A stretch of 32,146 nucleotides of DNA from Myxococcales bacterium (GTDB taxonomy: Bacteria; Myxococcota_A; Polyangia; Polyangiales; Polyangiaceae). The position numbers were made by a program, and so were the translations under genes. The notes beneath the pieces are model-generated. The model was not told where the DNA came from. It saw only the letters and a list, made by a program, of their open reading frames with translations, and made no database searches. Positions 1-32,146 of this stretch are shown in pieces (position 1 is the stretch's first letter; every line of letters starts with the position of its first letter). The stretch spans positions 1-32,146 of the forward strand of contig JAAFHV010000091.1 of NCBI GenBank assembly GCA_013297655.1, in the 5' to 3' direction.

Positions 1-1764
1 GTGCCTATCGTGGCCCTCGGCGGCACTGAGGGGCGCATGTTCCGCCCGATGGCGCTCACGGTCCTCTTCGCCCTCGGCTCTGCGTTCGTGCTCTCGATCA
101 CGCTCGTGCCCGCGCTCGCGTCCTGGGTGCTCGCGAAGGACGCCCACGACAAAGAGAGCCCCGTCCTCAAGCTCGCCGAGCGCCTCTACACGCCCGCCCT
201 CGCCGGCGCGATGCGTTTCCCGAAGGTGATGAGCGCGATCGCGATTGGCCTCTTCGCGACCTCGCTCGGGCTCGGCGCGGGGATGGGCAAAGAGTTTTTG
301 CCCAAGCTCGACGAGGGCACCTACGTGCTCGCGATGGTGCGTTTGCCGAGCGTATCGCTCGAACAATCCCTCGCCCAAACCCGCACTCTGGAGAAGACGC
401 TCCTCACGTTCCCGGAGGTCACGAGCGTGGTTTGTCGCACCGGCCGCGCCGAGATCGCGGTCGATCCGATGGGCATCAACATGACCGACGTGTACGTCAT
501 GCTGAAGCCACGCGAGCAATGGACCACTGCCCACGATCGTGAGGGCATGGTCGAGGCCTTCGACAAGAAGATCACACAAGAGGTACCCGGTGCCGGCTTC
601 GGATATTCGCAGCCGATCGAGATGAACACGAACGATCTCCTCGCCGGCATCGAGAGCGATCTCGCGATTCACCTCTATGGCCACGATCTCACGCTCCTCC
701 GCCAGAACGCCGATAAAATGGTGAGCGTGCTCCGTCAGATCCAAGGCGCGCGCGACGTGCGCGCCGAGCAGATCGCGGGCTTCAACGTGCTCACCGTCGA
801 CATCGATCGCCCCAGCGTCGCGCGTTACGGCCTCGACGCGCGGCAAGTGCTCGAGACCGTGTCGGCCCTCGGCGGCATGGAGGTGGGCCAGGTGGTCACC
901 GGCGGCCAGAAGTACCCGATACAGCTCCGGTTTGCGGAGAGCGCGCGAAAGAACGCGGAGTCCATCGCGGCGCTCCCGGTGCGCGCCCGTTCGAGCGGCG
1001 ACGGCTCCCCCACGCTCGTCCCGCTCGGGCAGCTCGCGAACGTCACCTGGGCGCCGGGGCCTTCGCAGGTGAGCCGCGAGAAGCTCCAGCGCCGCATCAC
1101 GATTCAGCTCAACGTCCGCGGCCGCGACGTGGGCACGTTCGTCGAAGAGGCCAAGACGAAGCTCGAGAAAGAGGTGAAGCTACCGCCGAGCTATTTCACC
1201 GAGTGGGCAGGGGAGTACGAGCGTTTCCAGAGCGCCACCGCGCAGCTCGCGGTCGTCGTGCCCATTACGCTCGCGCTCATTTTAGTGCTGCTCGTCGCCA
1301 CTTTTGGCGAGTTTCGCCCTGCGCTCGTGATCTTCTTGAACGTGCCGATGAGCATCTCGGGGGGCCTCTTCGCGCTCTTGATTCGCGGCGAGCCCTTCAG
1401 CATCTCGGCTGGGGTCGGGTTCATCGCGCTCTTCGGCGTCGCGGTCTTGAACGGGCTCGTGCTCGTCTCGAGCGTGGAGCACCTGCGTGAAGCGGGAGTG
1501 CCCTCGGTCGAGGCGGTCGCGAGGGGAGCGAAGAGCCGACTGCGCGCGGTGCTCACCACGGCGCTCGTGGCCAGTCTCGGGTTCTTACCAATGGCGCTCG
1601 CCACCGGAGCGGGAGCCGAAGTGCAGCGCCCCCTCGCGACGGTGGTCATCGGCGGGATTCTGTCGTCCACGTTGCTCACGTTGCTGGTGTTGCCCGCGGT
1701 TTATGGGGCGCTTTTGGCGCGAGACGAGCGGAAGAAGCTGGCCGTGGCCGCTGCGGCTCCCTGA
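1..1764 (+). CDS. Heavy-metal RND efflux pump, CusA/CzcA family (C-terminal part)
   Basis: The inner-membrane pump subunit of a tripartite heavy-metal exporter, driven by proton flow. The window opens inside the gene: 587 residues remain of a family usually about 1,000-1,050 long, so the GTG at base 1 is probably an internal Val codon rather than the start. Visible family marks are the MFRPMA segment after the first transmembrane block, the periplasmic LPKLDEGTYVLAM stretch, GINMTDVYVMLKP, the second porter half, and a closing block of hydrophobic helices (about residues 405-580). The TM4 proton-relay acidic residues and the partner membrane-fusion and outer-membrane genes lie outside the window, so the metal (Cu/Ag or Co/Zn/Cd) cannot be assigned. 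The next 278 bp hold no gene I can support. Confidence 0.93.
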   Translation: MPIVALGGTEGRMFRPMALTVLFALGSAFVLSITLVPALASWVLAKDAHDKESPVLKLAERLYTPALAGAMRFPKVMSAIAIGLFATSLGLGAGMGKEFLPKLDEGTYVLAMVRLPSVSLEQSLAQTRTLEKTLLTFPEVTSVVCRTGRAEIAVDPMGINMTDVYVMLKPREQWTTAHDREGMVEAFDKKITQEVPGAGFGYSQPIEMNTNDLLAGIESDLAIHLYGHDLTLLRQNADKMVSVLRQIQGARDVRAEQIAGFNVLTVDIDRPSVARYGLDARQVLETVSALGGMEVGQVVTGGQKYPIQLRFAESARKNAESIAALPVRARSSGDGSPTLVPLGQLANVTWAPGPSQVSREKLQRRITIQLNVRGRDVGTFVEEAKTKLEKEVKLPPSYFTEWAGEYERFQSATAQLAVVVPITLALILVLLVATFGEFRPALVIFLNVPMSISGGLFALLIRGEPFSISAGVGFIALFGVAVLNGLVLVSSVEHLREAGVPSVEAVARGAKSRLRAVLTTALVASLGFLPMALATGAGAEVQRPLATVVIGGILSSTLLTLLVLPAVYGALLARDERKKLAVAAAAP

Positions 1765-2042
1765 AGGCGTAAGCGAGCGGGGCAGCGGAGGGGCGCTCGC
1801 GGGAGAATGCGGATCGCGGCTTTTCGTGATTTGCCGGCTCGCCGGGACTGTGTGCCTTGTGAGGCGCATGAGACGCATGAGGCTCCTGCGCTGAGGTCAT
1901 TCCCCCTCGATTGCCCGGCCAGTGGCCTGTTGTGGCACAGCTTTCTTCCCTATCGGGCCACTCGCAACGACACCTCACTCGATTCACGATTCGAAAGGCA
2001 GATCGGCCTGGCGCGATAGCCTCGGCTCGCTACCGTTATCCA

Positions 2043-3089
2043 ATGACTTCCTTCCGAAATCCGGCCGCGCTGGCCGAGGTTCACTCTCTTCAATCCCATT
2101 TCGCGGCCGTGCTCACCCTCCTCCGCGCGAGCTCCCCCGCTCGCCTCGACGCCGCGCAGCGCCTCACGAGGGCCCTCCTCCTCGAAGAGCTCGAGCGCTA
2201 CGGGGCGGAGGGCGTCTTCCCGCAGAACCCGCGCTCCGGGTCGCCCATCCCCGTCTTCGTCGACGACGTCGGCACGCACTGCGCGGTCGGCCACCTCATG
2301 CGGGTCTCCGGGCAGGGCGCGCTCGCGCTCGAAATTCGCGATCGGACGAACTTCGCGATCGTCCCGTCCATCGCCGAGGATCCTCGGGTCATCGCGTGGC
2401 TCGAGGCTGCGGGGCTCACCGCAGAAGAGGCCGCGCTCATCCAGCCATCCTATTGTTCCGACTCGCCATCGACGTGCGTATGCGAGTCGTCGGGCGAGAG
2501 TCCCGGAACCGCGGCCGTCCTCATCACGACCACCCGCGAAGGGCGCGCCACGGTCGTGCAGATCCTTTGGAGCAAGCTCGACGGAATCGACGTCGGAACC
2601 GAAATCGAGCTCGCGGCGACCAGTCGTTCCTTTCAGACGGACGAGGACTTCATCGTGCGAGTGGCGCGCAACGACCAAGCCGGCGCGGACGCTCCCGCGT
2701 TCATCGCGCGCCAAACCCTTGCTGTCTTCACGGGCGACAGCATGATCCCATGCAGCACCCTCGGCGCCCGATCGCTCCCGCTCTCGAAGGCCGACGCCAT
2801 CTCCGCGTTGCGCTCCGCCGATCCGCAGGCGTGTCAAAACTACCTCGCATCGCTCGACCAGGGCTGGACCACGACCGCCGGGCAAAAAGATCCCAACTGC
2901 GGAGGACTGCGGGGCGGCACGTCCACTCCGGCCCCGAGCGCCACGGCGTCGGGCGACGATTGGGGCAACGACTCCGTTCCAGCCGCGGGCGGGTGCGATC
3001 TGGGCGGACTCGCCGCGTCGTCCCCCGCGAGCCTCGCGGTCTTGGCCTCCGTCGCCCTCGCGATCGCGGCCCGTCGCGCGCGCCGCTAA
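2043..3089 (+). CDS. Hypothetical protein with MYXO-CTERM-like C-terminus
   Basis: 348 residues of unknown function. The N-terminal half is helical and holds a conserved-looking block around FVDDVGTHCAVGHLM (about residues 75-90), a motif I associate with uncharacterised secreted proteins of Myxococcota and Bacteroidota. A Cys-rich patch follows (YCSDSPSTCVC, about 138-148), then a beta-rich domain and a Ser/Thr/Pro/Ala/Gly linker. The last 35 residues have Gly-Gly-Cys, a hydrophobic helix and a closing Arg cluster (RRARR), the plan of the MYXO-CTERM surface-sorting signal. Oddly, no N-terminal signal peptide is visible from this ATG or from the upstream in-frame ATG at 1911. The ATG at 2043 was chosen because the 44 residues before it look non-coding; no clear ribosome site precedes it. 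Confidence 0.75.
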   Translation: MTSFRNPAALAEVHSLQSHFAAVLTLLRASSPARLDAAQRLTRALLLEELERYGAEGVFPQNPRSGSPIPVFVDDVGTHCAVGHLMRVSGQGALALEIRDRTNFAIVPSIAEDPRVIAWLEAAGLTAEEAALIQPSYCSDSPSTCVCESSGESPGTAAVLITTTREGRATVVQILWSKLDGIDVGTEIELAATSRSFQTDEDFIVRVARNDQAGADAPAFIARQTLAVFTGDSMIPCSTLGARSLPLSKADAISALRSADPQACQNYLASLDQGWTTTAGQKDPNCGGLRGGTSTPAPSATASGDDWGNDSVPAAGGCDLGGLAASSPASLAVLASVALAIAARRARR

Positions 3090-3257
3090 CGCGACGGAGG
3101 CGGTGCCGTCAGGCGACGCGCGGGAATACGTGTGACCGGCGAGGAGTCATCGCGCCGAATGCGACTCCGTCACTCTCTGTTCACTCGTCGCCTGCGCGCG
3201 CCCCCAATTCAATAGCGCGCGCCGAACGTTGGAAACGCGATCGAGCGTCCGAGAGCG

Positions 3258-3656
3258 CTAAAGAGCTTTCGCCACGCACACGACCATACATGACGGGGTG
3301 ACGGGGTCGCCGGCGGTGCGAGGGGACTTGTGGCACTGAATGCGGTACGTCTCCGTGCATGCCTGGGCGCGATAGGCGCCGTCTACGACATACGACAATT
3401 CGATCTTTTCCAGCGGGCACCCCGTTCGAGTGGGCACCGCGAGCGCGGCCGCATGGTCGTCGCGAGTGCCTCCGCTGCAGTTGTCGGACGTGTACTCGAA
3501 TGGATTTCCGAAACCCTGGCGCGGTTCCTCTCGGTAGGCAACCGGCCCGTTGAGCTCGTTCTGCGTAACGGCAGTCACGTTTCCACATGCGGCGCCGAGA
3601 AGGACGAGCCCCGAAAGGAGCCCTAGTCTCAGGTAGCGATTAGGAGCTGGTTGCAT
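3258..3656 (-). CDS. Small Cys-containing lipoprotein, unknown function
   Basis: 132 residues. The start at 3656 gives a short positively charged N-terminus, a hydrophobic stretch and the lipobox LGAAC, so the mature protein should be lipidated on Cys and held in the membrane facing the periplasm or outer surface. A longer frame opens at 3743, but its extra 29 residues do not look like a signal peptide. The mature part has six further Cys (DNC, TGC, QAC, IQC, PSC, VVC), which suggests disulfides. I do not recognise the family. The gene is divergent from the lipoprotein at 4046. Confidence 0.7.
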   Translation of the reverse strand: MQPAPNRYLRLGLLSGLVLLGAACGNVTAVTQNELNGPVAYREEPRQGFGNPFEYTSDNCSGGTRDDHAAALAVPTRTGCPLEKIELSYVVDGAYRAQACTETYRIQCHKSPRTAGDPVTPSCMVVCVAKAL

Positions 3657-4045
3657 CTGTCCGTGGTGGGCGTGTCCGCATCGCAGCGCAGCGGAGATCG
3701 TCGGATGGTGGACGTGAAGCGCCGATAGGTTGCCTCCGCGCACCGCGGAGAGTCACTCTACCCCTCGACCAGGTACGAGTATAGGTACGGGGCTCCTTCA
3801 TGTGAAAGCGCTGCCCGCCGGTAGATAGGGAGATTTCGAAGCCTCCGCCCGCGCAGGAGCAGGGCGCCTCTACGGCGAGCGCGCCAGGTGGTGCCGAAGA
3901 ACCACCGAGTGGCGCCGGCTCGCGAATGGCGGCTGCTGAAGTGCGCCACGGGCGTTTCGGGGCGGTGCGTCCTCTTCCTCCACCAACCGAACGTCTCGAC
4001 CAACACGAGGGAATATTCTGCTCCGGTGAGGCATCATGGCGCTGC
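3657..4045. other. Intergenic region between divergent lipoprotein genes
   Basis: 389 bp that should carry the promoters of both flanking lipoprotein genes. I found no convincing -35/-10 pair, RNA gene or repeat. The open frames crossing it read as Arg/Pro-rich non-coding translations. Confidence 0.5.
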
Positions 4046-4597
4046 ATGAGAGCCTGCTTCGTCTTCGCTTCCCTCGCGCTCTGTTCTCTCGTCGCCTGCG
4101 CCGCGCCCGCGCTCGCGCCCGCGCCGTCGCCGCCGTCCCCGAGCGCCGCGGTCCCCGTCGCGACCTCCGAGGCCGGCGCGAGGGCCCTCGTGGACCTCTC
4201 CGCTCGCCTCCAAGGTGCGTGGGTCGCGAAGCTGCCGAGTGGCAAAGAAGTGCACCAGTCGTTTCGCGCCATCTCGAGCAACAGCGCGCTCGTCGAGTCG
4301 TACCGTAGTGGCCAATCCGAGACGATGAGCGTCTACCACGCCGACGGCGCGTCGTTGGTGCTCACCCACTACTGCGCCCAGGGCAACCAGCCCCGCCTGC
4401 GGCTCGGCCCCGTCACCGACGGTGTCCTCGTGTTTCGTTTCGTCGACGTGACGAACCTGCAGCCCGAAAAGTCCTATCTGGTCGAGAAACGGCTCCAATT
4501 CGTGGGCGACGGTCTCGAGCAGACCGAGATATACCGCGATCCCGCGGGCGCCACCGATACGACGGTGTTTCACTTCAAGCGAGAGAACGCTTCGTAG
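4046..4597 (+). CDS. Putative lipoprotein, unknown function
   Basis: 183 residues. The ATG at 4046 starts MRACFVFASLALCSLVAC, a lipoprotein signal with lipobox LVAC. The longer frame from 3926 places this signal internally and is rejected. A Pro/Ala/Ser linker (about residues 20-45) leads to a compact beta-rich domain that opens with a Leu-x-Gly-x-Trp motif (about 55-60), typical of small lipocalin-like or DUF1579-like folds that measure or bind something in the envelope; this assignment is tentative. The protein ends in alternating strands (TTVFHFKRENAS). The gene converges on the short uvrA, with a repeat-rich gap between them. Confidence 0.75.
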   Translation: MRACFVFASLALCSLVACAAPALAPAPSPPSPSAAVPVATSEAGARALVDLSARLQGAWVAKLPSGKEVHQSFRAISSNSALVESYRSGQSETMSVYHADGASLVLTHYCAQGNQPRLRLGPVTDGVLVFRFVDVTNLQPEKSYLVEKRLQFVGDGLEQTEIYRDPAGATDTTVFHFKRENAS

Positions 4598-4632
4598 CCT
4601 CAGCCGCTGTGCTCCGAATGGTCTCACCGTTT

Positions 4633-4757
4633 GCGCCTTTCCGCTCTGCGCTCTACGCCGAGCGCTCTACGCCCTAAACCCTACGCCCTGGGCTCTCCGC
4701 TTTCCGCCCTGCGCTTTCCGCCCTCCGCCCTCCGCTCAGCTCCCTCCGCCCTGCACC
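4633..4757. repeat. Pyrimidine-rich degenerate tandem repeat
   Basis: About 125 bp of irregular 6-9 bp units of the type GCTTTCC, GCCCTCC and GCCCTAC. It lies just after the lipoprotein gene that ends at 4597. The 12-mer CCGCTTTCCGCC (4697-4708) is the exact reverse complement of GGCGGAAAGCGG at 4893-4904 in the purine-rich array, so the two arrays form a large imperfect inverted repeat. Confidence 0.8.
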
Positions 4758-4876
4758 TTGGCGTGGTTCGCAATAGGCCACTTCGGGAGGAGCAAGCACT
4801 ATGGTTTCGAGCGCTTCGCGCAGTCCAAGGGACGGCGGCGTGAGACTCTGTCGAGTAGGGAGCGAAGAGCGGGGGG

Positions 4877-4980
4877 GAAGCGGAAAGCGGAAGGCGGAAA
4901 GCGGAAAGCGGAAGCGGAAAGCGGAAAGCGAAAAGCGAAAAGCGAAAAGCGAAAAGCGAAAAGCGAAAAGCGAAAAGCGG
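4877..4980. repeat. Purine-rich tandem repeat with seven GCGAAAA units
   Basis: About 100 bp. Mixed GCGGAAA units give way to seven perfect copies of the heptamer GCGAAAA (4928-4976). The unit length is not a multiple of three, and the frames across it are low-complexity Lys/Arg/Glu/Ala, so it is not coding. The pure run looks young and likely to vary in copy number. With the array at 4633-4757 it fills the gap between two convergent genes. Confidence 0.85.
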
Positions 4981-4998
4981 CAGGGCGCAGCGCGAAGA

Positions 4999-5032
4999 GG
5001 CCTCGCGGTACCTTTGAAGGCGCCGCGAGGCC
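4999..5032 (-). terminator. Hairpin after the short uvrA gene
   Basis: A perfect 10 bp stem (GGCCTCGCGG at 4999-5008 with CCGCGAGGCC at 5023-5032). Its loop holds a second stem, CCTT with AAGG, giving one long hairpin with a 2 nt mismatch. It lies 24 bp past the uvrA stop. On the minus strand it runs into the T-containing repeat array, so it may end transcription. Confidence 0.6.
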
Positions 5033-5055
5033 GAATCGGGGAAGGGGATCTTGCG

Positions 5056-7446
5056 CTACTTCGTGCGGCGCTTGCCGGTGCCCACGTACGCCGCGAGGTG
5101 CTTCCCCGTCAGCGTCTTGGCTTCCGCGACCAAATCCGCGGGCACACCCTCGAAGACGACACGGCCTCCGTCGTGGCCGGCGCCGGGGCCTAGGTCGATG
5201 ATCCAATCCGCGTGCGCCATCACCGCTTGATGATGCTCGATCACAATGACCGATTTGCCCGCGTCGACGAGCTGATCCAAGAGGCCGAGCAGCTTCGCGA
5301 GGTCGGCGAGGTGAAGGCCCGTCGTCGGCTCGTCGAGCACCAGAATGCCACCTTCGGCTCCCATTTCGGTCGCGAGCTTCAGGCGCTGACGCTCGCCCCC
5401 GGAGAGAGTCGTGAGCGGCTGGCCGAGGCGCACGTAGCCGAGCCCCACGTCCACCATTCGCTGCAAAATCGCCTGCGCCGCAGGGGTACGCGCTTTGCCC
5501 TTTCCAAAGAACACCAGCGCCTCCGCGGCCGGCAAATCGAGCACCTGCGCGATGTCGAGCTTCTCCAGCTTGTACTCCAGCACCGACGCCTGAAACCGCT
5601 TGCCCTCGCAGTCCTCGCACACGCTCGTCACGCCCGCCATCATCGCGAGATCGGTGTAGATCACACCGGCCCCATTGCACGTCGGGCACGCGCCCTCCGA
5701 GTTCGCGCTGAAGAGGGCAGGTTTTGCCCCCGTCTCCTTCGCGAACGTTTTGCGAATGGGCTCGAGCAGCCCGCTGTACGTGGCCGGGTTGCTCCGCCGC
5801 GAGCCACGAATCGGCGCCTGATCGACCGAGACCACGCCCTCGCGCTTCGTGATCGAGCCGTGCACGAGCGAGCTCTTCCCCGAGCCGGCGACACCCGTGA
5901 CGACCACGAGCACGCCGAGCGGCACGTCGACATCCACCTTCTTCAGGTTGTGCGCGGTCGCGCCACGGATCTTCAATGTGCCCTTCGCTTTGCGCACGAC
6001 GGGCTTCAGTGAGGCTCTATCGGCGAGGTGACGGCCCGTCAGCGTACCGCTCGCGCGAAGCCCCTCGACCGTTCCCTCGAACACCACCTCGCCACCCGCG
6101 GTTCCGGCTCCCGGCCCCAAGTCCACCACGTGATCGGCGATCGCGATCGTCTCCGGTTTGTGCTCCACCACGAGGATCGTATTTCCCTTGTCGCGAAGCC
6201 GAATCAGGAGCTCGTTCATCCGCTGAATGTCGTGGGGATGCAGCCCCGCCGTCGGCTCGTCGAACACGTACGTCACGTCGGTGAGGGAAGAGCCCAAATG
6301 GCGAATCATCTTCGTGCGCTGCGCCTCGCCACCGGAGAGGGTGCCCGCGGGCCTGTCGAGGCTCAAGTAGCCGAGCCCGATCTCGACGAACGAATCGAGG
6401 GTATCGCGCAGGGTGGAGAGCAGCGGGGCGACGGTGGGCTCGTCGAGCTCCCGCACCCAAGCGGCGAGATCGCTTATTTGCATCTTGCAAGCATCGGCGA
6501 TGTTGATCTTCTTGATCTTGGAGCCACGCGCCGGCGCGTTCAGGCGTGTTCCTTCGCACTCGGGGCACGCGCTGAACGTGACGGCGCGCTCCACGAAGGC
6601 GCGAATGTGGGGCTGCATCGCGTCGACGTCTTTGCCGAGGTAGGACTTTTGAATCCGCGGGATGAGCCCCTCGTACGTCACGTTGATGCCCTTCACCTTC
6701 ACCTTCGTGGGCTCTTTGTGGAGGAGATCGTGGAGCTCTTTTTTTGTGAACTTGCGAATCGGCTTTCCCGCGTCGAAGAACCCACACTCCTCGAAGATGC
6801 GCCCGTACCAGCCCTCCGTCGAAAACCCGGGGATGGTGAGCGCGCCGTCGCGCAGTGATTTGCTGTCGTCGTAGAGCTGGGTGAGGTCGAAGTCGGTGAC
6901 GTTGCCCATGCCTTCGCAGCGCGGGCACATGCCCCCTTGAATCGTGAACGAGCGCTTCTCGGTCTTGCCCTCGCCCTTGTCGATCGAGATCGCGCCCGCA
7001 CCACGGACCGAAGGCACGTTGAACGAGAAGGCCTTCGGTGAGCCGACATAAGGCTTTCCGAGACGACTCCAGAGAACACGGAGGAGGGCGTTGGCGTCGG
7101 TCGCGGTGCCGACGGTAGAGCGCGAGCTCGCCCCCATCCGCTCTTGGTCGACCAGGATCGCGGTCGTCAGCCCCTCGAGCACCTCCACGTCGGGGCGCGC
7201 GAGGGTGGGCATCAAGCCTTGCAGGAACGCGCTGTACGTCTCGTTGATCATGCGCTGCGACTCGGCCGCGATCGTGCCGAAAACGAGCGACGATTTGCCC
7301 GATCCCGAGACACCGGTGAACACCGTCAAGCGCCGCTTCGGGATCTCGATGCTCACGTCCTTCAGGTTGTTCTCGCGGGCGCCTTTCACACGGATGAGGT
7401 CGTGGCGGTCGGCGGCGGGCGTGCTGGAGGCGTGAGTCTTCGTCAT
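5056..7446 (-). CDS. uvrA: Short UvrA paralogue (UvrA2/DrrC-like ABC ATPase)
   Basis: 796 residues with the doubled ABC ATPase plan of UvrA, the DNA-damage recognition ATPase of nucleotide excision repair. Walker A motifs are GVSGSGKSS (45-53) and GVAGSGKSS (about 518-526). Two LSGGE signatures, two DEPT Walker B regions and paired CxxC zinc modules (CPRC and CPEC in the first half, CPTC and CEDC in the second) are visible. Canonical UvrA is about 940 residues. The missing length falls soon after the first Walker A region, where the UvrB-binding domain would sit, so this belongs to the short class linked to drug resistance or alternative repair rather than the housekeeping enzyme. The ATG at 7446 has GGAG about 10 nt upstream. 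The gene is divergent from the FMN reductase. Confidence 0.93.
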   Translation of the reverse strand: MTKTHASSTPAADRHDLIRVKGARENNLKDVSIEIPKRRLTVFTGVSGSGKSSLVFGTIAAESQRMINETYSAFLQGLMPTLARPDVEVLEGLTTAILVDQERMGASSRSTVGTATDANALLRVLWSRLGKPYVGSPKAFSFNVPSVRGAGAISIDKGEGKTEKRSFTIQGGMCPRCEGMGNVTDFDLTQLYDDSKSLRDGALTIPGFSTEGWYGRIFEECGFFDAGKPIRKFTKKELHDLLHKEPTKVKVKGINVTYEGLIPRIQKSYLGKDVDAMQPHIRAFVERAVTFSACPECEGTRLNAPARGSKIKKINIADACKMQISDLAAWVRELDEPTVAPLLSTLRDTLDSFVEIGLGYLSLDRPAGTLSGGEAQRTKMIRHLGSSLTDVTYVFDEPTAGLHPHDIQRMNELLIRLRDKGNTILVVEHKPETIAIADHVVDLGPGAGTAGGEVVFEGTVEGLRASGTLTGRHLADRASLKPVVRKAKGTLKIRGATAHNLKKVDVDVPLGVLVVVTGVAGSGKSSLVHGSITKREGVVSVDQAPIRGSRRSNPATYSGLLEPIRKTFAKETGAKPALFSANSEGACPTCNGAGVIYTDLAMMAGVTSVCEDCEGKRFQASVLEYKLEKLDIAQVLDLPAAEALVFFGKGKARTPAAQAILQRMVDVGLGYVRLGQPLTTLSGGERQRLKLATEMGAEGGILVLDEPTTGLHLADLAKLLGLLDQLVDAGKSVIVIEHHQAVMAHADWIIDLGPGAGHDGGRVVFEGVPADLVAEAKTLTGKHLAAYVGTGKRRTK

Positions 7447-7653
7447 GCGTAGGAGCTCCGGGGAAGAAGGGGGCCAGGCATCCTAGAGAGGTCGCGTCGG
7501 CCTGGCGAGCGCGTAGAGCGGTGTCGGAGCTGGAGCTGCCGTGGCTCGCGAGGCGAGGGGAGGCAGTGGCGGAAGAGCGAAGGCGGGGGGCGGTTGGCGC
7601 GCGCGCGAAAAAACGCGTTGGGGCGCGGCGGCAGACGGACGACAATGCCCTCC

Positions 7654-8220
7654 ATGAGCAAAGCCCATCGTGTCGTGGTCCTCGTCGGCAGCCTCCGCAA
7701 AGAGTCGATCAACCGGAAGGTCGCGCTCGCCATCGCGGCGCTCGCTCCGCCGAGCCTCTCGTTCGAGATCGTGGAGATTCGTGATTTGCCCCACTACGAC
7801 GACGACATCGACGGCCCGGACAAGGCCCCCGAGAGCTACAAGGCCTTTCGCGAGAAGCTGCTCGGCGCCGACGCGTTCCTTTTTGTGACTCCCGAGTACA
7901 ATCGAGGAGTGCCCGGTCCGCTCAAGAACGCGATCGACGTGGGCTCGCGGCCCTACGGACGAAGCGGGTTCTCACGAAAGGCGGGCGCGGTCGTCACCTG
8001 CTCGCCGGGCGCGGTCGGTGGGTTCGGCGCGAACCACCAGCTCCGCCAAAGCATGGTCTTCCTCGACGTCGCGATGATGGCGCAACCGGAGGCCTACTTC
8101 GGTAACGCAAAGAGCTTCTTCGACGATCAAGGCAAGCCGAGCGAGTCGTTCAAGCCGGTACTGAAGACCTTCGTCGACGCCTTCGCGCAGTGGGTCGCCT
8201 CGCACGCCAAGATGGAGTGA
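7654..8220 (+). CDS. NAD(P)H-dependent FMN reductase family protein
   Basis: 188 residues of the flavodoxin-like NADPH-dependent FMN reductase (azoreductase/quinone reductase) family. These soluble cytoplasmic enzymes use NAD(P)H to reduce flavin, quinones or azo and chromate compounds. The family marks are GSLRKESINRKVA near the N-terminus (FMN phosphate binding), TPEYNRGVPGPLKNAIDVGS in the middle, and CSPGAVGGFGANHQLR after it. The length is normal. Two near ATGs are possible (7645 and 7654); MSKAHRVVVLVGS from 7654 puts the first strand at the usual place, and neither start has a strong ribosome site. The physiological substrate cannot be told from sequence. It converges on the SRPBCC gene across a long hairpin. 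Confidence 0.92.
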   Translation: MSKAHRVVVLVGSLRKESINRKVALAIAALAPPSLSFEIVEIRDLPHYDDDIDGPDKAPESYKAFREKLLGADAFLFVTPEYNRGVPGPLKNAIDVGSRPYGRSGFSRKAGAVVTCSPGAVGGFGANHQLRQSMVFLDVAMMAQPEAYFGNAKSFFDDQGKPSESFKPVLKTFVDAFAQWVASHAKME

Positions 8221-8271
8221 GCGGGCACGCTGTTGCTCTTCGGGGGGAGCGCGGGCGAACGAAACGAAGGA

Positions 8272-8313
8272 GAAAGCACGGGATCCCCGGGCCCTGGGGC
8301 TCCCGCGTGCTTC
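8272..8313. terminator. Long imperfect hairpin between convergent genes
   Basis: A GC-rich inverted repeat pairs GAAAGCACGGGATCCCC with GGGGCTCCCGCGTGCTTC around a short loop, with one-base bulges. It fills most of the 100 bp between the FMN reductase stop and the SRPBCC stop, so it could end transcription from both sides. Confidence 0.6.
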
Positions 8314-8320
8314 GTTCGGC

Positions 8321-8827
8321 TCAGGCGAGCGCGGCGACCAGGTCGTCGAGCTGGTTCATCGTCTCGCGCATACCCGATTCCATTCCTGCCGCGATCGCCG
8401 CGGCGCGCGCCTCGGCCGACGGGTACACCTCGGTCGAGACGAGATGCGTCTTGTCGCCGCGATCGTGGAACGCGATCGTGACGAGCACCTCTGCCCCCGG
8501 GATCTGCTCGAAGACCTGCGTGTAAACGAGCCGCGTGTGGGGCTCGACCTCCTTGTAGACACCGGAGAAGGCGATGAGGCTCGCGTCAGGCAGTTGGAGC
8601 ACGTAGCGGTACTTTCCGCCCACCGTGACGTCGGCGCTGCACTCTGCCACCGAGACGCCGCGCGACTTCGGCGCCCACCACTTCTTGACGATCTCGGCGT
8701 TCGTCCACGCCTCGAACACGAGGCGCGGCACCGCGCGAAACGTGCGCTCGATCACGAGGGTGCGGTCGTCGTCGAGGACCATCGTGGTGGCGTCTTTGAG
8801 CGGGTCATTTCTTTTGCTTCCGTCCAT
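8321..8827 (-). CDS. SRPBCC / AHSA1-like (START-fold) protein
   Basis: 168 residues of the SRPBCC superfamily, group of activator-of-Hsp90-ATPase homologues. These are soluble helix-grip proteins with a hydrophobic ligand cavity; their ligands are mostly unknown. Typical marks are LVIERTFRAVPRLVFEAWTN, then KKWWAPK, GGKYRY, FSGVYKEVEP, a VTIAF strand, and a long C-terminal helix with GMESGMRETMNQLDDL. Its first 23 bp overlap the end of the ArsR gene upstream, so the two are probably translated together. The pair ArsR plus SRPBCC protein is a very common two-gene unit in bacteria. Confidence 0.93.
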   Translation of the reverse strand: MDGSKRNDPLKDATTMVLDDDRTLVIERTFRAVPRLVFEAWTNAEIVKKWWAPKSRGVSVAECSADVTVGGKYRYVLQLPDASLIAFSGVYKEVEPHTRLVYTQVFEQIPGAEVLVTIAFHDRGDKTHLVSTEVYPSAEARAAAIAAGMESGMRETMNQLDDLVAALA

Positions 8828-9146
8828 GGGCTTTCTCCTTCGTTTTCATGCCTTCGAGCACCTCGTCGATCGCGTCGAAGCGTTCGTCCCAAAGCGCGCG
8901 GTAGTCCTCGAGCCACGCGTGGAGCTCGCGAAGGGGCTCCCCCCGCAGCTCGTAAAAGCGCTGCGTGGCACGCGGCTCGACGTCGACCAATCCCACGTCC
9001 TTGAGGACCTTGAGGTGCTTCGACACCTGCGGTTGCTGGAGCCCGAGGCGCTCCCCGATGACGTTCACGGTGCAAGGACCTGCCCGAAGAAGCTCCACGA
9101 TGCGGAAACGACTCGGCTCGGACAGCGCAGCGAACGTCGCGATCAT
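8805..9146 (-). CDS. ArsR-family transcriptional regulator
   Basis: 113 residues, a winged-helix ArsR repressor. The recognition region is CTVNVIGERLGLQQPQVSKH followed by LKVLKDVGLVDVEPRATQRFY, the wing. No Cys pair of the arsenic type and no SmtB alpha5 metal site are present, so it fits the group paired with SRPBCC proteins, with no known metal. The C-terminus is Lys-rich. The ATG at 9146 is preferred over the long upstream frame, whose residues look non-coding. No ribosome site precedes it, and a sigma70-like promoter sits so close that the mRNA may start at or next to the ATG. It overlaps the SRPBCC gene by 23 bp. Confidence 0.92.
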   Translation of the reverse strand: MIATFAALSEPSRFRIVELLRAGPCTVNVIGERLGLQQPQVSKHLKVLKDVGLVDVEPRATQRFYELRGEPLRELHAWLEDYRALWDERFDAIDEVLEGMKTKEKAHGRKQKK

Positions 9147-9152
9147 GGGTGC

Positions 9153-9187
9153 AATATGTACGGCGGGGAATATTCCTGTCAAGGAAT
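9153..9187 (-). promoter_or_regulatory. Promoter with palindromic operator for the arsR unit
   Basis: On the minus strand a perfect TTGACA (9182-9177) is followed after 18 bp by CATATT (9158-9153), a fair -10. The spacer holds the palindrome GGAATATTCC (9167-9176), and the arms ATTCCT (9172-9177) and AGGAAT (9182-9187) form a second inverted repeat over the -35. A dimer bound here would block polymerase. Self-regulation by the ArsR protein is the likely reading. Confidence 0.6.
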
Positions 9188-9713
9188 GTTGTGGACTCGG
9201 CGCGGTTCGGTCGACACGGGCGTTTGCAAACGCCGAAGCGCCGGCAGCGTCAGGTGCACGACGAGCGCGCCGCAGCGAAGTGCGACCGCGGTTTGGCTTT
9301 CGCTCGAGCAGCGCCTTCACCCCTGCCGAGACCGCGCCCACCTTGCACCGTCCGCCGCTGCCACCGCGTTGTCGGCGCCTGCGGCGAGCGGCGCCGGGGA
9401 GGTCGATGCGGAGGCGGACGCGAGCGGGGCAGCGCCGTCGTTCTCGGCGTCTCGTACCCTCGAACATCCCCGCACCACGAGCGCGGCGATGGCGGCGAGA
9501 AGGACGGACTGCGACGTCCTCGGCGGCGAGAATGCGCAATTCGCACGATGGCGTCGACGCGCGGCGCCCGCGCGGAGGGCGACACAACGCGCGGGTGGGC
9601 GGCCTCGTTCGGCCCATTCGGGGCCGATGTGACGCGCCCCGATGCACGAGTAACGCGAAGCGCGCGATCGTGCTTGACCCGAACGGGGGCCGGCAGTAGG
9701 TAGAGCCCCGTTT
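9188..9713. other. Intergenic stretch before tRNA-Asn
   Basis: About 525 bp without a gene I can support. One minus-strand frame ending at 9317 reads like a hydrophobic segment plus an Ala/Ser/Pro linker but has no start codon; it may be a decayed gene. No repeat or RNA gene was seen apart from the tRNA that follows. Confidence 0.4.
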
Positions 9714-9789
9714 TCCGACTTAGCTCAGTTGGTAGAGCAGGCGGCTGTTAACCGCCGGGTCGTAGGTTCGAGTCCTACAGTCGGAGCCA
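9714..9789 (+). tRNA. tRNA-Asn (anticodon GTT)
   Basis: A complete 76 nt tRNA with the encoded CCA at 9787-9789. The acceptor stem TCCGACT (9714-9720) pairs with AGTCGGA (9779-9785), with discriminator G. The D arm is AGCTCAGTTGGTAGAGC, the anticodon stem is GGCGG/CCGCC, and the anticodon GTT is at 9747-9749. The T arm is GTAGG/CCTAC around TTCGAGT. The 3' end from 9765 onward is the attL core of the island, so integration leaves the tRNA intact. Confidence 0.97.
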
Positions 9790-11005
9790 TTTTTGCCAAA
9801 GATTCCGAGCACTTAGCCTCGCGCTGGTCCAAGTCGTGGGTCACGAGAAGCGGGAACGGGGCGCCAACGCCTTCAACGTCGAAGGACTCGGCGGCCTTCA
9901 CGTAGCGATCCGATTGCTCGATGGTTTCGTGGCCGAGACGACGGCGAAGGGTGGCGAGCGGGACGCCTTCGAGGGCCCACCACGAAGCCGCCGAGTCTCG
10001 AAGGGATCGGAAGTCGCACGGCTCCTCGGTGGCCGTCTTGGCGAAGAGGCGCGGCCTTGTGACGCCTGCGCGCGCGAGGTGAGCGCGGAAGCCTTCGGCG
10101 AGGTCGACCCACACGACGGGCGGCGCAACGCTCGCGCCAGGATGCCCCATGCGGGCTTCGAGGATCGGGACGAGGTGTTCGTGTATCGGGACCTCGCGAA
10201 CGCCCGCGCGAGTCTTCGGCGGCTTCGCCTTGCCGGTCGCTTCGTCGAAGGCCTTCGACACGGACACGCGCCGCGTTTCGAGGTCGACATCCGCCCATGT
10301 CAGCGCTCGCAGCTCGCCCGGTCGCAGCCCCGTGAAGAGCGCGACGGCGTACAGGAACCGAAGGTCTTCGGGCACCGCATCGCACGCCCAAAGCCGCTCC
10401 CACTCGCGAGGGAAAATCCAAGGGCGTTGCGCGCTCGCGCCTCGGGTCGGCGGAAGGATGCCCACGTGAAGGGGCGTCGGATGAACGCGCAGACTTCGAT
10501 CCTTCGACGCGCACGCGGCCTTCATGGCGCTCGTCACGGAAGACCAAACGTTCTGCGCGGACTTCGGGGCGAGGCGCCCTTCGACGATGGCCCGGTCGAG
10601 ATCGTCTCGGAGGTCTTCAAGCGCGTCGCGCGTGAGGGCAGCGATCGGGATGGCACCGAGCCTTGGCGAAACCCATCGGGCCCACGTGCTCGCCGTGATG
10701 CGGCGGTAGCTCTCGCCACACACGACGGTCGCGAGGAATCGGGCGTGCCACACGTCGACGGTCTCGCCCCCATCGCTCGCCACGCCAGCCTCTCGCCGCG
10801 CCTTCGCGAGTAGCAGGCCCTCGGTGTCCTCGCGTTCCTGAAACGCCTCCACGTAGGCGCGCGCCCGCGCCTCGGAGAATCCAGCGGGCACCGGGATCCG
10901 GACGCGCGAGCCATCACCAAGGCGAATGCGCCCGCGCCACCCGCGCGTCCCGGTCTTGGTGGTGACGGCTTCGAGGGTTCCTCGTCGTGTGGATTTGGGC
11001 TTCAT
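9725..11005 (-). CDS. Tyrosine-type site-specific integrase
   Basis: 426 residues from the ATG at 11005; the longer frame up to 11422 covers other small genes and is rejected. An N-terminal arm/SAM-like part (about 1-190) precedes the catalytic domain. Catalytic candidates are R228 (TGLRPGELR), R336 (SLRDSAASW), H359 (LGHETIEQ) and nucleophile Y368 (SDRYVKA). The first His of the usual HxxR box is Arg here (R333). Residues 406-414 are encoded by the att core and the last 12 by the antisense of the tRNA-Asn body, giving the GLEPTTRRLTAACS end often seen on integrases beside tRNA genes. In the excised circle the frame would instead continue for 78 residues into the ORF now at 17141-17378. It should integrate and, with the HTH protein at 16662, excise the island. 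Confidence 0.95.
   Translation of the reverse strand: MKPKSTRRGTLEAVTTKTGTRGWRGRIRLGDGSRVRIPVPAGFSEARARAYVEAFQEREDTEGLLLAKARREAGVASDGGETVDVWHARFLATVVCGESYRRITASTWARWVSPRLGAIPIAALTRDALEDLRDDLDRAIVEGRLAPKSAQNVWSSVTSAMKAACASKDRSLRVHPTPLHVGILPPTRGASAQRPWIFPREWERLWACDAVPEDLRFLYAVALFTGLRPGELRALTWADVDLETRRVSVSKAFDEATGKAKPPKTRAGVREVPIHEHLVPILEARMGHPGASVAPPVVWVDLAEGFRAHLARAGVTRPRLFAKTATEEPCDFRSLRDSAASWWALEGVPLATLRRRLGHETIEQSDRYVKAAESFDVEGVGAPFPLLVTHDLDQREAKCSESLAKMAPTVGLEPTTRRLTAACSTN
9765..9790. repeat. attL core (26 bp direct repeat in tRNA-Asn)
   Basis: It covers the tRNA T arm, the 3' acceptor strand, CCA and one further T. It is identical to 17379-17404, and the flanking bases differ on both sides, so the repeat is exactly 26 bp. 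It also encodes, antisense, residues 406-414 of the integrase. Confidence 0.95.
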
Positions 11006-11064
11006 CGCGTTCGTGCTAGCGCTGGTAAACCAGCCGCGCCAGTGCCCCACCTTGGCGCTCCCCG

Positions 11065-11232
11065 TCAGGCCGAGCCCTTGCGCCAGTGGAGCGCGACCCT
11101 CGCACCGCACCGATCGCAGCGGATCCAGATCCAGAAGGGTCGCGCTCGGAGCGTCCGGCCGCACGGGCAAGCGGCAACGCATTGGAGGTCGAGGCGAACG
11201 AAAGCGAGGAAGGCGGGGGATGGAGTGTTCAT
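11065..11232 (-). CDS. Small zinc-ribbon-like protein
   Basis: 55 residues. The ATG at 11232 has the purine run GAGGGGGGA just upstream, a good ribosome site. The sequence has two Cys pairs, CPCG and CDRC, 17 residues apart, the plan of a one-finger zinc ribbon, with aromatic residues (FWIWI) between them. It ends 59 bp before the integrase start and faces the same way. Small zinc-ribbon proteins are frequent next to phage and island integrases; the role of this one is unknown. Confidence 0.55.
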   Translation of the reverse strand: MNTPSPAFLAFVRLDLQCVAACPCGRTLRARPFWIWIRCDRCGARVALHWRKGSA

Positions 11233-11361
11233 GGTCCCCCCTCGTCGTCTGCCCTCGTTTCGTTGCGTGCAAAACAGAGGCGCCCGAGACCAGCCCGGGC
11301 GCCAAGGAAGTGCCGTCTTCCGCAACCCGTGGAGATGGTCTCCGTGGTTGCCCATGGCTTG

Positions 11362-11517
11362 TCAGCGGAGGCGGGCAATCGCCGCGACGATGGTGCGTTC
11401 CGGATCGGAGCCGAACGACCACGCGTGAGGGCCGCCGGGGACTTCGGCGTCGGCGCGACCCGCGGAGAAGGTGACGATGGCGATCCCGTATCGAGTGCTT
11501 CGGCGGTACCGGATCAT
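11362..11517 (-). CDS. Small hypothetical protein
   Basis: 51 residues (MIRYRRSTRYGIAIVTFS start). The ATG at 11517 overlaps the stop of the 32-residue gene upstream (ATGA), and GGAGGA sits 6 nt before it, an excellent ribosome site. The sequence suggests a small strand-strand-helix fold, ending in SDPERTIVAAIARLR. No family recognised. It is the last gene of an overlapping run within the island. Confidence 0.6.
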   Translation of the reverse strand: MIRYRRSTRYGIAIVTFSAGRADAEVPGGPHAWSFGSDPERTIVAAIARLR

Positions 11518-11612
11518 CGCAGCTCCTCCGGTCTCGGGAACCACGGGGCGAGGGCGAGCACGAGCGGGCCGATGATGGCGAGGAGCACGTAGATGGCGCC
11601 GAGGGCCTTCAT
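11514..11612 (-). CDS. Single-pass membrane micropeptide
   Basis: 32 residues with one strongly hydrophobic helix (IYVLLAIIGPLVLALAPWF) and a charged end (RPEELR). The start overlaps the stop of the 87-residue gene (ATGA at 11612-11609) and its own stop overlaps the next start (ATGA at 11517-11514). Overlaps on both sides argue that it is a translated gene. Small membrane peptides of phages and islands can be holin-like, toxin-like or exclusion factors; nothing here decides between these. Confidence 0.5.
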   Translation of the reverse strand: MKALGAIYVLLAIIGPLVLALAPWFPRPEELR

Positions 11613-11872
11613 CGCGCGGCCTTCGCCTTCTGCTCCATCATGGCAACCTCGGAGACACCGAGACGACGAGCGATCGCCTTCTCCTCCGAGGTGAGCGTGC
11701 TCGTGCTCGTGGTCGTGCTCGTGGGCTTCGCGGCGGCGGCGTGGATCGCACGCGACACGTCCGCGGGCGCGTTCGCTGCGAGCCACCGAAGGCTCGCGTG
11801 TTGCGCCTCGGGAATGCGCCCGGTCGCGATCCATTTCTTGACCATGATCGCGGCCGACTCCGCGGCGGTCAC
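11609..11872 (-). CDS. Small island protein with Mu gpI-like C-terminal motif
   Basis: 87 residues, starting with GTG at 11872 that overlaps the upstream stop (GTGA). A helical N-terminus (VKKWIATGRIPEAQHASLRW) is followed by a Thr/Ser linker and the motif LTSEEKAIARRLGVSEVAM. That last motif resembles the C-terminal end of phage Mu-type protease/scaffold (gpI) proteins; the resemblance is from memory and the rest of that protein is absent. Function unknown. Confidence 0.55.
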   Translation of the reverse strand: MTAAESAAIMVKKWIATGRIPEAQHASLRWLAANAPADVSRAIHAAAAKPTSTTTSTSTLTSEEKAIARRLGVSEVAMMEQKAKAAR

Positions 11873-12558
11873 GATGCACCCCCAGCGGCCGCAAGGAGCG
11901 CGGCTTCAGCGGCCCGGTTGTCCGCGGCGACCTTCGCGAAACGCTCTCTGTCGGCGCGCTCGTGCTCGATGCGGAGGGCGTCGCGCTTGGCGATCTCCTC
12001 GCGTTCGAATGTCTCGCGGTTCCGCGCGGCGAGCACTTCGCGGCCGAGGGCAAGCTCGTGGTCGCGGGCCTCATGCCGGAGGGTCGCAAGGATGGGGGCC
12101 GGCTTCGGGGCCTCACGCGGGGCGCGCGATGCATGAAGCACCTCCTGCCACGACCTTGCGCCCGCGGTCGAGACGAGCGGCGCGGGGTCACCATCACCTG
12201 CACGTCGACGTGCGATCTCGTCGGCACGTTGGGCGTACCTTGCAGCTGCGTTCGTCGCCTCCGCATGAGCCTCACGAAGGGCCGACTCGGCAGCGGCGAC
12301 GAGGAGCGCGGCATTCTCGAGGGGCCCGGAATCAAGGTCCTCGGAGGCATCGATTCGGCCCGCGAGGTCATGGCGCGCGAGCGCGAGGGCGTCTTCCAAT
12401 TCGGTCGCAACGATGCGCGCGCGGGCGCGCTCGAGGGCAGCACGCGGAGGGAGTGAGCCGGCGGGGTGCGCGTTGGCTTCTGCGCGTGCGGCGGTAGCGC
12501 GGGCCTTCGCTTCGGCGAGGGAGAGACGAGCGGCTTCGAGGTGTGAGGTGCGGTTCAT
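11869..12558 (-). CDS. Ala/Arg/Glu-rich coiled-coil protein
   Basis: 229 residues, almost wholly charged helix with long runs of A, E and R (LSLAEAKARATAARAEANAH near the start), broken by a Pro-containing segment near residues 150-165. It is probably an elongated coiled coil. The ATG at 12558 overlaps the stop of the RHH gene (ATGA) and has AGAAGGA upstream. It is followed directly by the 87-residue gene. In phage-derived elements such proteins may be scaffolding-like or may bind other proteins; I cannot tell which. No signal peptide or membrane segment. Confidence 0.6.
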   Translation of the reverse strand: MNRTSHLEAARLSLAEAKARATAARAEANAHPAGSLPPRAALERARARIVATELEDALALARHDLAGRIDASEDLDSGPLENAALLVAAAESALREAHAEATNAAARYAQRADEIARRRAGDGDPAPLVSTAGARSWQEVLHASRAPREAPKPAPILATLRHEARDHELALGREVLAARNRETFEREEIAKRDALRIEHERADRERFAKVAADNRAAEAALLAAAGGAS

Positions 12559-12719
12559 TTCGATCCTTCTTCCGAGACCTTCGAGGCCTCTTCTTTTCGG
12601 GCGGCCGCGATGAGATCGCGAACGACTTGTGATTGGTTCGTCAGCCCGGGGACCACGCGGCCGCGGAGCCACTGCAGGTCACTCGGTGGAATGCGTAAGG
12701 CGATGACGGGACCGCGCAT
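12555..12719 (-). CDS. Ribbon-helix-helix (CopG/Arc-like) DNA-binding protein
   Basis: 54 residues. The strand VIALRIPPSDLQWL is followed by helices with LTNQSQVVRDLIAAAR, the usual order of a ribbon-helix-helix repressor, then a charged tail (RKEEASKVSEEGSK). Such proteins bind DNA as dimers through paired strands. The stop overlaps the start of the coiled-coil gene (ATGA), so it leads the small-gene operon. An inverted repeat 10 bp upstream of the start could be its operator. It may be a self-regulating repressor of the operon or an antitoxin-type regulator; no toxin is evident next to it. Confidence 0.7.
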   Translation of the reverse strand: MRGPVIALRIPPSDLQWLRGRVVPGLTNQSQVVRDLIAAARKEEASKVSEEGSK

Positions 12720-12728
12720 TTTGATACC

Positions 12729-12747
12729 CACTTTCTACTTCAAAGTG
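12729..12747. promoter_or_regulatory. Putative operator upstream of the RHH gene
   Basis: Inverted repeat CACTTT (12729-12734) and AAAGTG (12742-12747) with a 7 bp spacer, embedded in two CCCACT-type half sites. It lies just upstream of the RHH start, where such a protein would repress itself. It is markedly more A/T rich than its surroundings. Confidence 0.45.
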
Positions 12748-12775
12748 CCCACTAGGTTTACCACACGATTGCCCA

Positions 12776-13333
12776 TTACGCCAGCGAACCCGGGTCCTTC
12801 TCGGGCGCATTCGGCAAGGGTTTTTCCGAGTCGAGACGGTCGGCGAACGCGAGGAGCGCGGCCGCAACGGCGCGCAATTCATTGCGACGAACGGCGGTCC
12901 CTCGAGAGCGACACGCGAAGCCCCCGTTGTCAGCAAACGCGGTGTAGAGAACGAGGTAATCGTCGGCCTCGCGACCGGCGAGCCCGTCGTAAAACCGTCC
13001 TCGGATCACGAGGCTCGTACCAGGCCCGCCGGTGCCGGACGCACGCGGGATCTCAAGTAGCGCAGGCTCGGCGGGGCGTGCGCCGCTGATGTCCAAAACA
13101 CCCGTATCTCGCAGGGTTTCGCCTTCCCCGCTCGGCCCGCTCGGAGAGAGCTTTTCCAAAAAATTCAGCCGCACTTTCGACTGACGAAGGCGCTCGACTT
13201 GAATGACCGCGGCCCTCGCGATCTCCTCCTCGGTGCGCACGCGGCGCTTGGGAGCCTCTTGCACGACACCATCGGCATCGTGTTTGACCGGGGCCTTAGT
13301 GGGCTTACGAGGGCGGGGGAACTTGGCATTCAT
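12776..13333 (-). CDS. Hypothetical island protein
   Basis: 185 residues. The start at 13333 (MNAKFPRPRKPTKAPVKHD) follows an AAAAGG ribosome site. The N-terminus is basic and Pro-rich; a helix with RRVRTEEEIARAAVIQVERL follows, then a Gly/Pro-rich linker and a C-terminal strand/helix domain with TSLVIRGRFYDGLAGREADD and an Arg/Ala-rich helix. The basic start suggests nucleic-acid contact, but no family is recognised. The same reading frame stays open upstream all the way to the RusA start at 14578, probably by chance through the antisense of the serine recombinase. Confidence 0.6.
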   Translation of the reverse strand: MNAKFPRPRKPTKAPVKHDADGVVQEAPKRRVRTEEEIARAAVIQVERLRQSKVRLNFLEKLSPSGPSGEGETLRDTGVLDISGARPAEPALLEIPRASGTGGPGTSLVIRGRFYDGLAGREADDYLVLYTAFADNGGFACRSRGTAVRRNELRAVAAALLAFADRLDSEKPLPNAPEKDPGSLA

Positions 13334-13479
13334 GGGGGCCTTTTTTTTGGATGAGAGCGAAAGATATCCGCCTCGTCGGAAGGGGGGAGGGGCCTGGAAA
13401 ACAAGGGGGGCGGGCCTTTCGCCGGCTCGCGTCACGGTGTTCAGGTAGTGCCAACTCTGGGCATGCCGCGCCGCGCCTA

Positions 13480-13499
13480 ACGAACCGGTCGGTTCGTTC
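13480..13499. promoter_or_regulatory. 20 bp palindromic site upstream of the serine recombinase
   Basis: Arms AACGAACC and GGTTCGTT pair perfectly around the 4 bp centre GGTC. It lies 32 bp before the recombinase ATG, in the divergent gap with the gene at 13333. The shape is that of a TetR-type operator, but no TetR gene is in the window; it could also be a binding or crossover site of the recombinase itself. Confidence 0.55.
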
Positions 13500-13531
13500 G
13501 AATACGGGGGCACCGGTCGCGTCCAACCACC

Positions 13532-14221
13532 ATGGCTAAAGCGACGAAGCGGGGCGACGAGTCGAAGTGCGTGGCCTACCTGCGTACGAGCACGGGCGAC
13601 CAGACGAACGGTGTCGACGCGCAACGCGATGCGGTCGAGGCGTGGGCCCGGCGCGAGGGGATCGCAATCGTGGCATGGCACGTCGACCATGTGAGCGGGG
13701 CGACCCCAGCGGGTGAGCGACCGGGTCTCGTGCTCGCCCTCGCCGACGTCGCCGCGCACGGCGCGGGCCGCCTCGTCGTGGCAAAGCGGTGTCGCCTCGC
13801 ACGAGACCTTCTCGTGGGGGCAACGGTCGAGGCGCTCGCCCGGGCCGCTGGCGCGATGGTGACCTCGGCGGATGGGGTCGGCGGCGACTCTCCCGAACAG
13901 CGGCTCATGGCGAGCATCGTCGATTCGTTCGCCGCTTACGAACGCGGGCTCATTTCCTCGCGAACGCGATCCTCGCTTCAAGCCAAGCGCGCGCGTGGTG
14001 AGAGGGTGGGCGGCGTACCCTTCGGCCTCGCGGTCGGCGCCGACGGGCGCACGCTGGTCGCGGTCGGACACGAGGCCGAGACCATCGCGCGGGCTCGGGA
14101 GCTTCGTGGCGCGGGCCTGTCCTTCGAGCGCGTGGGCGCCGCGCTCGCGGGGGAGAACAGGCTTAGTCGGACCGGCAAGCCCCTCGCCGCAATGCAGATC
14201 CGACGCATGCTCGCCGTCTGA
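13532..14221 (+). CDS. Small serine recombinase (resolvase/invertase family)
   Basis: 229 residues, with the catalytic N-terminal domain of serine recombinases. S20 in VAYLRTST is the likely nucleophile, followed by QRDAVEAWARREG, the HVSGATPAGERPGL loop, VVAKRCRLARD (catalytic Arg) and the long E helix with FAAYERGLISSRTRSSLQAK. A short C-terminal domain containing the motif VGGVPFG and a helix-turn-helix-like end (LSFERVGAALAGENRLSR) follows. It is the only gene of the island on the plus strand and has no strong ribosome site. It could resolve multimers, invert a segment, or help transfer. Its 3' end abuts the RusA coding domain on the other strand. Confidence 0.92.
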   Translation: MAKATKRGDESKCVAYLRTSTGDQTNGVDAQRDAVEAWARREGIAIVAWHVDHVSGATPAGERPGLVLALADVAAHGAGRLVVAKRCRLARDLLVGATVEALARAAGAMVTSADGVGGDSPEQRLMASIVDSFAAYERGLISSRTRSSLQAKRARGERVGGVPFGLAVGADGRTLVAVGHEAETIARARELRGAGLSFERVGAALAGENRLSRTGKPLAAMQIRRMLAV

Positions 14222-14578
14222 CTCGGGACGGGCGCGGATGACGATTCCGATCGCGCGGAGAGCGCCGTGCCGCTCCGAGCCATACGACCAGACTATGGGC
14301 GAGTTCGGGCCGTCTGACGCGCCGAGCCACGACGCGACGCTATCCCGAACGGCCTTAAGAGCGGAGCGCAGGTTGTCACTGTCAAGCGCGCGGGGCGCGA
14401 CACGGATCAAGAGGACCTCGACCGCGAGCGTGGGGGGCCTCGCGAAGGTCGCCAGGCGCGCGGCGACGAGGCGCCGTTGGGAGCGTGCACGGGCGGCGCG
14501 TTGCCCCCAGTGCTCGCGAAGGTTCGCGGTCGAGGGAACCTCCATCGGGATGACCGTGTTCACGTACGTGCGCGTCAT
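14222..14578 (-). CDS. RusA-like Holliday junction resolvase (3' end unresolved)
   Basis: About 119 residues of clear domain, starting at the ATG at 14578 that overlaps the upstream stop (ATGA) and has AGGGGG before it. RusA enzymes are small phage nucleases that cut four-way DNA junctions. The acidic signature DSDNLRSALKAVRD (two Asp and the Lys) is followed by the third Asp near GASDGP, with the usual START-to-strand order and the closing strand GIVIRARP. The domain ends where the convergent serine recombinase ends (14221), but the reading frame has no stop there: it stays open antisense to the recombinase down to 12776. The end given here is the end of the domain, not a stop codon. Confidence 0.7.
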
Positions 14579-15039
14579 ACGTCGACCCCCTGCGATGCTC
14601 GGCGGCGACCGAGGCCGACCCGGGATGGGGCCTCTCGCATGATGGCCCCGTGCCGCGCCTGGGCGCCTCGTGGCGAGCCTTTCGACCGCGTGGCCACCAC
14701 GTGCCGAGAGCGAGGCGCGGAGGCTTGGAAGGGCCGAATGCGGGGAAGTCCGAACGCGTCATCCCTGGCGACGCTTGCGCACATGACCCCAGGGCTGACC
14801 ACATAGGGCCAGCCTATGGCACAAGGCGTGCCAATGTGCGCCCGTGCCAAGACGCGTGCCGTCACGAAGCGTGCCAGTGAGCCGAATGCGCGGCTCATCG
14901 GGTTCGGGCCACTGTCGTGTCCCGCTCCCGAGATCCCCGGGCTTGCCATCCCCGGCCTGCCCTCGTCCTCGTGTGCCTCCTCGGCAAGTGGCTGAAGGGT
15001 CAGGTCAAACTCAGAGCCCGCAAAATGAACTTGTGACAT
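14575..15039 (-). CDS. Hypothetical island protein
   Basis: 154 residues, start at 15039 (MSQVHFAGSEFDLTLQPLAE) with AGGA 6 nt upstream; its stop overlaps the RusA start (ATGA). The N-terminal 35 residues are acidic, the middle holds SRAFGSLARFVTARVLARA, and the C-terminus is Arg/Ser-rich and less protein-like. No family recognised. Third-position G/C is lower than in neighbouring genes, and the repeat cluster at 14818-14875 lies inside the frame, so part of this stretch may serve as DNA sites as well as coding. The overlap with RusA is the main argument that it is real. Confidence 0.5.
   Translation of the reverse strand: MSQVHFAGSEFDLTLQPLAEEAHEDEGRPGMASPGISGAGHDSGPNPMSRAFGSLARFVTARVLARAHIGTPCAIGWPYVVSPGVMCASVARDDAFGLPRIRPFQASAPRSRHVVATRSKGSPRGAQARHGAIMREAPSRVGLGRRRASQGVDV
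14818..14875. repeat. Cluster of GTGCC / CGTGCCA repeats (iteron-like)
   Basis: GTGCC occurs at 14828, 14844, 14856 and 14871 on the plus strand, three of them as CGTGCCA, spaced 16, 12 and 15 bp, with an inverted copy (GGCAC) at 14818-14822. An adjacent inverted repeat, CATAGG and CCTATG (14802-14818), touches the first copy. The cluster lies about 230 bp past the end of the SF3 helicase gene. It could be a replication origin or a regulator-binding array. Confidence 0.5.
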
Positions 15040-15105
15040 TGTTTGTCCTACCTTCTTCTCCACCACCAAAATTAGTTGGGTTAGGCCTTCAGGGGGTACG
15101 TAGGC

Positions 15106-16665
15106 TCACGATATTGCTCGCGAATGTCCTGAAGGGTGGGGGCCTTCAGTGCCCTTCATGCCCTTCATGACCTCGTCGCTCTTCCCGAGCTTGACGCGGT
15201 AGTGGTTGCCCTTTTCCGTGTGGCCGCGCGTGCGGTGACGCCCAAGCCTCGCTCCGAAGGTGGTCGAGTTCATGACCTGGTGTCCGTTGTCCCGCGCCCA
15301 AACCTGGTACCTGGCGTAGATGTCGGACGCGCGGGCCCAAGCGGCGATCGGCGTGGAGGCCACGTCCGAGGTCTCGTCTTCCAGGAACTGCAGCACCTGA
15401 TCGGCCGACTGCTTCCATTCGGCGATGCGGGCCTCGGAGGACGGGACCTTGGTGTACGAGTTTCGGGCTTTGGCACGAGCGGCGCCGTCGAGGAACCACG
15501 ACACGAGCGCGCCGCGTTCGGCGTCGAGGATCTGCTTCCCGAGGTCGCGGATCTTCTCGGCCTCCGTAAACTTGCGGTTGAACCCCAGCACCTCGAACCG
15601 GCGCCAAAAACCGTCGGAATGGTCGCGCGTGAGGGGGAGGCCGTTGCACTCGAAAAAGTGCGAGGCGACGAAGCACGTGGTGAAGGCGGGTTGGTTCTTC
15701 TGCTGGACCGTCCAGGGCTCGCCCACCACGATCGTCTTGAACGCCTCGCTCGTCTCCACCTCGGCGGGGGACAGCTCGCCGCACGCGTTCAGCAGCTTTC
15801 CGACCAGCAGCACGGGCTTGAATCGGTCGCCGAAGTCATGGATGGAGAGCGCGCATGTGGAGCCCGGGGGCATGGCGCCGTTGACGATCTCCAGCAGCAC
15901 GCCTTTCCCGTTTCCGCCGGGGCCGGTCGCGACGAGCACCTGCTGGAACTCGGTCCCGAGCCCGAGGATCGCGAGGCCGAAAAACTCTTGAACGAGTGCG
16001 ATCTTCTCGGTGCTGTCCTCGTCGCCGCGGAACACTTCGGCGAGGTACTGCAGGAAGCGTTTCGGCTGGCGCGGCTCGTACGGGAAGGGGTACCCCACAC
16101 GAGCGCGATGCCCGGGGGCGTGGGGGCGTAGGTGGACCGCTCCGCCGTCTACGGTGGCGACACCGTTGGAGAAGGCGACGAGGGCGCGCGGCGCGTCGGC
16201 GAAGAACCCTAGGTGCTCTACCTGCGCTTCGGCGAGCTTGATCGCTCCGCCGACGAGCCGCGACGACACCTTGAGCGGCACTCTTTTCTGGCCGACCGGG
16301 GCACCCTCCATCGACTGCACAATCTGAGAGAGCCGGGATGGTTCTACGCGCAGCCAGAGGCCGACCGGCGCCTCGTACCTCCACCACGCACCCTCGTCGC
16401 AGACCGGGCGCGGACCTTGGGCCGCGAGGAGCGAGAGGAGCCGATCGCCCACCTGGCGCTCGGAGCCGAGCCCGAACGGCGCCAACGGGTAGGCCGGATC
16501 GTGCTCGGGCTCCACCATGAGCGGCGCGTCCCGCGGTGGCTCCGCTTGGATCTCCTCGTCGTGCTCGGCGGCGCCGTCGAACGGTGCGCAGCCGTCATCG
16601 TCGCGGAAGGATCCCCAGGCAAAGTCCGCCGGGGGGGCGTCCCTCACGGGCGGCGGGCCGTTCAC
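15106..16665 (-). CDS. Phage/plasmid-type SF3 helicase (D5/P4 primase family)
   Basis: 519 residues. It starts with GTG at 16665, overlapping the stop of the HTH gene (GTGA), with GAAGGTGG upstream; the longer frame to 16884 covers that gene antiparallel in sense and is rejected. The SF3 helicase core has the P-loop GPGGNGKGV near residue 248, a D5_N-type region before it (FSNGVATVDGG, YPFPYEP, FLQYLAEVFRGDED), and the motif FFECNGLPLTRDHSDGFWRR after it, typical of the P4/D5 group. A full N-terminal primase (AEP) domain is not evident, so it may act as a helicase only, opening DNA to start element replication. A basic C-terminal domain may bind the origin. Confidence 0.93.
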   Translation of the reverse strand: MNGPPPVRDAPPADFAWGSFRDDDGCAPFDGAAEHDEEIQAEPPRDAPLMVEPEHDPAYPLAPFGLGSERQVGDRLLSLLAAQGPRPVCDEGAWWRYEAPVGLWLRVEPSRLSQIVQSMEGAPVGQKRVPLKVSSRLVGGAIKLAEAQVEHLGFFADAPRALVAFSNGVATVDGGAVHLRPHAPGHRARVGYPFPYEPRQPKRFLQYLAEVFRGDEDSTEKIALVQEFFGLAILGLGTEFQQVLVATGPGGNGKGVLLEIVNGAMPPGSTCALSIHDFGDRFKPVLLVGKLLNACGELSPAEVETSEAFKTIVVGEPWTVQQKNQPAFTTCFVASHFFECNGLPLTRDHSDGFWRRFEVLGFNRKFTEAEKIRDLGKQILDAERGALVSWFLDGAARAKARNSYTKVPSSEARIAEWKQSADQVLQFLEDETSDVASTPIAAWARASDIYARYQVWARDNGHQVMNSTTFGARLGRHRTRGHTEKGNHYRVKLGKSDEVMKGMKGTEGPHPSGHSRAIS

Positions 16666-17009
16666 CTGGCCACCTTCGCGCGGTAGCCGGCTTCGACGTC
16701 GTCCGAGGGCGCATCGGGCCGGATGACTCGCACGGGCCGACCCGCGGCCCACACGTCGACGTCGCCGCGTCGGAACCGAACCGGGCGACGTCCGAAGGCC
16801 GCAAGCTCGCCCCGCCGCGCCGCCTCTCTGAGGGCCCGGGGCGACGTCTTTGCGAGTGCCGCGGCCTCGGGAAGGGAAAGCCACTCGGCGGCCGCGTCAG
16901 GCTCGCTAGGCGCGTCGAGCGCGTCCAAAACCGCCATCGCCGCGGCGAGGGCCTTTTTGGCAATGGCGAGCCGTTCGTCCCGCGTGGGCGGGGCGTCAGT
17001 GTGTGTCAT
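16662..17009 (-). CDS. Excisionase-like helix-turn-helix protein
   Basis: 115 residues. The start at 17009 (MTHTDAPPTRDERLAIAKK) follows AAAGG. A helical N-terminus (about 1-42) precedes an MerR/Xis-type helix-turn-helix: WLSLPEAAALAKTSPRALRE, then the wing with FGRRPVRFRRGDVDVWAAGR. This HTH_17 form is typical of excisionases and AlpA-like regulators. Its stop overlaps the helicase start (GTGA), so it leads the replication operon. Likely roles are directing excision with the integrase and regulating the operon. Three GGCACA-type half sites lie directly upstream. Confidence 0.85.
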   Translation of the reverse strand: MTHTDAPPTRDERLAIAKKALAAAMAVLDALDAPSEPDAAAEWLSLPEAAALAKTSPRALREAARRGELAAFGRRPVRFRRGDVDVWAAGRPVRVIRPDAPSDDVEAGYRAKVAR

Positions 17010-17023
17010 GGGACAGCCTTTCC

Positions 17024-17052
17024 GGCACACTCGTGTTGTGCCAGCGTGTGCC
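17024..17052. promoter_or_regulatory. Three-half-site operator upstream of the HTH gene
   Basis: GGCACAC (17024-17030) pairs with GTGTGCC (17046-17052), and a middle TGTGCC (17037-17042) also pairs with the first. The site sits 15 bp before the HTH start. The GTGCC core is the same as in the repeat cluster at 14818-14875, which suggests one protein binds both. Confidence 0.5.
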
Positions 17053-17140
17053 ATGATGACGTAGCACCCCGGTTTGCCACGCGCCACGACCCTTTTTGGC
17101 GGCGCGGTCGATTTCGTGTAGCGGAATCGCAACCGTGGTG

Positions 17141-17404
17141 CTACCGGCCGCCCCCGTCTCGGAGGGCGACGAGGGCGCGCGCCAGCTCGGCCACGGTGGA
17201 CCACTCGCCCGCGTCGGTTGCGATGCGCAGCGCACGTGAAAGCTCCGCCTCCGCAGTGGGCCCATTCGCCCGGCCCACCGACGTAACTTCGTGCACTTGC
17301 GTGTCAGCTTGCGGGGCTTCGGCCGGGCTTGACGTGCACGATTCGTCGGAAAGCGACGTAGTTACGATGACTTGGCTCGGTTCGAGTCCTACAGTCGGAG
17401 CCAT
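17141..17404 (-). pseudogene. Stranded C-terminal tail of the integrase at attR
   Basis: Reading down from the att core, this frame encodes 87 residues: nine from the core (MAPTVGLEP, the same as in the integrase) and 78 more, ending at TAG 17143-17141. The last 35 residues are a helical pair (LSRALRIATDAGEWSTVAEL and on), which looks like genuine protein. It has no start of its own in this role; in the excised circle it joins the integrase in frame, giving a 492-residue protein. The frame is also open upstream to 17557 in host DNA, by chance. Confidence 0.75.
17379..17404. repeat. attR core (26 bp direct repeat)
   Basis: Identical to the 3' part of tRNA-Asn at 9765-9790. It marks the far end of the island; the rest of the tRNA is absent here, as expected. 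Host DNA resumes at 17405, and the next 246 bp before the ABC ATPase gene hold no gene I can support. Confidence 0.95.
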
Positions 17405-17650
17405 GCACGCGGGTCGCGGAAACGCGGCCCTGAACGTCCCAAACGTAACAACCTCGGCCTCGGAGAGCGATCTCCGGGGCCGTCGTGTTTCGCCCGGTCG
17501 AGCACTGGCACGTCGGCGGCGTTCCAGGTCGTGGAGGCCACGCGCTCGCAGACCCACGCGCGCGCGGCGACTCGGCGAAAATCCTCGGGTCTGCGATGGT
17601 GCGGTGCTCTAGGCTCGTGGTCCGTGGAACCGACCGACATCAAGACCAAG

Positions 17651-18433
17651 ATGGGCGACGTGCTCATTCGGTTCGAGGGCGTGCACAAGGCCTTCGGAAC
17701 GAAGCAGGTGTACCGCGGCCTCGACGCCGAGTTTCGCCGCGGCGAGACCACCACCGTCATGGGGCCCTCCGGCACCGGCAAGAGCGTCATGCTCAAGATG
17801 CTGATCGGGCTCCTCACCGTCGACACCGGCAAGATCGTCTTCGATGGCGAAGAGATCACCGAGATGAGCGAGCGGAAGCTCTTCGACGTGCGTCGCCGCG
17901 TGGCCTACCTCTTCCAAGGCGCGGCCCTCTTCGACTCGATGTCCGTCGGGGACAACGTGGCCTACGGGCTCCGCGAGCAGTACTGGGCGACGATGCCCGA
18001 GAAGGACATCTTGGAGCGCGTCGCGTGGTCGCTCGAGGCGGTGGGCCTCCCCGGCATCGAGACGATGCGCCCGTCGGACCTCTCCGGCGGCATGCGAAAA
18101 CGCGTCGGCCTTGCCCGCACCTTGGCGCTCCAGCCCGAGGTCATCCTCTACGACGAGCCTACGACCGGCCTCGATCCCATCAACACGGCGCGGATCAACA
18201 ATTTGATCATGAGCATCAAGCGCCAGCTCAAGCTCACCAGCATCGTCGTGACCCACGACATGGGCACCGCGTTCAGCGTCTCGGACCGCCTCGTGATGCT
18301 GAACAAGGGCAAGGTCGCGCTCTACGGCACCCCGGACGACTTCAAGAACACCCGCGACGCCTTCGTGCGCGACTTCATCGAGGGCAAAGCCCCCGAGGTC
18401 GAGGACGTCGATACGCTGCTCTCCACGTCGTAG
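17651..18433 (+). CDS. ABC transporter ATPase, MlaF/Mce type
   Basis: 260 residues, the ATPase of a phospholipid/sterol transport system of the Mla/Mce kind, working at the inner membrane. Walker A is GPSGTGKS (38-45), the signature is DLSGGMRKRVGLARTLA and Walker B is VILYDEPTTGLDP, with the H-loop in VVTHDM. The LSGGM signature and the stretch VAYLFQGAALFDSMSVGDNV are typical of the MlaF branch. The ATG at 17651 lines up with family N-termini; a GTG at 17624 would add nine residues. Neither has a strong ribosome site. The MlaD-like gene follows after 208 bp. A MlaE permease gene, normally next to it, is not in the window. Confidence 0.93.
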   Translation: MGDVLIRFEGVHKAFGTKQVYRGLDAEFRRGETTTVMGPSGTGKSVMLKMLIGLLTVDTGKIVFDGEEITEMSERKLFDVRRRVAYLFQGAALFDSMSVGDNVAYGLREQYWATMPEKDILERVAWSLEAVGLPGIETMRPSDLSGGMRKRVGLARTLALQPEVILYDEPTTGLDPINTARINNLIMSIKRQLKLTSIVVTHDMGTAFSVSDRLVMLNKGKVALYGTPDDFKNTRDAFVRDFIEGKAPEVEDVDTLLSTS

Positions 18434-18641
18434 CGAGCGCGGTCCCGCGCTCGACGGTGGGGAGGGAAGAACGCGCTATCTCCTCGCGTATATTGGGGAA
18501 ACCTCTCCTCGCCGTCACCGCTCGGCGAGGTGCGAGCGCGCTTGGCCTCCTTCGGGGGTGTCGCATCGGCAAGCCGTTCGTGTGCTCGCTGCGTACGCGA
18601 TTTCACGGTAGAGTGCGCACGGGTCTCTTCGGGAAAGTCCA

Positions 18642-19817
18642 ATGTCCAAGAACATCAAGGTGGGCATCTTCGTCGCGATCGCGCTCATCGTCAGCGGCGC
18701 GTTCGTATTTTTGATCGGTGACAACCGGCGCATGTGGGAGACGAAGGTCATGTACCGCGCCACCTTCGCCGACGTGGCGGGGCTCAAGCCCGGCGCGCCG
18801 ATCCGGATGGCGGGTGTGGAGGTGGGCACCGTCGGCGACGTCGGCCACGCCCAAGACTCGCGCGACACCAAGATCCACGTCACGCTGAACGTGGTCCGCT
18901 CCGAGTCGGCCCGTATTCGCGTCGATCCCGACGTGGGCGAGATCGAAGCGAAGGCCACCGATCGTCCGCGCGGCACCATCGCGCGGGTCGTGAACAAGGG
19001 CCTCCTCGGCGACAAGATGATCGAGCTCACGGTCGGCGATCAGCGCTTCCCCGAGGCCCAAGCCGCGTCCGAGCTCCGCACCGAAGAGCCGATGGACATC
19101 GGTAAGTACATCGCGAAGTTCGAGGCCATCGGCGAGAAGGCCGAGAAGACCCTCGGCAACATCGAGCGCATCACCGGCGCCCTCGCGAACGACAAATTCG
19201 CTCAAGATTTGCAGGGCACCGTCGCTTCGATTCACGACATTTTGGACGCCGTGGCGCACAACAAAGAGGGCGCCGCGCACAAGCTCCTGTTCGATCCGGA
19301 GGAGGCCAAGAAGATCGACGCGCTCCTCTCGAACATGGTCGTCATCAGCCACAACGTGGGCGGCATCACGAACGACGTCCACGGGATGAGCACCCGCGTC
19401 GCGACCGGCCCTGGTCTCGCGCACTCGCTCCTCTACGACGAACAAATGGCGCAGGGCGTGACCGGCTCGCTCGTGGAGCTGAAGAACACCCTCGAAGCCG
19501 TGCGCACGAAGGACGGCATCGCCCACGCCGTGGTCTACGGCGATCCGAACACGCAGAAGGTGCTCCAGAACGCGGGCGCGATGAGCGACGACATGCGCGT
19601 CGTGGTCGCGAACGTGCGCCAGGGCAAGGGCACCATCGGCGGCCTCCTCGTCGATCCGAGCATCTACGAGGACCTCAAGGCGATCGTCGGCAACGTAGAG
19701 CGCAACCAAGTGCTCCGCGCCCTCGTTCGCTACAGCATCAAAGAGGGCGAGCAGCGCCCCCACGTCGAGACGCCGAAGATCACGCCCCCGCCGGTGAAGG
19801 CCGAGGCGCAGAAGTAG
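18642..19817 (+). CDS. MlaD/MCE-domain protein
   Basis: 391 residues. An N-terminal membrane anchor (about residues 5-25, VGIFVAIALIVSGAFVFLIG) is followed by one MCE domain (about 36-130: YRATFADVAGLKPGAPIRMA, then GTVGDV, and GLLGDKMIELTVG near its end). MCE proteins form hexameric rings or tubes that carry lipids across the periplasm. After the domain comes a long helical part (about 150-370), expected to form the periplasmic stalk, and a Pro/Lys-rich end. It is longer than E. coli MlaD (183 residues), as is common for this group. It works with the ATPase encoded upstream. Confidence 0.93.
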   Translation: MSKNIKVGIFVAIALIVSGAFVFLIGDNRRMWETKVMYRATFADVAGLKPGAPIRMAGVEVGTVGDVGHAQDSRDTKIHVTLNVVRSESARIRVDPDVGEIEAKATDRPRGTIARVVNKGLLGDKMIELTVGDQRFPEAQAASELRTEEPMDIGKYIAKFEAIGEKAEKTLGNIERITGALANDKFAQDLQGTVASIHDILDAVAHNKEGAAHKLLFDPEEAKKIDALLSNMVVISHNVGGITNDVHGMSTRVATGPGLAHSLLYDEQMAQGVTGSLVELKNTLEAVRTKDGIAHAVVYGDPNTQKVLQNAGAMSDDMRVVVANVRQGKGTIGGLLVDPSIYEDLKAIVGNVERNQVLRALVRYSIKEGEQRPHVETPKITPPPVKAEAQK

Positions 19818-19836
19818 GGAGAGCGAGAGACGACGG

Positions 19837-19868
19837 GCGCCGCCGAGGGGAAAAAGCCTTGGCGGCGT
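19837..19868 (+). terminator. Hairpin after the mla-type genes
   Basis: Stem GCCGCCGAGG (19839-19848) with CCTTGGCGGC (19857-19866), one G-U pair, extendable by two pairs, around loop GGAAAAAG. It starts 20 bp after the MlaD-like stop. No long T run follows. Confidence 0.6.
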
Positions 19869-20087
19869 CTTGGGCACGAGCGCAACGCCTGCGGGAGAAG
19901 AGCCCGCGGGTGGCTCGTCGCGCACGGGAGATCGGGGTCGCGCGTCGCCGGCCCGGAGGCGTCACGAAGCGTTCAGGTCGCGGCGTATCGGGGTCGCGAC
20001 CTGCACGCCGTAGATGGGCATGAAGCCTCGCGCTCCTCGAGCTCGCCGCACGGCCGCCTACCCGATCTTGCGTGAGCGGCGAGGCGC

Positions 20088-20672
20088 TCAGTCGCGGCCG
20101 GCGTCGGGACGCGAGGCGGTCTGGAGGCAGGTTTGGTAGGCCTGCTCGTCGGCGGTGAGCGTGGTCTGGGTGCGCTCGACGGGCCGGTAGATGGAGCAGG
20201 CGCCCGCTTTGTTCGCCACGATGCACTTGGCGATCGTCGCCACTTGGCCGGTGCACGTGTCCACCCCCGCGAGACCGACGGACGCTCCGCAGTCGGCGAG
20301 GGCCAAGACGGCAGCCTTGCATGGCTCGACGGCAACGTACGCGATCGTGCACGCGTTGAGCTTGATCACGGCCGGATCGCGGAGCAGCGCAGCGTTCGTC
20401 GAGCCTTGGAGCGACGCCGTGAGGACGGCGCAGTAGGCCTCCGGGTTCTCGATCGCGCACACCATCTGCGCTTGGGTGCGCGGCTCTTCGATGCTGGGCT
20501 CGTCGCACGCGGCCGGGTTGGTCGCGACCGGCCTGCCCGCGTTCGTCGTGCAGTCGGAGGTGAGGTCCAAGAAGTCGCGGCAATTGTCGGCCGGCGAGTT
20601 CTCCCCGCTACAGGCGACAACGAGAGCAAGGGTGACCGCGGCGACGGCGAAGCCAGAGAAGAGTTTCCTCAT
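20088..20672 (-). CDS. Cys-rich lipoprotein, unknown function
   Basis: 194 residues. The ATG at 20672 has GAGG just upstream and gives MRKLFSGFAVAAVTLALVVAC, a clear lipoprotein signal with the lipobox VVAC. The mature protein has over ten Cys spread through it (DNC, DCT, AAC, MVC, AYC, NAC, EPC, ADC, DTC, AKC, GAC, TCL), so it is probably a disulfide-rich helical domain in the periplasm or on the outer surface. I do not recognise the family; such lipoproteins are numerous in myxobacteria. The frame is also open up to 20717, but the extra residues are not signal-like. Confidence 0.75.
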   Translation of the reverse strand: MRKLFSGFAVAAVTLALVVACSGENSPADNCRDFLDLTSDCTTNAGRPVATNPAACDEPSIEEPRTQAQMVCAIENPEAYCAVLTASLQGSTNAALLRDPAVIKLNACTIAYVAVEPCKAAVLALADCGASVGLAGVDTCTGQVATIAKCIVANKAGACSIYRPVERTQTTLTADEQAYQTCLQTASRPDAGRD

Positions 20673-20729
20673 GATCCTCGTAAGATACGCGAATCGGCAC
20701 ACGAGCTTCCCGTCCATGGTGCGATCTCG

Positions 20730-21731
20730 TCACCCGCTCCTCGTGTGCCTGGCCTCGCGCTTTACGTCGCGGGTCGACGTGCCGTACCAGCGGCGGAACG
20801 CGCGGGAGAGCGCGGAGGTCTCCGAGAAGCCGAGCAGGAACGCGGTCTCGGTGACCGTGCGCTTCGATTCGAGCAGCTCGAGCGCGGCCTCGCGGCGGAG
20901 CGCGTCGAGGAGCGCGCGGTAGGTGGTGCCCTCGTCTGCCAACGTGCGCCGGAGCGTGCGCTCCGACATGCCTAGCTCACGCGCGAGCGCGGTCGACGAA
21001 GGGGGCCCGGAGGAGAGGCCCGCGACCAACACCGCGCGAACCCGATCGACGCACGTGGCGTGCGCCCGCGCGCTGCGCTCGAGCACGTCCGAGAAGTACT
21101 GGCTGAGGGCGGGGTTCTCCCCCGAGGGCCGCGCGTAGAGGAACGCGAGCTCGAGATCGATCCCGTCGCGCGACGAGCCCCATACGATCGGGACGCCGAA
21201 ATGCGCACGATGGGCGCCCGTGTCGCGCGGCTGTGGATGGCGAAAATGTATCCTGATAACGGGCACTTGCCCCGCGAACCCGGCGCGCATGCCGCCCACG
21301 ATTTCCGCGATGGCGCATTCGTTGGCGGCGCGGTGGCCGAGGGTACGTCTGCCGGCGCGGACCCAGTTCAGCTCCACGTGCGCGCTCGTGACCTTCGCGC
21401 GCCAGAGGCCCGAGTCGCTGATGAGGTGGCCGTAGCGAGCGAGGCGCTCGAACACGACCTCCGCGTTCGCGCTGGTCATCGAGGCGAAGCCGAGGACCGA
21501 GTAGTCTGTGAGGGCGACCGAGCGCGCGACATGAATGGGGAACGCCGGATCGTCGAGCGCTTGCATGCAATGGGCGAAGCACGCGAACGTGGACACGATG
21601 CTCACCCGCGCGTCGGCGACGAGGCGCGCGCGAGGGCCGACGTGCCGTGCGAGCTCGGCCGCGGACACCCCGCGCCGCACGGCCTCGTCGACGATTCGTG
21701 CGACCACGCTGGCCAAGAGGGTGGCGCCCAT
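20730..21731 (-). CDS. AraC-family transcriptional regulator
   Basis: 333 residues. The N-terminal two-thirds (about 15-210) fit the arabinose-binding-like ligand domain of the OruR/ArgR-like AraC group, with LGFASMTSANAEVVFERLAR and GVPIVWGSSRDGIDL. The C-terminal AraC HTH pair spans about 240-328: SSTALARELGMSERTLRRTL and TAFLLGFSETSALSRAFRRW, with the closing YGTSTRDVK. The ligand is unknown. It lies 37 bp after the outer-membrane protein gene on the same strand, so the two may be cotranscribed. Confidence 0.93.
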   Translation of the reverse strand: MGATLLASVVARIVDEAVRRGVSAAELARHVGPRARLVADARVSIVSTFACFAHCMQALDDPAFPIHVARSVALTDYSVLGFASMTSANAEVVFERLARYGHLISDSGLWRAKVTSAHVELNWVRAGRRTLGHRAANECAIAEIVGGMRAGFAGQVPVIRIHFRHPQPRDTGAHRAHFGVPIVWGSSRDGIDLELAFLYARPSGENPALSQYFSDVLERSARAHATCVDRVRAVLVAGLSSGPPSSTALARELGMSERTLRRTLADEGTTYRALLDALRREAALELLESKRTVTETAFLLGFSETSALSRAFRRWYGTSTRDVKREARHTRSG

Positions 21732-21768
21732 CCCCCGAGGAATACCATGCCGCGGGAGGGCGAAACCG

Positions 21769-22494
21769 TCACTGGAACACGTAGCCGACGGACACGTTCA
21801 CGATGAGCGGCGTGTCCGCGATCCCGATGTTCGCGGCTCGGTGTGTCTCGGTCTGGCCGGTCGTCGCGTTGCGGTACGCGATCGCGTCGCCGGAGAGGGT
21901 GGAGCCCACGTTGGGCCAGAGGCGAACGCTCGTCGAGAGATCGAGGCCGCGGAGCGCGTCGGTGCGCGAGGCGAACGGCATGTACGTCCAGTAGGCGCCA
22001 GCGCCGAGGGTGTACGTCGAATAGCGCGCGATCGCGGTGCGCGAGAGGGCATCGGCGGAGGCGTAGGAGGCCTCGAAGCGGTGAATCTTCCCCTCGAACC
22101 GAAGGTCGAAGAACGAGTTTAGCGCCGCTACCCAGTGGGTGACGCCGAGGCCGAACCCGGTCGAATAGGGCAGGTGGAGCGAGACGCCCTGCGCCTTCAT
22201 GTCGCCCACGATCGCGCTGCCTTCGAGATCGAGGCTCCACCCGTGCGAGTACGCGGCCACGAACGGCCCGTAGCGAACGTCGACCTCCACGTTCGCGCCG
22301 CCGAGCGCGATCGGCTGGAGGAGACCCGCGTTGACGGTGACGGAGAGGTCCTTCGGGCGGAAGCGGCCCGCCGCGGGCTCCGCGTTCGTAGCCGTGCTCG
22401 TAGATGCGCTCGTTTCGGCGAACGCCGGGGTCGCGGAGGTGAGCGCGGCGCATGTCGCGAGGGTACAGAAAGCGAAGCGGGGGAGGTGGTTCAT
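21769..22494 (-). CDS. Exported beta-barrel-like outer-membrane protein
   Basis: 241 residues. The N-terminus MNHLPRFAFCTLATCAAL ends in ATPAFA, a signal-peptidase I site (cut after about residue 26), followed by a Ser/Thr/Ala linker. The rest alternates short amphipathic strands (VTVNAGLLQPIALGGANVEV, FGLGVTHWVAAL, YTLGAGAYWTYMPF) and ends in VNVSVGYVFQ, close to the aromatic C-terminal strand of outer-membrane barrels. The length suggests 8-10 strands. The function is unknown. The frame opens further up to 22587; the ATG at 22494 is preferred for its signal peptide, although GGAGG lies only one base before it. Confidence 0.75.
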   Translation of the reverse strand: MNHLPRFAFCTLATCAALTSATPAFAETSASTSTATNAEPAAGRFRPKDLSVTVNAGLLQPIALGGANVEVDVRYGPFVAAYSHGWSLDLEGSAIVGDMKAQGVSLHLPYSTGFGLGVTHWVAALNSFFDLRFEGKIHRFEASYASADALSRTAIARYSTYTLGAGAYWTYMPFASRTDALRGLDLSTSVRLWPNVGSTLSGDAIAYRNATTGQTETHRAANIGIADTPLIVNVSVGYVFQ

Positions 22495-22786
22495 GCCTCC
22501 GACGATAGGCAGCGGCAGCGCCCGGCTCTCGACCGCGGCGGCCTCGAAGTTGACTGGGGCGGCCACGGAGGCGCGAGAGCGAGACAAGGGGATCCCACCA
22601 CTCGCGAGAGAACGACCTCGGCGCTACGAGCTGGCCGTCCATCGCGCCCGCCCCGCCGCGAGGACCCGGCGTTGCGTGCAAAGTGCATGTCATCGCGCTC
22701 GCGCCAATCCGCCATACCTCGGGTCGCGCGCGCGTCTCGTGCGTTCGGGTCGAGCGAGGCGTATGCTCGAGTAACGCAGGAGATTC

Positions 22787-23824
22787 ATGGCGCACATCGT
22801 CTTGGCCGTCCTCGCCATCTCGCTCTTGATGATCGTCCACGAAGCGGGGCACTACTTCGCGGCGCGCGCGTCCGGCCTTCGTGTCACCACGTTCAGCATC
22901 GGGTTCGGTCCGGCGCTCTTCACGCACCGCCCGAAGGGAAGCCCCACCGTCTTCAAGGTGTGTGTCATCCCGCTCCTCGCCTACGTCCGCATCGCGGGAG
23001 CGAACCCCCTCGAGAAGAACGATCCGAAGGACGCCGGCCTCTACGAGAACGCGAGCATCCGTGCGCGCGCGCTGACCATGCTCGGCGGTCCGGTCGCGAA
23101 CTACCTCTTCGGCTCGCTCCTCATTTTTGTCCTCGCCCTCACCGGCATCCGCGAAGAGACCCCCTCGAGCCCGATGGTCGTCGCCTCGGTCGAGGTGGGC
23201 TCACCGGCCGATCTCGGGGGCATTCGTCCCGGCGACGTGATGCTCGCGGTCGAGGGAAAGCCCATCCGCGACATCGACGAGCTCAGCCAGCACACGAACC
23301 CGCGCACCGGCCTCTCCACGAGCTACCTCGTCCGCCGCGACGGCGTGGAGCTCCCCCTCTTTCACCTCGTCCCGCGCGATCGTGACGGCCGCGGCAAGGT
23401 GGGGGTGACCACCTCGCTCGACACGACGATGCGCAAATCGAGCCTGACCGAAGCCGCCAAGCTCGCCGTCACGGTGCCCTGGACGATGACGATGGGTCAG
23501 CTCGAGGGCATCTCGAACCTCGTCACTCACCGCTCCACCGCCGGCATGACGGGGCCCGTCGGCATGACACGCGAGATCGCGAAGGAAGCGCAAAAGGGCC
23601 CCTACGACTTCGCGGTCATCCTCATCGCGCTCTCGGTCGCGATCGGATGCTTCAACCTGCTCCCGTTTCCGTTCCTGGACGGCGGGAGGCTCCTCTTCAT
23701 CGGCGCCGAGGCGGTGCTCGGGCAGCGGCCGAACCGCACGTTCGAGCTCGTGCTCCACGCGACGGGGCTCATCCTGCTGCTCGGTCTCTCTGCCTTCGTC
23801 ACCGTGCGCGACATCCTCGGCTGA
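22787..23824 (+). CDS. rseP: Site-2 zinc metalloprotease RseP
   Basis: 345 residues, an intramembrane protease (M50 family) that cuts anti-sigma factors and signal-peptide remnants inside the membrane. The zinc motif HEAGH is at 18-22 in the first membrane helix, and the third ligand lies in FPFLDGGRLLF (D298). One PDZ domain sits between (about 128-208, with GSPADLGGIRPGDVML). A second membrane helix precedes the PDZ domain and two follow near the end. At 345 residues it is shorter than the two-PDZ enzyme of E. coli (450), as in many non-enteric bacteria. AGGAG lies 5 nt before the ATG. No sigma-E or BamA gene is next to it here. Confidence 0.95.
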   Translation: MAHIVLAVLAISLLMIVHEAGHYFAARASGLRVTTFSIGFGPALFTHRPKGSPTVFKVCVIPLLAYVRIAGANPLEKNDPKDAGLYENASIRARALTMLGGPVANYLFGSLLIFVLALTGIREETPSSPMVVASVEVGSPADLGGIRPGDVMLAVEGKPIRDIDELSQHTNPRTGLSTSYLVRRDGVELPLFHLVPRDRDGRGKVGVTTSLDTTMRKSSLTEAAKLAVTVPWTMTMGQLEGISNLVTHRSTAGMTGPVGMTREIAKEAQKGPYDFAVILIALSVAIGCFNLLPFPFLDGGRLLFIGAEAVLGQRPNRTFELVLHATGLILLLGLSAFVTVRDILG

Positions 23825-23853
23825 GCGCGCGAGCGCGTCGCGTCGCAGCGGGC

Positions 23854-24522
23854 TCACGGCGTGGTCGGCGCGGGATCGAGGAGCGTGCTCCGGTAGATCG
23901 CGAGATCGCCCGAAGGCGCCGCGGCGAGGGTGAGCCACGGCCGCGGGGGGAGCGGCAAGTCGACGCAGCAGACACGGATCGGCCGCGTGCGCGCGATGGG
24001 CTCGAGGTCCTCGAGGACCTTCTCCAAGCGATCGCCACTGAACGGGCAATAGAGGAAAAAAACCGAGCCGATCGTGATGTGCCCGGCCAGGCGCGCCGCG
24101 TCGCCTTCGATCACCGAGAAGCGCATCACGTTGAGTCGGCTCGTCAGATTTCGGGCGGCGCGCACGAGCTCCGGCTGAATTTCGAGGCCGATCGTGGCCG
24201 CGCCCGTCAAGAGGTGCATCACCGCCGCGGCGCGCCCCACCCCGGAGCCGAGATCGACGAACACGTCCGAGTCACGAACGTCGGCGTCGTCGGCGATCCG
24301 CAGGAGCGCATCCACCGAGCACGGCATGTACGGCACGCACCCACGGGGTAGGTGTGGCCCGTCCTCCGGGATCGTGTCGAGGCCGAAGAGCCAATCGAGC
24401 CACGCGTCGCGGTCCGCCGGCGGCACCGCGGTGAGCGCGGCGCGGAACACGGCGGGCGTCACCTCCGCGGCGAGGATCCGTTCGCGCATCCGCTCGGCGC
24501 TCTCGCGGTGGCTCTCGTCCAA
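23854..24522 (-). CDS. Class I SAM-dependent methyltransferase-like protein
   Basis: 222 residues. A helical N-terminal part (about 1-60) leads to PRGCVPYMPCSVDALLRI and then the Rossmann motif I DVFVDLGSGVGRAAAV (SAM binding), with EIQPELVRAARN as motif II and VIEGDAARL after it. The strand VFFLYCPFSGDRLEKVLEDL follows, then a closing beta hairpin. This order fits methyltransferases related to the histone methyltransferase DOT1 fold, but the substrate is unknown. The first in-frame start is TTG (24522); an ATG at 24489 is an alternative that would drop 11 residues. It converges on rseP with 29 bp between stops. Confidence 0.85.
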   Translation of the reverse strand: MDESHRESAERMRERILAAEVTPAVFRAALTAVPPADRDAWLDWLFGLDTIPEDGPHLPRGCVPYMPCSVDALLRIADDADVRDSDVFVDLGSGVGRAAAVMHLLTGAATIGLEIQPELVRAARNLTSRLNVMRFSVIEGDAARLAGHITIGSVFFLYCPFSGDRLEKVLEDLEPIARTRPIRVCCVDLPLPPRPWLTLAAAPSGDLAIYRSTLLDPAPTTP

Positions 24523-24601
24523 GGCTTCGATGCTACCGGAGGTCCCGCGACGCTGTCTCCCGTCGCAGCGGCAAAAGTGAGACCCGCTCGGGGGGGCATT
24601 C

Positions 24602-24634
24602 GTATGCAGTATGCATCGAGACCAGGTGGTCTCG
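24602..24634. promoter_or_regulatory. Palindrome and tandem heptamer upstream of the methyltransferase
   Basis: Two tandem copies of GTATGCA (24602-24615) are followed at once by an 18 bp inverted repeat, CGAGACCA and TGGTCTCG around GG (24617-24634). The block lies 80-112 bp upstream of the methyltransferase start and after the sigma factor stop, a place for an operator. No cognate regulator is evident. Confidence 0.45.
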
Positions 24635-24676
24635 CGCGGGGGCCAAAACCTGAGTCGATCGCGAACGTCGCGCGGA

Positions 24677-25921
24677 TCACGCGAGCTTCGCGGCCTGGGT
24701 GAGCAGGTACTCGCGCTCGGCGGTGCTCGTGGTTCGTTCGGCGGCGCGGAGGTACGCGCTCCGTGCCTCGGCGAAGCGCCCCGCGCGCTCGTGGAGGTGC
24801 CCTTGCGCGGCGTCGAGCCGGTGATGGTTACGAAGGCGCGGATCGACGGCGAGGCGGTCGATTTGGGCGAGGCCGGCGTCGGGGCCTTGCACCATCGCGA
24901 GCGCGATCGCGCGGCTCAGGGCCGCCATCGGGTTGTCCGTCATGCGCAGCAGCACATCGTAAAGCGAGAGGATTTGTGGCCAGTCCGTCTCGTCCACGTG
25001 CGCCGCCTCGTCGTGGAGCGCCGCGATCGCGGCCTGGAGCTGGTACGGCCCCACGGCTCCACGCGGCAGCGCCCGCGAGACGAGCGCGACGCCCTCCTCG
25101 ATCGCCGCGCGATCCCAGCGCGTGCGATCCTGGAGGTCGAGCGGCACGAGCTCCCCGGCGGGGCCCGTCCGCGAAAGCCGCCGCGCGTCGGTGAGGAGCA
25201 TGAGCGCGAGCAGCCCCTCCACCTCCGCGTGATCCGGGACCAGGCGATGGAGCATGCGCGCGAGGCGAATGGCCTCCGCCGAGAGATCGGTCCGAACGAG
25301 ATCGTCTCCCGACGACGCGGTGTAGCCCTCGCTGAACACGAGGTAGAGCACGTGCATCACCGCCCCGAGGCGCGCGTTTCGCTCGGCGAGGGAAGGGGTC
25401 GCGAACGGAGCCGGCGTGTCCTTCAAGGTCTGCTTCGCGCGGCTCACCCGTTGCGCCATCGTCGCTTCGGGCACCAAGAACGCGCGCGCGATTTCGCCGG
25501 TCGTGAGCCCGCCGAGGGCGCGAAGCGTGAGCGCGACCGACGACGACGTGGAGAGGGCGGGGTGGCAGCACGTAAAGAGCAACTCGAGCGTGTCGTCGCG
25601 GCCGTCGAAGTCGCCGACCTCGTCGTCCGCCGCGAGCGCGAGCTGGTCCTCTGGCGGCACGAGGCTCACCACCAACGCCTCGCGTCTTCGCCGCGCGATG
25701 TCCGCGCGCACCTCGTCCGCGACGCGACGCGACGCCACGTGCACGAGCCAGCCGCGCGGGTTGTCCGGGATCCCGTCCCGCTCCCACTGCGTCGCCGCCG
25801 CGATGAGCGCCTCTTGGACCGCGTCCTCTGCGGCGGAGAACGCGCGGTAGCGTCGCACCATCGCGCCGAGCACCTCGGGGGTGAGGTCGCGGAGCAGGCG
25901 CTGGACGCGAGGGGAGGCCAA
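24677..25921 (-). CDS. ECF42-type RNA polymerase sigma factor with C-terminal extension
   Basis: 414 residues. Sigma region 2 is at about 15-80 (YRAFSAAEDAVQEALIAA, then GIPDNPRGWLVHVASRRVAD). Region 4 is at about 128-167 (LRALGGLTTGEIARAFLVPE, then AQRVSRAKQTLK). The long C-terminal domain (about 180-414; VLYLVFSEGYTAS and several TPR-like helices) is the mark of the ECF42 group (DUF6596), where it takes the place of an anti-sigma factor. ECF42 genes are known to sit beside YCII/DGPF genes, as here, with 5 bp between the YCII stop and a TTG start. The signal and target genes cannot be read from sequence. Confidence 0.93.
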   Translation of the reverse strand: MASPRVQRLLRDLTPEVLGAMVRRYRAFSAAEDAVQEALIAAATQWERDGIPDNPRGWLVHVASRRVADEVRADIARRRREALVVSLVPPEDQLALAADDEVGDFDGRDDTLELLFTCCHPALSTSSSVALTLRALGGLTTGEIARAFLVPEATMAQRVSRAKQTLKDTPAPFATPSLAERNARLGAVMHVLYLVFSEGYTASSGDDLVRTDLSAEAIRLARMLHRLVPDHAEVEGLLALMLLTDARRLSRTGPAGELVPLDLQDRTRWDRAAIEEGVALVSRALPRGAVGPYQLQAAIAALHDEAAHVDETDWPQILSLYDVLLRMTDNPMAALSRAIALAMVQGPDAGLAQIDRLAVDPRLRNHHRLDAAQGHLHERAGRFAEARSAYLRAAERTTSTAEREYLLTQAAKLA

Positions 25922-25926
25922 CGCGC

Positions 25927-26322
25927 TCAGCCGTATTCTTTCGGCGGCGCGCTCATCACCTGCCGCACTTCGATCGCGAGGTTCAGCGGCGCCCCGTCTT
26001 TCCCGGGCGCGGCGGAGGCCTGCGCCGCGATCGCGTAGGCGCGCTCCGGTGTGTCCACGTCGACGATCCAGTAGCCGGCGAGGAACTCCTTCGTCTCGGG
26101 GAACACGCCGTCGGTGATCGGCCTCCCGTCCGCGCCGGCGCGGACGAGCTTCGCCTGATCGGGGCCGGCGAGGCCCTCCGCTCCCACGAGCTCTCCCTTC
26201 TCGCCGAGCTCGGTCGCGAAGGCCTTCATGAACCCGATGTGGGCCTGGATCGCCTCCTTCGGCCAGCTCGCGATTTGGTATCCGCCGCGGGAGGGGGTGT
26301 TCATCATCAGCATGAATTTCAT
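25927..26322 (-). CDS. YCII-related (DGPF) domain protein
   Basis: 131 residues with the ferredoxin-like YCII fold: MKFMLMMNTP at the start, a helix with HIGFMKAFATELGEKGELVG, GLAGPDQAKLVR, then the active-site-like ITDGVFPETKEFLAGYWIVD and AYAIAAQASA. These small cytoplasmic proteins are regularly encoded with ECF42 sigma factors and are thought to be their targets or partners; their activity is not known. AAGGAG lies 7 nt before the ATG at 26322. It is the first gene of the pair. Confidence 0.93.
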   Translation of the reverse strand: MKFMLMMNTPSRGGYQIASWPKEAIQAHIGFMKAFATELGEKGELVGAEGLAGPDQAKLVRAGADGRPITDGVFPETKEFLAGYWIVDVDTPERAYAIAAQASAAPGKDGAPLNLAIEVRQVMSAPPKEYG

Positions 26323-26763
26323 GGTCGTCTCCTTCGCCAGCGCGCGGGCGCGGGCGCGGGCATCTTTCCTCCTCGTCGGAGCCGACGACCGACTTTCGAC
26401 ATCGCGCGACGGATCTCGCGTGCGATTCTTGTAACGCTTTGAAATGGCTCGCTTAACGAGCGGAAGCGTCCCGCGACGAACGTCGTGGCGCGCGTGTACA
26501 CGCGGTCGCCTTAGCCGAGTGCAATGCGTACGCAGCGATCGAGGTTCTCGTCGATCGAAGGGGCGCGCGTCGCGGTCTCTGTCGGCGCCTCGGCAATCGG
26601 GCGCGCTCGCGGCGGCGAAGCTCCGCGCCCTCGTCCCTGTGCATCGACGTAGCCAATCTCACGCGCCGCGCGGCCACGGCCCGCGCGGGGGCTCTCACGG
26701 GTCACGCGCACTCGCGATCTCGCCGGTACATCCGTAGCGAGATCGCGGGCCTGCGCGCTCCGC
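26323..26763. other. Intergenic stretch between the YCII and His-rich genes
   Basis: 441 bp. The part next to 26323 should hold the promoter of the YCII/sigma pair and carries a GCGCGG-type low-complexity run. The part next to 26763 carries the hairpin listed separately. No gene, RNA or further repeat is supported. Confidence 0.5.
26713..26747 (-). terminator. Hairpin after the His-rich protein gene
   Basis: A perfect 11 bp stem, CGCGATCTCGC (26713-26723) with GCGAGATCGCG (26737-26747), and a 13 nt loop. It starts 16 bp past the stop. There is no T run, so termination may be by stem strength or Rho. Confidence 0.6.
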
Positions 26764-27111
26764 TCAGCCGACCGAGACTTTCCCGTGGTCGTCGCAGTGG
26801 CCTTCGTGCGCGTGGTGGAGGTGGCCGTCGACGATGTAGTCGGTGTGATCGCCGTGCGCGATCGCGTCGTGGCCGCATGCGGGGCCGTGGGCGTGGTCTT
26901 TCGTGTGGGCGCCGCAGGCGTGCGCGGGGGTGCAGGCGGCGGGGTTCGAGGTGGAGACGTCGAGGGTGTGCTCGTCGACGTGATCGCCATGCACGTGATG
27001 AAGGTGGCCGTCGTGGAGGTAGTCCTTGTGGCCGTCGTGCTCGACGGTCTTGTGGCCGCAGCCCGGTCCGTGGGTGTGCTCGTGGTTCGCGTGCGTGGCG
27101 TGGTCGCTCAT
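26764..27111 (-). CDS. His-rich metal-binding protein with two repeats
   Basis: 115 residues, about a quarter His, with no signal peptide, so probably cytoplasmic. It is built from two similar units of about 37 residues: HTHGPGCGH, then a HDGHKDYLHDGHLHHVHGDH block (about 12-48), and HAHGPACGH, then HGDHTDYIVDGHLHHAHEGH (about 72-110). The linker holds CTPAHACGAH. The many His and the paired Cys should bind several zinc, nickel or similar ions, giving a storage, buffering or chaperone role. AAAGGAG precedes the ATG by about 9 nt. It lies 22 bp after the zinc-sensing repressor and is surely in the same unit, so its supply should rise with metal excess. Confidence 0.85.
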   Translation of the reverse strand: MSDHATHANHEHTHGPGCGHKTVEHDGHKDYLHDGHLHHVHGDHVDEHTLDVSTSNPAACTPAHACGAHTKDHAHGPACGHDAIAHGDHTDYIVDGHLHHAHEGHCDDHGKVSVG

Positions 27112-27133
27112 GGTCGAGGCTCCTTTGGTGGTT

Positions 27134-27574
27134 TCACTCGTCGTCTTCGTGCTCGTGCTCGTGCGCGTGCGCGTCCTCGTGCGCGTGCGCCGGCTCTGCG
27201 GCGTGCTCGATCGCGCTCCGCAAGAGCTCCACGATGTGGCTATCGGCCAAGCCGTAAAAAATGTGTTTTCCCGCGCGTCTCCGCGTGACGATGCGCTCGG
27301 CCCGCAAGATGCGAAGCTGCTGCGACACGGTGGAGAGGCCCACCCCTGCGGCTTCGGCGAGCTCCGTCACACACCACTCGCCGTCGGCGAGCCGATCGAG
27401 GAGCTTGAGCCTCGCGACCTCCCCCGCCGCTCGAAAGAGCGCCGCCGCGCGCTCGAGCTGCTCTTCCGTCGCGCGACCTTCACGCGCGCGGCGGGCATGC
27501 TCTTCGGGGCCACAAACGCTGCGCTCGCCTTTGTCCTCGATCCGCGCCGGCTTTTTAGCTTCGGCTTTTCTCAT
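27134..27574 (-). CDS. ArsR/SmtB-family zinc-sensing repressor
   Basis: 146 residues. The winged HTH spans about 42-108 (CVTELAEAAGVGLSTVSQQL is the recognition part). The alpha5 helix carries D111, H113, H124 and E127 (DSH, 11 residues, then HAAE), the spacing of the zinc site of SmtB, CzrA and ZiaR. An N-terminal CGPEEH may add ligands, and the C-terminus is a His-rich tail (about 130-143) that could also bind metal. Metal binding should release DNA. The start at 27574 gives GGTGA at a usual distance; the ATG at 27577 is next to it, and the longer frame to 27742 is rejected. It leads the unit with the His-rich protein. Confidence 0.93.
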   Translation of the reverse strand: MRKAEAKKPARIEDKGERSVCGPEEHARRAREGRATEEQLERAAALFRAAGEVARLKLLDRLADGEWCVTELAEAAGVGLSTVSQQLRILRAERIVTRRRAGKHIFYGLADSHIVELLRSAIEHAAEPAHAHEDAHAHEHEHEDDE

Positions 27575-27576
27575 CA

Positions 27577-27625
27577 TCAATTCACCGATTATTGAAGTGA
27601 TAGAGGGATGGGCCCTGCGTGTCAA
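27577..27625 (-). promoter_or_regulatory. Promoter and operator of the zinc-sensor unit
   Basis: On the minus strand a perfect TTGACA (27625-27620) is followed after 17 bp by TATCAC (27602-27597). Just downstream, over the likely start of transcription, lie inverted repeats TCAAT/ATTGA (27577-27595) and TTCA/TGAA (27581-27596), A/T-rich as in SmtB-type operators. Autorepression is the simple reading. Confidence 0.6.
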
Positions 27626-28111
27626 GGCTCCGAAAGCGAGAGCTTCGGTCCCTTGCGCACGGTTGGCAAACGCATCCCGTCGCCCGCGCGCGTTCATTCG
27701 TGTCGGCGACACGTCGGCGCGCGCGAAGCCTGAAGCGCCCACGCTCTGCCTCGCGCGCGTAGCGTCTCTTCGATCCGTGGTTCCGACGCGACGGGCGATC
27801 GGTCACCCCTCGTATGGGGCGCAGCGCATAGGCATGCCTTGCCTCGCACCGCCTGGCGCGTGCGCGAAGGGCGGCCTCCTCACGACCGGAGCGGGCACGT
27901 CTCGCATCGGACCTGCCACCCCACCTGGGGCGAGGCACGTCGGGACCGCGCGTGCTCGGCGGCGCGACCGAAGCCGCGCAGCGCCCGATCCGGCGAGGTC
28001 GATGCGCGAACGATCATCGCGCTCCGACCACGGGTCGCGCGCGCGAGCCACCGCGAGAGGACTACCCAGCGCGCAGCCCGCACGCGCAGTCCGCACCCGC
28101 GCGCGGGACGC
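27626..28111. other. Intergenic stretch, nothing recognised
   Basis: About 485 bp between the zinc-sensor promoter and the end of the GYF-like gene. All open frames read as Arg-rich non-coding translations. A GC palindrome (CCCGCGCGCGGG, 28097-28108) lies at the stop of the next gene and may help end its transcription. Confidence 0.45.
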
Positions 28112-28843
28112 TCAGAGGCTCTTGTTGAGCGGATCGTGCTTGTTGCCGCCCTTGACGAACGGGTCCTTGGCCGGCTTGCGCGCAGGCGCGGCCTTCTTGC
28201 TCGCTTTGCCCTTGAGCTTCTTGTCCGCGGCGAGGGCGGCCTTCTTTTGCGCTTCGGTGAGGTGCGTGTCGGCCTGCGTCGGTGCGGCCGCGGCGGGAGC
28301 TGCCTCGTGAGCGATCGGCGCGATCGGCGCGGCCGGCGTGGTGGGCGCGATCGGCGTGGCCGCGGAGGCCAGGTGGGACTCGGTCTTGGCCGCGCCGGCG
28401 GCGGCGATGGGCCCCGAGACGCTCCCGATCCCAAGCGCGGCAAGGATGACGAACGCGCACACGCCGCAGACACCGAGCACCACCGCCATCGGCTTTCGCT
28501 TCGGCGCGAACGCGAGGTCGTCGAGGTCCGCGTCCATCGCCATCGGCGCGTAGCTGTGGGGCGCGGTCGGCAGCATGGGCGCGAGCGGGGTCGGCACCAC
28601 GAACGGATCGACGCGAGGCGCGGCAGGTCTCGGCGGCGCAGCCGGCGCGAAAGCTACCGGAGGGGGAGCCTCGACGAGGCCCGCGACCACGCCGAGGGTG
28701 GACCACTCGACGGTGCCCACCTCTCGCACGAGGGTGGACTCGCTCACGTGCCCGTCCGCGAAGGCGGAGTCGAGCTGCTCGAGGGTGACCGTCATGACGT
28801 CACCGGAAGAGACCTTCACCTGCCAAAGCTCGGATGCGCTCAT
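28112..28843 (-). CDS. GYF-like domain membrane protein
   Basis: 243 residues. The N-terminal 55 residues (LWQVKVSSGDVMTVTLEQLD, then FADGHVSESTLVREVGTVEW and STLGVVAGL) resemble the GYF_2/DUF4339-like domain found in many myxobacterial membrane proteins, where it probably binds peptides in the cytoplasm. A Pro/Ala linker leads to one membrane helix (about 130-152, MAVVLGVCGVCAFVILAALG). An Ala/Pro/Thr-rich stretch and a Lys-rich C-terminus follow (KKLKGKASKKAAPARKPAK). CGAGG precedes the ATG at 28843. No partner gene is evident; the role is unknown. Confidence 0.75.
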   Translation of the reverse strand: MSASELWQVKVSSGDVMTVTLEQLDSAFADGHVSESTLVREVGTVEWSTLGVVAGLVEAPPPVAFAPAAPPRPAAPRVDPFVVPTPLAPMLPTAPHSYAPMAMDADLDDLAFAPKRKPMAVVLGVCGVCAFVILAALGIGSVSGPIAAAGAAKTESHLASAATPIAPTTPAAPIAPIAHEAAPAAAAPTQADTHLTEAQKKAALAADKKLKGKASKKAAPARKPAKDPFVKGGNKHDPLNKSL

Positions 28844-29044
28844 GGGACCTCGACGAGGGAAGAGCAACAACCGAGCCGCGCAAGTGAAAACGGAAATCGC
28901 GCGTGGGATCGCGTGCTTCCCGCCGCGCGAAGCACGCGTGCATGGTGCAGGTGACTCGCTGATCCAGGGCGCACGGCTCAGGTGCTTCGACCACGAGCTG
29001 CGTGATCATGCGCGGCGAGCCGTCGACGCGACCTCCAAACGCAC

Positions 29045-29079
29045 CGCGCGACTCGGGGCTCCCAACCACGAGTCGCGCG
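29045..29079 (-). terminator. Hairpin after the TonB-receptor operon
   Basis: A perfect 11 bp stem, CGCGCGACTCG (29045-29055) with CGAGTCGCGCG (29069-29079), and a 13 nt loop, 24 bp after the last stop of the operon. No T run follows on the minus strand. Confidence 0.6.
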
Positions 29080-29103
29080 ATCCGCCGTCAGGCGTTCAAC
29101 TCG

Positions 29104-30030
29104 TCACGGAAGCGGCGTGCGGGTGGGGCACTCGCCGTCGCCCTGGAAGTCGCCGAGGGTGCGCGCCTGCGACTGCACGTAGTCGAACACGGACACCTTG
29201 CCGTCGCCGTCCTCGTCCTTCACCGCGGTCACGTCGTACGGGCCGGCCGGCTTCTGCGGCAGCGCGGTCGCCAGGTCGCAGAGCTTGAGCTCGGCGAGGG
29301 TGGTCTCCTTGTTGCCGTCCTTGTCGCAGGTCTTGATCCACTCCGCGCGGCGCTCGGTCACCTCCGCGCCCTGCGTCACGTTCGTGAAAAACCAGTGGTC
29401 GCCGTGGATCGTGGGCTTCACCTGCACGGTGCCGCCGGAGGGAACGGCGAAGCCCGGCTGGCCGTCCTCGGTCGCGCACTCGGCGAACGCGGTGCCGGCT
29501 TTGAAGCCCCACTTGAAGGTGTACTTCTCGGCGCCCTTCTCGACCGCCCCCTCGAAGTACACGCTGAAGCCGTCCTTCACCATGAAGTCGACGTCGGCCT
29601 GGCTCGTCGGCGCGAGCGGCTTTGCCCCGGCGCTGGCGTTCGGGAGCGAGAAGCCGAATTTGTCGTAGCGCGCCGCCGCGAGGCCCGGAAACTCCGCGAC
29701 GACGTAGCCCGTGGTGGGCGCGTTCTTCAGGTCGAGCACGTAGCGCGCGTCGCCGGAGGCCGCTTGTTCGCCGGTGTCGGAGCGCTTGGCGACGAGGCTC
29801 GAGATCGAGACGAGGAAGCGGTCGTAGGTGACCTTCCAGCCGTCTTTGACTTGCTCCGGCTCGGTGCCCGGCTCGAGGCCCTCGGGCACCGAGTCCTCCG
29901 GGACAACCACGAACTGCGCGGTGCCGGTTCCAGCGGGCTGGGTGCCACCCTCGTCGCTGCACGCGCCGAGGACGAAGATGGACAAAGGGAGGGCGAGGCC
30001 GAGCCCCGCGAGGACGGTTCTTGAGTTCAT
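29104..30030 (-). CDS. Lipoprotein with two EF-hand-like loops
   Basis: 308 residues. MNSRTVLAGLGLALPLSIFV leads to the lipobox LGAC (C24). A beta-rich domain follows (about 60-230; VTYDRFLVSISSLVA, FSVYFEGAVEKGAEKYTFKW, HGDHWFFTN). Near the C-terminus are two calcium-type loops: DKDGNKETTLAE (236-247) and DEDGDGKVSVFD (272-283), and four Cys. It is the third gene of the TonB-receptor operon, 22 bp after the second lipoprotein, to which its middle domain seems related. A role in metal or calcium-linked uptake at the outer membrane is plausible but unproven. Confidence 0.8.
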   Translation of the reverse strand: MNSRTVLAGLGLALPLSIFVLGACSDEGGTQPAGTGTAQFVVVPEDSVPEGLEPGTEPEQVKDGWKVTYDRFLVSISSLVAKRSDTGEQAASGDARYVLDLKNAPTTGYVVAEFPGLAAARYDKFGFSLPNASAGAKPLAPTSQADVDFMVKDGFSVYFEGAVEKGAEKYTFKWGFKAGTAFAECATEDGQPGFAVPSGGTVQVKPTIHGDHWFFTNVTQGAEVTERRAEWIKTCDKDGNKETTLAELKLCDLATALPQKPAGPYDVTAVKDEDGDGKVSVFDYVQSQARTLGDFQGDGECPTRTPLP

Positions 30031-30052
30031 GAAGTGTCTCTCTCTCTGGAGG

Positions 30053-30781
30053 TCAGGGGGTCTGGGACCACCGAAACTCGGGTGGACGGGCCACCTTCAT
30101 CCCCACCAGCACGGCGCCATGCGCAGGGGACTTCGTATCGAGGACGATGGGGCGCGGCGCCGTCGCGAGGACGGCGTCGAAGTCGATTTGGCGGAGCCAC
30201 GGCTCGGGCTCGAACGCCACAGTGAGGCGGGTGCCGGTCTCGGCGATGTCGGCCGCGGCGGCGGCGGTGGGGACCGCGCGTTGCCCTTGGTATTGCGGCA
30301 CCGCGTCGAGGAAAAAGCGGAACGGCACGTCGACCTCGGCGCCGCGCGAGAGCGACCCCTCGACGACCATGGAGTGCCCGTCGGGAGCGGCGGGCGAGGG
30401 CTCGACCGCGAAGCTGGTGTCGAACCAGTGGAGCCCGAGATCGTACGAAGCGCTGCGCACGGTGCCGGAGAACCCGCGCACGGTGCCGAGCGGCTGCGGG
30501 TCGGGGCTCAACAAATCGATGCGAGATACACGCGTTACCTCGCCGAGCGCGGAGCGGCAGAGGGTGGCCGAGCCCGACGTCGCCGCACAAAAATAGACGG
30601 GTCCGAACGCGAGCTCGGCGCGCGAGAGCTTCACCGTCACGGCGCCGACGACGAACGTGCGCGCGAGGGTGGCTTGCGCGTTCGCTTCGTAGGCGACCTC
30701 CACCTGCGGCGCCTCGAGGCAACCGCCGAGGAGGGCGAGGCCGAGCGCGCCGGCGGCGAGGCGCTTCGCGAAGTGGCTCAT
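30053..30781 (-). CDS. Lipoprotein of the TonB-receptor operon
   Basis: 242 residues. MSHFAKRLAAGALGLALLGG ends in the lipobox LGGC (C21). The start overlaps the stop of the receptor gene (ATGA at 30781-30778), so the two are coupled; the long frame up to 32038 is antisense-like and rejected. The mature protein is beta-rich (VVGAVTVKLSRAELAFGPVY, ASYDLGLHWFDTSF, VVEGSLSRGAEVDVPFRFFL) with two Cys after the lipobox, likely a disulfide. Its SLSRGAE strand pair and YDLGL strand match similar places in the next lipoprotein. It probably acts with the receptor at the outer membrane; the substrate is not known. Confidence 0.8.
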   Translation of the reverse strand: MSHFAKRLAAGALGLALLGGCLEAPQVEVAYEANAQATLARTFVVGAVTVKLSRAELAFGPVYFCAATSGSATLCRSALGEVTRVSRIDLLSPDPQPLGTVRGFSGTVRSASYDLGLHWFDTSFAVEPSPAAPDGHSMVVEGSLSRGAEVDVPFRFFLDAVPQYQGQRAVPTAAAAADIAETGTRLTVAFEPEPWLRQIDFDAVLATAPRPIVLDTKSPAHGAVLVGMKVARPPEFRWSQTP

Positions 30782-32146
30782 AGGTGCACCGTCATCGTAA
30801 GCATCACCTGCCGCGGCGGGCCCGCCGTGATGTGGCGCGCGGGAAGGTAACTGGGCACTTGCGCCGATCGCCAATTGGATACGAACGCGTACTCCGTCTC
30901 CGCGTAGCGCGCCCCGAGGAGGTTCATCGATTCGATCCCGACCTCCAAGAAGTCGCGCCGCACCCCCACCTGCGCGTCGACCAGGAAGACGGCCGCCGAG
31001 CTCTGCCCGTACGGCAGCGGGCGAGGGGAGAGGAACGTGGTGCCCAGGCCCGCGCGCCCGACGACCGACTTGTTCCACAGGGAAAAAAGCGGGTGCTCGA
31101 CCGCGGTGTCGGTGCGGACCACGAGCGGCGGCACGTAAGGGAGCGCCTGGTTCGGGAGGAACGCGGGCGCGGGATCCTCGGCGGTGGCGATCGGCGGCTC
31201 GTCCAACGTGGCGTGCACGTAGGTAGCGCTCGCGGAGAGCATCAGCCAGGGCCGGAGCTGACCTCGGAGCGTGCCGACGAACCCGCGCCGGGTGGTGGGA
31301 CCGATGCGCTCGAGGCGACCCTCTTCCGGGTCGAAGGCGAGGTCGTACGAGAGGTTCGTCTGGTAGGCGATCGCCTGCGCGGTGAGCCCGCCGATGTCGT
31401 GGAGCGACACGCCGCCTTCGATGCTGCGCACCTTCGCGAACGGCGCGTTTTCCCCCTCCTCGAGCTGCCTCGCCTGCGGAGAGCGGAAGCCCTCGCCGTA
31501 GGAGACCGAGCCGGTGAGGAACGTGAGCGGGTGGGCCTCGAACGTGGCGCGAGGGCCGGCCGCGACCCCGGCCGCTGTGCGACGAAATCCGACGATGTAG
31601 GACTTCTGCGCGCTCGACGGGATCGTGTTGCCGAGCTTGTCGTCGACGTCGAAAAACAGGAGGTCGGCGCGCATGCCTCCGCGGAGGCGAACCCACTTCG
31701 TGCCGGCCACGAGCGCGTCGGCGAACACGCCGATGTCGGAGGTCTTCAGCGACGCGTCGACGCGCCGATCCCAGGTCTCGTTCTGCGGCACGCGGAGCAG
31801 GTTCTGCGCTTGGCCGATCACGTGCGCGCGCACGTCGGCGCCGAGCTCGAGCTGGGCCGTCACGTAGTCGGCGAAACGAACGCGCGAGCTTCGGTACGCG
31901 AACGAGCCGCCGATCCCGAGGTCTTCGTTCGATTGTTCGATGAGGTCGCCGCGCCCGACCCAGGTGGGATCGAAGAGCGAGCGCTGCGTGAAGCCGGTGA
32001 AGTTCACGCGGCTCCGGAAGCTCGAGAGCGCGAGCCACATCGCGCCTTGCAACCGCCGCCCGTCGCCGTCGCGGTGCTCGAGCGACACCGCGAGCTGAGC
32101 CCTCGACGCGCCGGCGGACTGCGCTCGCGCGGTCGGCAAATCGTAG
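30778..32146 (-). CDS. TonB-dependent outer-membrane receptor (C-terminal part)
   Basis: About 456 residues of the beta-barrel part of a TonB-dependent receptor; the gene runs off the window end, so the signal peptide, plug domain and TonB box are not seen. Barrel strands alternate through the whole frame (for example ATFEAHPLTFLTGSVSYGEG followed by FRSPQARQLEEGE, a classic receptor block; LRPWLMLSASATYVHATLDE; FLVDAQVGVRRDFLEVGIES followed by MNLLGARYAETEYAF). It ends in RQVMLTMTVHL. The barrel end in FRSPQ and NLLGARYAE is typical of siderophore, metal and cobalamin receptors. It is followed by two lipoprotein genes in one operon. The imported compound is unknown. Confidence 0.92.
   Translation of the reverse strand, partial: YDLPTARAQSAGASRAQLAVSLEHRDGDGRRLQGAMWLALSSFRSRVNFTGFTQRSLFDPTWVGRGDLIEQSNEDLGIGGSFAYRSSRVRFADYVTAQLELGADVRAHVIGQAQNLLRVPQNETWDRRVDASLKTSDIGVFADALVAGTKWVRLRGGMRADLLFFDVDDKLGNTIPSSAQKSYIVGFRRTAAGVAAGPRATFEAHPLTFLTGSVSYGEGFRSPQARQLEEGENAPFAKVRSIEGGVSLHDIGGLTAQAIAYQTNLSYDLAFDPEEGRLERIGPTTRRGFVGTLRGQLRPWLMLSASATYVHATLDEPPIATAEDPAPAFLPNQALPYVPPLVVRTDTAVEHPLFSLWNKSVVGRAGLGTTFLSPRPLPYGQSSAAVFLVDAQVGVRRDFLEVGIESMNLLGARYAETEYAFVSNWRSAQVPSYLPARHITAGPPRQVMLTMTVHL

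Follow-up and report, generated by a model that had tools for sequence, protein, structure and literature searches.

What would a zinc sensor accomplish by governing a small histidine-rich protein, with no transporter gene beside the pair? The question is raised by a stretch of DNA of 32,146 nucleotides from a soil bacterium (the window), in which an ArsR/SmtB-family repressor gene (27134..27577, minus strand) is followed downstream, after 22 nt and on the same strand, by a gene for a His-rich protein of 115 residues (26764..27111). Cytosolic zinc storage and trafficking in bacteria are still under debate, the best-known candidates being Cys-rich metallothioneins and COG0523 GTPases, and the His-rich protein is a concrete, easily tested candidate for this kind of zinc handling. 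The original prediction had an SmtB-type sensor control a protein described as almost a pure metal sponge, and proposed buffering rather than export as the response. The sensor and its control of the His-rich gene are retained here, but neither the pure sponge nor the idea that buffering takes the place of export; the locus is, in our judgment, probably an SmtB-type zinc-excess switch for a folded cytosolic protein that buffers zinc or hands it on, together with a CDF exporter encoded in trans.

The sensor and its partner gene

The pairing of a repressor with a two-repeat His-rich protein is real, as both open frames, their order and the alpha5 metal site of the repressor were found. A Shine-Dalgarno-like AAAGGAG (27120..27126, minus strand) lies 5' of the ATG of the second, His-rich gene, and we infer that the two genes are cotranscribed. 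The repressor frame encodes 147 residues from an ATG at 27577, or 146 from the alternative ATG at 27574. The sensor belongs to a known family: it scored 77.2 bits against the ArsR/SmtB metalloregulator model NF033788 of NCBIfam (cut-off 55) and 42.9 bits against PF01022 (cut-off 22), and its closest match in the PDB was SmtB (E 5e-19). Alignment to SmtB (1r1t) identified the four alpha5 ligands, on the minus strand, as D112 (27242..27244), H114 (27236..27238), H125 (27203..27205) and E128 (27194..27196), which become D111, H113, H124 and E127 when numbered from the next ATG. Across an alignment of 48 repressors, i.e., the window's and 47 others that include its own copy (L001) and some near-duplicates, the Asp and both His residues were constant in 48/48 rows, with Glu in 42 and His in 6 at the fourth position; the D-x-H ... 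H-x-x-E site of SmtB type is thus intact, as anticipated. The SmtB-type alpha3N motif combines an N-terminal Cys and His with Cys-x2-Asp in the recognition region, and its candidate residues in the window's repressor are C22, H27, C69 and E72. Cys22 was found in 34 and Cys69 in 43 of the 48 rows, while the Asp of this motif is mostly replaced by Glu.

Alpha5 sites of ArsR proteins can sense Zn, Co, Ni or Cd, and His-rich stretches often bind Ni. With NmtR also among the top PDB matches of the repressor, the metal might be nickel or cobalt, perceived by an NmtR/DmeR-like sensor, kept in a His-rich store and exported by a DmeF-like CDF. We regard this as improbable, given that SmtB is the closest PDB match and has the same D/H/H/E residues.

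The repressor does carry a His-rich C-terminal tail of its own (27137..27193, minus strand), with 6 His in 19 residues, which might, as first suggested, take metal from the His-rich protein, but this tail is no general feature of the family. A marked tail, with 3 to 6 His, is limited to the window, its nearest relatives and one genome of the same order: the window's repressor has 6 His, those of L029-L032 and L036 have 3-4 and that of L022 (same order) has 3, against 0-2 elsewhere where the tail was readable. At E ≤ 1e-5, the window's genome contains a single repressor of this type; a second match, 38% identical, is interrupted by an internal stop.

The same two genes stand together in many other loci. 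Within a set of 104 that includes the window's own copy and near-duplicates (e.g., L005/L047 and L006/L033), a repressor of this type was located no more than 700 bp from the His-rich gene in 47, upstream and on the same strand in 43. On a plasmid from Pediococcus, a Firmicute, the His-rich gene is preceded by an annotated ArsR/SmtB gene, and on a Burkholderiales contig (L048:1561-2304) repressor and His-rich protein are fused in one open frame of 248 residues. Such fusions are not widespread: six of seven read-through loci proved to be tblastn alignments crossing a stop, and L048 is the only single frame.

The arrangement is reminiscent of SmtB-SmtA of Synechococcus, with SmtB-type alpha5 residues, an operator that covers the promoter of the repressor gene itself and, next to that gene, one for a small effector that is likely to bind metal. 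Unlike SmtA, a Cys-rich metallothionein within a divergent smt layout, the effector in the window is His-based, has a predicted beta fold and 5 Cys in 115 residues, and is encoded downstream on the same strand.

As the original prediction stated, no transporter is adjacent; this holds for the five neighbor genes scanned, between 23854 and 30030, among which no transporter was recognized. Their products are a methyltransferase-like protein, a sigma factor, a YCII protein, a GYF_2 protein (a weak match, below cut-off) and one unassigned protein. The methyltransferase-like protein (23854-24522) has a modest DOT1 match (27 bits, cut-off 23), and the sigma factor, which has a DUF6596 domain, is encoded next to the YCII-domain protein on the same strand (24677-26322). 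No COG0523 GTPase, DUF1826 protein, znuABC, HisI, PyrC, ThrRS, DksA or QueD paralogue, or SO_0444 member was found among these scanned neighbors.

A family of two-unit proteins with a predicted beta fold

The His-rich protein is built of two units, in agreement with the first reading of the sequence: residues 10-48 (26968..27084, minus strand) and residues 71-109 (26785..26901, minus strand). Aligned to each other, its halves scored 150, compared to at most 90 in 2000 composition-preserving shuffles; therefore, the likeness of the two units exceeds an effect of composition. With 5 Cys and 28 His among its 115 residues, the protein is not Cys-rich and falls outside the SmtA-type bacterial metallothioneins.

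The family is widespread and unnamed. His-rich matches at E ≤ 1e-6 were present in 23 of 97 related genomes, the window's own included, and at E ≤ 1e-10 a profile matched in 33 of 188 sampled genomes of the phylum, with ten of these matches inside long frames. In the genome collection, 294 stretches fit the search patterns and 265 encode a His-rich relative; the best 80 of these 265, which were retained, belong by their titles to Myxococcota, Proteobacteria, Acidobacteria, Planctomycetota, Nitrospira and others. Relatives also occur on 13 plasmid records, and one viral contig carries a relative (L113). A single-unit version of 48 residues, ending at a TAG, is encoded at G064:C7:108021-108185 (L027) and may be a remnant; the same genome has a full two-unit copy elsewhere.

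To what extent the protein has a defined structure was judged from the closer members, i.e., from an alignment of 66 out of 81 sequences (the window and 65 of the best 80 of 265 loci). The other 65 members are 61 to 78% identical to the window's protein. Among the 115 positions, 39 are invariant, a count that includes M1 although the start codons were chosen by us, and another 21 are nearly invariant; 19 of the 39 are His, and most of the others are Gly, Cys or Asp. Over residues 10-110, none of the 66 rows has an insertion and 63 are free of deletions. Supplied with this alignment, AlphaFold predicted two four-stranded meanders with two-residue turns (strands 21-25, 28-33, 36-41 and 44-48 in the first unit; 82-86, 89-94, 97-102 and 105-111 in the second), with a mean pLDDT of 80.6 and a pTM of 0.73 for the metal-free model; the prediction for residues 1-6 is of low confidence. 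A disordered sponge for any excess divalent metal, devoid of defined structure, would accord with 28 His in 115 residues and with the low-confidence N-terminus. Against it stand the fixed spacing, the invariant positions, a beta prediction of fair confidence and the occurrence of the unit as a terminal domain of permeases, and we consider such a sponge improbable. The spacing, invariance and predicted fold taken together argue for fixed metal sites in a protein that is probably folded, and the description of it as almost a pure metal sponge does not fit them.

No credible match was obtained in Pfam, NCBIfam or PDB sequences, the best E values being 0.041 with the 66 members and 0.18 with the family profile. 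Foldseek searches of the PDB with the model returned no match below E 1.8, and a repeat look likewise returned none. The sole notable fold match, at E ~1e-3, was the BFVD entry A0A5K0U9W0, a giant-virus protein annotated as cation efflux (CDF), which is 27% identical to the model over 93 columns and hints at a CDF fusion. A literature search, conducted mostly outside subscription journals, yielded no description of this His-rich protein within the sources it covered. Identity with Hmz of Cupriavidus metallidurans was considered and rejected, as hmz denotes an RND efflux determinant in the available descriptions. The family hence gives a lead for genes that are now annotated as hypothetical.

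Operator sites at the pair and in trans

Motif search and a matrix located a palindromic operator, TCACTTCAATAATCGGTGAATTGA, at 27577..27600 (minus strand), where it touches the repressor start codon. By eye, a likely sigma-70-like promoter was recognized at 27597..27625 (minus strand), consisting of TTGACA (27620-27625), a 17-nt spacer and TATCAC (27597-27602); near relatives have TTGAC... and TATAAC at this position, and a strict consensus scan for promoters and terminators found nothing. A palindromic operator over the repressor's own promoter, a trait of the ArsR/SmtB family, is thus present as a sequence feature.

When 39 non-redundant promoter regions were subjected to an unsupervised palindrome search, ACAcTtCAacAattgnTGaAgTGt was returned with a likelihood of 355.7, compared to 44.0-55.1 in 20 shuffled sets, and 34 of the 39 regions contained a copy of this palindrome scoring above 10. 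The operator matrix detected 50 sites in 45 of 102 loci, a set that includes some near-duplicates; 49 of these sites lie directly before a repressor or His-rich gene, and the 50th (L065) precedes the more distant repressor of its locus. Shuffled sequence of twice the length contained one site. The matrix was built from 29 sites, so matches before those repressors are expected by construction, and the tests free of its training are the sites before the His-rich gene, the pattern searches of genomes and the shuffles. Among 53 loci without an adjacent repressor, the operator was found directly before the His-rich gene in 7 (scores 17.7 to 30.0; shuffles no higher than 10.3) and was absent from that position in 46. 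Together with the operator at the repressor promoter, these seven sites support the expectation that the sensor controls the His-rich gene, as far as regulatory sequence can indicate. When motifs were sought de novo in 42 non-redundant regions from the 46 operator-less loci, no coherent palindrome emerged; the motif sets scored slightly above shuffles at all four widths (e.g., 51.7 versus 42.3), from more starting seeds. In the five plasmid or viral loci scanned, the Pediococcus pair and L113 included, the matrix found no site (best score 9.5). In some relatives, an exporter gene is divergent from the pair, with the operator in between; it is of P1B-ATPase type in L035, L074 and L106, of SO_0444 permease type in L065 and permease-like, without an assignment, in L033 and L047. 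In the window, a weaker operator-like match (30014-30037, score 17.4) over the start of the gene at 29104-30030 may be due to chance, as one site scoring at least 16 was seen in about 1.9 Mb of shuffled sequence.

Whole genomes were searched with a strict operator pattern, allowing up to one mismatch and using the reversed pattern as a control. In the window's 9.9-Mb genome, the pattern occurred in three places, all free of mismatches on at least one strand, and the control in none. Besides this operon, the places are the start of a CDF gene on contig C514 and a position on contig C404. On C514, the operator (85935-85958) lies across the start of the gene for a CDF exporter of 353 residues, in the same layout as in the window. 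This protein exceeded the CDF superfamily cut-off, and its best substrate-named model was zinc ZitB, at 224.9 bits (cut-off 408); against the DmeF model, it scored 111.6 bits (cut-off 250). In total, five matches to the CDF family and three to the FUR family were counted in the genome. Eight other genomes were searched as well, and in the one of L036 a second perfect operator site is located before a different CDF that is 34% identical to the C514 protein and scored 200.9 bits against ZitB, below the cut-off and above its DmeF score. The models do not fix the substrate of these transporters, as both are below the equivalog cut-offs; the weak DmeF match could be taken in favor of nickel or cobalt, while the higher ZitB scores of both CDFs speak against those metals.

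Four of five nearest relatives searched (L029-L032) have one operator site each. Of 22 further relatives that carry the family, 11 matched the pattern, and none of the extra sites inspected in these 22 was obviously before a CDF; the reversed control matched in one of the eight and two of the 22 other genomes. The link between operator and CDF is therefore evident in two genomes, but a general rule is unproven. Because the same operator stands at a CDF elsewhere in the window's genome, as it does before the CDF of L036, the lack of a neighboring transporter does not imply buffering instead of export. At the level of sequence, the original proposal of the former at the expense of the latter can thus be set aside, and export is probably part of the response.

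An SmtB repressor over a CDF already has a precedent: according to the available part of a report on Mycobacterium smegmatis, SmtB controls the CDF zinc exporter ZitA, smtB and zur share an operon, and no SmtB site was established conclusively by FIMO (PMC7174638). The present system shares with it the SmtB-type repressor and the CDF exporter, and departs from that account in that the repressor sits with a His-rich gene and the operator is conserved (PMC7174638). What is new is the partner, a conserved His-based family without a model in the searched libraries, its tie to SmtB-type sensors through the operator and its fusion to ZnuB-type permeases.

We propose that at low zinc an SmtB-type dimer would occupy the palindrome that spans its promoter and start codon, keeping the operon off. 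As zinc rises, the alpha5 site would fill, perhaps along with the SmtB-like alpha3N Cys site, and the repressor would leave the DNA. The His-rich protein and, in trans, the CDF exporter with the same operator would then be made; an ECF sigma-like factor encoded convergently with a P1B-ATPase gene may also be induced. As a folded two-lobed module, the His-rich protein would bind zinc via positionally fixed His, Cys and Asp residues, buffer it in the cytosol and pass it along, probably where transporters face the cell interior.

The ECF sigma-like frame is on contig C404, where a strong operator copy (G000:C404:2323-2346; L125, L126) lies about 20 nt before it; the P1B-ATPase gene is cut by the contig start. 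The sigma-like protein scores below curated cut-offs, and its Cys-rich end is, we presume, reminiscent of metal-sensing CorE-type sigma factors. The target of this operator could equally be a plus-strand frame on its other side. Among the 22 relatives, one operator (L157:1501-1524) lies between a TonB-dependent receptor-like gene (Plug, TonB_C) and a divergent frame that appears Fur-family-like by eye; the other extra sites scoring at least 16, in L153 and L150, precede frames without an assignment.

Neighborhoods, permease fusions and the metal

Ten long frames (349 to 527 residues), all from one family of the same phylum, contain the His-rich unit, and all six of these that were inspected (L162-L167) are ABC-3 permeases of ZnuB type that carry the unit once or twice at their C-terminus. 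Mn and Fe are also possible substrates of ABC-3 permeases. Genes of known zinc systems are found near the His-rich gene as well. Within the surrounding DNA (up to 12 kb) of 80 named loci, Zur-type genes were present in 17, of which 7 have an adjacent repressor and 10 do not; the genes seen are those of ZigA/COG0523 (ZigA above its cut-off in L053), DUF1826, ZnuA/B, HisI, ThrRS, PyrC, DksA, QueD and FUR. A P1B-ATPase, SO_0444-type or related gene was present in 11 of the 80, counting L033 and L047, whose permease-like genes include one, in L033, that matched no family. The SO_0444 family of Cu/Zn exporters is represented close to the His-rich gene in L045 (above the NCBIfam cut-off) and in L055 and L065 (below it). 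Taken together, the ABC-3 fusions, Zur-type genes and exporters point to zinc as the metal, with import and export both represented. The fusions and the nearby ZigA, DUF1826, ZnuA/B and SO_0444 genes count further against nickel or cobalt.

Much of this gene set is known from Zur-regulated COG0523 clusters, which comprise a COG0523 GTPase, DUF1826, znuABC and paralogues of HisI, PyrC, ThrRS, DksA and QueD (Haas et al. 2009, PMC2770081). Several loci of the His-rich family lie among these genes, and a small two-unit His-rich protein is absent from the cluster descriptions in the available part of that article (PMC2770081).

Might the His-rich protein then serve chiefly in zinc starvation, as a chaperone or reserve, with SmtB-type control in this lineage as a secondary matter? 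The Zur-type genes in 17 of 80 loci, 10 of them without an adjacent repressor, point in this direction, as do the fusions to ZnuB-type permeases and the position of the His-rich gene after zinc-sparing paralogues, on the same strand, in L051, L059 and L071. Zur-like boxes are plentiful in the loci, with 40 pattern matches, some of them counted for two patterns, whereas a single shuffled set gave 1; in L102, such a box precedes the repressor, and in L060 it precedes dksA, upstream on the same strand. In L053, L088 and L108, on the other hand, the box is 3' of the His-rich gene and precedes the gene that follows, the pair in L053 and L108 is preceded by the SmtB-type operator, and no convincing motif precedes the gene in the operator-less loci. 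A principal role in starvation is accordingly possible but doubtful. The ten Zur-type loci without an adjacent repressor and the box in L102 nonetheless do not fit a role that is purely excess-induced, and some lineages may produce the family's members under excess, others under starvation or at all times. A protein that buffers zinc and hands it on, the role we favor, would fit both settings; a sponge made only in excess would not.

More tentatively, the family may represent a widespread folded zinc module, serving as a cytosolic docking and buffering domain for zinc traffic into and out of the cell: as a separate two-lobed protein under zinc-excess control of SmtB type, alongside exporters, and as the C-terminal domain of ZnuB-type permeases. 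It would then constitute a bacterial zinc store or carrier that is not based on cysteine, and the same domain would sit where zinc crosses the membrane.

The SO_0444-family members in L045, L055 and L065 belong with a Cu/Zn efflux transporter that, in the available part of its description, is under a putative ZntR orthologue in Shewanella (PMC3219624). The count of 11 exporter loci was reached from 17 flagged loci after six from Methyloversatilis were set aside as CcoI-like; the P1B-ATPase beside the gene in L041 has an N-terminus that looks CcoI/FixI-like on reading of the sequence, and the six cluster together.
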